Source: Alloactinosynnema sp. L-07 (GTDB lineage Bacteria > Actinomycetota > Actinomycetes > Mycobacteriales > Pseudonocardiaceae). Taken from it: a stretch of DNA of 64,000 nt. The notes beneath the pieces are model-generated. The model was given only the letters and a program-made list of their open reading frames with translations. It had not been told where the DNA came from and did no database searches. The DNA is taken from contig NZ_LN850107.1 in assembly GCF_900070365.1 (NCBI RefSeq), forward strand, positions 3,720,001 to 3,784,000, in the 5' to 3' direction. Below are positions 1 through 64,000 of this stretch, one piece after another. The position numbers and the translations under genes are program-made. The stretch's first letter is position 1; each line of letters begins with the position of its first letter.

Positions 1-1
1 C

Positions 2-109
2 GGCCCCAATGAGGCGATCACCTACACCGGCACCTCCGGGTACTACCGGTACCGGATCCACGCCTACACCGGGTCCGGCTCGTACACCCTTGGCTACACC
101 GCACCGTAA
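2..109 (+). CDS. C-terminal end of a secreted protein (partial)
   Basis: An open frame enters from the left window edge and ends at TAA at 107-109. The 35 visible residues are rich in Tyr, Thr and Gly (YRYRIHAYTGSGSYTLGYT), as in the beta-sandwich pre-peptidase C-terminal (PPC) domains that end many secreted actinomycete peptidases. A strong hairpin follows 8 bases later, consistent with the end of a transcript. The family is inferred from the tail alone and the catalytic part is outside the window. Confidence 0.6.
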   Translation, partial: GPNEAITYTGTSGYYRYRIHAYTGSGSYTLGYTAP

Positions 110-117
110 GCCAGACT

Positions 118-153
118 CCGACGCCGGGCTCCCGTTCGGGAGCCCGGCGTCGG
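118..153 (+). terminator. Intrinsic terminator hairpin
   Basis: A perfect 16-bp stem (118-133 with 138-153) closes a GTTC loop just after the stop of the partial secreted-protein gene. No T-run follows, which is usual for actinomycete terminators. Confidence 0.8.
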
Positions 154-239
154 CGGCTGGATCGGGACCGGACCGGGGCTCATGCGCGCTCCCCCACACT
201 GCCGGGGTCCGCGCCCTTGATCCGGCTCAGGAGTCAAAG

Positions 240-1151
240 ATGACCGACACGTCCACGGTTGGCGAGCTGACCCGGCTCGCGGAGAACAAGGATTTCGAGG
301 GGGTGCTGGCGCGGTTCGAGGAGTTCCCGTACGAGGAGATCCTGGCCGCCGCCGATCACCTTCTGGACAACGACATCTATCACGTCTCAATGGAGCTCTA
401 CCAGTACCTGCTCACCGAGGACGAGTCCGCCGACGCCCACTTCGGAATGGGCGTCTGCCACGGCAAGTGCTACGACTACGACTCCGCCCTCAAGCACCTC
501 GACCTGGCCTTCGCCACCAACCCCAACCGGACCGCGGGCGCGAGCTACTACGCCTACATCCTCGAACGCCACGAGCGCATGGACGACGCCGACCGCTGGT
601 ACCGCGCGTCGCTGGCAGGCGCCGAGGCCGACGATCTGTGGGCGCGTTCGCACTACGCCTGGTTCCTGGAGAAGTGGGGCCGCACCGACGACGCGTGCGC
701 CGCCTACGCCGACACGCTGGCCCGCAACGCCGCCTACACCTGGGCGAGCAAGCGCTATGCCCTGCTGCTGCGCAAGCTCGGCGACGACACCCAGGCCCGC
801 GCCGTCCTGCGGACGTCGGTCGAGAGCGCTCCCGGGCTGGTCGCCGGGCTCAACCTGCTCGAATACCTGCTGATCAGCCAAGACGACGACGCGTACGTCG
901 AGTTCCGCGCGACACTCGACCCCGGCAAGGCACCGGCGTGGTACCCGGTCGTTCTGTCACTTTTCGACTACTACCGCGAGCACCTCCTCCCGGTGAAGCC
1001 GGACGTGGCCAAGGTCGCGGCGTTCGAGCAGGCCGCGGTGGTGCTCAAGGACAGCGTGCACCGCGACTTCGACGACCTGACCGCGCTGCTCGGTGCCAAC
1101 GGGGGCGACACGGCCGAGTGGCGTCGGCTCATCAAGCTGCTGCTCAAGTAG
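240..1151 (+). CDS. Tetratricopeptide-repeat protein
   Basis: A 303-residue cytoplasmic protein without a signal peptide or membrane segment. It consists of helix-turn-helix TPR-like units (for example HFGMGVCHGKCYDYDSALKH, and later units with WARSHYAWFLEKWGRTDDAC), so a protein-protein scaffold role is likely; no enzymatic motif is visible. The start is the ATG at 240, preceded by AGGAG 8 bases upstream; the frame stays open further upstream but that part runs through the terminator hairpin. It is a single-gene unit, followed by an 18-bp inverted repeat before the next gene. Specific function unknown. Confidence 0.8.
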   Translation: MTDTSTVGELTRLAENKDFEGVLARFEEFPYEEILAAADHLLDNDIYHVSMELYQYLLTEDESADAHFGMGVCHGKCYDYDSALKHLDLAFATNPNRTAGASYYAYILERHERMDDADRWYRASLAGAEADDLWARSHYAWFLEKWGRTDDACAAYADTLARNAAYTWASKRYALLLRKLGDDTQARAVLRTSVESAPGLVAGLNLLEYLLISQDDDAYVEFRATLDPGKAPAWYPVVLSLFDYYREHLLPVKPDVAKVAAFEQAAVVLKDSVHRDFDDLTALLGANGGDTAEWRRLIKLLLK

Positions 1152-1172
1152 ATGAGTACTAACTTTTCGTGA

Positions 1173-1220
1173 ATTTGGAGCAGGTACGTAGTTCTGCCGA
1201 TGTACGTACTTGCTCCGAAT
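1173..1220. promoter_or_regulatory. 18-bp inverted repeat between TPR gene and pucR-like gene
   Basis: Arms 1173-1190 and 1203-1220 pair over 18 positions (two G-U pairs) around a 12-base loop, and each arm contains the self-complementary GTACGTA/TACGTAC core. It lies 22 bases after one stop codon and 47 bases before the next start. There is no T-run, so it could be a terminator or an operator for the downstream regulator. Confidence 0.55.
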
Positions 1221-1266
1221 GGCAGAGTCTCCAGTGGGCGGGCACCCAACGAGGCTGGAGACACAC

Positions 1267-2529
1267 ATGGGACTGGAGAACGGATCAGTCATCGACACGC
1301 CTGCACACGTGGCACGCCGCGAGGTGCCCGCGCAGCGGTGGTCGCCGTCTGTCCAACGTGAGGCTGTCGCGGGTTTCCGCGCCCAAGCAGGCCGGGTGGC
1401 CGGTGCGGTCGTCGCCGAGGTGCGGCGGTCGGTGCCCGAGTTCGCGGCGACCTTCGCCGGTCCGGCGGGCGGGCTGCTGCCCTCCGCGGTGCAGGCGGTG
1501 ATCCTGCGCGGGATCGACACCTTGCTCGCTCCCGGCTCGGCCGGTGACGACTGGACGGAGATGTTCCGCGGCGTCGGCGCGCTGGCGTTCGCAGCGGACT
1601 GCCCTGCTTCCGCACTGCCCGCCGCCTTCGCCGCGGGCGAACGCGCGATCTGCGCGCGGATGCGGACCTACGGGCAGGCGCACAAGGTGTCCGACGAGGC
1701 CGTCACGATCTTGACCGCGGCGGTGGCGCGGCAGGTTCAGCGCCTGTGCGCGGTTTCCATCGAGGGCTACGGCAACGCCCGCGACAACGCTTCGGACACC
1801 CTCGCCGACCGCCGCGCCCGCCTGCTGCGGATGCTGCTCGATGAGCGCGCCCCCGAGCAGGTGATCGTCCAGGAGGCCGCGGCGGCGCGGTGGCCGGTGC
1901 CCTCGGCGGTGGTCGCGGTGGCCCTGCGCTGCCCCGACGCGCCCAACCTGCCCAAGCCGCTGGGCGCCCAGGTGCTGGCCGACCTCGACGGTCCCCAGCC
2001 GTGCCTGGTGCTGGCCGCCGACCACGTGGACCGCGCGGCGCTGGCGCGCTCGTTCCCCGGCTGGACGGTCTCGATCGGCCCGGCGGTGCCCATCAACGAG
2101 GTCAGCGGCTCGCTGCGGATCGCCCGCAAAGCCATCGACCTGCACGAACGCGGCCTGATCACCGGCGGCCCGGTCGTCGGCTGCGGGGAGAACGGCTTGG
2201 CCCTCGCCCTGTTCTCCGACGACTTCCTGATCGACCAGTTGGTGACCAGGCGCTTGGCCCCGCTGGCCGACCTCACCCCACGCCAGCGCTCACGCATGCT
2301 CGTCACCCTCCACGAGTGGCTGGCGAACCGCGGCCGCGCCGGGGACGTGGCCGAGGCCCTCGGCGTGCACCCGCAGACGGTCCGCTACCGCATGCACCAG
2401 CTGGAGAGCCTGTTCGCCGACCAGCTCAACGACCCGCACGCCCGGTTCGAACTCGAACTGGCCGTCCGCGCCGAACTGCTGCGCACCGCGGCGGCCTGCA
2501 AGGAAGACGAGACGGCGGAAGCCTGCTGA
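1267..2529 (+). CDS. PucR/CdaR-family transcriptional regulator
   Basis: A 420-residue DNA-binding regulator. The C-terminus carries the PucR-type helix-turn-helix (residues about 355-415, RAGDVAEALGVHPQTVRYRMHQ, followed by the family's LESLF...DPHARFELELAVRA tail). The middle contains the GGDEF-related CdaR-like domain seen in this family. There is no N-terminal PAS, GAF or purine-sensing domain that names a ligand, so the signal is unknown. I chose ATG 1267 because GGAG sits 7 bases upstream; an in-frame ATG at 1210 lacks a ribosome site and overlaps the upstream inverted repeat. Single gene, convergent with the LuxR remnant downstream. Confidence 0.85.
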   Translation: MGLENGSVIDTPAHVARREVPAQRWSPSVQREAVAGFRAQAGRVAGAVVAEVRRSVPEFAATFAGPAGGLLPSAVQAVILRGIDTLLAPGSAGDDWTEMFRGVGALAFAADCPASALPAAFAAGERAICARMRTYGQAHKVSDEAVTILTAAVARQVQRLCAVSIEGYGNARDNASDTLADRRARLLRMLLDERAPEQVIVQEAAAARWPVPSAVVAVALRCPDAPNLPKPLGAQVLADLDGPQPCLVLAADHVDRAALARSFPGWTVSIGPAVPINEVSGSLRIARKAIDLHERGLITGGPVVGCGENGLALALFSDDFLIDQLVTRRLAPLADLTPRQRSRMLVTLHEWLANRGRAGDVAEALGVHPQTVRYRMHQLESLFADQLNDPHARFELELAVRAELLRTAAACKEDETAEAC

Positions 2530-2649
2530 GGACTCACAGCCCGATGCGGATCGCCGATCCTGCGGTAGCGAAGCCCGGGATGTAGACACCGATGATGTTG
2601 GTCACGGCGAACATCGTCGCGCCTTGACCGAGCGTCGGCAGTGACGCGG

Positions 2650-3243
2650 TCAAAGCGCGGCGACCCACGCGGCGATCTGGGCGCGGTTGTTGAAGCCGAG
2701 CTTCGTCCGGATGTGATCGATGTGGGTCTCCGCGGTCCGCAGGGAGATGACCAGCATCGACGCGATCTCGCGGTTGGTCATCCCCTTGGCCACCAGCTCG
2801 GCGACCTCCATCTCCCGGCGGGTCAGCGGCAGCCCGTCCACCGATGCGGGCGACAGCGGCTCCTCGCCCCGCGCATAGGCCACGGCGACGTCGGTCGGGA
2901 GCGCGGCGCCCGCGGTGAACTCGGCGGCGGCGGTGTTGACGCCGAGCGCGGTGGTCACGGCCGCCACGTCGCGGCGCATCGGCTCGACGAAAGCGGCGTA
3001 GTTGTCCGGGGACGCGCCGACGGCCCGCCAGAGGGTGCTCGCCGCACCCAAAAGTCGGGCGGCCCGGCGGTAGTCGGACCGGTGGGTGGCGCAGCCCGCG
3101 AGCACCGTCAGCGCGAAGGCCATCCGAGCCACCCCGAGCAGCCGGGTGACCTCGCGGATCTCGGTGCCGCGCCCGACATAGCTGGTGAACTCGACAGGCA
3201 GCCCACGCTGACCAGCCAAAACCGCACACGCCCTACTGAGCAA
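2650..3243 (-). pseudogene. Internally deleted copy of the adjacent LuxR/AfsR-like regulator
   Basis: The 197-residue product joins two non-adjacent parts of its upstream neighbour. Residues about 15-39 match that protein's N-terminal edge (LPVEFTSYVGRGTEIREVTR), and from about residue 40 on it matches the neighbour's last ~157 residues, including the LuxR helix-turn-helix (LTRREMEVAELVAKGMTNRE). Roughly 570 residues, the whole NB-ARC ATPase and most TPR units, are missing. The apparent TTG start (3241-3243) lies inside the last codons of the upstream gene. It may be a dead tandem duplicate or a minimal DNA-binding protein translated by coupling. The frame is intact, so function cannot be excluded. 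Confidence 0.75.
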
Positions 3244-5533
3244 CCACCCACGCGGCGATCTGCGCGCGGTTGTTGGAACCCAGTTTGGTGCGAATGTGGT
3301 CGACGTGCGTCTCGGCGGTGCGCAGCGAGATCACCAGCGCCTTGGCGATCTCCCGGTTGGTCATGCCCTTCGCGACCAGGATCGCGACCTCCATCTCGCG
3401 CTTGGTCAGCGGCGCGGTCCGGGCCGGGGCCTGCTCTTTGTCGCCCTCGCGCAGGGCGTAGGCGACGGACTCGTCGGTGGACATCGCGGCGCCCGCCATG
3501 AACTCCGCGGCCGCCCTGTCGTTGCCGAGCGCGCCGGTGACCAGCAGGATGTCGCGCTGCATCGGCTCGTGGAAGGCCGCGTAACTTCCGGGGGACGCGC
3601 CGACGAGCTGCCAGATCGTGGTGGCCCCGCCCAGCAGCCGGGCCGCGCGCTGGTACTCGCCAAGATGGGTCGCGCAACCGGCCAGCAGGTGCAGGGCGAA
3701 CGCCATGACGGCCTGGTGGCCGACCTGGCGTTGCAGCCGCAGCACTTCCAAGCCCGCGTCCTGCGCGGCCTCGTACTGGCCGTGCAGGTACTCGGCCGCG
3801 CACAGCGACCACAGCGCCCACGACCGCCACGACTTCTCGCCAAGCTCGGTATAGCGATCGATGGTGTCGCGCAGGACCACCCGGGCGCCGTCGAGGTCGC
3901 CGGTGAGCGCGATCGCGAGGCCGGAGTTGTAGGTCGACCACAGCTCGCCGCCGAGGTCGCCCTGTTTGCTGAACGTCTCGGCGGCCGACTGGAACAGCTC
4001 GGCGGACCTCGCGCCCTCGTTGCCCATGAGCGCGGCGTAGGCGCGGACGTGCCGGACGTAGGCGCGGGCGCTGTCGTCGTCGAACCGCTCGGCGACCTCG
4101 GTCGCGGTGGCCAGCAGCGACTCGTACGCGGTCATGTCGCCTTGGACCAGCGCGAGGAACGCCGCGCGCCAGGCAGCGGCGGGGCGCACGGGATCGTCGG
4201 CGGCGACCAGCTCGGTGAGGCTGGCGTACCAGATCCGGCCCTCGGTCATCAGCCCACGCATGATCCAGAACTCGGTGACGGCGGTGACCATCCGCAGGCC
4301 GAGCGCCGCCTCGACCGGGTCGGCGAGGCAGAAGTCGAGCGCTTGACGCAGGTTGGCGTGCTCCCGGTTGATCCGCAGGACCCAGTCGAGCTGGTCGGGG
4401 CCGACATAGTTGTCGGCGAACCCGGTCGTCTGCTCCAGGCACCAGTCGCGCAGCCGCCTGCGCAGCCGGTCGAGGTCGCCGTCCGCGCGCAGCCGGTCCT
4501 CGGCGTACTGGCGGACCGTCTCCAGCATCCGGTACCGGACGTGGCCCTGGTTCTCCTCGCGCAGCAGGATGGACTTGTCGATCAGGCCGTCGAGCACATC
4601 GAGCAGTTCATCGCGGGGCAGGTCGTCGCCGCAGCACACGGATTCGGCGGCGTCGAGGTCGAAGCTGCCGGAGAACACCGAGGCGCGCGCCCACAGCATG
4701 CGCTCCTCGTCGGTGCACAGCTGGTGGCTCCAGTCGATGAGCGCCTGCAGCGTCTCGTGCCTGCTCGGCGCCGACCGGGTGGCCTGGGTGAGCAGGGTGA
4801 ACCGCTTGTTGAGCCGGTCGGCGAGCTGGCGCGGCGATAGCGAACGCAGCCGGACCGCGGCCAACTCGATGGCCAAGGGCAGCCCGTCGAGCGCCCTGCA
4901 CAGCCTGATCACGTCGTCGACATGCTCGTCGGTGATGGTGAAGGAGGGCACGACGGCCGTCGCGCGGTCGAGGAACATCCGCACCGAGTCGTAGCGCACC
5001 AGCGCCTCGGAGGACTCGCCGAACTCGGGGATCGCCAGCGGCGGCACCGGCAGCACGTGCTCGCCCGCCACCCCCAGCGACTGGCGGCTCGTGGCGAGCA
5101 CGACCACCTCGGGGCAGGAGGTCAGCACGGTATCGATGAACCGGGCGCACGCCTCGACCAAGTGCTCGCAGTTGTCCAGGACCAGCAGGAGTCTGCGGGT
5201 GCGCAGGTGGTCGACCACGAGGTCGGCGACCGTGCGGGTGCCGCGGTCACCCAGGCCCAGCCGGTCGGCGACGGTGTTGATCAGCAGCTTCGGCTCGCGC
5301 AACTCGGCGAGGCTGACGAAGACCACGTCGTCGGCGAACGCGGCCCGTTCCGCGGTGGCCACCCGCAGTGCCAGCCGGGTCTTGCCGACCCCGCCGGGGC
5401 CGGTCAGCGTCACCAGCGGAGCCACCCCGAGGAGCCGTTTGACCTCAAGAATCTCGGTCGTGCGCCCGACGTAGGTGGTCACCTCGACGGGCAGGCGGGA
5501 GATGGGAGAACGCTCGGCAGCGGCGCTCGGCAC
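3233..5533 (-). CDS. LuxR-family regulator with NB-ARC-type ATPase (AfsR/LAL-like)
   Basis: A 766-residue STAND-type regulator. Order: NB-ARC ATPase with Walker A GPGGVGKTRLAL near residue 45 and Walker B-like LLLVLDNCEH near 135, an ATPase lid and winged-helix region, TPR-like helices (about 390-640), and a C-terminal LuxR helix-turn-helix (LTKREMEVAILVAKGMTNREIA, about 708-760). Family members act as ATP-dependent switches activating transcription; the inducer is unknown. The frame is open far upstream, but that part overlaps the divergent AhpD-like gene, so I start at GTG 5531-5533, just before the conserved SRLPVEVTTYVGR segment. A shrunken tandem copy follows immediately. Confidence 0.85.
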   Translation of the reverse strand: MPSAAAERSPISRLPVEVTTYVGRTTEILEVKRLLGVAPLVTLTGPGGVGKTRLALRVATAERAAFADDVVFVSLAELREPKLLINTVADRLGLGDRGTRTVADLVVDHLRTRRLLLVLDNCEHLVEACARFIDTVLTSCPEVVVLATSRQSLGVAGEHVLPVPPLAIPEFGESSEALVRYDSVRMFLDRATAVVPSFTITDEHVDDVIRLCRALDGLPLAIELAAVRLRSLSPRQLADRLNKRFTLLTQATRSAPSRHETLQALIDWSHQLCTDEERMLWARASVFSGSFDLDAAESVCCGDDLPRDELLDVLDGLIDKSILLREENQGHVRYRMLETVRQYAEDRLRADGDLDRLRRRLRDWCLEQTTGFADNYVGPDQLDWVLRINREHANLRQALDFCLADPVEAALGLRMVTAVTEFWIMRGLMTEGRIWYASLTELVAADDPVRPAAAWRAAFLALVQGDMTAYESLLATATEVAERFDDDSARAYVRHVRAYAALMGNEGARSAELFQSAAETFSKQGDLGGELWSTYNSGLAIALTGDLDGARVVLRDTIDRYTELGEKSWRSWALWSLCAAEYLHGQYEAAQDAGLEVLRLQRQVGHQAVMAFALHLLAGCATHLGEYQRAARLLGGATTIWQLVGASPGSYAAFHEPMQRDILLVTGALGNDRAAAEFMAGAAMSTDESVAYALREGDKEQAPARTAPLTKREMEVAILVAKGMTNREIAKALVISLRTAETHVDHIRTKLGSNNRAQIAAWVVAQ

Positions 5534-5659
5534 CCTGACATCACCACCTCGACTCGGTGCGACAGTCTGACAGATTTCCGCGCATTCAGAGTATTTCCAC
5601 GCTGGGGCCGGATCTGGCAGGGTCGACTCGCGTTGATCACCGACTGGGGAGGCTATTCC

Positions 5660-6229
5660 ATGGCGCACATCGACCTGGGTGTGGACGAGACGCAGTTCCC
5701 CGGGATCACCGGGCCCATGCGGTTCCGCCCCGAAACCGCCAAACCGCTCAACGAGCTCGCCGAAATCTTGTTGCGGCAGCCGCATTCGCTCAGCGCTGGC
5801 GAACGCGAGCTTATCGCCGCCTACGTGTCCGGGCTCAACGAGTGCAAGTTCTGCTGCACCTCGCACTCCGCGTTCGCGGCGGCCCAACTGGACGAAGGCA
5901 TGCCACTGGTCGACCAGGTCCGCGCCAACCTGGACGCGGCCCCGATCCCGGAGAAGCTGCGCACGCTGCTGCGCATCGCGGGCGCGGTGCAGGACAGCGG
6001 CCGCAAGGTCACCACGGAACTGGTCGAGGCGGCACGGTCCGAGGGCGCTACGGACATCGAGATCCACGACACCGTGCTGATCGCGGCGGCTTTCTGCATG
6101 TTCAACCGCTATGTGGACGGCCTCGGCACCCTCGCCCCCGACACCCCGGAACGCTACGAAGAGGCCGCCCGCCGCGTCATCGCCCACGGCTACGGCGTCG
6201 CCGTCGCGGACTCCGCCCCCATGGGCTGA
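5660..6229 (+). CDS. AhpD-like / carboxymuconolactone decarboxylase-family protein
   Basis: A 189-residue all-helical protein with the AhpD signature NECKFCCTSH (residues about 56-65), that is Glu followed by a CxxC pair and His. Members of this alkylhydroperoxidase-like family reduce peroxides through the Cys pair with a His-Glu relay. This one resembles the uncharacterised 'peroxidase-related' branch that starts by clearing a GPMRFRPETAKPLNELAE-type region. GGGGAGG 8 bases before ATG 5660 fixes the start. It is divergent from the LuxR/AfsR-like gene (about 126 bases between starts), which may control it. Substrate not predictable. Confidence 0.85.
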   Translation: MAHIDLGVDETQFPGITGPMRFRPETAKPLNELAEILLRQPHSLSAGERELIAAYVSGLNECKFCCTSHSAFAAAQLDEGMPLVDQVRANLDAAPIPEKLRTLLRIAGAVQDSGRKVTTELVEAARSEGATDIEIHDTVLIAAAFCMFNRYVDGLGTLAPDTPERYEEAARRVIAHGYGVAVADSAPMG

Positions 6230-6357
6230 CCCATACGCGCAGCACTCCGACCACGCGCATCCGCCACCTCAGCGCGCGCAAGACCACCCGCCAGGGTCGC
6301 CAACCAAGCGACCCGGTGGGCGCGCACGGACAACCGCCGTTCGTCGCTCGTGTCGCG

Positions 6358-7578
6358 TTATAGAGCTGTCGCCAGTGCTCCTGCCAGATCACCTCGCTCC
6401 CCCATCCGGACGTCGTCCAGTTGCAGCCAGTCGGCCATCGTCCGCAGTTCCGCCGCCAACTCGGCCGTCACCCGAGCTGTGTCGACACCCGGTTCCGCGA
6501 ACGCTCCCTGGACCCGCAACACCCCTGCGGCCCGGTCGGACTTCAAGTCGACCCGGCCGACCAGTTCCCCGTCCAACAGGAACGGAAACACGTAGTACCC
6601 ATAGATCCGCTGCGGCTCGGGCACGTAGATCTCGATCCGGTAGCGGAAGTCGAAGATCCGCTCGGTGCGGTCGCGCTCCCAGATCAGTGGGTCGAACGGA
6701 CACAGCAGCGCCCGCCCCGACACCTTCCTCGGCGTGCGCGCGTCGACATGTCGATACGCCTGGTGGCGCCAGCCCTGGACCGTCACCGCCTCCAGCAAGC
6801 CCGCCTCGACCAGTTCCGCGACCGCCTGCTGCGACCGTTTCGGCTCCAGCCGGTAGTAGTCGCGCAGGTCCTTCTCAGTACCGATGCCGTGGGCGACAGC
6901 CGCGCGCAGGGTGAGACGGCGGGCGGCTTCGTCGTCATCGACCGGGGCGGCGTTGCGGATCTCGGCGGGGATGACGCGCTCGGGCAGGTCGTAGAGGCGT
7001 TGGAAGCCTTTCCGGGTGCCGGTGGTCAGCTCCCCGACCGCGAACAGCCACTCGCAGGCGTGTTTGACGTCCGACCGGTTCCACCAGCCGCCCTTGGCCC
7101 GCGGCGTCGAGCCGCCGAGCGCGGCCTCCAGGGTGCCCGCGCCGACCGGCCCAAGTTCCTTGACGGTGGCGAGGACGTCGTCGATCAGGCCCGGCGAGTC
7201 CTTGGTGAGGCGGCGCAGGTGGTTGATGTACCGGTGCTCGTACCGGCGCATCCGCCACTGCAGCAGCGGCCAGTCGGCCATCGGGATCAGGCTGGCCTCG
7301 TGCGCCCAGTACTCGACCATCAACCGCGGCTTGCGCGTGCTGTGCGACCAGGCTGCGTCATCGACCAGAGCCGGGTCGTAGGCACCAAGCCGGGAGAAGA
7401 CCGGCATGTAGTGCGCCCGGACGGCGACGTTCACCGAGTCGAGCTGGAGCAGTTGCACCCGGGAGAGCACCTTGGCCAAATGGCGTCTGCCGGGCGGACC
7501 GCTGGGCCGCGCGTCGGCGAAACCCTGGGCGGCCAGGGCGGTTCGCCGCGCGGCGGATGCGGTGATGGTTTCGGTCAT
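6358..7578 (-). CDS. YcaQ/AlkX-like DNA glycosylase (winged-helix protein)
   Basis: A 406-residue cytoplasmic protein of the HTH_42/YcaQ family, whose characterised members are DNA glycosylases that excise alkylated bases and unhook interstrand crosslinks. The N-terminal stretch QLLQLDSVNVAVRAHYMPVF (residues about 45-65) carries a QxD pair matching the catalytic motif described for the YcaQ-like subgroup, as opposed to QxQ in AlkZ. Three tandem winged-helix units make up the rest (for example the CPFDPLIWERDRTERIFDF segment). ATG 7576-7578 overlaps the stop of the EamA transporter gene by 4 bases, so translation is probably coupled. Confidence 0.8.
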   Translation of the reverse strand: MTETITASAARRTALAAQGFADARPSGPPGRRHLAKVLSRVQLLQLDSVNVAVRAHYMPVFSRLGAYDPALVDDAAWSHSTRKPRLMVEYWAHEASLIPMADWPLLQWRMRRYEHRYINHLRRLTKDSPGLIDDVLATVKELGPVGAGTLEAALGGSTPRAKGGWWNRSDVKHACEWLFAVGELTTGTRKGFQRLYDLPERVIPAEIRNAAPVDDDEAARRLTLRAAVAHGIGTEKDLRDYYRLEPKRSQQAVAELVEAGLLEAVTVQGWRHQAYRHVDARTPRKVSGRALLCPFDPLIWERDRTERIFDFRYRIEIYVPEPQRIYGYYVFPFLLDGELVGRVDLKSDRAAGVLRVQGAFAEPGVDTARVTAELAAELRTMADWLQLDDVRMGERGDLAGALATAL

Positions 7579-8519
7579 CGGGATGTCGCCTCGCACGGTT
7601 CCGGGATGCTGCCAGAGGGCACCGACACTTTCGCTCGCTCCGCACGCACGACCAGGATCACCGCCAGCAGGACCACCACGCCGCCCGCGAGCTGGATCAG
7701 GCCGAACCGCTCGCCCGCGAACAGCGCGCCGAGTAATACGGCGATCACCGGGTTGACGTAGGCGTAGGTCGCCACCGTCGAGACGGGCAGTTTGCCGAGC
7801 ACGAACACGTAGGAGCTGAACGCCAGCAAGGATCCAAAGAGGACGAGGTAGATCCAGCCCGCCCACGACCCGGCGGTGATCGTCCCGAAGTCGACCGTCT
7901 CACCCATCGCCGCGCCCGCGCCGAACAGCACCACGCCACCCGCGACCATCTCTACGGCGGAGAGCGTGAAAGGGTTGGCGGGCAAGGGAAGCCGGGTGCT
8001 CAACACCGATCCGACCGACCACCCCAGCGCCGCGAGAATGGTCAGCCACGGGCCGTACCAACTCGACCCGTGCGCACCCTCGCCCGGCCCGCCGAGCAGC
8101 AGGATCGTCAGCCCGAACAGCCCGATCCCGACACCCGCGATAGTCGTGCGCGACGGCCGCTCACCGAGGATCCGCCGCAACACCACCACGTACAGCGGCA
8201 CCGAAGCGACCAGCAACGCCGCGATCCCCGACGACACATGCCGCTCGGACAGCACGACGAGCCCGTTGCCCCACGCCGGCAGCAGGAACCCGATAAACGC
8301 CGCCGACCAGAACTGCGCCTTGGTCATCCGCAGCGCGCCGACCCCTTTGAACAGCGCGACGAGCGCCCCCAGGACCACCCCGGCGACGAGGAACCGCGCA
8401 CCCGCCGACAGCAGCGGGGGCATCGACTCCACGACGAAGCGAATGGCCAGGTAGGTGGACCCCCAGACTACGTACACGACACCGAGCGCGGCCCACGCGA
8501 ACCAGTTCTTGGACGACAT
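7575..8519 (-). CDS. EamA/DMT-family transporter
   Basis: A 314-residue inner-membrane protein with about ten hydrophobic helices arranged as two EamA repeats; the first begins WAALGVVYVVWGSTYLAIRF and the second begins around GWSVGSVLSTRLPLPANPFT. Drug/metabolite transporters of this YedA/RhaT-like class export amino acids or other small metabolites; the substrate here is not predictable. It sits upstream of, and overlaps by 4 bases (ATGA at 7575-7578), the YcaQ-like glycosylase gene, and lies 72 bases downstream of a PASTA-type lipoprotein gene, so the four leftward genes 10192-6358 may form one unit. Confidence 0.85.
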   Translation of the reverse strand: MSSKNWFAWAALGVVYVVWGSTYLAIRFVVESMPPLLSAGARFLVAGVVLGALVALFKGVGALRMTKAQFWSAAFIGFLLPAWGNGLVVLSERHVSSGIAALLVASVPLYVVVLRRILGERPSRTTIAGVGIGLFGLTILLLGGPGEGAHGSSWYGPWLTILAALGWSVGSVLSTRLPLPANPFTLSAVEMVAGGVVLFGAGAAMGETVDFGTITAGSWAGWIYLVLFGSLLAFSSYVFVLGKLPVSTVATYAYVNPVIAVLLGALFAGERFGLIQLAGGVVVLLAVILVVRAERAKVSVPSGSIPEPCEATSR

Positions 8520-8591
8520 GGACCCAGCCTTACACGAACCACCGACATTTGTATGCCGGTTATCGACCGTCGCGCTCGGCCAGGCGTGCGG

Positions 8592-9002
8592 TCACGGGCA
8601 CGATTCGGTGACCTTCACCGCCCCGAAATCGATTTTCGTGTCGGCGGCGATGGGAGTGCCTGCGGACACGTTCTGCGTGCAGACCTTCCAGTTCGAGTCG
8701 ACCACCTGGTTGCGTTTCTTACCGGTCGCGTCGTGGGAGCCGGTGTAGAGCAGCTGACGGTCGGTGAGCGCCTGGATCTTGTCCTGGGCGTCCTGGAGGA
8801 CGGCGCCAACCAGGTCAGGCATCGACCACTGCGCTGCCGGGGCGGATTCGGCAGACGGGGCAGGGGGAGCTGGTTGCGGGGCGGGCTCGGTGGGGCGCTC
8901 CACGCGGGACGCGGTGGGTGGGACCGTGGTCGGTTCGGCGGGCGTGGTCGTGCCGCAGGCGGTGAGGGCGGCGGCGACAAGCGCGAGCCAGACGTATCTC
9001 AT
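8592..9002 (-). CDS. PASTA-domain lipoprotein
   Basis: A 136-residue exported protein with a lipoprotein signal peptide (WLALVAAALTAC, lipobox Cys at residue 16), a Thr/Pro-rich linker, and one C-terminal PASTA-like module (MPDLVGAVLQDAQDKI...NVSAGTPIAADTKIDF, residues about 60-133). PASTA modules bind peptidoglycan fragments or act as spacers in penicillin-binding proteins and Ser/Thr kinases, so a cell-wall association is plausible. The start codon overlaps the stop of the MFS gene upstream (ATGA at 8999-9002), implying co-translation. Two Cys residues in the module may form a disulphide. Confidence 0.75.
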   Translation of the reverse strand: MRYVWLALVAAALTACGTTTPAEPTTVPPTASRVERPTEPAPQPAPPAPSAESAPAAQWSMPDLVGAVLQDAQDKIQALTDRQLLYTGSHDATGKKRNQVVDSNWKVCTQNVSAGTPIAADTKIDFGAVKVTESCP

Positions 9003-10192
9003 ACCAAGTCTATCGCCTGCCGTGCGCGGAGCGTTTCCGGATGACTACGAAGAGGTAGCCTCCAGGCGTGCGACCCGAACCGGACGCCCAGCCCGGCGAC
9101 GCAGGCGAGGACGAGTGCGGCTGTCGTCGGCGGTAGGGCCGCTACCAGCAGATATGTGACCAGCCAGCCCGTGTGGGACAGCGCGAACTGAGCGGCGAAG
9201 AGGGCGGGCAGGTCGCCATCGGTGTCACGGATCAGCCTGCCGACCGGGGTGAGCACCGCTGAATACATCGCGCCGATGAGTAGCCAGAGGAGCAGCAGGG
9301 TCGGCCAGGCGGTGATCAGGATCGGGGCGGCCAGGAGCAAGACCGGCAGCGTCCCGGCGGCGGCGAGCATCATGCGGCGCGGGGGTTCGTGGTCGAGTAG
9401 GCGGGGCAGGGCGAGGGCGGTGGCCATCGAACCCAGGCCGAAGACGGCCAGCGCGATCGCGACGTCGGCGCTGGAGCGGCCCAGGCCGTGGACGATGACC
9501 ACCGTGTCCACCAGCACCAGCGCGCCCCCAGCGGCGGCGGCCAGGTTGAGGCCGAGCTGCGCGCGGAGGCTGGGCGCGCGGATGTAGGCCCGCAGCCCGG
9601 CCGTGAGGCGGCGAGGAACGGGAGCGGGCTTGGGCAGGCGCGTGGTGAGAACCAGCACGGCCGACGCGGCGAATCCGATCGCCGTGCCCACGAACAGCCA
9701 CGAGAACCCGACGACGGTCAGCAGTGCGGCGGCGAGTACCGGGCTGACCAGCGCTTCGAGGTCGTAGGCGAGTCGGGACAGCGACAGCGCGCGGGTGTAG
9801 TCCCGCTGGTCGGCAAGGACGGCGGGGATGACTGCCTGGAAGGTCGGCGTGAACGCGGCCGACGCGACCTGCAACACCGCGACCAGGGCAACCACCTGCC
9901 AGACCGCGTCCACCCACGGCAGCACACACACCACGGCCGCGCGGACCGCGTCGAGGGAGACGAGCAGCACCCGCCGGTCCATCCGGGCGGTGAACGTCGC
10001 GGCGACGGGCGCGACGACGATGTTGGCCAGCATCTTGATCGCGAGCAGACCGCCGAGAACGGCGCCCGCGCCCGCCCCGGTGAGGTCGTAGGCGAGCAGA
10101 CCGAGCGCGACCGTGGCGAGCCCGGTGCCGAGCAGCGAAACGATCTGCGCCGCGAACAACGCGCGGTACACGCGATCGGACAGGATCGGCAC
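8999..10192 (-). CDS. MFS transporter
   Basis: A 397-residue membrane protein with twelve hydrophobic stretches and the MFS loop 2-3 feature (ATFTARMDRRVLLVSLDAVRA). The best guess is a drug or metabolite exporter, with no substrate signature. The frame is open much further upstream, but the GTG at 10190-10192 has GGGAGG a few bases before it and begins a normal MFS N-terminus (VPILSDRVYRALFAAQIVSLLG). It is the first gene of the leftward cluster and overlaps the lipoprotein gene by 4 bases. It is divergent from the GNAT gene. Confidence 0.85.
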   Translation of the reverse strand: MPILSDRVYRALFAAQIVSLLGTGLATVALGLLAYDLTGAGAGAVLGGLLAIKMLANIVVAPVAATFTARMDRRVLLVSLDAVRAAVVCVLPWVDAVWQVVALVAVLQVASAAFTPTFQAVIPAVLADQRDYTRALSLSRLAYDLEALVSPVLAAALLTVVGFSWLFVGTAIGFAASAVLVLTTRLPKPAPVPRRLTAGLRAYIRAPSLRAQLGLNLAAAAGGALVLVDTVVIVHGLGRSSADVAIALAVFGLGSMATALALPRLLDHEPPRRMMLAAAGTLPVLLLAAPILITAWPTLLLLWLLIGAMYSAVLTPVGRLIRDTDGDLPALFAAQFALSHTGWLVTYLLVAALPPTTAALVLACVAGLGVRFGSHAWRLPLRSHPETLRARQAIDLV

Positions 10193-10379
10193 TGGCGCCT
10201 CCCGGGCTCCCGGCCACTGTAGATCCCCGACCCCGTCCGCGACGACGGCGCAAAAGCCATTGTGTGGCAACAGCATCACCCTGGCGGAGCCATCCGTGCA
10301 GCCTCCACAGTGGACCACCGGTCGGATCGGAGACCGACCTGTCCACCGGACCCTGTCGGCGACCCGATACGTTCCGGAC

Positions 10380-10949
10380 ATGGCTGAAGCCGATGTCCGC
10401 CCCGCAGTGCCCGACGACGTCGCGGAGATCGCGCGGATCCAGGTGTCGACCTGGCAGACCGGGTACGAGAGCTTGCTCCCCCCGGACATCCTCGCGAGCC
10501 TCGACGCCGTGGCCGCCGCGACGCAGTGGCGGCAGACGATCGAGCAGGGCCCCGCGCGTGTGCTGGTCGCCGTCGAGGGCGACTGGATTGTGGGTTTCTG
10601 CAGCTCAGGCCCATCCCCGGAGTCGGAGTCAGCGGCGGCGAACGACGTCCCGGTCCCCGACGCGGAGACGGTGGCGCTCATCGGCACTCTGCTGGTCGAG
10701 CCCCGCTGGGGCAGGCGCGGCCACGGCGGCAGGCTCCTGGTCGCCGCCGCCCGCGCCGCGACCGAGGACGGTTCGACGCGCGGGATCTGCTGGGTGCCGG
10801 AGGCGGACAAGGCGTCGGTCGCGTTCTTCCGCAGGGCTGGCTGGTCACCGGACGGAGTCGTGCGCACACTCGACGCGGGCGGAAAGCCGCTGCGTGAAGT
10901 ACGGATGTCGGGATCACTGAACCTGGACCTGACCATGGGCGCGGAGTAA
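10380..10949 (+). CDS. GNAT-family N-acetyltransferase
   Basis: A 189-residue enzyme with the GNAT fold: an N-terminal DVRPAVPDDVAEIARI segment, WQTGYESLLP as in the RimI-like/YdaF group, and the acetyl-CoA loop LLVEPRWGRRGHGGRLLVAA (about residues 99-118, R/Q-x-x-G-x-G/A-like). It transfers acetyl from acetyl-CoA to an unknown amine. The ATG at 10380 begins directly before MAEADVRP. No strong Shine-Dalgarno precedes it, so the message may be leaderless. Divergent from the MFS gene. Confidence 0.8.
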   Translation: MAEADVRPAVPDDVAEIARIQVSTWQTGYESLLPPDILASLDAVAAATQWRQTIEQGPARVLVAVEGDWIVGFCSSGPSPESESAAANDVPVPDAETVALIGTLLVEPRWGRRGHGGRLLVAAARAATEDGSTRGICWVPEADKASVAFFRRAGWSPDGVVRTLDAGGKPLREVRMSGSLNLDLTMGAE

Positions 10950-11013
10950 CGCCGGCAACCTTATGGGCGAAAGTACGTCCTAGGTGAGGTACCGTCGCTG
11001 GTCAATCCATCTA

Positions 11014-11538
11014 ATGGGGGTCCCGTACGTGCTGGCCTGGCTCTGTGTGACGTTCGGCGTCGCCTTCGGGTCGGCACTCGTCCCTTTTGTGAGCGTTGAG
11101 CTGTTCGTCCTCGGGCTCATGTCACAGCAGCCTGGCATTTCCTGTCTGGCCTTGGGCGCGGTGGTCGCGGTCGCCCAGATCGCGGGCAAGCTGCTCTACT
11201 ACTACATGGGTCGCGGGTCGATCCACCTGCCGAAGTTCCTACACCGCGAGCCCAAGCCGCTCACCGACCGGCGGATGCGCTGGCAGATGCGGACCAAGCG
11301 GGCACGCGCGTGGGTGGAGCGGACCAGGGAGCGCTGCGAGCGGCACCCGGGCTGGATGTTCGGCACCTACGGGGTGAGTTCGGTGACCGGTCTGCCCCCG
11401 TTCATGGCGATGACGGTGATGGCCGGTCTGGTGCGGATGCCGTTGAGCACGTTCGTGTCGGTGGGCTTGGCGGGCCGCTTCCTGCGGTTCAGCGCACTGG
11501 CGGCCTCACCTGCGCTCTTCGCCGGCTGGTTCCTGTAG
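11014..11538 (+). CDS. Small multi-span membrane protein (VTT/SNARE-associated-like)
   Basis: About 174 residues with hydrophobic helices near residues 3-25, 28-60, 122-142 and 148-172, separated by a very basic loop (HREPKPLTDRRMRWQMRTKRARAW). The segment YGVSSVTGLPPFMAMTVMAGLVRMPLSTF resembles the second half of DedA/VTT-type proteins. No function is assigned. The start is uncertain: in-frame GTG 10984, ATG 11014 and GTG 11029 are possible, and the last has the best ribosome site (GGGGG 8 bases upstream). Its 3' end overlaps the converging DUF397 gene by 33 bases. Confidence 0.65.
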   Translation: MGVPYVLAWLCVTFGVAFGSALVPFVSVELFVLGLMSQQPGISCLALGAVVAVAQIAGKLLYYYMGRGSIHLPKFLHREPKPLTDRRMRWQMRTKRARAWVERTRERCERHPGWMFGTYGVSSVTGLPPFMAMTVMAGLVRMPLSTFVSVGLAGRFLRFSALAASPALFAGWFL

Positions 11539-11736
11539 GAAAGCGGTCCAGGCGGCCGGGCCGAACGTCAGGTGCCCAGCCTCCGGCTTCTTGGAGTCAC
11601 GGACACCGACAACCTCGGCGAAGTCGACCTCGACACAAGCGCCGTTGTTGCCACTGAAGCTGCTTGTGCGCCAGCGCACCTCCACACAGTCGCCGTTGTC
11701 GCCGCTGAAGCTGCTCTTACGCCACGCCGTCCCCAT
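11506..11736 (-). CDS. DUF397-domain protein
   Basis: A 76-residue protein made of a duplicated DUF397 entry motif (WRKSSFSGDNGDCVEV at about residues 5-20, then WRTSSFSGNNGACVEV) followed by the usual VGVRDSKKPEAGHLTFGPAAWTAFL ending. DUF397 proteins accompany XRE/DUF5753 regulators throughout actinomycetes and have been likened to toxin-antitoxin partners and developmental regulators. The ATG at 11734-11736 lies inside the last codons of the XRE gene (20-bp overlap), with GGAAG ahead of it, so the pair is co-translated. An in-frame upstream ATG (11781) would lengthen it by 15 residues. Confidence 0.85.
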   Translation of the reverse strand: MGTAWRKSSFSGDNGDCVEVRWRTSSFSGNNGACVEVDFAEVVGVRDSKKPEAGHLTFGPAAWTAFLQEPAGEERR

Positions 11737-12598
11737 GACTGCTCGCTTCCGTCCGGTCGTACCTGCTTGCGTACGACGCAAGCACCGAACGTGATTCTTT
11801 CACACTCAGCGCAACCTCAGCGAGGTTGCCGAGAATCAGCCAGTACGTGGCGATATCGGTCTGACTCTCCATGAACATGCTGCGGTTCTGGGTTTCCACA
11901 CAGATCACCGGCTGTTGATCGGTGTACTGCATCAACCTGAACGGCCCGGCCAGTCCCGCGTGCGCACCTGCTGCTTCGGGAACGACCTGGATCGAGCAAA
12001 ACTGCCTGGAAGCCACGAACAGCAGGTGAAGCATCTGCTCGTGCATCACTTGCGCCCCGCCAACCGGGAGCCGCAGTGCGTTCTCGTGGATATAGAACGT
12101 GAACTCGGGCGGCACCCTCCGCTTGAGCAAGATCTGGCGTTCCATGCGCGCCTGCACTCGCGGCTCGATACCCGGCTCGGGAACCATGCGAGCCTCGCGC
12201 ATCATCGACCGGGCGTAGTCCTCGGTCTGCAACAGGCCCGGAATCCGGTTGAGTTCCAAAGAGTAGATCGCAGATGCGGTGGTCTCATGCAGAACGAGGG
12301 TGCGGAGTTGGTCGGGCAGCTTCTCGCCGTGATGCCGCAACCAGGTGCCGTCTTCGTCGCCGCTGCACAGCTCTACGATCCGGTCCAACTCCTTCGGCGT
12401 CACTCGGCAGAACGCCAAGTAGATCGCCGCATCCACCTCACTGCACGGAATCTTCCCCGTCTCCACCCGGGAGATCTTCGTCTCCGTCCACCCGATCAGC
12501 CTCGCCAGCTCACGCCCCTTCAGCCCTTGCAGCTGCCGAGCCCGCTTCAGCTCGTCCCCTAGTTCACGGCTTCGCGCCGTCGCGTTGCGCCCGTCCAT
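11717..12598 (-). CDS. XRE-family regulator with DUF5753 domain
   Basis: A 293-residue protein. The N-terminal XRE helix-turn-helix (LKRARQLQGLKGRELARLIGWTETKISRVETGK, residues about 17-50) is followed by a DUF5753 domain that includes the family landmarks IPGLLQTEDYAR and the distal GPFRLMQYTDQQPVICVE. This Scr1/WhiJ-like class pairs with DUF397 proteins, as here, where the DUF397 gene overlaps its 3' end. It is divergent from the sigma-factor remnant; the AT-rich 165-base gap upstream probably contains its promoter. Confidence 0.9.
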   Translation of the reverse strand: MDGRNATARSRELGDELKRARQLQGLKGRELARLIGWTETKISRVETGKIPCSEVDAAIYLAFCRVTPKELDRIVELCSGDEDGTWLRHHGEKLPDQLRTLVLHETTASAIYSLELNRIPGLLQTEDYARSMMREARMVPEPGIEPRVQARMERQILLKRRVPPEFTFYIHENALRLPVGGAQVMHEQMLHLLFVASRQFCSIQVVPEAAGAHAGLAGPFRLMQYTDQQPVICVETQNRSMFMESQTDIATYWLILGNLAEVALSVKESRSVLASYASRYDRTEASSHGDGVA

Positions 12599-12763
12599 AC
12601 TCGAACGCTAACCAGTCCGACCCGTGAAATCCCGCCGAACACACCACAATCACCGGAAAGGACCACAAACGCGCTTCTCTTGCGCCCCAAGCAAATTCTC
12701 CGCTAATCAAATACTGTTAGACACAACGCGGCCCTACCAACCGGAGTCGATCAGTCGCCCGAG

Positions 12764-13219
12764 ATGCCCCAAAAAGGCGATCTCGCGGAGTTGGTGACCG
12801 CCATCCAGGCGGGCGACCGCGACGCGTTCGCCGCGATGTATGACCGCTACGCCGACCACCTCTACGACTTCTGCGTCGGCGTGCTGCGCGACAAGCACGA
12901 CGCCGAGGACGCGGTGCAGGACACCTTCGCCCTCGCGGTCCAGCAGCTGGGGCAGCTGGATATGCACCTGCGCCACGGTTCGGAGGGCGCCGACCTCGGC
13001 GAGGCGCTTGGCGTGAGTGAGGACCATGCCTAGGTGCTGCTCAACCGGCTGCGCGGCCAGGTGGGGCGAGCGTTGGGAGCGCTGCTGATCGCCCGACTCG
13101 GCGGCTTCCCCGTGACAGGCAGCGTGACCTGGCACATCACCGCTGCCGACGCGGCGGGCAGCACCGGCACCGGCCCGACATCGAGCCTGGTGATCACCCG
13201 CTGTCCGCCGCCGGGGTAG
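12764..13219 (+). pseudogene. Decayed sigma-70 family (ECF-type) sigma factor gene
   Basis: Residues 1-62 are a good sigma region 2 (DRDAFAAMYDRYADHLYDFC, then HDAEDAVQDTF). The frame then jumps to DMHLRHGSEGADLGEALGVSEDHA, a fragment of the region 4 helix-turn-helix. An in-frame TAG at 13031-13033 follows, after which the same frame continues with VLLNRLRGQVGRALGALLIARLGG, the expected rest of region 4, and then an Ig-like tail ending ITRCPPPG at 13219. The linker between regions 2 and 4 and most of the region after 4 are missing. Two deletions plus a nonsense codon indicate a dead gene, unless the first 89 residues are expressed. Confidence 0.75.
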
Positions 13220-13247
13220 CCGCCGGGTCACTCGGTTCCCGATGATC

Positions 13248-13687
13248 TCAATCTTGTGCGAGTTCCAACGCCTTGCGCATGGCGTCGCGGCCACGGCCCC
13301 GGTCGCCCGCGATGTCGTAGGCCACCGCCAGCCGGTACCAGGCCCGCCAGTCCTCGGGCGCCGCTTCGACCTCGGCCCGCCGCTCCTCGAACCACTCGTC
13401 GGCGGCCTTGCGGTCGACGCGGCCGGATGGGAGACGGGGCAGGCCGGACGTGTCGGGCAGGCCGCCCTCGGCGTCCAGCCGCTTGCCCAGTTCGGACGTG
13501 CGCATGCCGAACCGCAGGGTCGACCACACGACCCAGGCGCCGACGATCGGGAGCAGCAGCACGCCGATGCCGAAGGCCACCGCGATCGGGGAGCCGTCGC
13601 GGAAAAGCGCGACCGCTCGGCCGCCCAGCAGTACGAAGTACAGGACCAGGACGGCCGAGAGGACCAGCGAAACCGTGCGCGCGGACA

Positions 13688-13688
<1 letters not shown>
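13248..13688 (-). CDS. Small membrane protein with TPR-like C-terminus
   Basis: A 146-residue protein with two N-terminal membrane helices (about residues 4-24 and 36-56) and a soluble end containing one TPR-like hairpin (DWRAWYRLAVAYDIAGDRGRGRDAMRKALEL). Function unknown; it probably recruits partners at the membrane face. Its GTG start shares one base with the dapB stop (TAGTG at 13686-13690), so it is the last gene of the pnp-M16-dapB unit. Confidence 0.75.
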
Positions 13689-15851
<2,163 letters not shown>

Positions 15852-15855
<4 letters not shown>

Positions 15856-18095
15856 TGGGCAGGAGCCGCCTCAACCGTCTCGGGAGCCTCGACCGGCGCG
15901 TCAGCGGCCGGAGCGGCTTCGGCGTCTTCGACGACAACCAGGCTGATCTTGCCGCGCTGGTCGATGTCGGCGATCTCGACGCGGAGCTTGTCGCCGACCT
16001 TGACGACATCCTCCACCTTGTTGATGCGCTTGCCGTTGCCCAGCTTGGAGATGTGGACCAAGCCGTCCTTGCCCGGCAGCAGGGAGACGAAGGCGCCGAA
16101 GGCGGCGGTCTTGACGACCGTGCCCAGGAAGCGCTCGCCGACCTTGGGGAGCTGCGGGTTCGCGATGGCGTTGATGAGGCCGATGGCGGCCTCGGCGGAC
16201 GGACCGTCCGCGGCACCGACATAGATCGTGCCGTCATCCTCGATGGAGATGTCGGCGCCGGTCTGCTCGGTGATCGAGTTGATCATCTTGCCCTTCGGGC
16301 CGATGACCTCACCGATCTTGTCCACCGGGATCTTCACGCTGGTCACGCGCGGGCTGTACGGGGACATCTCGTCCGGACCGTCGATCGCCTCGGCCATGAC
16401 CTCGAGGATCGTGTACCGGGCGTCCTTGGCCTGCTCCAGCGCCTGGGCCAGGACCTCCGACGGGATGCCGTCGAGCTTGGTGTCCAGCTGCAGGGCGGTG
16501 ACGAAGGTCTTGGTGCCCGCGACCTTGAAGTCCATGTCGCCGAAGGCGTCCTCGGCGCCGAGGATGTCGGTCAGCGCGACGTAGCGCGTCTCACCGTCGA
16601 CCTCGTCGGACACCAGGCCCATGGCGATACCCGAGACCGGCGCCTTGAGCGGCACACCGGCGTTGAGCAGCGACATGGTCGACGCGCAGACCGAGCCCAT
16701 CGAGGTCGAGCCGTTGGAGCTCAGCGCCTCGGAGACCTGGCGGATGGCGTACGGGAACTCGTCGCGCTTGGGGAGAACGGGCATGAGGGCCCGCTCGGCC
16801 AGCGCGCCGTGGCCGATCTCGCGCCGCTTCGGCGAGCCGACGCGGCCGGTCTCGCCGGTGGAGAACGGCGGGAAGTTGTAGTGGTGCATGTAGCGCTTGT
16901 GCGTCTCCGGGGACAGCGAGTCGATCTGCTGCTCCAGGCGAAGCATGTTCAGCGTGGTGACACCCAGGATCTGGGTCTCGCCGCGCTCGAACAGTGCCGA
17001 GCCGTGCGCCCGCGGGATCAGCGCGACCTCGGCGGACAGGTCGCGGATGTCGGTCAGACCGCGACCGTCGATGCGGACCTTGTCGCGCAGGATGCGCTGG
17101 CGGACGAGCTTCTTGTTCAGCGAGCGGAACGCCGCGCCGATCTCCTTGTCGCGACCCTCGAACGCCGCCTGGGCGCCGACGGTCTCCAGGCACAGGGCCT
17201 TGACCTCGTCGATGCGGTTCTCGCGGTCCTGCTTGCCCGCGATGGTCAGCGCCTCGGCCAGCTGGTCGGAGACGGCGGCCGCGACCGCGTCGTACGCGTC
17301 GGGCTGGTAGGCCGGGTAGGTCGGGAACTCGCCGGTCGCCTTGGCGGCGTTGCCCGCGAGCTCGGCCTGCGCGTCGCACAGCACCTTGATGAACGGCTTG
17401 GCGGCCTCAAGGCCCTGCGCCACGACCTCTTCGGTCGGCGCCGGGGCACCGGCCTCGATCAGGTCGATCACGTTGTCGGTGGCCTCGGCCTCGACCATCA
17501 TGATCGCGACGTCGTTGTTCACGACGCGACCGGCGACGACCATGTCGAAGACGGCCTTCTCAAGCTGCTCGTAGGTCGGGAACGCGACCCACTGGCCTTC
17601 GATGAGCGCGACCCGGACACCGCCGATGGGGCCCGAGAAGGGCAGCCCGGCGAGCTGGGTGGACGCCGACGCGGCGTTGATCGCCACGACGTCGTAGAGG
17701 TCCTGCGGGTTGAGCGACTGGACCGTGATGACGACCTGGATCTCGTTGCGCAGGCCGTCGACGAACGACGGGCGCAGCGGGCGGTCGATGAGGCGGCAGG
17801 TCAGGACCGCGTCGGTGGACGGGCGGCCCTCGCGGCGGAAGAACGCGCCGGGGATGCGACCCACGGCGTACATGCGCTCCTCGACGTCCACGGTCAGCGG
17901 GAAGAAGTCGAAGTGCTCCTTGGGGTGCTTCGACGCCGTCGTCGCCGACAGCAGCATGGTCTCCTCATCGAGGTAGGCCACGACGCTGCCCGCGGCCTGG
18001 CGGGCCAGGCGGCCCGTCTCGAATCGGATGGTGCGCGTGCCGAACTTGCCGTTATCGATGACGGCTGTCGACTCGTGCACGGTGTTGTCAGTCAT
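15852..18095 (-). CDS. pnp: Polyribonucleotide nucleotidyltransferase
   Basis: A 747-residue enzyme that degrades RNA 3'-to-5' with phosphate and can also add tails. Domains in order: RNase PH 1 ([25 protein letters not shown] near residue 85), a helical linker, RNase PH 2 ([11 protein letters not shown] and [18 protein letters not shown]), a KH domain with IGPKGKMIN (near 605), and an S1 domain ([28 protein letters not shown]) with a short Ala/Pro-rich tail. GAGGAG ahead of ATG 18093-18095 sets the start; the frame is open 96 bases further upstream but without a ribosome site. Probably co-transcribed with rpsO. Confidence 0.97.
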
Positions 18096-18271
18096 ATATC
18101 TCCTCGTCTTCGAGCCAGCGCGCAACCCGAGCACGGGCGCGGTTCGGACGAGGCCGGTCTTCGATCGAAGTCTTCGGGGTTTGATCGACACTCCCTGTGT
18201 CGTGTCCCGGAGACCACTACCGAGGACCGGCGAACTTGGTCCCGTGGTGCGCGGCGTGCTGGCTCTTCGTC

Positions 18272-18330
18272 TTTTGACTCATGCCCTGGTGAGCAGAGCC
18301 TTTTGACTCTTGCCCTTGGTGAGCAGAGCC
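18272..18330. repeat. Tandem ~30-bp direct repeat in the rpsO-pnp spacer
   Basis: Two back-to-back units, 18272-18300 (29 bases) and 18301-18330 (30 bases), differ only by one substitution and one inserted T. They lie between the rpsO terminator hairpin and the pnp start. A partial third similarity (GGCTCTTCGTC) precedes them at 18261-18271. Confidence 0.85.
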
Positions 18331-18353
18331 TTCGTTGCTTGTTGAGTTATGGG

Positions 18354-18384
18354 TGGGGGGAGTGACCGTCGGCCACTCCCCCCA
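18354..18384 (-). terminator. rpsO terminator or processing hairpin
   Basis: An 11-bp perfect stem (18354-18364 with 18374-18384) starts 9 bases after the rpsO stop in the leftward direction. In many bacteria an rpsO-pnp hairpin of this kind acts as a partial terminator and an RNase III site; here only the hairpin itself is seen. Confidence 0.75.
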
Positions 18385-18392
18385 GTGTCACG

Positions 18393-18662
18393 CTATCGAC
18401 GCAGGCCGAGGCGCGAGATCAGCGCACGGTAGCGCTCGATGTCGACCTTGGTCAGGTAGTTGAGCAGCCGGCGGCGACGGCCGACAAGAAGCAGCAGGCC
18501 ACGACGCGAGTGGTGGTCGTGCTTGTGCATCTTCAGGTGCTCGGTGAGGTCCTTGATGCGCTTGGTGAGCAGCGCGATCTGGGCCTCGGGGGATCCGGTG
18601 TCCGAGTCGTGCACGCCGTACTCGGAAAGGATCGTCTTCTTCTGTTCGGTGGACAGAGCCAC
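18393..18662 (-). CDS. rpsO: 30S ribosomal protein S15
   Basis: An 89-residue primary 16S rRNA-binding protein of the small subunit. The family signature [25 protein letters not shown] (middle of the protein) and the N-terminal [18 protein letters not shown] are complete, and the length is normal. GTG at 18660-18662 is preceded by GAGGAG. It is upstream of pnp, the usual bacterial order. Confidence 0.98.
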
Positions 18663-18786
18663 TCGTCATCTCCTCATAAACATGTCCCGTGCGGCCCGGA
18701 GTGGTGAATCGCACCCGGGTGAGTCGGTACCGGCCGCCACGGACTGCAGCCGGACCCAATCACCAAGGTTAGCAGGTGGACTCCGA

Positions 18787-19233
18787 CTACTCCGCGTGGA
18801 GCAGTCCGACCTGGTGGATCGGCGTGTACACCGGCCCTGGGTCGCTGCGGTAGAGGACGAGTTCGGTCGGGATCCACTCGGGTCCGGTGTAGTCGGCCTC
18901 GAAGCTCGCCCGGTGGCGTTTCGGCCAGCGGGCGAGAGTCACGTGCGGGATGTAGTCCTCGGGGTCACCGCCCGCGGCTTTCACAATCGCGTGCAGCTCG
19001 GGTGTGGTTTCGACACCGACCCAGGCGACTCCGGGAAACGATCCCGACCCGGTCAGCCTAAGGCGTGGGGCTCGGAGTGTCGCGGGAATTAACGGCGGGG
19101 TGCTCTCGCCGTAGTAGACGACGGTGATGTGCCAGGTGTGCCGGGCCGTCGGGCGTCCGGGCATCTTGGGGAGGTGGTCGGCCAGGTGGTCGGCGACCTC
19201 GTCGGGCAGGGGAAACGCGGAGAACAGCCTCAT
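18787..19233 (-). CDS. 2'-5' RNA ligase-like 2H phosphoesterase
   Basis: A 148-residue protein with both 2H catalytic tetrapeptides: HITVVYYG (about residues 34-41) and HVTLARW (about 93-99). The fold (LigT/ThpR) either ligates RNA 2'-5' ends or hydrolyses cyclic phosphates; most bacterial members act as 1',2'- or 2',3'-cyclic phosphodiesterases. ATG 19231-19233 overlaps the stop of the upstream helix-turn-helix gene by 4 bases (ATGA), so the two are co-translated. The frame is open further upstream but there it overlaps that neighbour. Confidence 0.85.
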   Translation of the reverse strand: MRLFSAFPLPDEVADHLADHLPKMPGRPTARHTWHITVVYYGESTPPLIPATLRAPRLRLTGSGSFPGVAWVGVETTPELHAIVKAAGGDPEDYIPHVTLARWPKRHRASFEADYTGPEWIPTELVLYRSDPGPVYTPIHQVGLLHAE

Positions 19234-19700
19234 ACCCGCTTGCCCGCGCGACGCAACAGGTCGGCGAGTTCGGGGAAGCGGCCGTCGAGGGTGGCGGCGG
19301 CCTCGGTCAGGTCGTTGGCCGGGATGAGCCTGCGCAGCGCCATGATCGCGCTGCGACCCACGTCGACGGGCAGGTTGTCCCTGGTCACGGCCGGTTTCGA
19401 GGACCGGACGTCGTCCAGCGCCGCCTGTAACGCCTCCCGCCGCCCGGAGGCGACGTCGGGGGTGAGGATCTTGCGTTCGAGCATGATCAGGCGGGCGAGG
19501 ACGGCCGGGTTGCCGATCTTGGCCCGGCGGCCGCTCATGACCTGGCTGAGCATGGGGGCACTGATGCCGAGCACGTCGGCGAGACTGGCCTGCGAGACAT
19601 CGAAAGCGACTACCAGCCTGCGCACCCGATCGCCCAACGGTTCCCCGTACCACTCCCGCTGCAACGCGATGTTGCGCTGGACGATCTTGTGGTCCTCCAC
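19230..19700 (-). CDS. Helix-turn-helix DNA-binding protein
   Basis: A 156-residue protein with a Cro/XRE-like helix-turn-helix (VSQASLADVLGISAPMLSQVMSGRRAKIGNP, residues about 35-65). It is followed by a helical region about 90 residues long with no known enzyme motif. The start is GTG 19698-19700, with GGAGAGG 8 bases upstream. It heads a two-gene operon with the 2H phosphoesterase and sits between ribF and rpsO, which are neighbours in many actinobacteria. Similar proteins are often simply annotated 'DNA-binding protein'; target unknown. Confidence 0.8.
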   Translation of the reverse strand: MEDHKIVQRNIALQREWYGEPLGDRVRRLVVAFDVSQASLADVLGISAPMLSQVMSGRRAKIGNPAVLARLIMLERKILTPDVASGRREALQAALDDVRSSKPAVTRDNLPVDVGRSAIMALRRLIPANDLTEAAATLDGRFPELADLLRRAGKRV

Positions 19701-19774
19701 TGTTATGGCCTCTCCCCTACCGCCCGCTTTGGCAGTATCTTGCCAGGCCCCGCCACGTTCCGTGGACGAATCGC

Positions 19775-20725
19775 CTACTCGCCGTTCAACAGCGCCCGAG
19801 TGCGAGCGACATCTTTGTGCATCTCCTCGACCAGCGCCTCGCTCGACGGGAACTTCTCCATCGCCCGCAGCCGCTCGATGAAGTCGATGGCGACCCGCTG
19901 CCCGTAGAAGTCCTCATCGACGTCGAGGACAAAGGCTTCCACGCGGCGCTCGCGGCCGGAGAAGGTGGGGTTCGTCCCGACGCTGACGGCGGCGGTGAGC
20001 GGGCCTCGCTTGAGGTTGTTGAGCAGGGTGAACTGGCAGGCGTAGACCCCATCGGCCGGCACGGCGGCGAAGCGGGGTGTCGACAGGTTGGCGGTCGGGA
20101 AGCCAAGTTCGTGGCCCCGCCCGTCCCCCCGGACGATGATGCCTTCGAGCCGGTGCGGCCGCCCGAGCGCGGCCTGCGCCGCCTGGGCGTCACCAGCGTC
20201 GATACAGGCGCGGATGTAGGTCGAGGAGAAGGTGATCTCGCCAGAGGAATCGGCGGTGACCAACTTGGCGCCCTCGGTGGAGAAGCCGAACCGATGCCCG
20301 AGCTTGGTCAGCAACTCGACGTTGCCCAGCGCCCGATTACCGAACGTGAAGTTCTCCCCCACCACGACGGCGGCGATGTGCAGGCGTTCGACGAGGACCT
20401 CGTGAACGAACTCGTCGGCGGTGACCTTGGAGAGCTCGGGGGTGAAGGGCAGAACACAGAAGGCGTCGACGCCGAGGCTCTCGACCAACTCGGCCTTACG
20501 GCGGAGGGTGGTGAGCTGGGCGGGGTGGCTGCCGGGCCGGACCACCTCGGACGGGTGCGGGTCGAAGGTGAGCAGCACGCTGGGGACCTTGCGGTCGGCG
20601 GCTATCTGGACCGCCCGTTTGATCAGCTCCTGATGCCCCCGGTGGACTCCATCGAACACCCCGATGGTGGCCACACAACGACCCCAACCGCTCGGAAGAT
20701 CCTCAAGCCCGCGCCATCGCTGCAC
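19775..20725 (-). CDS. ribF: Bifunctional riboflavin kinase / FAD synthetase
   Basis: A 316-residue enzyme that phosphorylates riboflavin to FMN and adenylates FMN to FAD. The N-terminal nucleotidyltransferase has GVFDGVHRGHQELI (about residues 21-34) and the late TFSSTYIR motif. The C-terminal flavokinase has IVRGDGRGHELGFPTANL (about 197-215). I start at GTG 20723-20725 (VQRWRGLEDLP), the normal RibF N-terminus, with AGGG about 10 bases upstream; further upstream the frame runs into the hairpin region. truB usually lies directly upstream, but here about 700 bases intervene. Confidence 0.95.
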   Translation of the reverse strand: MQRWRGLEDLPSGWGRCVATIGVFDGVHRGHQELIKRAVQIAADRKVPSVLLTFDPHPSEVVRPGSHPAQLTTLRRKAELVESLGVDAFCVLPFTPELSKVTADEFVHEVLVERLHIAAVVVGENFTFGNRALGNVELLTKLGHRFGFSTEGAKLVTADSSGEITFSSTYIRACIDAGDAQAAQAALGRPHRLEGIIVRGDGRGHELGFPTANLSTPRFAAVPADGVYACQFTLLNNLKRGPLTAAVSVGTNPTFSGRERRVEAFVLDVDEDFYGQRVAIDFIERLRAMEKFPSSEALVEEMHKDVARTRALLNGE

Positions 20726-20857
20726 GCCGCCAACCCTAGTGGCTGATCGCCACCGCGCCACCGTGGCCCAGCGCACTGCACACGACAAACCGGTCGATCC
20801 GCCTAACGTCAGGGGATGCGCAACCATCCCCGCCAACGCGCCGGGCCGAATCCAACG

Positions 20858-20995
20858 GCCCGTTTGGGTGGTTCGCCTTGATTTGGGGTGAATGGGCCTA
20901 AACTCGCGGTGCGGGTGAGTCTTCTGAACCTCGCCTTTCAACCCGCACAGGCCCATTCGAGGGGCCCCAAATCAAGGCGAACCACCCAAACGGGC
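20858..20995. repeat. Large nested inverted repeat (138-base hairpin)
   Basis: Perfect 31-bp outer arms (20858-20888 and 20965-20995) enclose a 9-bp inner pair (20891-20899 with 20949-20957) and a 7-bp pair (20910-20916 with 20941-20947), giving a long cruciform or stem. A smaller inverted repeat (20843-20861, GGGCCG/CGGCCC) abuts it on the left. It separates truB from ribF and is followed by a small rightward gene. It looks like a mobile or dispersed palindromic element rather than a terminator, because no annotated gene ends here. Confidence 0.85.
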
Positions 20996-21037
20996 ACCCC
21001 GACGAAGAGGCGGCCACACCCTCGTCAAGGTGAGGCG

Positions 21038-21427
21038 ATGCACCCTCAGACCAAGCATCGGCCACGTGACCAGATTGAGCGCCGCCCTCAACGAGGGATC
21101 TTCGTGACCCAACTGAAGGTCTGGCACCCGCCCGTCGTTCTCGACCTCGCGCTGGAAGTCGATCCCCTGGTTCCTGACCCGCTGCCGGTCAAGGCCGACG
21201 CCCTATTCCCGCTGTCGAAGGAAGCGATCAAACGTCGGCTGCTCGACGAGCTGTGGCGGGCCAAGGCCGCCACGTCGCCGCGCTCTGTCGTCGGCGTTGT
21301 CCTCTCCGAACCGATCCTCGACGCCGTTCGCAAGGAGTTGCGCGGGCGAACCGGGCACAACTGCGAAGCCGCCGACCTCAGGAAGATCCTGGCCGCCGCC
21401 AGCCTCCGCGCCGAGTTGGCGACCTAA
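21038..21427 (+). CDS. Hypothetical protein in the truB-ribF gap
   Basis: A 129-residue protein of unknown family with no signal peptide or membrane helix. Notable segments are DALFPLSKEAIKRRLLDELW and ILDAVRKELRGRTGHNCEAADLRKILA, both charged and helical, which suggests a small alpha-helical domain. ATG 21038 has AGGTGAGG just upstream; GTG 21104 with GAGGG upstream is a plausible alternative start. It runs opposite to the truB/ribF block. Its stop overlaps the truB stop by 3 bases. It follows the large hairpin and was probably inserted together with it. Confidence 0.6.
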   Translation: MHPQTKHRPRDQIERRPQRGIFVTQLKVWHPPVVLDLALEVDPLVPDPLPVKADALFPLSKEAIKRRLLDELWRAKAATSPRSVVGVVLSEPILDAVRKELRGRTGHNCEAADLRKILAAASLRAELAT

Positions 21428-22323
21428 GGCACGTCCAGAACCAGCAGCGCCTTCGCCGTGCTGCCCTCATCGACACCCAGCGCGATCGCCTTGCCCGCCG
21501 GGTCGAAGATCCCGTACGTCCCCGAGATCCCCGCCGCAGGCAGCTTCCGCCCGTGCGAAAGCGCGATCGCCTCAGCCTTCCCCAGGTCACGCCGAGGAAA
21601 AGCCGCCGCCACCGCGCCATCCATATCCAACGACAGCGTCGCGTCTTCCTCCAGTTGCGCCAGTGTCCGCGCGAGCCGCAGGTCGAACGGGCCCACCCGA
21701 GTCCGCCGAAGCGCCGCGAGGTGGCCGCCGACGCCCAGGGCGGCGCCCAGGTCACGGGCCAGCGCCCGCACGTAGGTCCCCGACGAGCAATCCACCATCA
21801 CGTCCAAGTCGATCGACGACGAAGACTGCTGGGTCCCGAGCAGGTCGAACCGGTACACCGTGACCGGCCGCGCCGGGATCTGGACGTCCTCCCCCGCCCG
21901 CACCCGTGCGTAGGCCCGCTTCCCGTCGATCTTCACCGCGCTCACCGAACTGGGGACCTGTTCGATCGGGCCCGTCAGCGCGGCGATCCCCGCCGCGATC
22001 GCCGCATCGGTGACCGAGGAGGGGTCGGTCGAGGCGACCACCTCGCCCTCGGCGTCGTCGGTGGTGGTCGAGGCGCCGAGGCGGATGGTGGCCAGGTAGA
22101 CCTTGCGGTCCAGGGCCAGGTGGCCGAGGAGTTTCGTCGCGCGCTCGATGCCGAGGACGAGGACGCCGGTGGCCATCGGGTCGAGGGTTCCGGCGTGGCC
22201 GACCTTGCGGGTGCCAATGATCCTGCGGACTCTCGCGACGACATCGTGCGAGGTCATGCCGGGTTCCTTGTCCACGACGAGGAGTCCGGGGGCGACGGTG
22301 GGACGCGTACTGGCTTTGGACAC
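21424..22323 (-). CDS. truB: tRNA pseudouridine(55) synthase
   Basis: A 299-residue enzyme that converts U55 in the T-loop of tRNAs to pseudouridine. The motif RKVGHAGTLDPMATGVLVLG (residues about 35-54) contains the catalytic Asp. SSVSAVKIDGKRAYARVRAGE and the later CSSGTYVRALARDLG are the other signatures, and a PUA-like tail ends the protein. GTG 22321-22323 lies 11 bases after the MFS stop, with AGGA about 10 bases upstream. The 3' end overlaps the converging hypothetical gene. Confidence 0.95.
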   Translation of the reverse strand: MSKASTRPTVAPGLLVVDKEPGMTSHDVVARVRRIIGTRKVGHAGTLDPMATGVLVLGIERATKLLGHLALDRKVYLATIRLGASTTTDDAEGEVVASTDPSSVTDAAIAAGIAALTGPIEQVPSSVSAVKIDGKRAYARVRAGEDVQIPARPVTVYRFDLLGTQQSSSSIDLDVMVDCSSGTYVRALARDLGAALGVGGHLAALRRTRVGPFDLRLARTLAQLEEDATLSLDMDGAVAAAFPRRDLGKAEAIALSHGRKLPAAGISGTYGIFDPAGKAIALGVDEGSTAKALLVLDVP

Positions 22324-22334
22324 GACCGGGAATC

Positions 22335-23663
22335 CTATGACGCGACCGATCCCGCGTGCGCCGGGATGTCCCATGACCGCCGCCGGATCTGCACTGGCAC
22401 CTCTTCGCCACGTGCGCCCGCGACCAAAACCAGTGCCCGTGCGCGCCGCCACCAAACTCCGGTTCGCCAGGCGCCGAGCAGGAGCATGGCGGCGATGGTG
22501 GTGAAGGCGACGCGGAAGCTGTTGGCGTCGGCCGCCGCGGCGTCGCCGCCCAGGAGCAGGCCGATGCCGAGGGTGGTGACGGTGATGGCGGCGAATCCAC
22601 CGACGTTGACCACGCCGCTGGCCGTGCCGACCCGGAACAGCGGGTTGTAGTCGCGGGCGATGGCGAACCCGACCCCGGACAGCGGGCCGCCAAGCGAGAC
22701 GAACGAGAACGCGACGATCACCAGCGGCACCGGGACCACGCCGCCCGGCCAGCCGAGCAGCACCGCCCAAACACCGATCGACAGGGCCAGGAAGGCCGCG
22801 ACCATCGGCACGCGCCACTCGGGCTTGCGGCTGATTGTCTCCCCGACGATCGGCCCGGTGACGCCACCGACGACGACAAGCAGGCTCAGCACCGCGCCCG
22901 CCGCCGACTCGGACATGCCCTGGGCGCTGACCAGGTACGGGAAACCCCAGAGCAGGCCAAGCACCGCAGGGGCGAACATCGTCGAGAAGTGCACCCAGAA
23001 CCCCAGCCGCGTGCCCGGCGTGCGCCACGCGTCGCGGACTTGGGCGAGTAGGGCGCGCACGGTGGTCGCGTCGGAGCGGTGCGCGGGGGCACCTTCGGGG
23101 GTGTCGCGCACGCGCAGGCCGACCACGACGGCGTAGACCATCGTGACCGAGCCGGTGACCGCGAACGTCGCGACCCAGCCCGCGTGCGACAGCAGCAGCG
23201 TCAGCGGCACGGTGGCCGCGAGGTTGCCGATCGACCCGACGGCCGCGGTGAGCGAGGCGATCGAGGCGTAGCGGCGCGACGAGAAGTGCGCGGCGACGAG
23301 CCGCAGGACGCTGACGAAGGTCATCGCGTCACCGAAACCGAGGACGCCCCGGGCGATGACGGCGATCGAATAGGTGGGGGCAAGGGCGAACAGCAGCTGG
23401 CCGACACCCATGGCGAGCGCGGCGGCGACGAGCACGCGCCGGGGCCCGAATCGGTCGACCAGCAGGCCGGTGGGGATCTGCATCGCGGCGTACACGCCCA
23501 CCTGCAGGACGGTGAACACCCCGAGCGCGGCGGGGCCCACATGGAACCGCTCAGCGGCCTGGAGTCCGGCCACGCCGAGGGACGTGCGGTTGAACACCGC
23601 CAACAGGTAGACCGCCACCGCGGCTGCCCAGATCACCAGCGCTCGGCGCTTGGTGGCAGGCAC
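22335..23663 (-). CDS. MFS transporter
   Basis: A 442-residue membrane protein with twelve hydrophobic stretches. The family motif A equivalent is TGLLVDRFGPRRVLVAAAL (about residues 65-84), and NRTSLGVAGLQAAERF near the N-terminus is typical of the NarK/ACS-like branch. The substrate is not predictable. GTG 23661-23663 is preceded by CGGAG. It lies 11 bases before truB, so it may be co-transcribed with truB, and downstream of the MATE gene. Confidence 0.85.
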   Translation of the reverse strand: MPATKRRALVIWAAAVAVYLLAVFNRTSLGVAGLQAAERFHVGPAALGVFTVLQVGVYAAMQIPTGLLVDRFGPRRVLVAAALAMGVGQLLFALAPTYSIAVIARGVLGFGDAMTFVSVLRLVAAHFSSRRYASIASLTAAVGSIGNLAATVPLTLLLSHAGWVATFAVTGSVTMVYAVVVGLRVRDTPEGAPAHRSDATTVRALLAQVRDAWRTPGTRLGFWVHFSTMFAPAVLGLLWGFPYLVSAQGMSESAAGAVLSLLVVVGGVTGPIVGETISRKPEWRVPMVAAFLALSIGVWAVLLGWPGGVVPVPLVIVAFSFVSLGGPLSGVGFAIARDYNPLFRVGTASGVVNVGGFAAITVTTLGIGLLLGGDAAAADANSFRVAFTTIAAMLLLGAWRTGVWWRRARALVLVAGARGEEVPVQIRRRSWDIPAHAGSVAS

Positions 23664-23746
23664 AGGCGGCTCCGTTCTCGCGAAGGTCTACACCAGTGTC
23701 ATCGATGCCCCGGTCGAATTGTTAGCCTAGCTAAGCGTGTTGTTCG

Positions 23747-25048
23747 TCACAGTCCCATGTGGACGGTCCCGGTGACCGCCCACCGCCCGTCGCGCAGGCG
23801 GCCAAGGACGGTGGCGAGGCGGATCAGCATGAACAGGCTCAGCCCGGTCCAGATGCCCACCAGACCCCAGCCGAACACCTGGGAAAGCCACACCAGCGGG
23901 AGGAATCCGCCGATCGCCGACGCCAGCGTCGCGGTCCGGAGGAACTTCGCGTCACCCGCGCCAAGCAGGACACCGTCGAGGGCGAACACCACGCCCGCTA
24001 TGGGTTGCATCGCGACGAAGAACCACCAGGCGTGCGGGATCTCTTGCAGGACAACGGAATCCTGGGTGAACGCCCGCGGCAGGACCTGCGCCAGCGCCGC
24101 GAACACGACGCCGAGCGCCACGCCGAACGCCAGCCCGTATCCGGTGATCTTCTTGGCGAGCACCTTGGCCCGCGCGTCGTCACCGGACCCCAGGGCGGCA
24201 CCGACGAGCGCCTGCGCGGCGATCGCCAGCGAGTCGAGGACAAGCGCAAGAAACGTCCAGAGCTGAAGGACGACCTGGTGCGCGCCGACCGCGCCGACCG
24301 ACGTGCGCGCGGCCACCGCGGCGGCGGAGAGGAAACAGGCTTGGAAGGCGAGGCTGCGCAGGATGAGATCGCGACCGAGGACCAGCTGCGCCCGCACGAT
24401 CTTGGGCCGCGGCCTGCGGTCGACCCGCTCGGCGAGAAGCGCGCGGAGGAACAGCGCCCCGGCGACGACCTGCCCGACGACGTTGGCGACCGCCGACCCG
24501 TTGAGTCCCATCCCGGCGCCGTAGACCAGGACCGGACACAGGACGGCCGACACGCCGTTGCCCGCGAGGACATACCGCAGCGGCCGACGCGTGTCCTGGA
24601 CGCCGCGCATCCATCCGTTGCCCGCCAGGGTCACCAAGATCATCGGCACCCCGAACAACGCGATCCGCAACCACCCGGTCGCCGCGTCGGCAAGTTCTCC
24701 GGGCCCGGCCAGCGCTGTCGCTACCGGCCTGGCCAGCAGATTCCCGACGCCGACGATGAGGAGCCCGACCACGAGCGCCAACCAGGTCGCCTGAACACCC
24801 TCCCCGACCGCGTCCTCGCGACGGCCCGCCCCATGCAGCCGGGCGGCGCGGGCGGTGGTGCCGTAGGAGAGAAAGGTCAACTGCGTCGAGAGCTGCGCGA
24901 GCACGATCGCCCCCACCCCGAGCGCACCAAGCTCGGTGGCGCCCAGGTGGCCGACGACGGCCGTGTCGACCAGCAGGTAAAGCGGCTCGGCGGCGAGAAC
25001 GGGAAGCGCGGGCAGGGCGAGGCGGGCGACCTGACGCAGGTCACTCAT
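23747..25048 (-). CDS. MATE-family efflux transporter (DinF-like)
   Basis: A 433-residue twelve-helix membrane protein of the MOP superfamily. It shows the internal repeat of MATE pumps (PALPVLAAEPLYLLVDTAVVGHLG at the start; QLWTFLALVLDSLAIAAQALVGAALG in the second half). DinF-type pumps export cationic or toxic compounds using H+ or Na+. A MATE gene in the rbfA-truB neighbourhood is typical of actinobacteria, which supports orthology to that position. ATG 25046-25048 is used. Divergent from the CGNR gene, with 68 bases between starts. Confidence 0.88.
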   Translation of the reverse strand: MSDLRQVARLALPALPVLAAEPLYLLVDTAVVGHLGATELGALGVGAIVLAQLSTQLTFLSYGTTARAARLHGAGRREDAVGEGVQATWLALVVGLLIVGVGNLLARPVATALAGPGELADAATGWLRIALFGVPMILVTLAGNGWMRGVQDTRRPLRYVLAGNGVSAVLCPVLVYGAGMGLNGSAVANVVGQVVAGALFLRALLAERVDRRPRPKIVRAQLVLGRDLILRSLAFQACFLSAAAVAARTSVGAVGAHQVVLQLWTFLALVLDSLAIAAQALVGAALGSGDDARAKVLAKKITGYGLAFGVALGVVFAALAQVLPRAFTQDSVVLQEIPHAWWFFVAMQPIAGVVFALDGVLLGAGDAKFLRTATLASAIGGFLPLVWLSQVFGWGLVGIWTGLSLFMLIRLATVLGRLRDGRWAVTGTVHMGL

Positions 25049-25116
25049 GGGCGCACCGCCTTGCCGTAAGGTGTTGGATCCAAGTTCGCCCCTGACAGTA
25101 GCCGTAAGGACCGACA

Positions 25117-25626
25117 ATGGACAACGCCGATTACCTCGACGTCGCCCTTCGACTGGCGAACTCCGAGTTGGGCGACCTGCCAACGCTGACCGGGGCCTTG
25201 CAGGACGAACCGTGGTGGGCCGCGCGGGCGACCGAGGCGGATCTCGTGGCGTTGCGACCCGTGGCTGCGGCGCTGCGGGCAACGCTGGCGGCGGCGGTCG
25301 ACGGCGACGGAGGCGCGGTGCTCAGCGAGGTGAACACACTCCTGGAGACTCACCCGCCACGGCCGCGGGTGTCCGGCCACGGCGACACGCCGTGGCACAT
25401 CCACGTCGCCGACGCCGACGCCTCGCCCGCGACCGAGGTGGCGGCCGCGGCGGCGTGGGGGCTCGCACAGGCTCTGGTTCGCTACCGCCTCACGCAGTGG
25501 GGGCGGTGCGCTGACTGCGGGAACTTCTTCCTCGACCGGTCGACCAACGGGACCAAACGGTTCTGCTCAGCCAAATGCGCGAACCGCGTCCACGTGGCCG
25601 CGTTCCGATCCCGACATCGGGGCTGA
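25117..25626 (+). CDS. CGNR zinc-finger protein (ABATE domain)
   Basis: A 169-residue protein with an N-terminal ABATE-like domain and a C-terminal CGNR zinc finger, in which CADCGNFFLD and RFCSAKCANRVHVAAFR (residues about 131-163) provide the four Cys ligands. These proteins are probable transcription regulators of unknown signal. ATG 25117 has AAGGA 6 bases upstream. It is the first gene of the block inserted between the MATE and DHH genes. Confidence 0.85.
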   Translation: MDNADYLDVALRLANSELGDLPTLTGALQDEPWWAARATEADLVALRPVAAALRATLAAAVDGDGGAVLSEVNTLLETHPPRPRVSGHGDTPWHIHVADADASPATEVAAAAAWGLAQALVRYRLTQWGRCADCGNFFLDRSTNGTKRFCSAKCANRVHVAAFRSRHRG

Positions 25627-25752
25627 GGGCTCCAACTCTTGCTCTGGCAGGTGCCCGACCAGCCGATCAGCTGAGTCACCGTGGTGAGAACAGGTGTAGC
25701 GGGTTCTCGCCACAATCGGCGTTGTGATCGACTGGCGCGCGAGAATCGCCGC

Positions 25753-28428
25753 GTGCCGGTGGTGAATGACCAGTTCATCGGGCGGGTGGATGAGCTCGCG
25801 CAGCTGACCGAGGGTGTCCGAGGGGTGGGCGGGGTGCTGCTGGTCGGCGGACCGGCGGGCATCGGCAAGACCAGGCTGGTCGAGGAGGCGCTGGCCAGGA
25901 CCGGGCGTCCCGCGCTGCGTGGCCAGTGCGAGCCGGACGAGGGCGTGCCCGCGTTGTGGCCGTGGTGGCAGGTGCTCGCGGGCAGGCCCGAACTGGCCGC
26001 TCTGCTCGAACCCGCCGCGCCCGCGACGCCCGCGGCGGCGGCCGGGGCACGGATGCGGGCGTTCGACGAGGTGCTGCGCGCGCTGTCCGGGCTGGTTGTC
26101 ATCGAGGACCTGCACTGGGCCGACGAGTCGACCCTGACCATGCTCCGGCTCGCCGCCAATCGGCCCGAGCTGGTCGTCGTGGCCACCTACCGCGACGACG
26201 AGCAGGGGCCCGCGCTGCGGGACACCGTCGCCCGGCTGCGCGGCCGCCCCGGCACGGTGATGGTCAGCCCCCGACCGTGGACGGAGGCCGACATCGCCGC
26301 GGCCGTGTCCACGCACCCGAGCTGGGTGCCGGTCCTGAACCGGGTGTCCGGTGGCCTGCCATTGCTGGTGGCCGAGCTGGCGGGCGCGCTCGCCGACGGC
26401 GAGGTCGCCCCCGCCAGCGGCGAGTGGCCACTGGGTGTCCCCGAGCGACTGGGCGCCGTCGTCGCGGGCAGGCTCGCGCGGCTCGCGCCGCCGGTCGCGC
26501 GCGTGGTGTCGGCATGCGCGGTGCTGGGCGGGTCCCCGACACCGGCCGACGTCGCCACCCTGACCGGCGAACCGGTCGACGCGGTGGCCGCGGCGATGGC
26601 CGAGGCCGCCGATCTGGTGCGCCCCCATGCCATGACCCGGCAGGCCGTCTACGACGAGACCCCGGCGGCGTTGCGGCTGACGTTGCACCGACGCCTCGCC
26701 GAAGCGATCGAGGCGGGCGAACTGCCCGGTGAGTCGGTGACCCACCGCCTGCGGTCGATCGACGACGACGACAGCAGGCGGGCCGCCGTATGGGCGTGCC
26801 GGGCCGCGGCCGAGACCGCGGCGGCCCGGTTGGGCTTCGACCGGGCGACCGAGCTGCTTGACCTGGCGCTGGGCGTGGCCCGTGACCCGGACGTTCGGGT
26901 GGAACTGGCGCTGTTCGCCGCCGACATGGACTTCCGCGCGGGCCGGGGTGCCGCGGCGCTGCGGCGGTGTGCCGAGGTGAGCGAGACCTCCGACCACCCG
27001 GACGCGCTGGTCCGCGCCGCGCTGACCGTGCGCGGGCTCGACGGGGCGGCGTCACACGAGATCGTCCGGCTGTGCGAGCGGGCGTTGGCCGCGCTGGCGC
27101 CCGACGACGACCGCAGCCGGGCCCGAGTGCTGGCCCAGCGCGCGCTGGCCATGGCCGACATCGTCCACGTCGATGCCGCGGGCGAGCCGACCCGGGTCGC
27201 GCTGGAGTTGGCCGAGCGAACCGGCGACCCCGGTGCGCTCGCTGATGCCCTGCGCGCCCACCACCAGGTCCACAGTGGACCAGAAGGCGTCGCGGCGCGG
27301 CTGGACGCGGCCGCCAGGATGCTCGCCTTGGGCGAGTCCGCGCCGCCGGACGGGGAGCTGTGGGCCCGACTTTGGCGAGTCGACGCCGCGCTCCAGCTCG
27401 GCTCGATGTCCACTTTGGACGAAGAGCTGGCCAGGCTGCGGCTGCTGGCCGACCGGCTCGGCTGGCCGGTCGCGCGGTGGCACCTGCACCGGATGCTCGC
27501 GGTGCGGGCCAAACTTCTCGGACGGTTCACCGAGGCGTTCGCCGAGGCCGACGCCGCGCTCGGCCACGCGGCCGCGTGCGAGGACATGTCCCTGGTCATC
27601 CTGGACGTGCCACTGCGCAAGGAACTTCTGCTGCTCACCGGCGGTCTGACCGACGCCGTGCGCGACCAAGCCGACAGGCTGGTCGCCATGGCGCCGATCC
27701 CGATCGCCCTCGCCGAGGTCGGCCGGTTCTACGCCGAGAGCGGCGACCTGGCCGCGGCCGCCGACTGCCTGGCCCGGCTGCGCCCCCTCTACGACGGCCT
27801 CGGCCGCGACGGGCACTGGCTGCCGGTTTGCCACGACTACGGCGAACTGGGGTTGAGCCTCGGTGTCACGGAAGTCGTCGAGCGCGCCTACGCGGACCTG
27901 CTGCCGCTGCGCGGGCACTACTTGGCCGCCGGGTCGGGCTCGGTGGTGTGCCTGGGCTCGACGTCGCGCCCGCTGGGCCGGTGGGCCGCGGCGCTCGGGC
28001 ACCGCGAGGAGGCGCTGCGGCACTTCGAGGAGGCGATCGCCATGGACCAGCGCACCGGTGCGGTTCCGTTCCGGGTGCTCGCCGAGGTCGAGCTGGCCGC
28101 ATTGCTGGCGGACGGGACCGCCAGGGAACGCGAACGGGCCGCCGCACTGGCCCGCGCGGCCGAGGGCACGGCCACGCGTCTGGGCATGGCACCCACGCGA
28201 GCCAGGGCGAAGGGCCTGCTCGACCGGCTCAAGGACCCGGTCCGGCTGACCCGGCGGGAGCGCGAGGTGCTCGCCCTGCTCGCCGATGGCGCGGCGAACC
28301 GGGTGATCGCGGCGAAGCTCGTGCTGTCGGAGCGGACTGTCGAGACCCACGTCAGCAACCTCCTGGCCAAGCTGGGTGTGCGCACCCGTACCGAAGCGGT
28401 CGCTTGGGCCGCGCGCTCTAAGTACTGA
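25753..28428 (+). CDS. Large LuxR-family ATP-binding regulator (LAL type)
   Basis: An 891-residue regulator. An AAA-type ATPase comes first (Walker A GGPAGIGKTRLVEEAL near residue 30; Walker B VIEDLHWADES near 117). A long TPR-rich region follows, then a C-terminal LuxR helix-turn-helix (LTRREREVLALLADGAANRVIAAKL, about 830-885). LAL regulators activate polyketide clusters or catabolic genes; the target is not evident. GTG codons at 25681, 25753, 25759 and 25762 are possible starts; I take 25753, with GAGAA 9 bases upstream. Unrelated in detail to the LuxR pair at 2.6-5.5 kb. Confidence 0.85.
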   Translation: MPVVNDQFIGRVDELAQLTEGVRGVGGVLLVGGPAGIGKTRLVEEALARTGRPALRGQCEPDEGVPALWPWWQVLAGRPELAALLEPAAPATPAAAAGARMRAFDEVLRALSGLVVIEDLHWADESTLTMLRLAANRPELVVVATYRDDEQGPALRDTVARLRGRPGTVMVSPRPWTEADIAAAVSTHPSWVPVLNRVSGGLPLLVAELAGALADGEVAPASGEWPLGVPERLGAVVAGRLARLAPPVARVVSACAVLGGSPTPADVATLTGEPVDAVAAAMAEAADLVRPHAMTRQAVYDETPAALRLTLHRRLAEAIEAGELPGESVTHRLRSIDDDDSRRAAVWACRAAAETAAARLGFDRATELLDLALGVARDPDVRVELALFAADMDFRAGRGAAALRRCAEVSETSDHPDALVRAALTVRGLDGAASHEIVRLCERALAALAPDDDRSRARVLAQRALAMADIVHVDAAGEPTRVALELAERTGDPGALADALRAHHQVHSGPEGVAARLDAAARMLALGESAPPDGELWARLWRVDAALQLGSMSTLDEELARLRLLADRLGWPVARWHLHRMLAVRAKLLGRFTEAFAEADAALGHAAACEDMSLVILDVPLRKELLLLTGGLTDAVRDQADRLVAMAPIPIALAEVGRFYAESGDLAAAADCLARLRPLYDGLGRDGHWLPVCHDYGELGLSLGVTEVVERAYADLLPLRGHYLAAGSGSVVCLGSTSRPLGRWAAALGHREEALRHFEEAIAMDQRTGAVPFRVLAEVELAALLADGTARERERAAALARAAEGTATRLGMAPTRARAKGLLDRLKDPVRLTRREREVLALLADGAANRVIAAKLVLSERTVETHVSNLLAKLGVRTRTEAVAWAARSKY

Positions 28429-28513
28429 AAGCAGGTGCTCGCACGGATCCCGCGTAATCAGGATCCGAGGAGCCTTCCTGGTGCCGGAAATCGGAACCGG
28501 GAGGGGACGCGGG

Positions 28514-29185
28514 ATGAAACTGCTGGGAAGCGCACTGGTGGCGGCGCTGCTGTTCGTGGTGGCGAAGTACATCTTTCTGAGCACACCGCTGGGCGAGATC
28601 GCCGCCAAGCTGAAGTCCGGGGCCGACCTGACATACACCGCCACTTACACCACCACGGGGGGAGTGCGGGCCACGATCGTGCGGCAACCGCCGAATCTGG
28701 CGCTCATCCGTGGTGATCGCCGGTACATCGTGACCAGTCAGGACACCTGGATCTGCCGGAGCAGCACCGCGTGCACGCGCCTGCCGGGCAGCCCGACGGC
28801 CGACCCGCTGGCCCGCGATGTCGCCAAGAGTTTCGGCGGCCACCTGATCACCCCGGGAGTGGCCGCGGGCCTACTTCTCGGCGCGGTCGCCATCTCGAAC
28901 CTGAAGACCGAGACGACCCGGCGCACGATCGCGGGCCAGCCGTCCTCGTGTGTCGCTGTCGACGGGGTCACCAAGGCCGTCCTGGACGAGGCCGGGCTCG
29001 AATCGGATCCCGGGCCCGCGTGGATGTCGGTCTGTTCGACGGACGCGGGCGTGTTGGCCGAACTGGTGGTCCGCCGCTCGGACGGCAGGGCCCCGATATC
29101 GATGAAGCTGACCAAGTATTCGTCTGGCGTCGCCGCGGCCGACGCGTTCCGTCCGCCGCCGCGAGCCAAGGTCACCAGCGGCTGA
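28514..29185 (+). CDS. Membrane-anchored extracytoplasmic protein, function unknown
   Basis: A 223-residue protein with an N-terminal hydrophobic segment (LLGSALVAALLFVVAKYIFL) that probably anchors it to the membrane. The outer part has four Cys in spaced pairs (WICRSSTACTRL and later SSCVAV...SVCSTD), and a hydrophobic patch GVAAGLLLGAVAI lies mid-protein. The early LTYTATYTTTGGVRATIVRQPPNLALIRGD reads like the beta-sheet of LolA-type or 'outer membrane lipoprotein carrier-like' sensors, but this is weak. ATG 28514 follows GAGGGG. Single gene after the LAL regulator. Confidence 0.7.
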   Translation: MKLLGSALVAALLFVVAKYIFLSTPLGEIAAKLKSGADLTYTATYTTTGGVRATIVRQPPNLALIRGDRRYIVTSQDTWICRSSTACTRLPGSPTADPLARDVAKSFGGHLITPGVAAGLLLGAVAISNLKTETTRRTIAGQPSSCVAVDGVTKAVLDEAGLESDPGPAWMSVCSTDAGVLAELVVRRSDGRAPISMKLTKYSSGVAAADAFRPPPRAKVTSG

Positions 29186-29230
29186 CGAACCGACCCGGTC
29201 CAGGCCGGGGCGGTTCGTCCGCCGCGGTTT

Positions 29231-30328
<1,098 letters not shown>

Positions 30329-30365
30329 GGCTCTCCTCATGGAACGGGGTGACTGCTGCAGAAAT

Positions 30366-30377
30366 TGGTATATACCA
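30366..30377. promoter_or_regulatory. Candidate HutC/DasR-type operator
   Basis: The perfect 12-bp palindrome TGGTATATACCA is an AT island in GC-rich DNA, located 38-49 bases upstream of the MsiK-like ATPase start. It fits the HutC-subfamily GntR operator pattern GTnTAnAC and resembles the DasR box TGGTCTAGACCA. The regulator is not encoded in the window. Confidence 0.6.
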
Positions 30378-30452
30378 TTTTGCCGTCGCAGTCACCCCCC
30401 TCCGCGAGTCAGCAGGCTCTGACCAGCGGAAATCCCGCGAAACGCGCTCCGG

Positions 30453-32642
30453 TCACGGGATGACCCCAGCCGGTGTCCCGGTCTGGGTCAGTCCGGCCAG
30501 GGCCCGCGGCAAGGGGCCTTGGTGCAGGACGCCGAGGCGCTGGGTGGCTCGGGTGAGGGCGACGTAGAGCTCGGCGGCGCCGCGGGGACCGTCGGCCAAG
30601 ATCCGTTCCGGATCCACGACCAGGACGGCGTCGAACTCCAGGCCCTTGGTCTCCGACGCGGGCACCGTGCCCGGCACACCCGGTGGCCCGATCACGACGC
30701 TGGTGCCTTCGCGACCGGCTTCGTCCCGCACGAACTCCTCGATGGCGTCGGGCAGGTCGTCGGCGGTGACCCGCCTGGACCACGGCTGGACACCGCACGC
30801 GCGGACCGACTCCGGTGGCTGGACCCCGGGTGCGAACTCGGCGAGCAGGGCGGCGGCGACGGCCATGATCTCCGCCGGGGTGCGGTAGTTCACCGTCAGC
30901 GACCGGTAGACCCAGCGGCCGGGCACATACGGCTCCAGCATCGTGTCCCACGACCTGGCCCCGGCCGCCGAGCGGCGTTGGGCGAGGTCGCCGACCACCG
31001 TGAACGACCGACCAGGGCAGCGCCGCATCAGCACCCTCCAGTCCATTTCGGACAGTTCCTGGGCCTCGTCGACGACGACGTGCCGGTAGGTCCAATCCCG
31101 GTCCGCCAAAGCACGTTCGACCAGATCTCGGGTGTCCTGTTCGACGAAGCGGGCCGCCAGGTCCTCGGCGTAGAGCAGGTCCGTGGCGAACAGGTGGTCC
31201 TCGTCGTCCATCGAGTCCTCGCGGCCGACGAGGTTGTCCAGCACGCCTGTCGCGTGCTGGATGGCGGCCTTCCGCTCCTGCTCGGCGGCCTGGTCGACCG
31301 CCGTGTCGCGACCCAGGAGGTCGACCAGCTCGTCCAGCAGTGGCACGTCCGACACCGTCCACGCGTCGCCGTCCGCGCGCGACAAAGCCGGGTCCGCACC
31401 GGCCGCGCTCAGCCGGTCGGGCGACATGTAGAGCGGTGCCAGCAGTGTCTCCGGCGTCAGTACCGGCCAGAGTTCGTCGAGCGCGGCGGCGAACCCGTCG
31501 TCGTCGGCGAGTTCCTTGACCAGGTCCGCCCGCATCTCCTCCCACGCCTTGCGGTCGTCCCTGGTCAGCCAGCCCCGGCCGATCCGGCCTATCGCCCGCT
31601 CGGTGAGCACCCACGTGACGATCTCGGTGAACTTCGCGCGGGCCTCGTTGTGGGGCAGGCCGCTCGCGCGCGCCTCCTCCCTGGCCCACTCCGCGGTCTC
31701 GGCGTCGATCCGCACCGTGACGCCCGCCAACTCGATCGACACCGGCCGCTCCGGCAGCCGCTGCCGGTCGGCGACCGCCGCCGCGAGCACGTCGAGGATC
31801 TTCAAAGAGCCCTTGAGCCGCGCGATCTCCGGGGTGTCCTCAGCGGTGACGCTCAGGCCGGGCACGAGGTCCCCGGTGGTCACGAACACCACATCGGACT
31901 CGCCGAGCGACGGCAGCACACGGCCGATGTGGTTCAGGAAGGCCGGATTGGGCCCGACCACGAGCACGCCATGGCGTTCCATCCGCTCCCGCTGGGTGTA
32001 GAGCAGATACGCGACGCGGTGCAGCGCCACCACGGTCTTTCCGGTGCCCGGGCCGCCCTCGATCACCAGCACGCCAGGGTGGTCGAGCCGGATGATCTCG
32101 TCCTGCTCGGCCTGGATCGTCGCCACGATGTCGCGCATCCCGTCGCCGCGCGGCGCGTTGACCGCGGCGAGCAACGCGGCGTCGCCCCGCTCGTCGCCGT
32201 CCGGGCGGCCGAGCACCTCGTCGGTGAAGTCGAGCACCTGCCGCCCGCGGGTGTGGAACTGGCGGCGCCTGCGCATGTTCTCCGGGGACGCGGCGGTGGC
32301 GACGTAGAACGCGCGCGACGCGGGCGCCCGCCAGTCGAGCAACACCGGTTCGTACTCGTTGGCCTCGTCGAAAAGACCGATGCGGCCGATGTAGGAGTGT
32401 TCCCCGGAAAGCGTGTCCAACCGGCCGAAGCACAGCCCGTTGTCCCCCAGGTCCAGTCGCTTCACCTCCTTGGCCGACGCGCGCACCTGGTCGTCGCGTT
32501 CCATGGGGGTCCCGCCGGTTCCGCGCAACGCCGCGGTGTACTCGCCCTTCACCCGCGCGCGCTCGGCATCGAGCCGCGTGTAGAGCCCGGCGACATAGCC
32601 CCGCTCGGACCGCAGTTCCTCGTCGTACCCCTGAATTGACAC
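30453..32642 (-). CDS. helR: HelR-type RNA polymerase recycling ATPase (HelD family)
   Basis: A 729-residue UvrD-like superfamily 1 ATPase of the HelD group. An N-terminal coiled coil (residues 5-65, SERGYVAGLYTRLDAERARVKGEY) is followed by Walker A GGPGTGKT at 196-203, VVVDEAQELSEMDW (motif II) and a C-terminal ETKGLEFDAVLVVDPE...LYVALTRA helicase half. Class II HelD/HelR proteins strip RNA polymerase from DNA and displace rifamycins. The RAE-like palindrome upstream supports HelR specifically. GTG 32640-32642 has GAGGGGGA upstream; a TTG 12 bases earlier is in frame but lacks one. The symbol rests on family plus upstream element. Confidence 0.82.
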   Translation of the reverse strand: MSIQGYDEELRSERGYVAGLYTRLDAERARVKGEYTAALRGTGGTPMERDDQVRASAKEVKRLDLGDNGLCFGRLDTLSGEHSYIGRIGLFDEANEYEPVLLDWRAPASRAFYVATAASPENMRRRRQFHTRGRQVLDFTDEVLGRPDGDERGDAALLAAVNAPRGDGMRDIVATIQAEQDEIIRLDHPGVLVIEGGPGTGKTVVALHRVAYLLYTQRERMERHGVLVVGPNPAFLNHIGRVLPSLGESDVVFVTTGDLVPGLSVTAEDTPEIARLKGSLKILDVLAAAVADRQRLPERPVSIELAGVTVRIDAETAEWAREEARASGLPHNEARAKFTEIVTWVLTERAIGRIGRGWLTRDDRKAWEEMRADLVKELADDDGFAAALDELWPVLTPETLLAPLYMSPDRLSAAGADPALSRADGDAWTVSDVPLLDELVDLLGRDTAVDQAAEQERKAAIQHATGVLDNLVGREDSMDDEDHLFATDLLYAEDLAARFVEQDTRDLVERALADRDWTYRHVVVDEAQELSEMDWRVLMRRCPGRSFTVVGDLAQRRSAAGARSWDTMLEPYVPGRWVYRSLTVNYRTPAEIMAVAAALLAEFAPGVQPPESVRACGVQPWSRRVTADDLPDAIEEFVRDEAGREGTSVVIGPPGVPGTVPASETKGLEFDAVLVVDPERILADGPRGAAELYVALTRATQRLGVLHQGPLPRALAGLTQTGTPAGVIP

Positions 32643-33090
32643 GTTCCCCCTCAAAGCGATGTACCTGTTGACACTGCCGCGTCGAGCAACAGCCTCGCCG
32701 CCACCGTTGTCCCGTCGCCGCGGATCCAGCCGGCCAAGACAACACCCGCACTCAGCGACTCCCCGTTTCCGCGGATCCTGCCTACGGCGAGCGATTCTGC
32801 GGCACGACCGGGGCCTTGCCGCAAGCCCCCAGGTGCGCTATATGTTGGAGTGGGAAGGAGCGGTGTCCCCCTTCCACCATCTCAGCGGTGATCCGGCCCG
32901 GCGGCGTAGACTGTGCGCGGGCGAGGTTCTGCGCCTGACCTTCTGATCGGGAGTCCACGCCTCCCGGCACCGCGGAGGCAAAGGGGATGGGTGTCCTCAG
33001 GACCGGCTTCCGGCCGAACTGTCGACTCCGCTCGCGGGGTGCCCGGACGCGACGCGTGGAGTCCGTCGGTGTGCCCCCGGAGGAACGACG
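32643..33090. other. 448-base divergent intergenic region (helR / BtrH-like gene)
   Basis: It holds the RAE-like element (32811-32829) and two near-identical 17-mers (32711-32727 and 32762-32778, 15 of 17 bases equal) on the helR side. On the other side is a hairpin-forming GTGGGAAGG/CCTTCCAC pair (about 32850-32874). A TAGACT -10-like hexamer (32907-32912) could serve the rightward gene. No convincing gene is seen. Confidence 0.6.
32811..32829 (-). promoter_or_regulatory. Rifamycin-associated element (RAE)-like palindrome
   Basis: GGGCCTTGCCGCAAGCCCC matches the published 19-bp RAE inverted repeat (GGGGCTTGCGGCAAGCCCC, read on the other strand) at 18 of 19 positions; the core CTTGC-n-GCAAG is intact. 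It ends 168 bases upstream of the helR start. In Streptomyces this element precedes rifamycin-induced genes, including helR and rifamycin-modifying enzymes. Position and match are seen directly; the consensus is recalled from the literature. Confidence 0.8.
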
Positions 33091-34185
33091 ATGACTCGGC
33101 AGAAGAACCTCAAGGCCCTGGTCCGCGACCGAATGGCGCGCACCGGCGAGACCTACACCACCGCCCGCAGGCACGTCACCGCGCACGCGGCCGAACCCGG
33201 CACCCACGCGCCGTCCACCCTGGTCCGCGACCTGCTGGCCCGCGCGGGCGTGGTCGCCCCGCACACCGGGGAACCGTTCACCGAGGCGATGCTCGCCGGG
33301 CTCGGCGGCGGGATCGGCTTCCTGTACGCGGTGTTCGAGTACAAGGGCTACCCCCACCCGACGATGACGATCGTCGCCCAGCACCACCCGGACCCGTTCG
33401 TCCCGGCGATCCTGGACCGGCTCGGCTGCGTCACCGAGGCGACCACGACCACCAGCGCCAAGGTCGCCGACCGCAGGCTCGCCGCGGCACTGGCCGCCAA
33501 CCTTCCCCTTGTGTCCACAGTGGACCGATCAGCGCTGCCATGGCTCCCCCAGGTCGATCCGGCCTTCGGCGACCCATACCCGGTGTCGGTGGTCGCCGCC
33601 GACGACGACACCGTCCACTTCGGGGACGGCCACTCGCTGCCGCGCGCGGAGTTCGCGGCGGGATGGGCAGGCAGGCACAAGCACGCCATGCTGACCGTCA
33701 CCGGCACCCCGACCGCCGACCTGCCGGACGCGATCCGGTCCGCCGTCGCCACGACCGTCGGCCACCTGACCGGTCCGGTCCTCGGCCATTCCTTCGACAC
33801 CAACTTCGGCCTGTCCGGCATGGACCGCCTCGCCGACGCGCTCGGCGACCGCACCGGCCGCAAGGGCTGGACCAGGCTGTTCGCCACGAGCACCGAGTGG
33901 GTGCTGAACCGACTCCACGACTGCCTCGAACGCGAGTACACCGCCCCCGGCGCGACCCGCCCGCTGTACGCCGACTTCCTGGCCGAGGCGGCACCGGTCG
34001 TCGGCGAGGCTCGATACACCGAGGCGGCCGATCTCTACCGAGCGGCGGGTGCGCGGTGGTCCGCCGTGGCGACCCGCGCGCTCGGGTCGGCCGACGGCGC
34101 GTTCGCGGACCTGCACGCCCTGGTCGAACCGGCGATAGCCCTCGAACGAGAAGCGGTCGCCGTACTCCGGGGTCGGCCCAGCTAG
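33091..34185 (+). CDS. BtrH N-terminal-like / DUF4872 family protein
   Basis: A 364-residue cytoplasmic protein. The N-terminus MTRQKNLKALVRDRMARTGETYTTARRHV is typical of actinomycete BtrH/DUF4872-like proteins. It is followed by a papain-like BtrH fold region (EAMLAGLGGGIGFLYAVFEYKG, LPLVSTVDR) and a helical DUF4872 part. BtrH of butirosin synthesis transfers an acyl chain from a carrier protein, but there is no biosynthetic cluster here, so the substrate is unknown. The canonical catalytic Cys is not evident at the GGGIGF position. ATG 33091 follows GGAGGAAC. Divergent from helR; ends at a strong bidirectional hairpin. Confidence 0.7.
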   Translation: MTRQKNLKALVRDRMARTGETYTTARRHVTAHAAEPGTHAPSTLVRDLLARAGVVAPHTGEPFTEAMLAGLGGGIGFLYAVFEYKGYPHPTMTIVAQHHPDPFVPAILDRLGCVTEATTTTSAKVADRRLAAALAANLPLVSTVDRSALPWLPQVDPAFGDPYPVSVVAADDDTVHFGDGHSLPRAEFAAGWAGRHKHAMLTVTGTPTADLPDAIRSAVATTVGHLTGPVLGHSFDTNFGLSGMDRLADALGDRTGRKGWTRLFATSTEWVLNRLHDCLEREYTAPGATRPLYADFLAEAAPVVGEARYTEAADLYRAAGARWSAVATRALGSADGAFADLHALVEPAIALEREAVAVLRGRPS

Positions 34186-34192
34186 ACGGGAA

Positions 34193-34241
34193 CGTTCAAC
34201 AATCCTACAGTTCAACAAGGGGACTGTAGGATTGTTGAACG
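34193..34241. terminator. Bidirectional intrinsic terminator
   Basis: A perfect 19-bp stem (34193-34211 with 34223-34241) closes an 11-base loop between two converging genes, 8 bases past one stop and 8 bases before the other. Its base composition is much more AT-rich than the surroundings. Confidence 0.85.
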
Positions 34242-34248
34242 AACTGGA

Positions 34249-34707
34249 TCAGCAGCCCGCGACGGCATCCGGGTGGCGGTAGGCGTCGATGAGCCAACCC
34301 TTGTCGGACTTGAGGACCTTCATGCCCCCGACGGCGCAGCCGCTCAGCTCCACCACCGTGTCGCTGTCCTTGACGTTCGACTTCGGCGTCGTCTTCGCCG
34401 CGAACGCCGCGACGTCGGCGATCTTGCCCGCCGCCTTCGTCACCACCAGTTCGCAACCCTCGGTCCGCCACTCGTCCTCGAACGCGACGACGCCACCCGG
34501 GGTGAACAGCGCGCACGTGCCCGCGCCGTCGGCCTTGCTCAGGCGGGTCACGTACTCGGCGTACAGCTTCTCGGGGGAATCCTGGGGCGCGGAGCCCACC
34601 ACCTCGGCCTTGGTCGGCGGCGGGGTCGCGGTGGGCTTGTCGTCGGTACCGCATCCGGTCAGGAGCACGGCGAGCACGGCGACAGCCGTCAGTCGGAGTG
34701 TCAACAC
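34249..34707 (-). CDS. Putative lipoprotein, function unknown
   Basis: A 152-residue exported protein with a lipoprotein signal (LTAVAVLAVLLTGC, Cys at residue 19), a Thr/Pro linker, and a compact domain holding three further Cys (TCALF, EGCELVV, SGCAVGGM) plus the C-terminal VAGC. The shape (small alpha+beta fold ending in KSDKGWLIDAYR) resembles NTF2-like lipoproteins of actinomycetes. The start is GTG 34705-34707; no strong ribosome site. It is separated from the DHH gene by only 27 bases and may be its downstream operon partner. Confidence 0.7.
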   Translation of the reverse strand: MLTLRLTAVAVLAVLLTGCGTDDKPTATPPPTKAEVVGSAPQDSPEKLYAEYVTRLSKADGAGTCALFTPGGVVAFEDEWRTEGCELVVTKAAGKIADVAAFAAKTTPKSNVKDSDTVVELSGCAVGGMKVLKSDKGWLIDAYRHPDAVAGC

Positions 34708-34734
34708 GGCGCGCAGGCTACCTCAGACGCGCTC

Positions 34735-35712
34735 TCAGTCGAGGGCCCGTTTGATCGAGACGAGCACGTCCTCGGCCGAGCCGCGCGCGGTGAACCCCGC
34801 CGCCAGCCGGTGCCCGCCCCCGCCCAGCCGAATCGCGGCGGCCCGCACGTCGACCGCGCCGACCGCCCGCAGCGACACCGTCCATACGCCCGGTTCGAGT
34901 TCCTTCGCCACGGCCGCGACCTCGGCCTCCTCGCTGGCCCGCAGCAGGTCGATGACGCCCTCGACATCCTCCGGCCGCAGGTCGGCCAGGTCCTCGATGG
35001 TCACCACGGCGTAGACCAGCCCCAGCCCGCCCGCCGCGTCCGGGACCAGTTGGGCTCGGCCCAGCACGGTAGAGAGCATCCGCAGCCATGGGAACGGGTG
35101 GGCGTCGAAGGATCGGGCGATCGCGTCCGGCCGGGCGCCCGCCTCCAGCAGCCGAGCGGCCAAGCGGTGCGTGCTCGGCGTCGCGCGGCGGAAGGAACCG
35201 GTGTCGGTCAGCACGCCCGCGTAGACGCAGGTGGCGATGTCGGCGTCGAGCGGGATACCGAGCTCGTCGAGCAGGGCCGCCACCAGCACCGCGGTCGCCT
35301 CGGCGTGCTCGTCGAGAACATGGTCGGTACCGAAGCGCGGGGTATCGATGTGGTGGTCGATGACCAGCACCCGCCCACCGGCCGCCTTCGTCGTTGCGAC
35401 CCGGTCGGCCAGCGGGCCCAGCCTGCGCTCACTGCCGCAGTCGAGCACGACCAGCGTCGCGGGCGCGGCGGGCACCTCGTCGGCCGGGATGAGCAGACCC
35501 GCCGGGTCGAGCGCGCGCAAGGCGGCCGAGATGTCCGCGGGAGCGCCGAACGCCACCCGGACCCGCGCACCCCGGGTCCGCAGACCCAAGGCCAGCGCCA
35601 GCGCGCTGCCGAGCGCGTCAGCGTCCGGACTCACGTGGGCGAGCAGAGTGACATCGGTGGCCGAGCGAAGCAGGTCGGCGGCGTTGGCGAGATCGGAACC
35701 CATGCCTTTCAC
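34735..35712 (-). CDS. DHH-family phosphoesterase (NrnA-like)
   Basis: A 325-residue cytoplasmic enzyme. The N-terminal DHH domain shows LLAHVSPDADALGSALAL (about residues 23-40), VVLDCGSE, the DHH motif VIDHHIDTPRFG (about 116-127) and VYAGVLTDTGSFRR. The C-terminal DHHA1 domain ends with AAAIRLGGGGHRLAAGF. Family members hydrolyse short oligoribonucleotides (nanoRNA) or 3'-phosphoadenosine phosphate. This gene typically follows rbfA in actinobacteria; here an esterase gene lies between them. The start is GTG 35710-35712 or ATG 35701-35703; both have weak ribosome sites. Confidence 0.9.
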   Translation of the reverse strand: MKGMGSDLANAADLLRSATDVTLLAHVSPDADALGSALALALGLRTRGARVRVAFGAPADISAALRALDPAGLLIPADEVPAAPATLVVLDCGSERRLGPLADRVATTKAAGGRVLVIDHHIDTPRFGTDHVLDEHAEATAVLVAALLDELGIPLDADIATCVYAGVLTDTGSFRRATPSTHRLAARLLEAGARPDAIARSFDAHPFPWLRMLSTVLGRAQLVPDAAGGLGLVYAVVTIEDLADLRPEDVEGVIDLLRASEEAEVAAVAKELEPGVWTVSLRAVGAVDVRAAAIRLGGGGHRLAAGFTARGSAEDVLVSIKRALD

Positions 35713-35751
35713 ATTCCCGCACGGCCGATGCGTCGTCCACTCCGACCCCGA

Positions 35752-36630
35752 TCAGAGGTGCGACCCGACGAATCCCAGCACGTCCGGAAGCACCTTCTGC
35801 CAGTACGCCGCGTCGTGCGCGCCAGGCCCGACGACCGCGCTCGCGGGTTTGACCTTCGCGATCAGCTGCCGCGCCACCGGGGCGAACGGGTCCGACGCGC
35901 CGCACCACACCGCGAGGGTGTCCTTCTTGAGCTTCTCGGTGTGCCGCAACGGTTCCGTGGCCTCCCACTGCGGCCGGCCGGAGAACACCGCCCGCGACCG
36001 CGCGTCGTTCCAGGTCGCGAACAACGCCGGGCTGATCGCCACGACAGCGCCGAGTCCGGGGTTGCTCCTGGCGTAGTTCAGCGCGCCGTAGGCACCCATC
36101 GAGATGCCCATGACCGCGGCCGGGGTCGGCCGCAGCCCGGCGGCGGTGAGCCAACCGGGAACTTCCTCGACCAGCATCCGCTGCGGATCATCGGCCGGGT
36201 CGGCGGCGACCCAGTAGGAGTCACCGCCATCGAGTGCCGCGACCGCGAACGGCGGCACCCCGGCGGCGACCGCGGCGGTGAGCATCGCGGGCACGCCGAG
36301 CTCGACGAACATCTGCGCCGAGTTGCCGCGGCCGTGCAGAGCCAGGCAGACCGGCAGATCGAGCTGGTCGACGCCTTCCGGGCGCATGATCACCAATTCG
36401 ACCGCGCGGCCCCGCGCGGCCGACTGGACCTGCTGGGCCACGACCGGCTTCGGGGGTTTCGGCTTTGTCGTCGTGCCCGGCGTGGGGGTGACCGAGTCAG
36501 CGGGCGGCGCGGGCGGCAGCTCCTTGCGGAGCAGCCAGTACCCGAAGACCCCGAGACCGGCCACGGAGCACAGACCAGCGGCCGCGGCGGTCAGAACCGC
36601 ACGGCGGGTGGGTGACGACTCACTCGGCAT
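35752..36630 (-). CDS. Exported esterase / alpha-beta hydrolase
   Basis: A 292-residue protein with a twin-arginine-like signal (SPTRRAVLTAAAAGLCSVAGL) followed by a Pro/Thr/Lys linker and an alpha/beta-hydrolase domain of the esterase D/mycolyltransferase-like (PF00756) type. The nucleophile elbow is GISMGAYG (Ser near residue 168), with a distal GCASDPFAP-like Asp turn and HDAAYW His (near 275). It may act on cell-envelope or extracellular esters. ATG 36628-36630 is favoured over an ATG 45 bases upstream because it gives a compact Tat signal. It is inserted between rbfA and the DHH gene. Confidence 0.82.
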   Translation of the reverse strand: MPSESSPTRRAVLTAAAAGLCSVAGLGVFGYWLLRKELPPAPPADSVTPTPGTTTKPKPPKPVVAQQVQSAARGRAVELVIMRPEGVDQLDLPVCLALHGRGNSAQMFVELGVPAMLTAAVAAGVPPFAVAALDGGDSYWVAADPADDPQRMLVEEVPGWLTAAGLRPTPAAVMGISMGAYGALNYARSNPGLGAVVAISPALFATWNDARSRAVFSGRPQWEATEPLRHTEKLKKDTLAVWCGASDPFAPVARQLIAKVKPASAVVGPGAHDAAYWQKVLPDVLGFVGSHL

Positions 36631-36748
36631 CTCCACACCCTGTCCGCCCGCCACCGAAGGCAGGCTCACCTGCAACGTCGCCGCGTCCCGGCCCTTCGCT
36701 ACGGCATAGGACGCAGGTCACTGCCCGTGTCGGTGCGGGCGGCGTGCG

Positions 36749-37198
36749 TCATTCTTCCTCGTCGTCCTCGCGGGGCTGGCGGTACGGGTCGGGCTCACCG
36801 GCGTGGGCCGCGCCCGAGGCCAAGGCGGCCACCTCGGCGTCCGCCGCCCGCGCGCGGGCGAGCAGGTCATCGATGTGGCGGGCGTCGTCGGGAACCGTGT
36901 CGGCCACGAACGTCAGCGTCGGGGTGAACCGGACACCGGTGCCCTGACCGACCATGGTGCGCAGGACGCCCTTCACGCTCTCCAGCGCGGCGGCGACCGC
37001 CTGCATGTCCGGCGAGGTGTCGAGCTTGTCGCCGAGCACGGTGTAGTAGACCGTCGCGTCGTGCAGGTCGCCGGTCATCTTGGTGTCGGTGATCGTGACC
37101 CTGGTCAGGCGCGGGTCCTTGACCTGGTGCTCCAGCGCGGAAGCCACGATCTGGGAGATGCGCTTCGCGAGCTTGCGAGCGCGGGGTGCGTCGGCCAC
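36749..37198 (-). CDS. rbfA: 30S ribosome-binding factor RbfA
   Basis: A 149-residue KH-like assembly factor for the small ribosomal subunit. The N-terminus [27 protein letters not shown] and the region [24 protein letters not shown] match RbfA, and [24 protein letters not shown] is the C-terminal signature. A short acidic tail (EDDEEE) is typical of actinobacteria. GTG 37196-37198 has GAGGAG upstream. It follows the DUF503 gene by 18 bases in the nusA-infB operon. Confidence 0.95.
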
Positions 37199-37216
37199 GA
37201 CGCTCCTCTTTTCTAC

Positions 37217-37573
37217 TTAATCATCGTCGGGCCCAAGCAAACGGCGCCGAGCCGACAACAGTTCCAACTCAGGACGTCCGGCGACCAAACGCTCACAGGC
37301 GTCGAGAAGATCGCGGACATGGGACGCGTCGGCGGCCACCACGGCCACGCCGATCAAGGCCCTGCGGTGCAGGTCCTGGTGCCCGGCCTCAGCGACGGAC
37401 ACCTCGAACCGGCGACGCAGCTCCGCCACTACGGGCTTGACCACCGAACGCTTCTGCTTCAAGGAATGGACGTCCCCAAGGAGGACGTCCAGTTCCAAGG
37501 CACCTACATACAACGCATCACCAATGGAGTCAGGCCGGGGTGCCCGCGGACGGGCACCCCGGCGTCGTGACAT
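37217..37573 (-). CDS. DUF503-family protein (YlxP-like)
   Basis: A 118-residue protein with the DUF503 core YVGALELDVLLGDVHSLKQKRSVVKPVV (about residues 22-49). It is a small ferredoxin-like fold linked to ribosome biogenesis by its constant place between infB and rbfA. The basic N-terminal 15 residues (RRRGARPRAPR) are an extension. The ATG (37571-37573) shares one base with the infB stop (TGATG), so it is translationally coupled. Confidence 0.88.
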   Translation of the reverse strand: MSRRRGARPRAPRPDSIGDALYVGALELDVLLGDVHSLKQKRSVVKPVVAELRRRFEVSVAEAGHQDLHRRALIGVAVVAADASHVRDLLDACERLVAGRPELELLSARRRLLGPDDD

Positions 37574-40500
37574 CAGCCGCGCGGCTTCTCGCGCATCTCG
37601 AAGGTCTCGATGATGTCGCCGACCTGCAGGTCACCGTAGGAGCCCAAGGTCAGACCACACTCGAAGCCCTCGCGGACCTCGGTGACGTCGTCCTTGAACC
37701 GGCGCAGCGTCGAGACGGGAAGGCTGTCGTGAATGATCTTGCCGTCCCGCATGAGCCGTGCCTTCGAGTTCCGCTTGACCTCGCCGGAGAGCACCATGCA
37801 ACCCGCGATGGTGCCGACCTTCGACGACTTGAAGACGTCGCGGATCTCGGCCCGACCAGTGTCGACCGACTCGTAGACCGGCTTGAGCATGCCCTTGAGC
37901 GCGGCCTCGATCTCGTCGATCGCCTGGTAGATGACCGTGTAGTAGCGCAGGTCGATGCCCTCGCGGTTGGCCAGCTCGGTGGCCTTGCCCTCCGCTCGGA
38001 CGTTGAACCCGATGATCACCGCGTCGGACGCGGTCGCCAGGTTGACATCGCTCTCGGTGACGCTGCCGACACCGCGGTGGATGACCTGGAGCAGGACCTC
38101 GTCCTCGGTCACGATCTTCGTGAGCGCGTCCTCGAGTGCCTCGACGGTACCCGAGTTGTCACCCTTGATGATCAGGTTGAGGTTGCTCGTCTCCTTGATC
38201 ATCGCACCGATCTCGGTGATGTCGGTGAGCATCGGACGACGACGCTTCGCGTTGAGCGCGGCCCGGCTGCGGGCCTGCCTGCGCTCGGCGATCTGCCGTG
38301 CCGTGCGGTCCTCATCGACCACGAGGAAGGTGTCGCCCGCGCCGGGAACCGACGTCAGACCGATCACCTGGACCGGCCGCGACGGCAGGGCCTCGATGAC
38401 GTCCTCGTTGAACTCGTCGACCATCCGGCGCACGCGGCCGTACGCGTCACCGGCGACGATCGAGTCGCCGACACGCAGCGTGCCGCGCTGGACCAGAACC
38501 GTGGCAACGGGGCCGCGGCCGCGGTCGAGGTGCGCCTCGATCGCGACACCCTGGGCCTCCATGTCCGGGTTGGCCCGCAGGTCCAGTGCCGCGTCCGCGG
38601 TCAGCAGGATCGCCTCGAGCAGCCCGTCGATGTTGATCCCCTGCTTCGCCGAGATGTCGACGAACATGGTGTCGCCGCCGTACTCCTCGGCGACCAGCCC
38701 GTATTCGGTGAGCTGCTGGCGGATCTTGGCCGGGTTGGCGCCTTCCTTGTCGATCTTGTTGACCGCCACCACGACCGGGACCTGAGCGGCCTGGGCGTGG
38801 TTGATGGCCTCCACCGTCTGCGGCATGACACCGTCGTCGGCGGCGACCACGATCACCGCGATGTCGGTGGCCTGCGCACCACGGGCACGCATGGCGGTGA
38901 ACGCCTCGTGGCCCGGGGTGTCGATGAAGGTGATGAGGCGCTCGTTGCCCTCCAGCGACGTGGCCACCTGGTAGGCGCCGATGTGCTGGGTGATGCCACC
39001 GGCTTCACCCTCGTGCACCGTCGTCTTGCGGATGGTGTCGAGGAGTCGGGTCTTACCGTGGTCGACGTGACCCATGACGGTCACGACCGGCGGACGCGAC
39101 TGCAGGTCGTCCTCGTCACCGGCGTCCTCGCCGTAGGTGACGTCGAACGAGTCGAGCAGCTCGCGGTCCTCCTCCTCGGGGGACACGACCTGCACGGTGT
39201 AGTTCATCTCTTCGCCGAGCATCTGGAGGATGTCGTCGGAGACGGACTGGGTGGCCGTCACCATCTCGCCGAGGTGGAACAGCACCTGCACCAGCGACGC
39301 CGGGTTGGCGTTGATCTTGTCGGCGAAGTCGGACAGCGAGGCACCGCGGGCCAGCCGGATCGTCTCGCCGTTGCCCTTGGGCAGGCGGACGCCGCCGACG
39401 CTGGGCGCCTGCATGTTGTCCATGTACTCCTGGCGCTTCTGCCGCTTCGACTTGCGACCACGCCGCGACGGACCGCCGGGACGACCGAAGGCACCCGCGG
39501 CACCGCCGCGACCGCCGCCGCCACCGGGACGGCCACCGCCGCCACCGCCGCCGCCGCGGAAGCCACCGCCGCCTGCTGCCGGTGCGCCCGCACCGGGACC
39601 GCCACCGCCGCCGGGGCGGAAGCCACCGCCACCGCCGCCGCCACCGGGACCGCCGCGGAAGCCACCGCCACCGCCGCCGCCACCAGGGCCGCCGCGGAAG
39701 CCGCCGCCGCCACCACCGGGACCACCGGCGGGACCACCGCGCGGCGCGCCACCGGGGCCGCCACGGGGACCGCCGGGGCCGCCACCGGGACCACCACGGC
39801 CGCCACCGGCGGGCCGAGCGGGCCGCGGCGGCATCATGCCGGGGTTGGGCCGAGGCGGCATGTTGCCCGGCGTCGGACCGCCGGACGGGCGCGGGGACGG
39901 AGCACGGTCGCCGCGGGGAGCACCCGAGGGACGGCTGTCACCCGGACGCGCCGGGCCACGCTCGCCGCCGCCGCCGGGGGCGCCGCCACCCGCCGGACCG
40001 GCGGGGCCGGGCCGAGGGCCGGACGGACGCGGAGCCGGAGCGCCGCCGCCAACGCCAAACGGGTTGTTGCCGGGCCGCGGCGCGCGCGGACCAGGCTTGG
40101 GGGACTGCGTCTTGGGCGGAACCACCGCGCCGGGCTGCTGCTGGGCGGCAGCGGGTCGCTGCTGCTCAGCGGGCTTCTGCGCGGGCTTGGGCGCCGCGGC
40201 CGGAGCCGGAGTCGGGGCGGGAGCCGGGGTCGGCGCCACGGCAGCGGCCGGTGCCTGCTCGCGCACCGGCTCGGGGCGCGGGGCGGGCTTGGGCGCGGGC
40301 TTCGGGCCGGGGACGGCCGGCTTGGGACCACTGGGGGCGCTCAGCGCCGGGGCCGCCGCGGGGGCGCTCGCGACCGGAGCCGGAGCGGACTGCTCAGGCT
40401 TGGGCGCGGGCGGGCGCGGGGCGGGCTTGGGGCCGGGCTTCGGGGTGGGCTTGGCGTCGCCGCCACCCTTGCCCGGGTACGCATCCCGCAACCTGCGGGC

Positions 40501-40629
40501 TACCGGCGCCTCCACGGTGGAGGACGCTGACTTCACGAACTCGCCCAGATCCTTCAACTTGGCGAGTACATCCTTGCTGGTGACTCCGAGCTCCTTTGCC
40601 AGCTCGTGCACGCGGGCCTTGCCTGCCAC
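37573..40629 (-). CDS. infB: Translation initiation factor IF-2
   Basis: A 1018-residue GTPase that delivers initiator tRNA to the 30S subunit. The N-terminal IF2N domain ([29 protein letters not shown]) is followed by about 340 low-complexity residues: first Pro/Ala/Lys, then an extreme Gly/Arg/Phe-rich block of [10 protein letters not shown] type at about residues 265-385. Next come a second IF2N, the G domain ([12 protein letters not shown] near 520, [20 protein letters not shown]) and the domains II-IV that end [14 protein letters not shown] 40627-40629 has GAGGAG upstream. The gene follows ylxR in the nusA operon. Confidence 0.97.
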
Positions 40630-40715
40630 TGCTCTCCTCGTCCGATGAGGTCGGCGGCAGTCCCGTCGACCTCGTCCTATCGTCGCGCGTTCATGTCTTC
40701 AGCTTCACGGCTGAC

Positions 40716-41072
40716 TCATGACGGGTCGACCTGCTTCCTGGTTTCTTCCTCGGCGTGGGGTCGTCCCACACCAACACTGTCTGCGTGTCGCTCTATCTCC
40801 GACCGCACAACCTCAACACCGACCGCTTCCCGGACCTTGAAGGCCCTGGAGAACGCCCGCCGCTTCTCGGCCATGGCCAGACAGCTCGGGTCGGGGTGAA
40901 TCCACGCGCCCCGACCGGGCATCCGGCGCCGCGGATCGGGGACTGCGTCCCCGGCCACGAGCACGACCCTCAGCAATTGCTTGTCCGACGCCCGGACACG
41001 GCAACCGACACAGGTCCGTATCGGGCTTGCGCCATCGGGACGTGCGGAGACCGGTTCCTGACGATGAACCAC
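40716..41072 (-). CDS. ylxR: YlxR-family RNA-binding protein (DUF448)
   Basis: A 118-residue protein with the YlxR landmarks RTCVGCRVRASDKQLLRVV (about residues 19-37) and GRGAWIHPDPSCLAMA (about 53-68). It is a small positively charged RNA-binding protein found between nusA and infB; in other bacteria it influences RNase P or transcription. GTG 41070-41072 gives the usual N-terminus length plus a short extension. It lies 21 bases after nusA. Confidence 0.93.
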   Translation of the reverse strand: MVHRQEPVSARPDGASPIRTCVGCRVRASDKQLLRVVLVAGDAVPDPRRRMPGRGAWIHPDPSCLAMAEKRRAFSRAFKVREAVGVEVVRSEIERHADSVGVGRPHAEEETRKQVDPS

Positions 41073-41093
41073 GGAAAGTCTATCTCGTCTGGC

Positions 41094-42098
41094 TCAGTCG
41101 GCCGAACCGGATACCGGTGACGGCGCCGCGGCGTCGCTGCGGATGTCGATCCGCCACCCGGTGAGCCGCGCGGCGAGCCGGGCATTCTGCCCTTCTTTGC
41201 CGATGGCCAACGAGAGCTGGAAGTCCGGCACGATGACCCTGGCCGTCTTCGCCCGCTCGTCGACCACCGTCACGCTCACGACCTTCGCGGGCGAGAGCGC
41301 GTTGCCGACGAATGTCGCCGGGTCGTCCGACCAGTCGATGATGTCGATCTTCTCGCCCGCCAGCTCGCTCATCACGTTGCGCACCCGCGCGCCCATCGGG
41401 CCGATGCACGCGCCCTTGGCGTTGACACCCGCCACCGTCGAGCGGACCGCGATCTTGGACCGGTGGCCCGCCTCGCGCGCCACCGCCGGGATCTCGACGG
41501 TGCCGTCGGCGATCTCGGGCACCTCCAGCGCGAACAGCCTGCGCACCAGGTTCGGGTGGGTGCGGGAGAGGGTGATCTGCGGGCCGCGGTTGCCCCGGGC
41601 GACCCCGACGACGTAGCACTTGATCCGGGTGCCGTGCTCGTAATTCTCCCCCGGCACCTGCTCGACCGCGGGCAGCACGCCCTCGGTGTCGCCGACCTGG
41701 ACCACGACCATGCCGCGCGAGTTGGCCCGGGTGTCGCGCTGGACGACCCCGCCGATGATCTCGCCCTCCTTGGCCGCGAACTCGCCGAAGGTGCGCTCGT
41801 GCTCGGCGTCGCGCAGGCGCTGCAGGATGACCTGGCGGGCGGTGGTCGCGGCGATGCGGCCGAAGCCCTCCGGGGTGTCGTCCCACTCCTCGTCGACCTG
41901 GCCGTCGGGCCCGGTGGTGTAGGCAAGGACGCGGACCAGGCCGGAGCGCTTGTCGATGTCGATGCGCGCGTGCGACTGGTGGCCCTCGGTGTGCTTGTAG
42001 GCGGTGAGCAGCGCGGTCTCGATGGCCTCGATGACCGTCTCGAACGGGATGTCCTTGTCGCGCTCGATGGCCCGCAGCGCGGCGATGTCGACGTTCAT
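41094..42098 (-). CDS. nusA: Transcription termination/antitermination factor NusA
   Basis: A 334-residue protein that binds RNA polymerase and modulates pausing and termination. Order: N-terminal polymerase-binding domain ([26 protein letters not shown]), S1 domain ([26 protein letters not shown]), and two KH domains (KIAVRS...[28 protein letters not shown], and [26 protein letters not shown]). It lacks the C-terminal acidic repeats of E. coli NusA, as usual in actinobacteria. The ATG overlaps the rimP stop by 4 bases (42095-42098). Confidence 0.97.
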
Positions 42099-42652
42099 CG
42101 CGCGTCCTCCTCACTATCGGACGCTCGACCTTCGAGCATCACCAGTTCCGCCGCAGGCGGTTGCTTGAATTCGATCTCGATCACCGCGGCGGCGATCTCG
42201 CTGTAGGCGACGGTCCGCAGAGCGTCGTCGACGAGCAGGGTGACCCCGTCGTCGTCGGACTTGCCGACCCTGGCCACGTATTCCGCGCCCTCGACCGGAC
42301 GGACCTTGACCAGCCGCAGCCGGGCCCGGCGCCAGTGGCGCGGCCTGGTCAGCGGGCGGTCGAGCCCCGGCGAGGTGACTTCGAGCGTGTAGGGGCCGCC
42401 CAGGACGGCGTCGTGCTCGTCGAGCACCGCCGAGACCGCGCGGCTGACCTCGGCGACCTGGTCCAGCTCGACCCCGTCGTCACCGTCGACCACGACCTTC
42501 ACCATGCGCCTGCGCCCGGCCTGCGCGACGTCGAGCTGTTCGAGCTCGAACCCGGCCGCGGCGACCGCGTCGGCCACGATCGGCGTCAACGCCGCCGTCA
42601 CCGGGTCGGGCGCGGCGCTGGGTCCGGTGTCGCGTTGTCGCTGATTGGCCAC
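42095..42652 (-). CDS. rimP: Ribosome maturation factor RimP
   Basis: A 185-residue factor for 30S assembly. The first domain contains [37 protein letters not shown], and the conserved [20 protein letters not shown] (about residues 88-108) is complete, followed by the SH3-like second domain. GTG 42650-42652 has GGGGAG about 12 bases upstream. It is the first gene of the leftward nusA-infB-rbfA operon and is divergent from a lipoprotein gene. Confidence 0.95.
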
Positions 42653-42824
42653 GTCGGTGCCGCTCCCCTGTTCAGGTTGGTGGTGCGATTGTCTGCCGGT
42701 CGGCGGTACCGGCGCCGACCGTGGTTACCTAGCGTATCTCGCCCTGCCGCGACGGGCCGCCGCAGGCGATCATCCGGCCACTGGGGTGGGCCTGGCAGGA
42801 TGACTCGGTGTGAGGGAGACCCGG

Positions 42825-43286
42825 GTGACCCGCCGCGCGCTGTTCCAGGCCGCCGCCGCGCTGGCCGCGCTGACCGCGTGCACGCCGGACCCTGGGCCGC
42901 CGCCCCCACCGGACCCGCTCGTCGAACTGGCCGCCCAGGCCCGCGCCGACGCGGCGTCGGCGCAGGCGATCGCCACCGCCGTGGCGGCTTTGGCCGCGCC
43001 TGCCGGTGAGGTCGCCAAGATCCGCGCCGAGCACGCCACGGTGCTGCAGGCCGAGGCCGACCGCGAGCGCCCACCCAAGAGCGGTGCCCCCACGACCGCG
43101 CCGCCGTCGACCTCCCCGGCACCCACCCCGGCGGAGCCCGCCGCGGCGAAGACGTTCCTGATCGAGGCGCTCACCGCGGCCGAGCAGAAGGCCGCGGCGG
43201 TGATCGCCACCGTGCCGCGCTACCGGGCGGGCATGGTCGGCTCGGTCGTGGCCGCGTGCGCGAGTCTGCGGGAGGTACTGGCATGA
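42825..43286 (+). CDS. Tat-type putative lipoprotein
   Basis: A 153-residue protein beginning TRRALFQAAAALAALTAC, a twin-arginine signal with a lipobox Cys near residue 19. The rest is a helical Ala-rich domain interrupted by a Pro/Thr/Ser linker (about 85-110) and ending EQKAAAVIATVPRYRAGMVGSVVAACASLREVLA. I chose GTG 42825 because AGGGAG sits 6 bases upstream; GTG 42810 is in frame but has a weaker site. Its stop overlaps the next start (ATGA at 43283-43286). The pair may form an envelope complex with the ferritin-like protein; function unknown. Confidence 0.75.
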   Translation: MTRRALFQAAAALAALTACTPDPGPPPPPDPLVELAAQARADAASAQAIATAVAALAAPAGEVAKIRAEHATVLQAEADRERPPKSGAPTTAPPSTSPAPTPAEPAAAKTFLIEALTAAEQKAAAVIATVPRYRAGMVGSVVAACASLREVLA

Positions 43287-43744
43287 CCCAGCCGTCACCG
43301 GGGCCCAAGCTGCCCCAGGACACCGTCGCCGCCGTGCAGGCCGCGCTCGGCACCGAACACGCGTCGATCTGGGTGTACGGGCTGGTCAGCGCGTTCCTCC
43401 CGGCCTCGTTCGACGCCCCGACCACGGCCGCGGCGACCGCGCACCGGGCCCGGCGCGACGCCATCGCCCGGCTGCTCGGCGGGTTCGGGGTCGACCCGGA
43501 ACCGGCCAAGCCCGCCTACCTGACCCCGCAGCCGGTCACCAACCAGGCCTCCGCGCTGGCGGTCCTGGTGACCGCCGAGCAGGACGCCACGGTGGCCTGG
43601 CGCGCGACGCTGGAACGGTGTGACGACGCCGAGGTGCGCAAGATGGCACTGGAAGGCCTGACCGCGGCGGCGGTGCAGGCGGTCAAGTGGCGCAAGCTCG
43701 CCGGGATCCTGCCGCTGACACCCGCGCAGCCCGGCCTGGGCTAG
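43283..43744 (+). CDS. DUF4439 ferritin-like protein
   Basis: A 153-residue all-helical protein of the DUF4439 ferritin-like family. The pattern ALGTEHASIWVYGLVSAFL (helix 1, Glu-x-x-x followed by His equivalents), TAAATAHRARRDAIARLL, and the late LVTAEQDATVAWRATLER are consistent with a four-helix bundle, although a full di-iron Glu/His set is not obvious. GGGAGG precedes ATG 43283. It overlaps the upstream lipoprotein gene by 4 bases and the converging membrane-protein gene at the stop by 3 bases. Confidence 0.85.
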   Translation: MTQPSPGPKLPQDTVAAVQAALGTEHASIWVYGLVSAFLPASFDAPTTAAATAHRARRDAIARLLGGFGVDPEPAKPAYLTPQPVTNQASALAVLVTAEQDATVAWRATLERCDDAEVRKMALEGLTAAAVQAVKWRKLAGILPLTPAQPGLG

Positions 43745-44481
43745 GACCCTTCGTCGATCTTCTTGCCGAGGCGTAGCGCGTCGTCGCAGACCTTGTCGAG
43801 AACCTTCTTGTCGTCCTTTGTGCCCTTGGGGGTGAAGTCGGCCTCGACGATGGTGACGATCTCGCCCTCTTCCTTGGACGCGTAGCCGTTGCTCAGGTTC
43901 GACACGCCGTCGATCTTGACGACCTTCTCGCGAACCAGGTCGTTGACGTTGCCGGTGCCGTTGCTGTCGGTCAGCTTGCGCAGCTCGGCGGCCTTCTCCG
44001 CACTGGACAGGTGCACCACCGAGACCGACACCAGCGCGTCGCGATCGCCCACCTTCGCGGTGTAGAGCGCCTGGGTGACCTTCTCGCACACCCCGGGCTG
44101 GGCAAGGAACTGCTTGGTGTCGTCATAGGCGTGGCTCGCGCAGTCCGAGTCGACCTTCGGTGTGCGGACCTGCGAGTGCGGCTCGAACTGGTAGACCCCG
44201 TCCGGGGTGGGCTTGGCGCTCTCGGTCGAGCCCGCCGCCCCCTGGCCCGCGGGCTTGTCGTTGACGTACCAGTAGACGGCGCCGGACAGGACCGCGACCG
44301 CGACCAGCCCGAGGATCCGCATGAACCACGTCATCGCCGGGCTGGTCGGTTCGGCGGGCGGTTCCTCCACGAAGCGGAACGGCTCGTCGAAGCGGGGTCC
44401 ATCGGTCACTCGGGAGATCCACTCGGTCTCGTCGGGGCGGTACTGCCCGGGCTGCTGTCCGGGACGCTGTGGGGCCGACAC
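43741..44481 (-). CDS. Single-span membrane protein, function unknown
   Basis: A 246-residue protein with a Pro/Gln-rich cytoplasmic start, one membrane helix (WFMRILGLVAVAVLSGAVYWYV, residues about 52-73) and an extracytoplasmic domain with three Cys (SDCASHAY, PGVCEKVTQ, VCDDALR). The outer part resembles other actinomycete sensor-like or unknown secreted domains, ending DDKKVLDKVCDDALRLGKKI. GTG 44479-44481 is the start. Single gene between two convergent or divergent neighbours. Confidence 0.72.
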   Translation of the reverse strand: MSAPQRPGQQPGQYRPDETEWISRVTDGPRFDEPFRFVEEPPAEPTSPAMTWFMRILGLVAVAVLSGAVYWYVNDKPAGQGAAGSTESAKPTPDGVYQFEPHSQVRTPKVDSDCASHAYDDTKQFLAQPGVCEKVTQALYTAKVGDRDALVSVSVVHLSSAEKAAELRKLTDSNGTGNVNDLVREKVVKIDGVSNLSNGYASKEEGEIVTIVEADFTPKGTKDDKKVLDKVCDDALRLGKKIDEGS

Positions 44482-44551
44482 GACTGGTCACCGTAAACGG
44501 TATTGCCACCCAGCGTTAGGCCGACCGGGCAAATAGGTACAAACAGCCTGC

Positions 44552-45553
44552 TCACCGCAGTGCCTTGAGGACCCGGTCGACGTCGTCCTCGGTGTTGTAG
44601 AGGTGGAACGACAGCCGAGTGCGGCCCGCGCGCAGCGCACCCCGGATCCCGGCGTCGGCCAGGCCATCGGCGTTGTCGAGCGACACGATCGCCGAGTCGC
44701 CCGGCGCCTGGTCGAGTCCGGTGAGCAGGCGGTTCGCCAGCCCGACGCAGTGGTCGCGTACGGCTTTGACGTCCAGTTCGGCGAACCAGGTCAGCGCCGC
44801 GGCGGCCCCGACCTGGGCGAACCAGACCGGTGACAGGTCGAACGCCCTGGCGTCGCCCGCGAACCGCAGGGGCAGGCCGTAGACGGTGTCCCACGGGGTC
44901 TCGCCGGAGTACCAGTTGGCCACGATGGGCCTGGTCAGGTCCACCACATCGGGCCGGATCGCCAGCCACGCGGCGCCACGCGGGGCCAGCAGCCACTTGT
45001 AGCTGGAGCCGACCACCCAGTCCGCCCACGACAGGTCGACGGGCAGCCAGCCGACCGACTGCGTCGCGTCGAGCATCACCCTGGCGCCGCAGGCGCGCAG
45101 ACCGTCGAGGTCGGCCACGGTGCCGTCGGCGGACTGCACGACACCGACCGCCACCAGGTCGAACTCAGGGGCGCGAGCGACCAACTCGGCCTGGGGGACC
45201 TCGGTGACGGTGACGCCGCGGTGGGCCTGCGCGGCGAACGGGAAGGTGGCGCTGGTGAACTCGTTGCCGACGGTCAGCACCCGCGTGCCGTCCGGGATTC
45301 CGGCGGCGACCAGGGCCACCAGCTGCGACACGCTCGCGCCGATGGCCACGTTCGCGGGGTCCACCCCGACCAGCCGGGCCCAGCCCCGCCGGGCCACCGC
45401 TGTCGGTTCGTCGTAGTCCGGCGCCTTGCCCAGCCCCTGGCGCCAGTCGGTCACCGCCTGTTCGAGCGCGTCGGCGACCCGCGCGGGCGGGACGCCGATG
45501 CTGGCGGTGTTGAGGTAGCCGTCCTGGATGTCGAATCGCTCTCCGAATGCCAT
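44552..45553 (-). CDS. Class V aminotransferase-like PLP enzyme
   Basis: A 333-residue cytoplasmic enzyme of the class V aminotransferase / isopenicillin epimerase-like group. The N-terminus DIQDGYLNTASIGVPP is typical. The PLP lysine lies in VVGSSYKWLLAPRGAAWL (about residue 184-188), preceded by the VMLDATQSVGW Asp-x-x-x-Ser segment (about 164-174). The actual reaction (cysteine desulfurase, kynureninase-like or epimerase) cannot be told from sequence. ATG 45551-45553 is used. Its start is only 30 bases from the divergent YjbQ gene. Confidence 0.87.
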   Translation of the reverse strand: MAFGERFDIQDGYLNTASIGVPPARVADALEQAVTDWRQGLGKAPDYDEPTAVARRGWARLVGVDPANVAIGASVSQLVALVAAGIPDGTRVLTVGNEFTSATFPFAAQAHRGVTVTEVPQAELVARAPEFDLVAVGVVQSADGTVADLDGLRACGARVMLDATQSVGWLPVDLSWADWVVGSSYKWLLAPRGAAWLAIRPDVVDLTRPIVANWYSGETPWDTVYGLPLRFAGDARAFDLSPVWFAQVGAAAALTWFAELDVKAVRDHCVGLANRLLTGLDQAPGDSAIVSLDNADGLADAGIRGALRAGRTRLSFHLYNTEDDVDRVLKALR

Positions 45554-45583
45554 GCGCACAAGACCGACCCTACGGTGGTGAGC

Positions 45584-45994
45584 GTGCACAGTGTGGAAAT
45601 TTCGATCACCACCGGCGCGGCCGAGGCCGTTGTCGACCTCACCGACCGCTGCGCCCGCTTCCTGGCCGACGCGGACGCCACCGACGGTCTGCTGCACGTG
45701 TGGGTCCCGCACGCCACGGCGGGCCTGGCGATCATCGAGACCGGAGCGGGCAGCGACACCGACCTGCTGACCGCGCTACGCGAACTCCTGCCAGGAGACG
45801 CGCGCTGGCGGCACCGCCACGGCACGCCCGGCCACGGCCGCGACCACGTGCTGCCCGCGTTCGTGCCGCCGTACGCGACGATCCCGGTGCTCAACGGCAC
45901 CATGGCGTTGGGCACATGGCAGTCGGTCTGCCTGGTGGACACCAACATCGACAACCCGGTGCGCACGGTACGGCTGAGCTACCTGCCTGCCTAG
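45584..45994 (+). CDS. YjbQ/UPF0047-family protein
   Basis: A 136-residue single-domain protein. HVWVPHATAGLAIIETGAGSDTDLL (family: HTTAGLxIxE) and HGRDHVLPAFVPPYATIPVLNGTMALGTWQSVCLVDTN give the conserved His and Glu cluster of the YjbQ metal-binding fold; some members have weak thiamine phosphate synthase activity. The start is one of the GTG codons at 45575, 45578, 45584 or 45593; I take 45584. A leaderless message is likely because the divergent gene starts only 30 bases away. The stop overlaps the next converging gene by 3 bases. Confidence 0.85.
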   Translation: MHSVEISITTGAAEAVVDLTDRCARFLADADATDGLLHVWVPHATAGLAIIETGAGSDTDLLTALRELLPGDARWRHRHGTPGHGRDHVLPAFVPPYATIPVLNGTMALGTWQSVCLVDTNIDNPVRTVRLSYLPA

Positions 45995-46977
45995 GCGGCG
46001 ACCAGCGCGGGCTGTTCATCGATCGGGACGGGCTCCGGCTTGGCCCGCTCCGGCAGCAGCAACATCGCGACCGAGACCACCGCGACCGCGCCCAGGACGA
46101 TCACGCCCAGCCGGACGTCCGGTGCCGACGCCGTGTCCTGCAGGAGGCTGCGCAGGCCCTCGGTGGAGAACCGGAACGGCGTCCACGACCACAGCAGCGC
46201 GCGGTAGGCCGGGTTCAGCATCTCCGGCACCTGCCCGGCCACGGCGGGCGCGATCAGGTAGAGCGGGCCGAGGATCGCCGCGGCCCGCAGCCCGAGGAAC
46301 CGCACCAGCGCGCCTTGCAGCGAGGCGAACGCCACCGCCGTCAGGACCAGGAACCCGATCACGTCCCAGGTCAGCGGCAACGACGAGTCCCACCACGCCA
46401 GCAGTCCGACCACCACCGCGGGACCCACCAGACCGGCCGCCGCGACCAGCGCCAACCGGTTCACCGGCCGGATCCTGAGCCCGCGACGGCCTGCGGCGAA
46501 GACCAGGCCGATGCTCGCGACCAGCCCCCCGATCCACAGCAGCGCGCTGGCCGCCAGCGGAGCCGTGCGACCCGCCATGGACGCCGGGTGCAGCGTCTCC
46601 ACCGTCACCGAGCCGCCCGTCACCTGGGCCACCCCGGTCAGCACCTGCTGGGCGATCTGCTGACCCTGCGGGTTGACCGCGCCCGACAGGACGACCTTGG
46701 CGCCGGACTGCCCGAGTTCCAGGATCCCGTAGACCCGCTTGTCCGCCAGCTGGCGGCGCGCGCCCTCAGCGGTGTCGACATGCCAGTCGACCGCGTCGCC
46801 ACCGCGCTGGACCAACTGATCGGCCACCGCCTTCGGCGCGACCACCGCCAACGGCACCGCCGAAGGCCGCGCCGTGGCCTGTGCGCCGAAGGTGAGCACG
46901 CCCAGGACCGCCGCGACGATCGCCCCAGCGATGGCAACGACCAGGACTAACGCGCCAGTGCGTTGGGGTCCGGACAT
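45991..46977 (-). CDS. ABC-2-like membrane protein (YhgE/Pip-type, six spans)
   Basis: A 328-residue membrane protein: one N-terminal helix (residues about 8-30), an extracytoplasmic domain of about 110 residues (VDWHVDTAEGARRQLADKRVYGILELGQSGAKVVLSGAV), then five helices ending at about 313. This helix-domain-five-helix layout matches ABC-2/YhgE-type permeases; no ATPase gene is adjacent. AGGAGGCGG precedes ATG 46975-46977. Two TGTGTTGAA-containing repeats upstream may be operator sites. Function unknown, possibly drug export or envelope related. Confidence 0.75.
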   Translation of the reverse strand: MSGPQRTGALVLVVAIAGAIVAAVLGVLTFGAQATARPSAVPLAVVAPKAVADQLVQRGGDAVDWHVDTAEGARRQLADKRVYGILELGQSGAKVVLSGAVNPQGQQIAQQVLTGVAQVTGGSVTVETLHPASMAGRTAPLAASALLWIGGLVASIGLVFAAGRRGLRIRPVNRLALVAAAGLVGPAVVVGLLAWWDSSLPLTWDVIGFLVLTAVAFASLQGALVRFLGLRAAAILGPLYLIAPAVAGQVPEMLNPAYRALLWSWTPFRFSTEGLRSLLQDTASAPDVRLGVIVLGAVAVVSVAMLLLPERAKPEPVPIDEQPALVAA

Positions 46978-46991
46978 CTCCGCCTCCTAAG

Positions 46992-47053
46992 TTCATCATG
47001 TGTTGAATTAGGACGGTACGCCGGTCGCGGCGAACAAGTCAACGTGTGTTGAA
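46992..47053. promoter_or_regulatory. Pair of operator-like repeats between divergent genes
   Basis: Two copies of TGTGTTGAA (46999-47007 and 47045-47053) are each embedded in an inverted repeat: TTCA-n8-TGAA at 46992-47007 and TCAAC-GTGT-GTTGA at 47039-47052. They lie between the ABC-2-like gene start and the next rightward start, and look like binding sites of a dimeric repressor such as a TetR-type protein. Confidence 0.5.
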
Positions 47054-47078
47054 ATAACGACGCGCTACGGTTCCCGAT

Positions 47079-47786
47079 GTGCGATTCCAGCGTGCGGCCG
47101 TCGGCGCGATCTCGCTCGCGGTAGTCGGCGGCGGCATCGCCACGGTCGCCATGCTCGCCCCCGCCGACGACGGGCGCACCCCGGTGAGCGCGCTCCCCCA
47201 GCCCACCGCCACCCGCCCGGCTGATCGAGCGGCTCCGCGCACCCCCGGCTGGCAGGTCATCACCGACCCCACCGCGGCGATCACCTACGAGGTCCCGCCG
47301 ACGTGGACCCTCGCCGAGAACAGCGAGTCACTGGAGTCATCCAGCGGAGTCGAACTCGGCCACCTCGCCGACTTCGGCCCCTACCTCTGCCAGGGCGCCG
47401 AATACGGCCGCGCCTTCAGCGGCAGCGGCCTCACCGACGGCACCACCCGCGACTCGGCGGCCGAACTCGCCGCGGCCGTCGCCGCCGACCAGTACAGCGA
47501 CGGCAGCCAAACCGCCAAAGTCACCCTCTCCAACCCCACCCGAATCACCCGCGACGGCCTGAACGGCACGATCGTCCACGCCGCGGCCGAGGTCACCGCC
47601 GACGACATCGCCGACCGCTGCGCGAGCACCAAGGGCACGGTGGTCGTGGTCGCTTTGACGACCAAGGCGGGAACGTCGGTAGTCGTCCTGGCCGCCGACG
47701 CCGACACGGGCTCGACCCCGAGCGCGCCCCTGGTCACCTATGAGGAAGTGACCGCGATCGCGGAGAGCGTGCGCCCGTCGGGCTGA
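47079..47786 (+). CDS. Secreted protein, function unknown
   Basis: A 235-residue exported protein with an N-terminal signal or anchor (VGAISLAVVGGGIATVAML), a Pro/Ala linker, and a domain starting GWQVITDPTAAITYEVPPTWTL that ends VTYEEVTAIAESVRPSG. The pattern 'Y-E/D-V-P-x-x-W' and the 'I-x-x-S-V-R-P' ending are shared with the larger protein at 48676-49629, so they are paralogous domains. Two Cys (LCQGAEYG, RCASTKG) may form a disulphide. GTG 47079 is the first start. Single gene. Confidence 0.72.
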   Translation: MRFQRAAVGAISLAVVGGGIATVAMLAPADDGRTPVSALPQPTATRPADRAAPRTPGWQVITDPTAAITYEVPPTWTLAENSESLESSSGVELGHLADFGPYLCQGAEYGRAFSGSGLTDGTTRDSAAELAAAVAADQYSDGSQTAKVTLSNPTRITRDGLNGTIVHAAAEVTADDIADRCASTKGTVVVVALTTKAGTSVVVLAADADTGSTPSAPLVTYEEVTAIAESVRPSG

Positions 47787-47941
47787 CTACGCGGGCAGTT
47801 TCGGCCACAGCACCTCAGCCTTGGCCGGAGGTCCGTGGGAACGCTCAACGGCGTGGTCGGCGCTGTGGTCGCGACCGTTGATCCATCCCGCCTGTCGAAA
47901 GCGGCGGCCGTCCCGTCGGTCCCCCGTGCCACCATGGCTGG

Positions 47942-48679
47942 GTGACCGACACCCTCGTGCTCTGGGACATCGACCTGACCCTCGTCGACTACAGCGGCAT
48001 CGGCAAGCTCTGGTACGGCCAAGCCGTCAATGCCGTCCTCGGCGTCGACATCGAACACGTTCCCCTGTTCCCCGGTCGCACCGAGCGCTCACTCACCGCC
48101 GAGATCCTCACCGCGCACGGGGCCGAGCTCAGCGAGGACAACATCCAGCGCATGTTCGCCGAGCTCGTCCGCCTCGCCGACGAAGCCGATCTCGCCTCGC
48201 TTGGTCGTGCCCTGCCCGGTGCCGCGGCGATTCTGGAGGCGCTCGCCAACCGCGCGGACGTCGTCCAGTCGCTGGTGACGGGCAACCTGCCCGAACTCGC
48301 CGACCGCAAGCTCACCCCGTTCGGCCTGCACGACTACGTCGACTTCGAGATCGGTGGCTACGGCTCCCTGTCCGAGCACCGCCATGACCTGGTGTCGGCC
48401 GCCATGGCCGCCGCGGGTGGCAAGCACGGCACCACGTTCGCCCCCAGGTCGGTCGTCGTCATCGGCGACACCCCGCACGACGTCGAGGCCGCGCTGCACC
48501 ACGGCGCCGTCGGCGTCGGCGTCGCGACCGGGCGCCACACGGCCGCCGATCTGACCGCCGCCGGAGCCCACCTCGTGCTCGACGACCTGTCCGACACCCC
48601 GGCCGTGCTGTCCGGTCTGCTCGGATGCGTGGGTTCCGATCTCGGGCGACAGGGAGACCAACTACCGTCTGGGGCATGA
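47942..48679 (+). CDS. HAD-family hydrolase
   Basis: A 245-residue phosphatase-like enzyme. The catalytic motif LVLWDIDLTLVD (Asp9 and Asp11) is at the N-terminus, SLVTGNLPELA is motif II, and VVVIGDTPHDVEAALHHGA (about 173-191) is motif IV with two acidic residues. The helical cap follows motif I. Substrates are small phosphorylated metabolites such as 2-phosphoglycolate or beta-phosphoglucomutase-type compounds; not resolved. GTG 47942 is the start. Its stop overlaps the next ATG (ATGA, 48676-48679). Confidence 0.88.
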   Translation: MTDTLVLWDIDLTLVDYSGIGKLWYGQAVNAVLGVDIEHVPLFPGRTERSLTAEILTAHGAELSEDNIQRMFAELVRLADEADLASLGRALPGAAAILEALANRADVVQSLVTGNLPELADRKLTPFGLHDYVDFEIGGYGSLSEHRHDLVSAAMAAAGGKHGTTFAPRSVVVIGDTPHDVEAALHHGAVGVGVATGRHTAADLTAAGAHLVLDDLSDTPAVLSGLLGCVGSDLGRQGDQLPSGA

Positions 48680-49629
48680 GCACCCCAGGGGGTCCGTACT
48701 GGCAGGAACCACCGCCGCAGTACCAGGTCGACCCGATCACCGGTAGGCCCAATTACTTCCAGCCCCAGCAGCAGCAGCCCTACGGCGGCTACCAGGGGTT
48801 CGGCATGTACCAGCCGCCGGAGCCGCCCAAGCCCAACCGGACTCCCTGGATCTTGGCCCTGGTCGCCGTCCTGGTCCTGGTCGGCGGCGGCGTGACCGCG
48901 TTCCTGCTCCTCAAGGACGACGAGTCGCCGACGCCGACCGCCGGACCGACGTCAAGTTCGGCGCCCACCACGACCAAGGGCAAGCCCAGCAGCCCGACGC
49001 CGAAGCCGACCACGGCCAAGCCGACCACGTCGAGGACGCCGACCGAGGTCGACGACGTCAAGGTCGACGCGGTCACCCCCGGCTTCCAGGGCGTGCTGTC
49101 GTACAAGGACAAGATCGCCTACGACGTCCCCGCTGACTGGAAGATCGAGACCCCGGGCACGGTCGTCGGCTTCGAGGACAACAACGGCAAGGTCGTCGCG
49201 ATCATGCACGGCGTCACGACCTACCGGCACAACGCGTGCCCCGCGGTCAAGGGGTCCTACCGCGGCCACGTCGGCATGGTCAACGCGGGCGACGCCGACG
49301 TCACCCGCGCGGCCAAGAACGGCGCGAAGCTGTTCGCCGACGGTGCCGCGATCAACAAGGACAACACGAAGGCACCCGTCGCCGTGACCGAGCCGGTGCC
49401 GACCAAGGTCGGCCAGGGCAAGATCGACGCGATGATGGCGACCGCGACGATGACGGTGAACCAGCCCGGCGAGTGCCCGTCGCCGTCGGTGCTGTTCACC
49501 TCGGTGGCGTTCAAGGTCAAGAGCGACACGTTCGTCCTGATCAGCTACCAGGACCAGGGCGTCGCCGACGCGCTGCCGCCCGAGGTGCTGGAGAAGATCA
49601 TCGCCAGCGTCCGGCCATACGAGGGGTAA
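48676..49629 (+). CDS. Membrane-anchored extracytoplasmic protein, paralogue of the 47.1 kb protein
   Basis: A 317-residue protein: a Pro/Gln/Tyr-rich N-terminus (PPQYQVDPITGRPNYFQPQQ, typical of actinomycete membrane proteins with disordered cytoplasmic tails), one membrane helix (TPWILALVAVLVLVGGGVTAFLLL, about residues 55-78), a Ser/Thr/Pro wall-spanning linker (about 85-120) and a domain resembling the 47.1 kb protein (KIAYDVPADWKIE, ending IIASVRPYEG). Two Cys (HNACPAV, GECPSPS) may pair. It overlaps the HAD gene by 4 bases, so the two are co-translated. Function unknown. Confidence 0.75.
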   Translation: MSTPGGPYWQEPPPQYQVDPITGRPNYFQPQQQQPYGGYQGFGMYQPPEPPKPNRTPWILALVAVLVLVGGGVTAFLLLKDDESPTPTAGPTSSSAPTTTKGKPSSPTPKPTTAKPTTSRTPTEVDDVKVDAVTPGFQGVLSYKDKIAYDVPADWKIETPGTVVGFEDNNGKVVAIMHGVTTYRHNACPAVKGSYRGHVGMVNAGDADVTRAAKNGAKLFADGAAINKDNTKAPVAVTEPVPTKVGQGKIDAMMATATMTVNQPGECPSPSVLFTSVAFKVKSDTFVLISYQDQGVADALPPEVLEKIIASVRPYEG

Positions 49630-49637
49630 CGACCAGA

Positions 49638-49672
49638 AGACCCCCGCGCGGCACGTCGCCGCGCGGGGGTCT
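49638..49672. terminator. Bidirectional intrinsic terminator
   Basis: A perfect 15-bp stem (49638-49652 with 49658-49672) closes a 5-base ACGTC loop between the converging 48.7 kb gene and proS. Confidence 0.85.
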
Positions 49673-49677
49673 CGGTT

Positions 49678-51423
49678 TCAGCTCTTGGCCAGCGCGGTGA
49701 GGTGGGCGACGATGCCGTCGACCGGCAGCTCGGTCTTCTCGCCGGTGGCGCGGTCCTTGACCTCGACCAGCCCGTTGGCCAGTCCGCGGCCGACCACCAC
49801 GATCGTCGGCACCCCGATGAGCTCGGCGTCCTTGAACTTCACGCCCGGCGAGGCGTTGCGGTCGTCGAGCAGGACCGACAGCCCGGCCGCGTCCAGCTCG
49901 GCGGCCAGCTTCTCGCCGCCCTCGCGCAAGGTGTCGTCCTTGCCCGCGATGACCAGGTGGATGTCAGCGGGCGCGATCCCGCGCGGCCACAGGATGCCCA
50001 GCTCGTCGTGGTTCTGCTCGGCCAGCACGGCGACCAGCCGGGAGACGCCGATGCCATAGGAACCCATGGTGATGCGGACCGGCTTGGAGTCCGGACCCAG
50101 CGCGTCGAGCGAGAACGCGTCGGCGTACTTGCGGCCGAGCTGGAAGATGTGGCCGATCTCGATGCCGCGCGCGGCGACCAGGGTGCCCTCGCCGTCCGGC
50201 GCGGGGTCGCCCTCGCGGACCTCGGCGGCCTCGATCGTGCCGTCCGGGGTGAAGTCGCGGCCCGCGACCAGGTCGACCACGTGGTGATCGGCCTTGTCCG
50301 CGCCGGTCACCCAGGCGGTGCCGGTGACCACGCGCGGGTCGACCAGGTAGCGCACGCCGTTGTCCAGCAGCGCCTTCGGGCCGATGTAGCCCTTGACCAG
50401 GAACGGGTTCTTCGCGAAGTCGGCGTCCTCCAGGATCGCCACCTCCGCCGGGCTCACCGCCGCCTCGACGCGCTTGAAGTCCACCTCGCGGTCGCCGGGC
50501 ACGCCGACCGCCAGCAGCTCCCACTCGCCCGCGGGCTGACGGATCTTGAGCAGGACGTTCTTGAGCGTGTCGGCCGCGGTGAACGTCCGACCCAGGTCGG
50601 TCTTGTTCAGGAAGTCGACCAGCGTCTCGATGGTCGGGGTCTCGGGCGTGTGGTGCACCTGCGACTCGGCCAGGCCCGCCAGCGCGATCGCGGGCGGGGC
50701 CTGGGTGACCACGGCCTCGACGTTGGCCGCGTAGTCCGACGCGGTGCTGCGGACGAAGGTGTCCTCACCGGTCGGCGCCTCGGCCAGGAACTCCTCCGAC
50801 GCCGAGCCGCCCATCGCGCCCGAGGTGGCCGCGACGATGACGTACTGGATGCCGAGGCGGTCGAAGATCTTGATGTAGGCGTCGCGGTGCTTCTGGTAGC
50901 TCTCCGACAGGCCGTCGTCGGTGAGGTCGAAGGAGTACGAGTCCTTCATCAGGAACTCGCGGCCGCGCAGGATGCCCGCGCGGGGACGCGCCTCGTCGCG
51001 GTACTTGGTCTGGATCTGGTAGAGCGTGACCGGGTAGTCCTTGTACGAGTTGTACTCGCCCTTCACGGTGAGGGTGAACAGCTCCTCGTGGGTGGGGCCG
51101 AGCAAGTAGTCGGCACCCTTGCGGTCCTTGAGGCGGAACAGGTTCGGGCCGTACTCGGTCCACCGGTTGGTCGCCTCGTAGGGCTCCCTCGGCAACAGGG
51201 CGGGGAACTGGATCTCCTGGGCGCCCATGGCGTCCATCTCCTCGCGCACCACCCGCTCGATGTTGCGCAGCACGCGCAGGCCCAGCGGCAGCCAGGAGTA
51301 CCCGCCCGGTGCGACGCGGCGGACGTACCCGGCGCGAACCAGCAGCTTGTGGCTGGGCACCTCGGCGTCCGCCGGGTCCTCGCGCAGTGTGCGCAGGAAC
51401 AACGACGACATCCTGGTGATCAC
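49678..51423 (-). CDS. proS: Prolyl-tRNA synthetase
   Basis: A 581-residue class II aminoacyl-tRNA synthetase charging tRNA-Pro. The N-terminal [41 protein letters not shown], the motif 2 region [29 protein letters not shown] (about 133-162), the YbaK-like editing insert (about 230-385) and the [13 protein letters not shown] motif 3 are all present, as in bacterial-type enzymes. GTG 51421-51423 with GAGGAG upstream gives the usual VITRMSSLF start; the frame is open further upstream. Single gene, convergent with the 48.7 kb gene. Confidence 0.96.
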
Positions 51424-51544
51424 GGTGACACTCCTCATCGGGGGCCGCACGGACTGTGCCCGCAAAGCGTAATGACCCAGCCCTGGCCAGCGCATTCGGG
51501 TTAGGGTCGACGGAATTGTCGGTGGCCCCGGCTAGCTTGCGGCC

Positions 51545-51910
51545 ATGACAATCGGACTCGGCGGCATGACCATCGACTGCGCGGACCCGCGCTCGCTCGC
51601 GAAGTTCTGGACCGCCGCATTGGACTATGAGATCGGCAGCGACTACGAGGGCGAGTTCATCTTCCTCGGCCCCAAGGGCTCCAAGCCAGGCGAGGCAGCC
51701 TACCTGGGCCTGCAAAAGGTGCCGGAGCCGCGCGTGGGCAAGAACCGGGCCCACATCGACTTCCACACCGAGGACCGGACCGCCGAAGTGGACCGCCTGG
51801 TCAGTCTGGGCGCGACTGTCCTGGCCGAACACAAGGTGCCCGGTCTGACGTGGTCGGTCCTGGCCGACCCGGAGGGCAACGAGTTCTGCGTGGGGTCGTC
51901 TAACGGCTGA
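51545..51910 (+). CDS. VOC-family (glyoxalase-like) protein
   Basis: A 121-residue single VOC (glyoxalase/bleomycin-resistance fold) protein of the 'glyoxalase-like domain' type. It opens GGMTIDCADPRSLAKFWTAALDYE, has HIDFHTEDRTAEVDRLVSLGATVL in the centre and ends LADPEGNEFCVG, which bears the usual Glu metal ligand. The substrate is unknown; members bind or modify small hydrophobic ligands. ATG 51545. It is divergent from proS, 121 bases away, and its 3' end overlaps the GNAT gene stop by 11 bases. Confidence 0.87.
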   Translation: MTIGLGGMTIDCADPRSLAKFWTAALDYEIGSDYEGEFIFLGPKGSKPGEAAYLGLQKVPEPRVGKNRAHIDFHTEDRTAEVDRLVSLGATVLAEHKVPGLTWSVLADPEGNEFCVGSSNG

Positions 51911-52850
51911 GCGAATACGTGGTCCAGCGGTCGGTGACCCGGAACCCGCACCGCTCGTAAACACCGAGGGCCCCGGTGGCGTTGCCGCTGTCGACCGCGA
52001 GTGCGGCGCGGTCGAAGCCCGCCACCTTGGCCCCGGTGAGCACCGACGCCAGCAGCGCCGTGCCGACGCCCTTGCCACGCCACGGCTTGACGGTGCCGAC
52101 ATGGCCCAGCCAGAGCTCCTTCTGGCCCGTGCCCGCTTCCTGGGCCCGCGAGGCGTAACCCATGACGTAGGCGACGATCTTGTCGTCCTCGTCGAACAGC
52201 AGCACCGTGTGCTCCGGCCGGAACGACGGGTTGCCGGTCATGTGCGCGCGCCAGTAGTCCGGTTGGGACGGGATCGAGCCCCAGTGCTCGGCGAAACACG
52301 CGTTGTGGACGACGCGCAGGTGCTCGTCGTCGGCCGGGTCGAACGTGCGCGCGGTCAGACCGTCGGGCAGGGCCAGGGTGTGCGGCTCGGTCGCCAGGTC
52401 GACACGCATGTCGAAGTAGTAGCGGATCGGCTGATAGCCGGCGGTGGTGAGCAGCGCGGCGTGGCCCTCGTTGGACTCGTGGGCGGACGACCGTGGCTCG
52501 AACGTCAGGTGGGGGCACCGCTGGTCGTGGTGGGCGCGGGCGGCCGCGGTGAGCCGGTCAAGCAGCTCGCGGCCGATGCCGCGACGGCGGTGCGACGGGC
52601 GGACGGTGGCTTCGTACTGCACGGAGTTGACCTTGACGTGGCCCGCCTTGAACCAGGAGACGCCGGTGGCCACCATCTGGTCGCCGTCGAACGCGGCGAC
52701 GGTGACGAGGCCGAGGTCGGCCATGACCTCCGCGAACTCCTCATCGCCCATGAACTCGCCGGTCTTGTCGACGGCCTCAGCCGCGTCGCACAGGTCCACC
52801 CAGGCCGCCGAGTCGCCCGCGCGCAGGGGTCGCCATTCGAGGGTCGTCAT
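51900..52850 (-). CDS. Tandem GNAT acetyltransferase
   Basis: A 316-residue protein with two GNAT domains. The first has VRPSHRRRGIGRELLDRLTAAA (about 82-103) and the second GTVKPWRGKGVGTALLASVLTGA (about 243-265), each a Q/R-x-x-G-x-G/A acetyl-CoA loop. The two-domain layout resembles mycothiol synthase (MshD) and other tandem GNATs, but no MshD-specific residues can be asserted. The acceptor is unknown. ATG 52848-52850 is used. It converges with the VOC gene and is divergent from yaaA. Confidence 0.85.
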   Translation of the reverse strand: MTTLEWRPLRAGDSAAWVDLCDAAEAVDKTGEFMGDEEFAEVMADLGLVTVAAFDGDQMVATGVSWFKAGHVKVNSVQYEATVRPSHRRRGIGRELLDRLTAAARAHHDQRCPHLTFEPRSSAHESNEGHAALLTTAGYQPIRYYFDMRVDLATEPHTLALPDGLTARTFDPADDEHLRVVHNACFAEHWGSIPSQPDYWRAHMTGNPSFRPEHTVLLFDEDDKIVAYVMGYASRAQEAGTGQKELWLGHVGTVKPWRGKGVGTALLASVLTGAKVAGFDRAALAVDSGNATGALGVYERCGFRVTDRWTTYSLSR

Positions 52851-52915
52851 GCGACGACGGTACGACCGCCCGCTCGTCGGCTCGACCGAATTTCGGGACG
52901 ACTTATGCTCACCGC

Positions 52916-53656
52916 ATGCTCGTGCTGCTGCCCCCGTCGGAGACCAAGGCCGAGGGTGGCGCGGGTGCGCCGCTCGACTTGGCCGCCCTGTCGTTTCCGG
53001 AACTCACCGCGATCCGAGAGCGCCTTGTCACCGCATTGGGTGAACTTGCCGCCGATGTCCCCGCGAGCCTGGCCGCGCTCGGGTTGTCGGAGCGGCAGAC
53101 CGACGAGGTCGCCCGCAACGCCGAGCTGACGGTGTCCCCCACCCGGCCCGCGTTGGAGCGCTACACCGGGGTTCTCTACGACGCGCTCGACGCGAAGTCG
53201 TTCACCAAGCCGCAGCGGACCCGGGCCAACCGCAGGCTCGCGGTGGCCTCGGCCCTGTTCGGTGTCGTGCGGACCGGCGACCCGATACCGGCCTACCGCC
53301 TCTCCGGCGACACCGTGCTGCCCGGGCTCGGCGGCCTGCGTACGCAGTGGAAGCCCGAACTGGAGAAGACTTTGTCCACTGTGGACGATCTGGTGGTCGA
53401 CCTTCGGTCCGGCGCCTACGCCAACCTCGCCGCGATCCCGCACGCGATCACCGTGCGCGTGGTCACCGACGACGGCGCGGGACGCCGCAAGACGGTCAGC
53501 CACTTCAACAAGGCCTACAAGGGCAAGCTCGCCGCCGCACTGGCTCTCGCGCCGCGCGAGCCGGGGTCGGTGCGGACCCTGATCTCGGTCGCGGCGGCGA
53601 ACGGGATGCGGCTGGAGCCGACCGGGAAACTCAGCTTGGACCTCGTGGTCGATTAA
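52916..53656 (+). CDS. yaaA: Peroxide stress protein YaaA (DUF328)
   Basis: A 246-residue cytoplasmic protein opening MLVLLPPSETKAEGG, the YaaA signature. It contains SPTRPALERYTGVLYDALDAKSF, then SALFGVVRTGDPIPAYRLSG, and HFNKAYKGKLAAAL near the end. E. coli YaaA lowers free iron and DNA damage under peroxide stress; here this is inferred by family. ATG 52916, divergent from the GNAT gene by 65 bases. Confidence 0.9.
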   Translation: MLVLLPPSETKAEGGAGAPLDLAALSFPELTAIRERLVTALGELAADVPASLAALGLSERQTDEVARNAELTVSPTRPALERYTGVLYDALDAKSFTKPQRTRANRRLAVASALFGVVRTGDPIPAYRLSGDTVLPGLGGLRTQWKPELEKTLSTVDDLVVDLRSGAYANLAAIPHAITVRVVTDDGAGRRKTVSHFNKAYKGKLAAALALAPREPGSVRTLISVAAANGMRLEPTGKLSLDLVVD

Positions 53657-53730
53657 TTCGGTTGACCGGCCTGACCTGGGCCGGGCACGCTGTGCGCAGA
53701 CCGGCGAAGAACGGATCGAGGAGGTGCGTC

Positions 53731-53787
53731 GTGGTGATGACTGTTCCTGTGGCGGTGCCGACCCGTCCACTCGCCCCACGTCGCTGA
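53731..53787 (+). CDS. Candidate leader peptide upstream of the RIO-type kinase
   Basis: An 18-residue frame (MVMTVPVAVPTRPLAPRR) starts at GTG 53731 with GAGGAGG 6 bases upstream, a stronger ribosome site than many genes here. It stops at TGA 53785-53787 inside a stem-loop whose 7-bp arms are GCCCCAC (53773-53779) and GTGGGGC (53796-53802). The kinase start is 43 bases further. The geometry of a translated leader overlapping a hairpin is that of an attenuator, but expression is unproven. Confidence 0.4.
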   Translation: MVMTVPVAVPTRPLAPRR

Positions 53788-53802
53788 CGCTCGCGGTGGG
53801 GC
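53773..53802 (+). promoter_or_regulatory. Hairpin overlapping leader stop (possible attenuator)
   Basis: A 7-bp stem (GCCCCAC with GTGGGGC) closes a 16-base loop. The leader peptide's last codons and stop lie in the 5' arm and loop, so a stalled or terminating ribosome would disrupt the structure. The hairpin ends 28 bases before the RIO-kinase start. Confidence 0.4.
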
Positions 53803-53830
53803 ATCCTTCCCAGGTCAAGGAGACCCACCA

Positions 53831-54796
53831 GTGCGCAAGCACGAAGACTTCCGCAACTCCGAGTTCAGCGATTTCGACTCTCCGGCTCGTGGCCGCATGC
53901 GCCGCGGGCGCTTCGACGACGACCCCCAGCCCCAGCGCTCCGGCAGGCTGACCGAGGCCGAGAAGGCCCGCCTGGCCAGGGTCCGCGATGACGCCTACAC
54001 CGCCGAACAGGAACTGCCCGACGGCGCCGCCCGCTGGTCGACCTGGGCCGACAGTGAACAGGGCCCGCACCCGCGGCCCGACTGGCTGGTCACCGACCTC
54101 GCCGCGGCCGACACCGAGCTTGGCGTACTCAAGACCGGCAAAGAGGCCGATGTATTCATCATCGAGCGCGCCGTGCCCGACGGCCCGAGCTGCCTGCTCG
54201 CGGCCAAGCGCTACCGCAGCGGTGAACACCGGATGTTCCACCGCGACGCGGGCTATCTCGAAGGCAGGCGGCTGCGCAAGTCCCGCGAGATGCGCGCCAT
54301 CACCAACCGGACTTCGTTCGGCCGCAACCTGATCGCCGAGCAATGGGCGGTCGCGGAGTTCTCCGCGCTGTCCCGGCTGTGGTCGATCGGGGCGCCCGTG
54401 CCGTATCCGGCGCAGCGCGACGGAACCGAGCTGCTGCTGGAGTTCCTCCAGGACGAAGCGGGCCACGGCGCGCCGCGGCTGGCCCAGCTGCGACCGGATC
54501 CGGACACGCTGCGCGAGCTGTGGGAGCAGCTCGTCGGCGGGCTGGAGCTGTTCGCGGTCGAGGGGCTCACCCACGGCGACCTCTCGGCCTACAACATCCT
54601 CGTCCACGACGGCCACCTCATGCTGATCGACCTTCCGCAGGTCGTGGACCTGGTGGCCAACCCGGGCGGGCCGGAGTTCCTGGCCCGTGACGTAGCCAAC
54701 ATCGCGGGCTGGTTCCGCTCGCGCGGGCTGCCGGAAGACGTCGCCGACCCGGCGACGCTGACCGAGAAACTGCTGGTCACAGCTGGTCTCGACTGA
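53831..54796 (+). CDS. RIO1-type Ser/Thr protein kinase
   Basis: A 321-residue protein kinase of the RIO family. After a charged N-terminus (about 1-60) come the ATP-binding segment VLKTGKEADVFIIER (about 100-114) with the Lys in LLAAKRYRSGEHRMF (about 126), the catalytic loop LTHGDLSAYNILVHDG (about 252-267) and the metal motif LIDLPQVVDLV (about 270-280). RIO kinases phosphorylate proteins or act as ATPases in ribosome assembly; the bacterial role is unknown. GTG 53831 has AAGGAG 9 bases upstream. A possible leader peptide and hairpin lie just upstream. Confidence 0.9.
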   Translation: MRKHEDFRNSEFSDFDSPARGRMRRGRFDDDPQPQRSGRLTEAEKARLARVRDDAYTAEQELPDGAARWSTWADSEQGPHPRPDWLVTDLAAADTELGVLKTGKEADVFIIERAVPDGPSCLLAAKRYRSGEHRMFHRDAGYLEGRRLRKSREMRAITNRTSFGRNLIAEQWAVAEFSALSRLWSIGAPVPYPAQRDGTELLLEFLQDEAGHGAPRLAQLRPDPDTLRELWEQLVGGLELFAVEGLTHGDLSAYNILVHDGHLMLIDLPQVVDLVANPGGPEFLARDVANIAGWFRSRGLPEDVADPATLTEKLLVTAGLD

Positions 54797-55052
54797 ACTG
54801 GCGGGGAGCGGCGAACGTGATGTCGGTCCCGTGGTGCAAACCGGCTACCGGACGTCAGGTAGCATGGACACGCATCGTGAGCGACACATGTACGTCGCTC
54901 CCCGCCCGGCGTCGATCGACACCGGATGGCCAGCGATGACATACCCACTATCGGCACGAAATACGTGCCGGGCTCGTCCGTGTGAAAGCCTGCCGGCCTC
55001 CTTGAGAAGAGGGCGGAGCCTCCCGAGACGTGCCACGTCCGGAGAGGACCCC

Positions 55053-56717
55053 GTGCAGAACTCTGCCCTGCCCACGAACGATCATGATGACGACCGCAAG
55101 CCGCGGCACCGCCAGAGCGGCAAGGGCCGCTTTGATGACGGATCGGTGACCTTCGCCGATCTCGGTCTGCCGAAGCCGCTGCTGCGGGCGCTGATCGACG
55201 CGGGCATCGAACAGCCCTTCCCCATCCAGGCCGCCACGCTCCCGGACGCACTCGCGGGCAAGGACGTGCTCGGCCGCGCCCAGACCGGCTCGGGCAAGAC
55301 CCTGGCCTTCGGTCTCGGCCTGCTCAGCAGGCTCGACGGCGGCGAAGCCCGCCCGCTCAAGCCGCGTGGCCTGATCCTGGTTCCCACCCGTGAGCTCGCC
55401 CTGCAGGTCAGCGACGCGCTGACCCCGCTGGGCAAGTCGCTGGGCCTGTGGGTCCGCACCGCCGTCGGCGGCATGTCCTTCCCCCGCCAGGCCGACGCCC
55501 TCAAGCGCGGTGTCGACCTGCTCATCGCCACCCCGGGTCGGCTGTCCGACCACGTCCGCCAGGGCACCTGTGTGCTGCACGACGTGCAGCACATCGCCAT
55601 CGACGAGGCCGACCAGATGGCCGACATGGGCTTCCTGCCCCAGGTGCGCGAGATCCTCGACCTGACCGACCCTGACGCCCAGGTGCTGCTGTTCTCGGCC
55701 ACCCTCGACGGTGATGTCGACCAGCTCATCAAGCGCTACATGAACAACCCGGTCACCCACTCGGTCGACGTGTCCACCGCCAGTGTGTCCACTATGGAGC
55801 ACCATATGCTCCTGGTGTCCAAGCAGGACAAGGCCGACGTCATCACCGAGATGGCCGCCCGCGAAGGCCGGACGATCATGTTCGTCCGCACCAAGCACCA
55901 CGTCGACCGCCTGGCCGACAAGCTGCGCTCGGTCGGCGTCCGCGCGGGTGCGCTGCACGGCGGCAAGACGCAGGGCGCGCGCAACCGCGTGCTCAGCCAG
56001 TTCCGCGACGGCGACATGCCGGTCCTCGTGGCCACCGACGTCGCCGCCCGCGGCATCCACGTCGACGGCGTCAGCCTCGTCGTGCACGTCGACCCGCCCG
56101 CCGACTCGAAGGACTACCTGCACCGCGCGGGCCGCACCGCGCGTGCGGGCGAGTCCGGCACCGTGGTGACGGTCGTGACCCACGACCAGCGCCGCACCGT
56201 CGTCCGGATGACCGACAAGGCCGGGGTGAAGCCGGAAAGCACGAAGGTCCGCCCCGGCGACGCCGACCTGATCCGCATCACCGGTGCCCGTACCCCTTCC
56301 GGTGAGCCCGTGATCGAGAAGGCCCCTCCGGCTCGCCCGTCGCGCGCCTCCGGCGGCCACACCCCGCGCCGCGGCGGTGACTTCCGTCGCCGCACGGGTC
56401 GCGACAGCCACGGTCACGAGGGACGGGCCCGTGAGGCCCACCACCCGCGCGACACCCACGACAGCCGCGACTTCCGTGAGGGCCCGCGTCGTGAGGGCCC
56501 CCGCCGCGAGTTCCGGGACCGCGCCGAGACCCCTCGCCGCGACGCCCCCCGCCGTGACTTCCGCGACGCACCCCGCGGAGAATTCCGTGACGCGCCTCGC
56601 GACTCCGCCGCGGCAGGCTCCCGCCGCGAGGCCCCCCGCCGCGACTTCCGCGACGCACCCCGCCGTGCCACCACCACCGCCGCCCCGCGCGGCGGCGACC
56701 GCCGACGCAACGACTAA
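55053..56717 (+). CDS. DEAD-box ATP-dependent RNA helicase
   Basis: A 554-residue helicase. It has a Q motif (FADLGLPKPLLRALIDAGIEQPFPIQAATLP), Walker A GRAQTGSGKT (about 73-82), DEAD-type motif II IDEADQMADMGF, SAT (LLFSATLDGD), then VATDVAARGI and HRAGRTARAG in the second RecA half. The C-terminal ~130 residues are an Arg/Asp-rich repeat region (RRDFRDAPR, RREFRDR type) that probably binds RNA. GTG 55053 follows GGAGAGGA. An unusually long untranslated leader may precede it, as in cold-induced helicase genes. A strong terminator follows. Confidence 0.95.
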   Translation: MQNSALPTNDHDDDRKPRHRQSGKGRFDDGSVTFADLGLPKPLLRALIDAGIEQPFPIQAATLPDALAGKDVLGRAQTGSGKTLAFGLGLLSRLDGGEARPLKPRGLILVPTRELALQVSDALTPLGKSLGLWVRTAVGGMSFPRQADALKRGVDLLIATPGRLSDHVRQGTCVLHDVQHIAIDEADQMADMGFLPQVREILDLTDPDAQVLLFSATLDGDVDQLIKRYMNNPVTHSVDVSTASVSTMEHHMLLVSKQDKADVITEMAAREGRTIMFVRTKHHVDRLADKLRSVGVRAGALHGGKTQGARNRVLSQFRDGDMPVLVATDVAARGIHVDGVSLVVHVDPPADSKDYLHRAGRTARAGESGTVVTVVTHDQRRTVVRMTDKAGVKPESTKVRPGDADLIRITGARTPSGEPVIEKAPPARPSRASGGHTPRRGGDFRRRTGRDSHGHEGRAREAHHPRDTHDSRDFREGPRREGPRREFRDRAETPRRDAPRRDFRDAPRGEFRDAPRDSAAAGSRREAPRRDFRDAPRRATTTAAPRGGDRRRND

Positions 56718-56731
56718 TCAGGTCTAGTCAC

Positions 56732-56772
56732 CAACGGAGCCGCATCAGCCACAGGCTGATGCGGCTCCGTTG
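56732..56772 (+). terminator. Intrinsic terminator of the DEAD-box helicase gene
   Basis: A perfect 19-bp stem (56732-56750 with 56754-56772) with a 3-base loop, followed by TTTGT. It begins 14 bases after the helicase stop. Confidence 0.92.
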
Positions 56773-56821
56773 TTTGTAGCTGTGTTGTTCGAAGCTGTTG
56801 TTGATTCCAGCTGTTGTGCGG

Positions 56822-58039
56822 CTAGCGCAGCTCGTCAACCAGACCCGCGACAGCCCCGATGATGGTGACGGCAGGCGGCCGAATCCCTTGAGCGGCGACG
56901 TCGGCGGCGACCTCGGCCAACGTAGAGCGCAGGACCCGCTGGTTGCGCGTGGTCCCCTCCTGGATCACCGCGACCGGGGTCGAGCCCTCGCGGCCCCCCT
57001 TGATGAGGGTGGTGGCGAACTGGTCAAGCTTGTCGACGCCCATCATCAAGACGATGGTGCCCTTAAGACTCGCGAGAGCGGACCAGTCGGTCAGCGAGGT
57101 CGGATCATCCGGACCGACATGCCCCGACACGACCACAACCTCATGCGCGACCCCCCGGTGCGTCACCGGGACATCCGCGATGGCGGGCACAGCGAAGGCC
57201 GACGTGATCCCCGGGACAACAGTCACCGGGACACCCGCCTTGGCGCACGCGATCAGCTCCTCGAATCCGCGCCCGAACAGATAGGGGTCGCCCCCCTTGA
57301 GCCGGACCACGAACTTCCCCGCCTTGGCGTGCGTGATCAACGCGTCGTTGATCGCCTCCTGGGTGGCCGCCCGGCCATAGGGGATCTTGGCCGCGTCGAT
57401 CACCGTCACCGACGGCGCGAGTTCGTCAAGCAGGTCACGCGGCCCAAGCCGATCCGCGACAACGACATCAGCGCGCGACAGCAGCCGACGCCCCCGCACC
57501 GTGATCAGCTCCGGGTCGCCAGGACCGCCACCGACCAACGCGACACCCGGCAGCTCCGGGGACCGCACCTGATCGGACACCCGCCCCTCCCGCAGCGCCT
57601 CAAGCAGGCCGTCGCGGACCGCCGCCGACCGAGAGTGCGCACCGCCCGCGAGCACGCCGACCAACAGGCCCTCGTACTCACCCGTGGCAGGTGTGACCGC
57701 ACTGCCCTCACTACCCGCGTCGGCACGCACGCAGAACACCCGAACCCGCTCCGCCTCGGCGGCCACAGCCGCGTTGACCGCGCCGTCGGAGGTGCAGCAC
57801 AGCACGTACCACGCGGCGGCGAGGTCGCCGTCGACGTAGCGACGGGCATGCCAGGTCACCTCACCGGCGTCCACCATGCCCTGAACCGACGGGGTGACCT
57901 CGGGCGAGACGACCTCGACCCGCGCACCGGACGCCACCAGCCTGGGCAGCCTGCGCTGCGCCACGGTGCCACCGCCGACCACGACGACGCGGCGACCCGC
58001 GAGATCGAGACCGGCCAGATAGTGCTGCTCCACTGCCAT
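56822..58039 (-). CDS. CysG-like sirohaem enzyme (precorrin-2 dehydrogenase / uroporphyrin-III methyltransferase)
   Basis: A 405-residue protein in two parts. The N-terminal NAD-binding domain (GRRVVVVGGGTVAQRRLPRLVASGA, residues about 14-38) is the precorrin-2 dehydrogenase/ferrochelatase-like module. The C-terminal SUMT domain has ALVGGGPGDPELITVRG (about 160-176), VRLKGGDPYLFGRGFEEL and VVPGITSAFAVPAIADVPVTHRG, and methylates uroporphyrinogen III to precorrin-2. This sirohaem-type fusion is usual in actinomycetes and serves sulfite or nitrite reductases. ATG 58037-58039 fits homologue length; an ATG 39 bases upstream is possible. Downstream of a winged-helix gene in the same direction. Confidence 0.9.
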   Translation of the reverse strand: MAVEQHYLAGLDLAGRRVVVVGGGTVAQRRLPRLVASGARVEVVSPEVTPSVQGMVDAGEVTWHARRYVDGDLAAAWYVLCCTSDGAVNAAVAAEAERVRVFCVRADAGSEGSAVTPATGEYEGLLVGVLAGGAHSRSAAVRDGLLEALREGRVSDQVRSPELPGVALVGGGPGDPELITVRGRRLLSRADVVVADRLGPRDLLDELAPSVTVIDAAKIPYGRAATQEAINDALITHAKAGKFVVRLKGGDPYLFGRGFEELIACAKAGVPVTVVPGITSAFAVPAIADVPVTHRGVAHEVVVVSGHVGPDDPTSLTDWSALASLKGTIVLMMGVDKLDQFATTLIKGGREGSTPVAVIQEGTTRNQRVLRSTLAEVAADVAAQGIRPPAVTIIGAVAGLVDELR

Positions 58040-58087
58040 TGCGACAGCATGCCTGGTCGGGCCCCCCGCGCCACTCATCGACGCCCG

Positions 58088-58579
58088 TCAGTGTGACGGA
58101 ATTGGCACCTCGGCCACCGTCACCCGGTACCCGACACTCCGCACCGACTCCACCTGCACCCCAGGCGCCGCGCAGCGCAACGACCGCCGCAACCGTTTGA
58201 CCGCAGACACCACCGCCTGCGTGTCACCCACGTACGGCCGCCCCCACACGTGCGTGGTCAACTCGCTGAACGCCCACACCCGCCCCGGATCGCCCGCCAA
58301 GGCGTAGAGCAGATCGAAGTCACGCGACGACAGCGTCATCACCTCGCCATGCCACGTAGCCTCTCGAAGATCAGCGTCCAGCCGCAGCTTGCCGACCTCG
58401 ATCACCCGGTGAGCGGACACCGCCACCGAACCGACGCCCTCGATCACCGCCCGCAGCGCGGCGTCGTCAGGCAGGTAGACGACCGCCACGCCCCCGGCGG
58501 TCGCCTCGGCTACCGCCGCCAACTGCTCGGCTGACGTCCCGACGCATAACACCATCGGAGTATCGAGTCCTCTGAACAC
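58088..58579 (-). CDS. OmpR/PhoB-type winged-helix protein without receiver domain
   Basis: About 163 residues. The C-terminal half is a PhoB-type winged helix (EVMTLSSRDFDLLYALAGDPGRVWAFSEL and RSVGYRVTVAEVP, residues about 75-155). The N-terminal half (MVLCVGTSAEQLAAVAEATAGGVAVVYLPDD) is short and lacks a clear receiver aspartate, so it is not a standard response regulator. Possible starts are GTG 58579 (GGGGGTGG just upstream) and ATG 58555. It precedes the CysG-like gene by 48 bases, so it may be that gene's regulator, as with NnaR-like regulators in actinomycetes. Confidence 0.75.
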   Translation of the reverse strand: MFRGLDTPMVLCVGTSAEQLAAVAEATAGGVAVVYLPDDAALRAVIEGVGSVAVSAHRVIEVGKLRLDADLREATWHGEVMTLSSRDFDLLYALAGDPGRVWAFSELTTHVWGRPYVGDTQAVVSAVKRLRRSLRCAAPGVQVESVRSVGYRVTVAEVPIPSH

Positions 58580-58813
58580 GCCACCCCCAGGCTCGTCATT
58601 CACTAACAAGAACTTTCGCCTGGGAGGTGACTTCGTTACAGATCTTGCGGTCAGTAGGGGGTCACCGACCGCGAATAGACCGTAGAACGCCCGTCGAGAA
58701 CGCTTCACGTCCGACGCAAGGTGCGGAAACGTCGAATACACCGGTGGTTATCAGTCGGCTACCGGCGGTCACACACGCGCGGTCCCCCCTGTGCCGCGTG
58801 GGAGGGAGCGACC

Positions 58814-61800
58814 TTGTTGTTACCCCGTCATCGACCTAGCCGGGTCTGGCTGGTCCTGATCACCGCCTTCCTGTCTCTGTTCACCATGATCACTGTCCCG
58901 GCGTCCGCCGCCCCGGACTCCACGAGCAAGATCGAGGAGTCCGTCACCGAGGCCTTGGAGGCCAAGGACAGCGCCGACTTCTGGGTCTACTTCACCGAAC
59001 AGGCCGATCTCTCCGGCCCATCCCGCATCACCGACTGGAACGACCGCGGCCAAGCCGTGCTGGACGCCCTGCGCGGCACCGCCGACCGCGTTCAAGCCGC
59101 CGCGCGCGCCGACCTGGAGGCCGCCAGGGCCGACTACCAGTCGTTCTTCATCGCCAACGCGCTGCACGTGCGCGGCGGTACCACCGCTCTGGCTGAGTCG
59201 CTGGCGAACCGTTCCGAGGTCGCCTCAATACTCGCCTCACACACCTACTCCCTGCCCTCCCCTCAGCCCGCGGACCCGCAGGGCTCTGTCAACGCCGTTG
59301 AGTGGGGTCTGTCCGCCATCAACGCCGACGACGTCTGGTCGGGCTTCGGCGTGCAGGGCGAGGGCATCGTGGTCGGCAACATCGACTCCGGCGTCCAGTT
59401 CGACCACCCCGCCCTCGCGGCCAAGTACCGAGGCAACACCGGCGCGGGAACGTTCGACCACAACTACAACTGGTTCGACCCGTCCCGCGTCTGCGCCGGT
59501 GGCACCCCGTGTGACAACAACGGCCACGGCACCCACACCATGGGCACGATGGTCGGCGGTGACGGCGCCAACCAGATCGGCGTGGCTCCCGGCGCCCGGT
59601 GGATCGCGGCCAAGGGATGTGAGTCCAACTCGTGCTCGGAGGCGGCGCTTCTGGCGTCGGGCCAGTGGATGCTGGCGCCGACCGACTCGACCAACGCCAA
59701 CCCGCGTCCGGACCTGCGCCCGCACGTGGTCAACAACTCGTGGGGCAGCTCCAACGGCGGCGCGGTGGACCTTTGGTACAGCGCGACCGTCAACGCCTGG
59801 CGCGCGGCGGGAATCTTCCCGTCGTTCTCCAACGGCAACGCGGGCCCTAACTGCAACACCTCGGGCTCGCCCGGCGACTATTCCGCCTCGTACTCCTCGG
59901 GCGCGTTCGACATCAACGGCGTGATCGCGTCGTTCTCCAGCCGGGGCCCCGGCCAGAACGGTGACGTGAAGCCGAACCTGGCGGCGCCGGGCGTGAGTGT
60001 GCGCTCGTCGATTCCAGGAAACGGCTACGCCGCCAACAGTGGGACGTCGATGGCATCGCCGCACACCTCGGGCACGGTCGCTTTGATGTGGTCGTCGGCA
60101 CCGACACTGGTCGGTGACATCGCCCGCACCGAGGAACTCCTCAACGACACGGCCGTCGACGTCGACAACCTCACCTGCGGAGGAACCGCCGACGACAACA
60201 ACGTGTTCGGCGAAGGAAAGCTCGACGCGTACGCCGCCGTGGACCGCTCGCCGCGGGGCCCGGTCGGGACCCTCGCGGGAACCATCACCGACTCGGCCAC
60301 CGGGACGCCGATCTCGGGTGCCCGGGTCGACCTGGTCGGCCCCAGCAACCGTTCGCTCCTGACGACAGCGGCCGGGGCTTACACGTCCACCTTGCCCGTC
60401 GGCGACTACACCGTGACCGCGTCCGCGTTCGGCTACGGCAGGGTCAGCGGCACGGTGACCGTCACCGATGGCCAGGCGGCAACCCACGATGTCGCACTGA
60501 CCGCACAGAGCCGGGCGACCGTCAGCGGCGTTGTTCGCTCGGACACCGGAGCCGCGGTGGCCAACGCCACCGTGCGGATCGCGCCCGGGCCTATCCCGGC
60601 CGTGACCACGGGTGCTGACGGGTCGTACTCGATCTCCAATGTGCCGCACGGCGACTACCAGCTGACCGCATCGGCAGGTGGATGCTCGGACCCGAGGACC
60701 CAGGCCCTGACGGTCGACGGCGCGGAGACCGTTGACCTCGTGCTGCCCAGCAGGTCGGACTCGTTCGGCCACCGGTGCAGACTGGAGGCCGCGTCCTATG
60801 TGGAGGGTGATACGCCAGTCACGCTGACCGGCGACGACGCCGCGACCTCGGTGGCGCTGCCGTTCGACTTCTTCTTCTACGGCAACACCTACCGTGACGC
60901 TCACCTGGCCACCAACGGCCACGTGAACTTCCTGGCCCGCAGCACCGCCTACGCCAACGCGGCGATCCCCGGAACCACGGCGCCGAACGCCGCGCTGTAC
61001 CCGTTCTGGGACGACCTGCTGATCGACGCCTCCAGCCGGGTGATGACGAAGACCATCGGCACCGCGCCGAATCGGGACTTCGTGATCGAGTGGCGCAACG
61101 CGACGTTCTACCAGGCGACAACGACCCGCGTGGACATCGAGACAGTCCTGTCGGAGAACGGGGAGATCTCGTACCGCTATCGCAATCTCGACACCGCGAA
61201 CCCGAGGGAGACCGGAAACTCGGCCACCGTCGGCATCGAGAACGCGACGGGCACCGTGGCGCTGCAGTACTCGCTGAACAGCTCCGTGCTGGCTGACGCG
61301 CAGGCGATTCGGTTCATCCCGCCTGCCAGCGGTGTGCTGACGGGCAACGTCACCGATGCCAACGACACCCTGCCCGTCGCCGGGGCGATCATCCGGGCGT
61401 TGAACGGCACGACCGAGGTCGCACGGACCACGTCGGCGGCGGACGGCACGTACCGCCTGCGTCTGCTGGCTGCCGACTATACCCTCGAGGTGGCCAAGCA
61501 GAACTACGTCACCAGTTCGGCGCCACTCACACTCGATGGTGATGTGACCGCCAACATCGCCCTCGACACACCTCGGGCCGAACTGAACACCACCGGGCTG
61601 ACCTTCCTCGCCGAGGCGGGCCAACTGCGGACCGCGACGTTGCCGCTGCGCAGCACCAGCGAGCTTTCGCTGGACTACACGCTGACCAACGGCGCGTCGT
61701 GGCTGTGGGCGGTGCCGGGCACCGCGAGCGTCAAGCCTGGGACCAGCCAGAACCTCGTCGTTCGGGTCGACCCGATCGGCCTGGTCCCCGGGGTGCACGA

Positions 61801-62365
61801 CTCGACGGTGACCTTGGCGACCAATGCGGGCCGCACGCCCACCTTGACGGTGCCGGTTCGACTGGTGGTTCCCGAGTACCGCAAGGGAATCAACGTCGGC
61901 GGGCCCGGGCTGACCGACCGCAACACCGACGTGTGGGTCGACGACCAGCGCTGGGAGCCGGGTGGTTTCGGGTATCTCAGTGGCGGGCCGGTGGTGACCA
62001 CACGCAAGGCGATCGCGGGCACCGATGACGACGCGTTGTTCCAGTCGCAGCGGGAGAGCGCGGGCGGCTACCGGTTCGACCTGCTCCCCGCGGGCACCTA
62101 CCAGGTCCAGCTCAACTTCGCTGAGCTGACCGCGTTCCAGCCCGTCGGCAAGCGGGTGTTCGACGTATCGATCAATGGGACGAAGGTGTTGCCCAACTAC
62201 GACATCGCCGCCAGGGTCGGGACTCTCACCGCGGACGTCCACGAGTTCTGGGTGACCGTCCCGGAGGGAGGGTCGATCGCGATCGAACTGGCAGCGCTGC
62301 GGGGAAAGAAACCCCCGGTGCTGAACGCGGTGCGCGTCACGCACCGACCGGATCGCACCTCGTAG
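58814..62365 (+). CDS. Secreted S8 (subtilisin) protease with accessory and malectin-like domains
   Basis: A 1183-residue exported protease. A signal peptide covers residues 1-32 (cleavage after VPASA). The catalytic domain has Asp191 (VGNIDSGVQFDHP), His238 (NNGHGTHTMG) and Ser412 (NSGTSMASPH). Behind it are two carboxypeptidase regulatory-like domains (about 490-650), a beta-rich region with NGHVNFLARSTAYANAAIPG and YPFWDD (about 690-830), a third regulatory-like domain, and a malectin-like C-terminus (GINVGGPGLTDRNTDVWVDDQRW...YQVQLNFAE). The start TTG 58814 is set by GGAGGGAG 6 bases upstream. Activity on protein with carbohydrate binding is inferred. A strong terminator follows. Confidence 0.93.
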   Translation: MLLPRHRPSRVWLVLITAFLSLFTMITVPASAAPDSTSKIEESVTEALEAKDSADFWVYFTEQADLSGPSRITDWNDRGQAVLDALRGTADRVQAAARADLEAARADYQSFFIANALHVRGGTTALAESLANRSEVASILASHTYSLPSPQPADPQGSVNAVEWGLSAINADDVWSGFGVQGEGIVVGNIDSGVQFDHPALAAKYRGNTGAGTFDHNYNWFDPSRVCAGGTPCDNNGHGTHTMGTMVGGDGANQIGVAPGARWIAAKGCESNSCSEAALLASGQWMLAPTDSTNANPRPDLRPHVVNNSWGSSNGGAVDLWYSATVNAWRAAGIFPSFSNGNAGPNCNTSGSPGDYSASYSSGAFDINGVIASFSSRGPGQNGDVKPNLAAPGVSVRSSIPGNGYAANSGTSMASPHTSGTVALMWSSAPTLVGDIARTEELLNDTAVDVDNLTCGGTADDNNVFGEGKLDAYAAVDRSPRGPVGTLAGTITDSATGTPISGARVDLVGPSNRSLLTTAAGAYTSTLPVGDYTVTASAFGYGRVSGTVTVTDGQAATHDVALTAQSRATVSGVVRSDTGAAVANATVRIAPGPIPAVTTGADGSYSISNVPHGDYQLTASAGGCSDPRTQALTVDGAETVDLVLPSRSDSFGHRCRLEAASYVEGDTPVTLTGDDAATSVALPFDFFFYGNTYRDAHLATNGHVNFLARSTAYANAAIPGTTAPNAALYPFWDDLLIDASSRVMTKTIGTAPNRDFVIEWRNATFYQATTTRVDIETVLSENGEISYRYRNLDTANPRETGNSATVGIENATGTVALQYSLNSSVLADAQAIRFIPPASGVLTGNVTDANDTLPVAGAIIRALNGTTEVARTTSAADGTYRLRLLAADYTLEVAKQNYVTSSAPLTLDGDVTANIALDTPRAELNTTGLTFLAEAGQLRTATLPLRSTSELSLDYTLTNGASWLWAVPGTASVKPGTSQNLVVRVDPIGLVPGVHDSTVTLATNAGRTPTLTVPVRLVVPEYRKGINVGGPGLTDRNTDVWVDDQRWEPGGFGYLSGGPVVTTRKAIAGTDDDALFQSQRESAGGYRFDLLPAGTYQVQLNFAELTAFQPVGKRVFDVSINGTKVLPNYDIAARVGTLTADVHEFWVTVPEGGSIAIELAALRGKKPPVLNAVRVTHRPDRTS

Positions 62366-62385
62366 GCCGCTGACAGACGGGAAGG

Positions 62386-62417
62386 AGGTGGCTCCCGGTT
62401 TCCGGGGGCCACCTTTT
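62386..62417 (+). terminator. Intrinsic terminator of the S8 protease gene
   Basis: A 13-bp stem with one T-G pair (62386-62398 with 62402-62414) closes a TTT loop and is followed by TTTT. It starts 20 bases after the stop. Confidence 0.88.
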
Positions 62418-62496
62418 CCGTTACGCAACAACGCGAAGGCGAGCAGCAGGCCCAGGCCCGCGGCCCAGTACCAGCTGGGATTCCGATGGTGGAGCT

Positions 62497-62522
62497 CCAA
62501 CGTGGACATAAGTCCATGTTGG
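62497..62522 (-). terminator. Candidate hairpin downstream of the epimerase gene
   Basis: An 11-bp stem with one G-U pair (62497-62507 with 62512-62522) closes a 4-base ATAA loop, 63 bases past the epimerase stop in the leftward direction. There is no T-run, so termination is only likely. Confidence 0.45.
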
Positions 62523-62585
62523 AGACGAATCCGGCCGATGTCATCACTCGAACGGGTGTTCGATTGTGACGCGTTGTGTTGTGAG

Positions 62586-63503
62586 TCAGCGGTTTCTGGG
62601 CCACTTGGTCCGCAGGGCGATCTCCCGGCGCACTACCTCCGGCAGCCAGCCGCTTACCGGCGAGAACTCGTAACCCACCGACATGCCGAAGTCGGCCGGA
62701 TACGAGAACGGCGAGAGGTCCGCGTCCCCCGCGACGTCGTCGACCTCCTCGAACACCGCCGACCGGCCCGTCACGTCCTCGATGACAGACACCAGGTCCC
62801 GCACGCTCACCCCGTCCGGCGAACACGCGTTGACCGGCCCGGTCAGCGACACCCCGCCCATCCACGCGAGGAACGCGGCGATCTCCCGTGCGTACCCGAA
62901 CGAGGACCGCCCCGGCGACCGGTGGGCGGCGATGCGGCCGCCGTCCAGCACACGGTCCACATGGAAGCCCAGCCGACCGGTGAACTCCCCTTCGGCCAGC
63001 ACGTGCCCGACGCGGACGAACGCCACCGGGAACGAAGCCGCCTGGGCGAGCGCGCTCTCCGCCTGGCGCTTTCCCTCCGCGTACATGGAGTCCAAGAAGT
63101 TCGGCTCATGCCAGGGCAGCGAGACGTCATAGCCGAGGTTCGACGGATCCAGCTCGGCCTCCGCGGCGAACGCGCTTACCCCGGGCTGATCGCGATAGAC
63201 CTCGATGGTGGACGTCATCACGAGACGGCCCACACGGCCGTCGAACGCCTTGGCCGCGGCCAGCGCGGCCACCGGCGAGTAGCACATCTGATGGATCACG
63301 GTGTCGAACTCGCGGCCCGCGACGGCGGCGCCGAGTTGGTCGACGTCGTTGGCGTCGGCTGTCAGGCGGTCGACGGTCTCGCCGAACGGGTCGCCCGTGC
63401 GTCCGCGCGTCAGCACGGTCACGTGGTGGCCGTGCGCCATCAGTTCCCGGACCAGGAACTTGCCGAAGAAACGCGTTCCCCCGATGACGCAGACATTCCC
63501 CAT
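62586..63503 (-). CDS. NAD-dependent epimerase/dehydratase
   Basis: A 305-residue extended short-chain dehydrogenase-type enzyme. The nucleotide-binding loop is VCVIGGTRFFGKFLVREL (residues 3-20, GGxxFxG), with DTVIHQMCYSPVAALAAAKAF and RLVMTSTIEVY (active-site region) later, and SMYAEGKRQAE, a Tyr-x-x-x-Lys pair near 141-145. It probably acts on a nucleotide sugar or a related reductant-linked substrate. AAGGGGGAG precedes ATG 63501-63503. Follows a membrane-protein gene in the same direction with a 54-base gap. Confidence 0.87.
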   Translation of the reverse strand: MGNVCVIGGTRFFGKFLVRELMAHGHHVTVLTRGRTGDPFGETVDRLTADANDVDQLGAAVAGREFDTVIHQMCYSPVAALAAAKAFDGRVGRLVMTSTIEVYRDQPGVSAFAAEAELDPSNLGYDVSLPWHEPNFLDSMYAEGKRQAESALAQAASFPVAFVRVGHVLAEGEFTGRLGFHVDRVLDGGRIAAHRSPGRSSFGYAREIAAFLAWMGGVSLTGPVNACSPDGVSVRDLVSVIEDVTGRSAVFEEVDDVAGDADLSPFSYPADFGMSVGYEFSPVSGWLPEVVRREIALRTKWPRNR

Positions 63504-63557
63504 GTCTCCCCCTTTTCCCTCGATCAGCTCAACGGGAGGAGAGGCAGAAAATTCCCG

Positions 63558-64000
63558 TCAGGCGGATTCCCGCCACAGGCCCTCGATCCCCTCGGACCGG
63601 CAGCGATGGTCCACGTAGAGCAGCGACTGCAGAACCGCGGTCACCGGCGCGAACACCGCGCTGGTGATCACGGTGGCCAACGTGACCCCCACGGCCGCGC
63701 CGCCGCTGACCGCGGCGAACACCGCGTCCAGGAGAATGCCCGCGAGCCCGGCGACAGCACCCGCGAGCAGCATGATCCCGAACACCCGCCACCAGCCGAC
63801 CGCGTGCACCAAGGCACGGGAACGACGAAGCGCGGTCAGGACGTCTAGACCCTCGACAACGACCACGGACGACGCGAACGCCAGTGCGGCGGAGGCGTAA
63901 ATGATCCCCACCATCGCGCCGAGGAAGACCAGCACTCCGACCGGATCGGCGATGGCGGCCCCAAGCCCGACCGCTCCAACCCCGACGATCATGCCCGTCA
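63558..64000 (-). CDS. C-terminal part of a polytopic membrane protein (partial)
   Basis: The frame enters from the right window edge; only the last ~147 residues are visible, holding hydrophobic helices at about 1-24, 26-48, 72-98 and 100-128. The ending TAVLQSLLYVDHRCRSEGIEGLWRESA resembles the ends of actinomycete glycerophosphodiester-phosphodiesterase-type membrane-domain proteins (...LLYVDxRxRxEG). The 5' end lies outside the window, so length and start are unknown. Same direction as the epimerase gene. Confidence 0.7.
   Translation of the reverse strand, partial: TGMIVGVGAVGLGAAIADPVGVLVFLGAMVGIIYASAALAFASSVVVVEGLDVLTALRRSRALVHAVGWWRVFGIMLLAGAVAGLAGILLDAVFAAVSGGAAVGVTLATVITSAVFAPVTAVLQSLLYVDHRCRSEGIEGLWRESA

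Follow-up and report, generated by a model that had tools for sequence, protein, structure and literature searches.

The rifamycin-associated element (RAE) reportedly lies 5′ of rifamycin-resistance genes in actinobacteria, a placement that Spanogiannopoulos 2014, Surette 2022 and Hurst-Hess 2022 are said to describe. The same location is given in the available portions of three further sources (PMC10719064, PMC8655204, PMC12802891), which present the RAE as a palindromic site that a transcription factor may bind, set among sense promoters. For Mycobacterium smegmatis, the accessible part of one report describes two sense promoters, the start site of the first, P1, being located approximately 20 bp upstream of the RAE (PMC10719064). 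How rifamycins are sensed via the RAE in actinobacteria still awaits elucidation, according to the part at hand of a paper from 2026 (PMC12802891). The same part describes a dominant antisense promoter in Bacillus subtilis, with a 19-bp spacer, that keeps helD low until rifampicin is present (PMC12802891).

The window that we analyzed, i.e. the whole stretch of 64,000 nucleotides under study, corresponds to C1:3720001-3784000 in the 7.4-Mb, single-contig genome of Alloactinosynnema sp. L-07. It carries the 19-bp palindrome GGGNCTTGCNGCAAGNCCC of the RAE at 32811-32829, where the gene-sense (minus) strand, read from 32829 to 32811, is GGGGCTTGCGGCAAGGCCC. The palindrome lies 5′ of a rifamycin-resistance gene, 168 bp before the start codon of helR; over 84 helR sites with the center G on the gene's strand, this distance has a median of 153.5 bp and a range of 42-666 bp. 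The palindrome and its distance to a HelD/HelR gene, as given in a preliminary description that placed it on the plus strand, are real. With zero mismatches, GGGGCTTGCGGCAAGGCCC agrees with what we take to be the published consensus, the letters of which in turn agree with our survey. In that survey it was a common variant (25 of the 102 helR sites), the commonest being GGGGCTTGCGGCAAGACCC (35/102). When up to three mismatches were allowed, the window contained this one site only, matching on both strands, against an average of 0.05 in 100 shuffles.

A search of the whole genome, with up to three mismatches and with a looser pattern, uncovered one more clear RAE and no third. This second element (C1:2210955-2210973) is located 57 bp 5′ of a gene, 456 residues of whose product matched the rifampin monooxygenase profile NF033145 with 904 bits (cut-off 800). 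The earlier view that helR would be a lone RAE gene was therefore abandoned, as the rox gene of the same genome has an RAE too. In the same genome, the single RpoB locus found by our search (C1:5243397-5243666) displays the unusual motif DVHHSHYG. Each of the 16 genus members searched shares it, in contrast to the DVHPSHYG of most relatives from the order. Four of these 16 (G004, G007, G012 and G013) carry FMQQTNPVDGL versus FMDQTNPVAGL here; the D-to-Q exchange in these four concerns what is presumably a rifampicin-resistance site.

The helR gene (30453-32642, minus strand) encodes a class II HelD/HelR RNA polymerase recycling ATPase of 729 residues. It starts with a GTG codon at 32642, just 5′ of which GAGGGGGAAC includes the Shine-Dalgarno-like GAGGGGG. 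The proposed membership of the HelD/HelR family was borne out, since the product exceeded the cut-offs of two NCBIfam profiles, HelD_MYCSM (NF041465; 1454 bits over the full length, cut-off 1051) and HelR_2 (NF041258; 1400 bits, cut-off 1100), and matched M. smegmatis HelD (6YXU) with 1192 bits in phmmer. Furthermore, the motif DWRAP was found at residue 103, a Walker A motif at 196 and the tip of the primary-channel (PCh) loop, MDDEDHL, at 478. In the alignment with the characterized protein, the acidic tip residues are conserved, E481/D482 being equivalent to E484/D485 of M. smegmatis HelD, and the latter matter for rifampicin resistance as far as the available portion of the report shows (PMC10719064). 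In its full-length match, DWRAP, Walker A and the ED pair of the PCh-loop tip, the protein resembles both M. smegmatis HelD and M. abscessus HelR, and with no notable difference from this class it is an ordinary member. Two further HelD-like genes in the genome encode products with 51% and 41% identity to that of helR, and the 51%-identical paralogue (L036) has EDDA--DPDIL at the place of MDDEDHL. By analogy to published relatives, described in the accessible part of PMC10719064, rifamycin-induced protection of RNA polymerase, with HelR displacing the drug, is the expected role of helR. The RAE and helR together are a resistance unit of an already known kind.

To place this site among its relatives, we scanned named genomes for the RAE pattern, obtaining at least 119 stretches. 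The pattern GGGNCTTGCGGCAAGNCCC matched in 68/197 genomes of the class and in 95/150 genomes of the family, with one match of the reversed control in each case. Among the matches listed, 312 distinct RAE sites were drawn, for which 120 loci were added, 63 of them from the family survey. Each site was assigned to a gene family by tblastn, for which every family was represented by a single reference protein, and 298 of the 312 sites proved to precede helR (104), rox (92), rgt (64), rph (26) or arr (12). Some of the helR matches at 33-40% identity come from a second HelR clade, to which L010, the one locus subjected to a profile search, matched with 822 bits (cut-off 750). Among the 14 other sites, a HelR start is located downstream of the site in L080 and, by eye, L095 shows a similar N-terminus; L088 and L062 precede transporter genes (see below); L059 retains just a C-terminal HelR remnant and L310 a broken rgt. 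No gene was found at L066, and too little room was left at L081, L100, L107 and L172. Three of the 14 sites outside these families (L096, L122 and L127) are without module flanks and are probably chance matches.

For an alignment, 295 sites remained after removal of the 14 without a family and of three assigned ones too close to an end. When these were aligned on the RAE in the sense of the gene, every family showed ungapped conservation between approximately −32 and +46, with the consensus TCCCTgCCACTTTCAACgTATAGCGCACCGG-[RAE]-CGGTcgTGCCGCAGAATCgcCGGCC. Accordingly, one block is common to five unrelated resistance-gene families, arr deviating most. The constancy of the 19-mer itself is an effect of site selection. 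The conservation of the flanks is not, because the sites were chosen by the 19-mer alone; seven of the 295 sites had a flank score below 10 and are possibly due to chance. At our locus the whole module spans 32784-32861 on the minus strand. A blastn search with 86 bases of the window (32780-32865) returned 36 plasmid records, 33 of which cover at least 80% of the query, and in the two records that we examined the block is followed by rph and a glycosyltransferase gene. The locus shares with the known RAE its 19-bp palindrome, its place 5′ of a rifamycin-resistance gene and its targets helR and rox. Unlike in the published picture, however, the palindrome here sits at the center of a directional block that is about 80 bp long and has a conserved half resembling an antisense promoter. 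We conclude from the alignment that the conserved unit resembles two promoters, of which the 19-bp palindrome makes up only the middle.

The promoter-like features of this block are arranged with strict spacing. Upstream of the RAE, A at −17, T at −13 and A at −12 occur together in 288/295 sites; downstream, A at 32 and T at 36 occur in 292/295; and both sets are found at the exact spacing in 287/295, whereas at other offsets the upstream pattern appeared in at most six sites and the downstream pattern in at most 63. A32 and T36 correspond to a sense −10 of the form CANNNT, 19 bp from the TTGCGG in the RAE. On the opposite strand, A−17, T−13 and A−12 read as TANNNT, likewise 19 bp from an RAE hexamer, in this case TTGCCG. 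The two −10s are equidistant from the RAE dyad. In the window, the putative sense promoter, PS, would comprise the −35-like TTGCGG (32819-32824) and the −10-like CAGAAT (32794-32799) on the minus strand, with a predicted start near 32787. The putative antisense promoter, PA, would comprise TTGCCG (32816-32821) and TATGTT (32841-32846) on the plus strand. Within the antisense −10, the inner letters change freely from site to site (TACGTT, TAAGTT, TATGTT, TAAAAT and TAACCT), as is expected for a true −10. Moreover, when the 11-letter core was left free, TTG was retained on both strands in 117/117 sites among the matches listed, and letter 9 or 11 varied in 12 of these 117 (both by eye). The two halves differ in that T at −12 of the promoter is present in 288/295 sites for PA and in 3/295 for PS. 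TANNNT is understood to be a stronger −10 than VANNNT. The portion at hand of a study on M. smegmatis transcription start sites names ANNNT as the consensus of the −10 and sets the activities of TANNNT and VANNNT against each other; helD is not named in its main text (PMC6448022). Altogether, we lean toward the view that PS and PA, both of which we infer from the pattern of conserved letters, stand back to back and have their −35 region in common, the two −35 boxes overlapping within the RAE.

A tandem arrangement would account for the upstream letters in a different manner. Here, two sense promoters would flank the RAE, with P1 upstream and the −35 of P2 in the RAE, and the upstream letters would belong to P1 rather than to an antisense promoter. 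This would fit the pair of sense promoters that the available part of PMC10719064 reports for M. smegmatis, as well as L338, a locus encoding a protein 96% identical to M. smegmatis HelD, in which TACCCT on the sense strand (−32 to −27) would suit the P1 start. However, such a −10 is not general, as A at −31 is present in 3% of the 295 sites, while the near-invariant −17, −13 and −12 yield TANNNT when read in the antisense direction. The sense TATAGC lacks the final T of a −10, C being found there in 96%, and it is changed in many mycobacteria, where A−10 is present in 6/22 modules. We consider the tandem arrangement improbable.

The mycobacterial loci were found via the HelR protein instead of the RAE. 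From the best 30 loci among 186 genomes with a match, 22 modules scoring above 15 were counted, and all 22 combine the antisense TANNNT with the sense CANNNT. Among the eight uncounted loci, L341, L351 and L364 look like weaker modules, the antisense TTG being lost in L364, and five are without a module. By eye, only part of the module seems to be left 5′ of helD in L343 and L365, and these sequence remnants suggest a decay of the element in some lineages. The sense TACCCT at −32 to −27 was observed in L338 and L339, where HelD is 95-96% identical to that of M. smegmatis; it fits the published P1 start and is absent from most RAE sites. In this protein-selected set the GGG/CCC arms of the RAE are retained as well, letters 1-3, 17 and 18 being kept in 21-22 of the 22 modules and letter 19 in 12.

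Conservation of these arms goes beyond the need of two −35 boxes and therefore suits a dimeric DNA-binding protein. A rifamycin-responsive transcription factor could bind the RAE as a dimer and control one or both promoters, PA being secondary or a by-product. The 19-bp dyad with arms conserved beyond the −35 core would suit such a factor, and the accessible portions of the literature propose one (PMC10719064, PMC12802891). By eye, a few sites, L144 among them, have TetR-like divergent genes on their antisense side (clusters of four and two sites), and one plasmid copy has HTH/TetR-like genes in its neighborhood. On the other hand, with 298 of the 312 sites preceding five resistance families, no regulator family stands out among the adjacent genes as an RAE target. 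A symmetric protein site would explain neither the equidistant −10s nor the asymmetry between TANNNT and CANNNT. In addition, at L146 a module with both −35s and both −10s (L146:7627-7645) precedes an arr gene (227 bits, cut-off 130) on a contig assigned to an uncultured Xanthomonadaceae by its label alone, where an actinobacterial regulator would be unexpected; the neighboring genes on this contig were named by family only. We give such a factor somewhat less than an even chance.

The view of the RAE as a simple symmetric palindrome was discarded, as letter 4 is G in 201/295 sites and letter 16 a purine in 271/295. These two letters also bear on the idea that the RAE acts as an RNA hairpin, i.e. 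an attenuator, in the helR leader. The sense strand does give a folding signal (mean z −1.31 for 150 of the 295 sites), as any palindrome would, but at the free pair of the palindrome (letters 4 and 16) standard pairing is possible in just 73/295 sites. Furthermore, the predicted start of PS is located downstream of the RAE, so that the PS transcript would not contain it. Rfam gave no match in 32000-34000. Mutual information over the block ranked mostly near neighbors highest, with long-range z values of 5.4 (−44/−33) and 5.0 (−10/23), and disclosed no helix across the RAE. The attenuator was rejected because letters 4 and 16 seldom pair, and we regard it as very improbable.

A hairpin was instead encountered on the antisense side. 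The predicted PA start, seven bases past the −10, coincides with RAE position −24, where the sense strand has C in 96% of the sites (93% at −25). In the mycobacterial set this GG start is not conserved, being found in 10/22 at −24 and in 9/22 at −25. In the window, the predicted antisense RNA would start near 32853 with a hairpin GGAAGG...CCTTCC of six perfect pairs (32853-32875, plus strand), and no U-tract follows it. Stems of at least six pairs were detected in 117/295 sites, compared to 10 in shuffles and a mean of 38.7 (maximum 48) in a swap control, for which the left part was taken from another site of the same family. The end of the stem was most often at −24 (71 of these 117), and 178/295 sites, including all but two of the 12 arr sites, are without a stem of six pairs. 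Over the ten bases past the stems of at least six pairs, the antisense U fraction was 0.30-0.64, while the corresponding positions in 138 sites whose stems have at most four pairs gave 0.19-0.26; at the first three places it amounted to 0.61, 0.64 and 0.55, versus 0.21-0.24 in these 138 control sites. Antisense RNA from −24 was also more stable than its shuffles, with a mean z of −1.58 compared to −0.08 for a control region (150 of the 295 sites). Judging by these base patterns, the hairpin and the U-rich stretch probably terminate the antisense RNA early. Alternatively, the hairpin may shield the promoter against transcription of genes upstream. In the window, a BtrH_N/DUF4872 protein gene (33091-34185, plus strand) is divergent from helR, and PA points at this gene, its predicted start being 238 bp away.

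As PS and PA share their −35 region, a polymerase at one should exclude a polymerase at the other. With its CANNNT −10, PS would be weak and read helR, while PA, with its TANNNT −10, would be strong and at many sites yield a transcript whose very first bases already belong to a terminator-like hairpin. PA would normally hold the site, keeping polymerase off PS. Tentatively, rifamycin would hasten the exit of a polymerase lingering at PA, whereupon drug-free polymerase could reach PS; the sensor would then be the drug target itself, RNA polymerase. Plain promoter competition was rejected, since a model with the same drug-bound fraction at both promoters gave no induction (at most 1.0-fold in 200,000 random settings). 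The switch consequently needs an added assumption, namely a slow exit from PA that is speeded by the drug. That induction is unattainable by plain competition also favors a transcription factor. In a toy model of unplugging with arbitrary numbers, induction reached up to about 16-fold, and when drug-bound polymerase left no faster, output fell. Unplugging of PA by rifamycin is accordingly a conjecture, which the model says could work. That the RAE is not primarily a regulator site, and that a polymerase plugging PS from PA senses the rifamycin by which it is unplugged, is a possibility we put forward as rather unlikely by itself; an RAE-binding protein is about as likely as the unplugging of PA.

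The proposed switch can be compared with the helD/pps alarm of B. subtilis, as described in the available portion of PMC12802891. There, as in the arrangement predicted here, the gene is preceded by a sense promoter and a counteracting antisense promoter with a 19-bp spacer, and B. subtilis makes a short antisense RNA with putative terminators. In B. subtilis, however, the promoters are face to face with 39 bp between the starts, and both are occupied in the model, whereas here they would be back to back, with a shared −35 region, and are expected to be mutually exclusive. The convergent geometry of a B. subtilis-type alarm is not found at the RAE, where the putative pair is divergent.

The long block also drew attention to transporters. 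In Actinoplanes aureus, an RAE module is located about 140 bp before a gene for a DHA2-type MFS exporter (L088:116-1797), whose scores do not reach the curated cut-off of any family shown (OtrB-like, 218 bits; EmrB, 212 of 230 bits). In genome G112, a drrA-type ABC transporter gene (L062:379-1305; 338 bits, cut-off 312) that is followed by a drrB-like stretch has a module about 195 bp 5′ of it. From their position, the exporter is a possible new RAE target and the drrA-type transporter possibly another.

The RAE and HelR were known already; what is new is the anatomy, with the palindrome as the center of a putative paired-promoter block. The predicted conserved antisense promoter is not mentioned in the accessible portions of PMC10719064 and PMC12802891; Spanogiannopoulos 2014, Surette 2022 or Hurst-Hess 2022 may already describe an antisense start or a block of this length. 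The opposed promoter pair around the RAE may be the way in which rifamycin is sensed, and a conserved antisense promoter with defined coordinates makes sensing by the RAE directly testable. The long block also provides a more specific search model for rifamycin-responsive genes than the 19-mer, with two transporters already indicated. If the proposed switch is true, one cassette would serve before five unrelated resistance genes with no need for a dedicated regulator, and two distant bacterial groups would sense the same drug by promoter pairs of different geometries.
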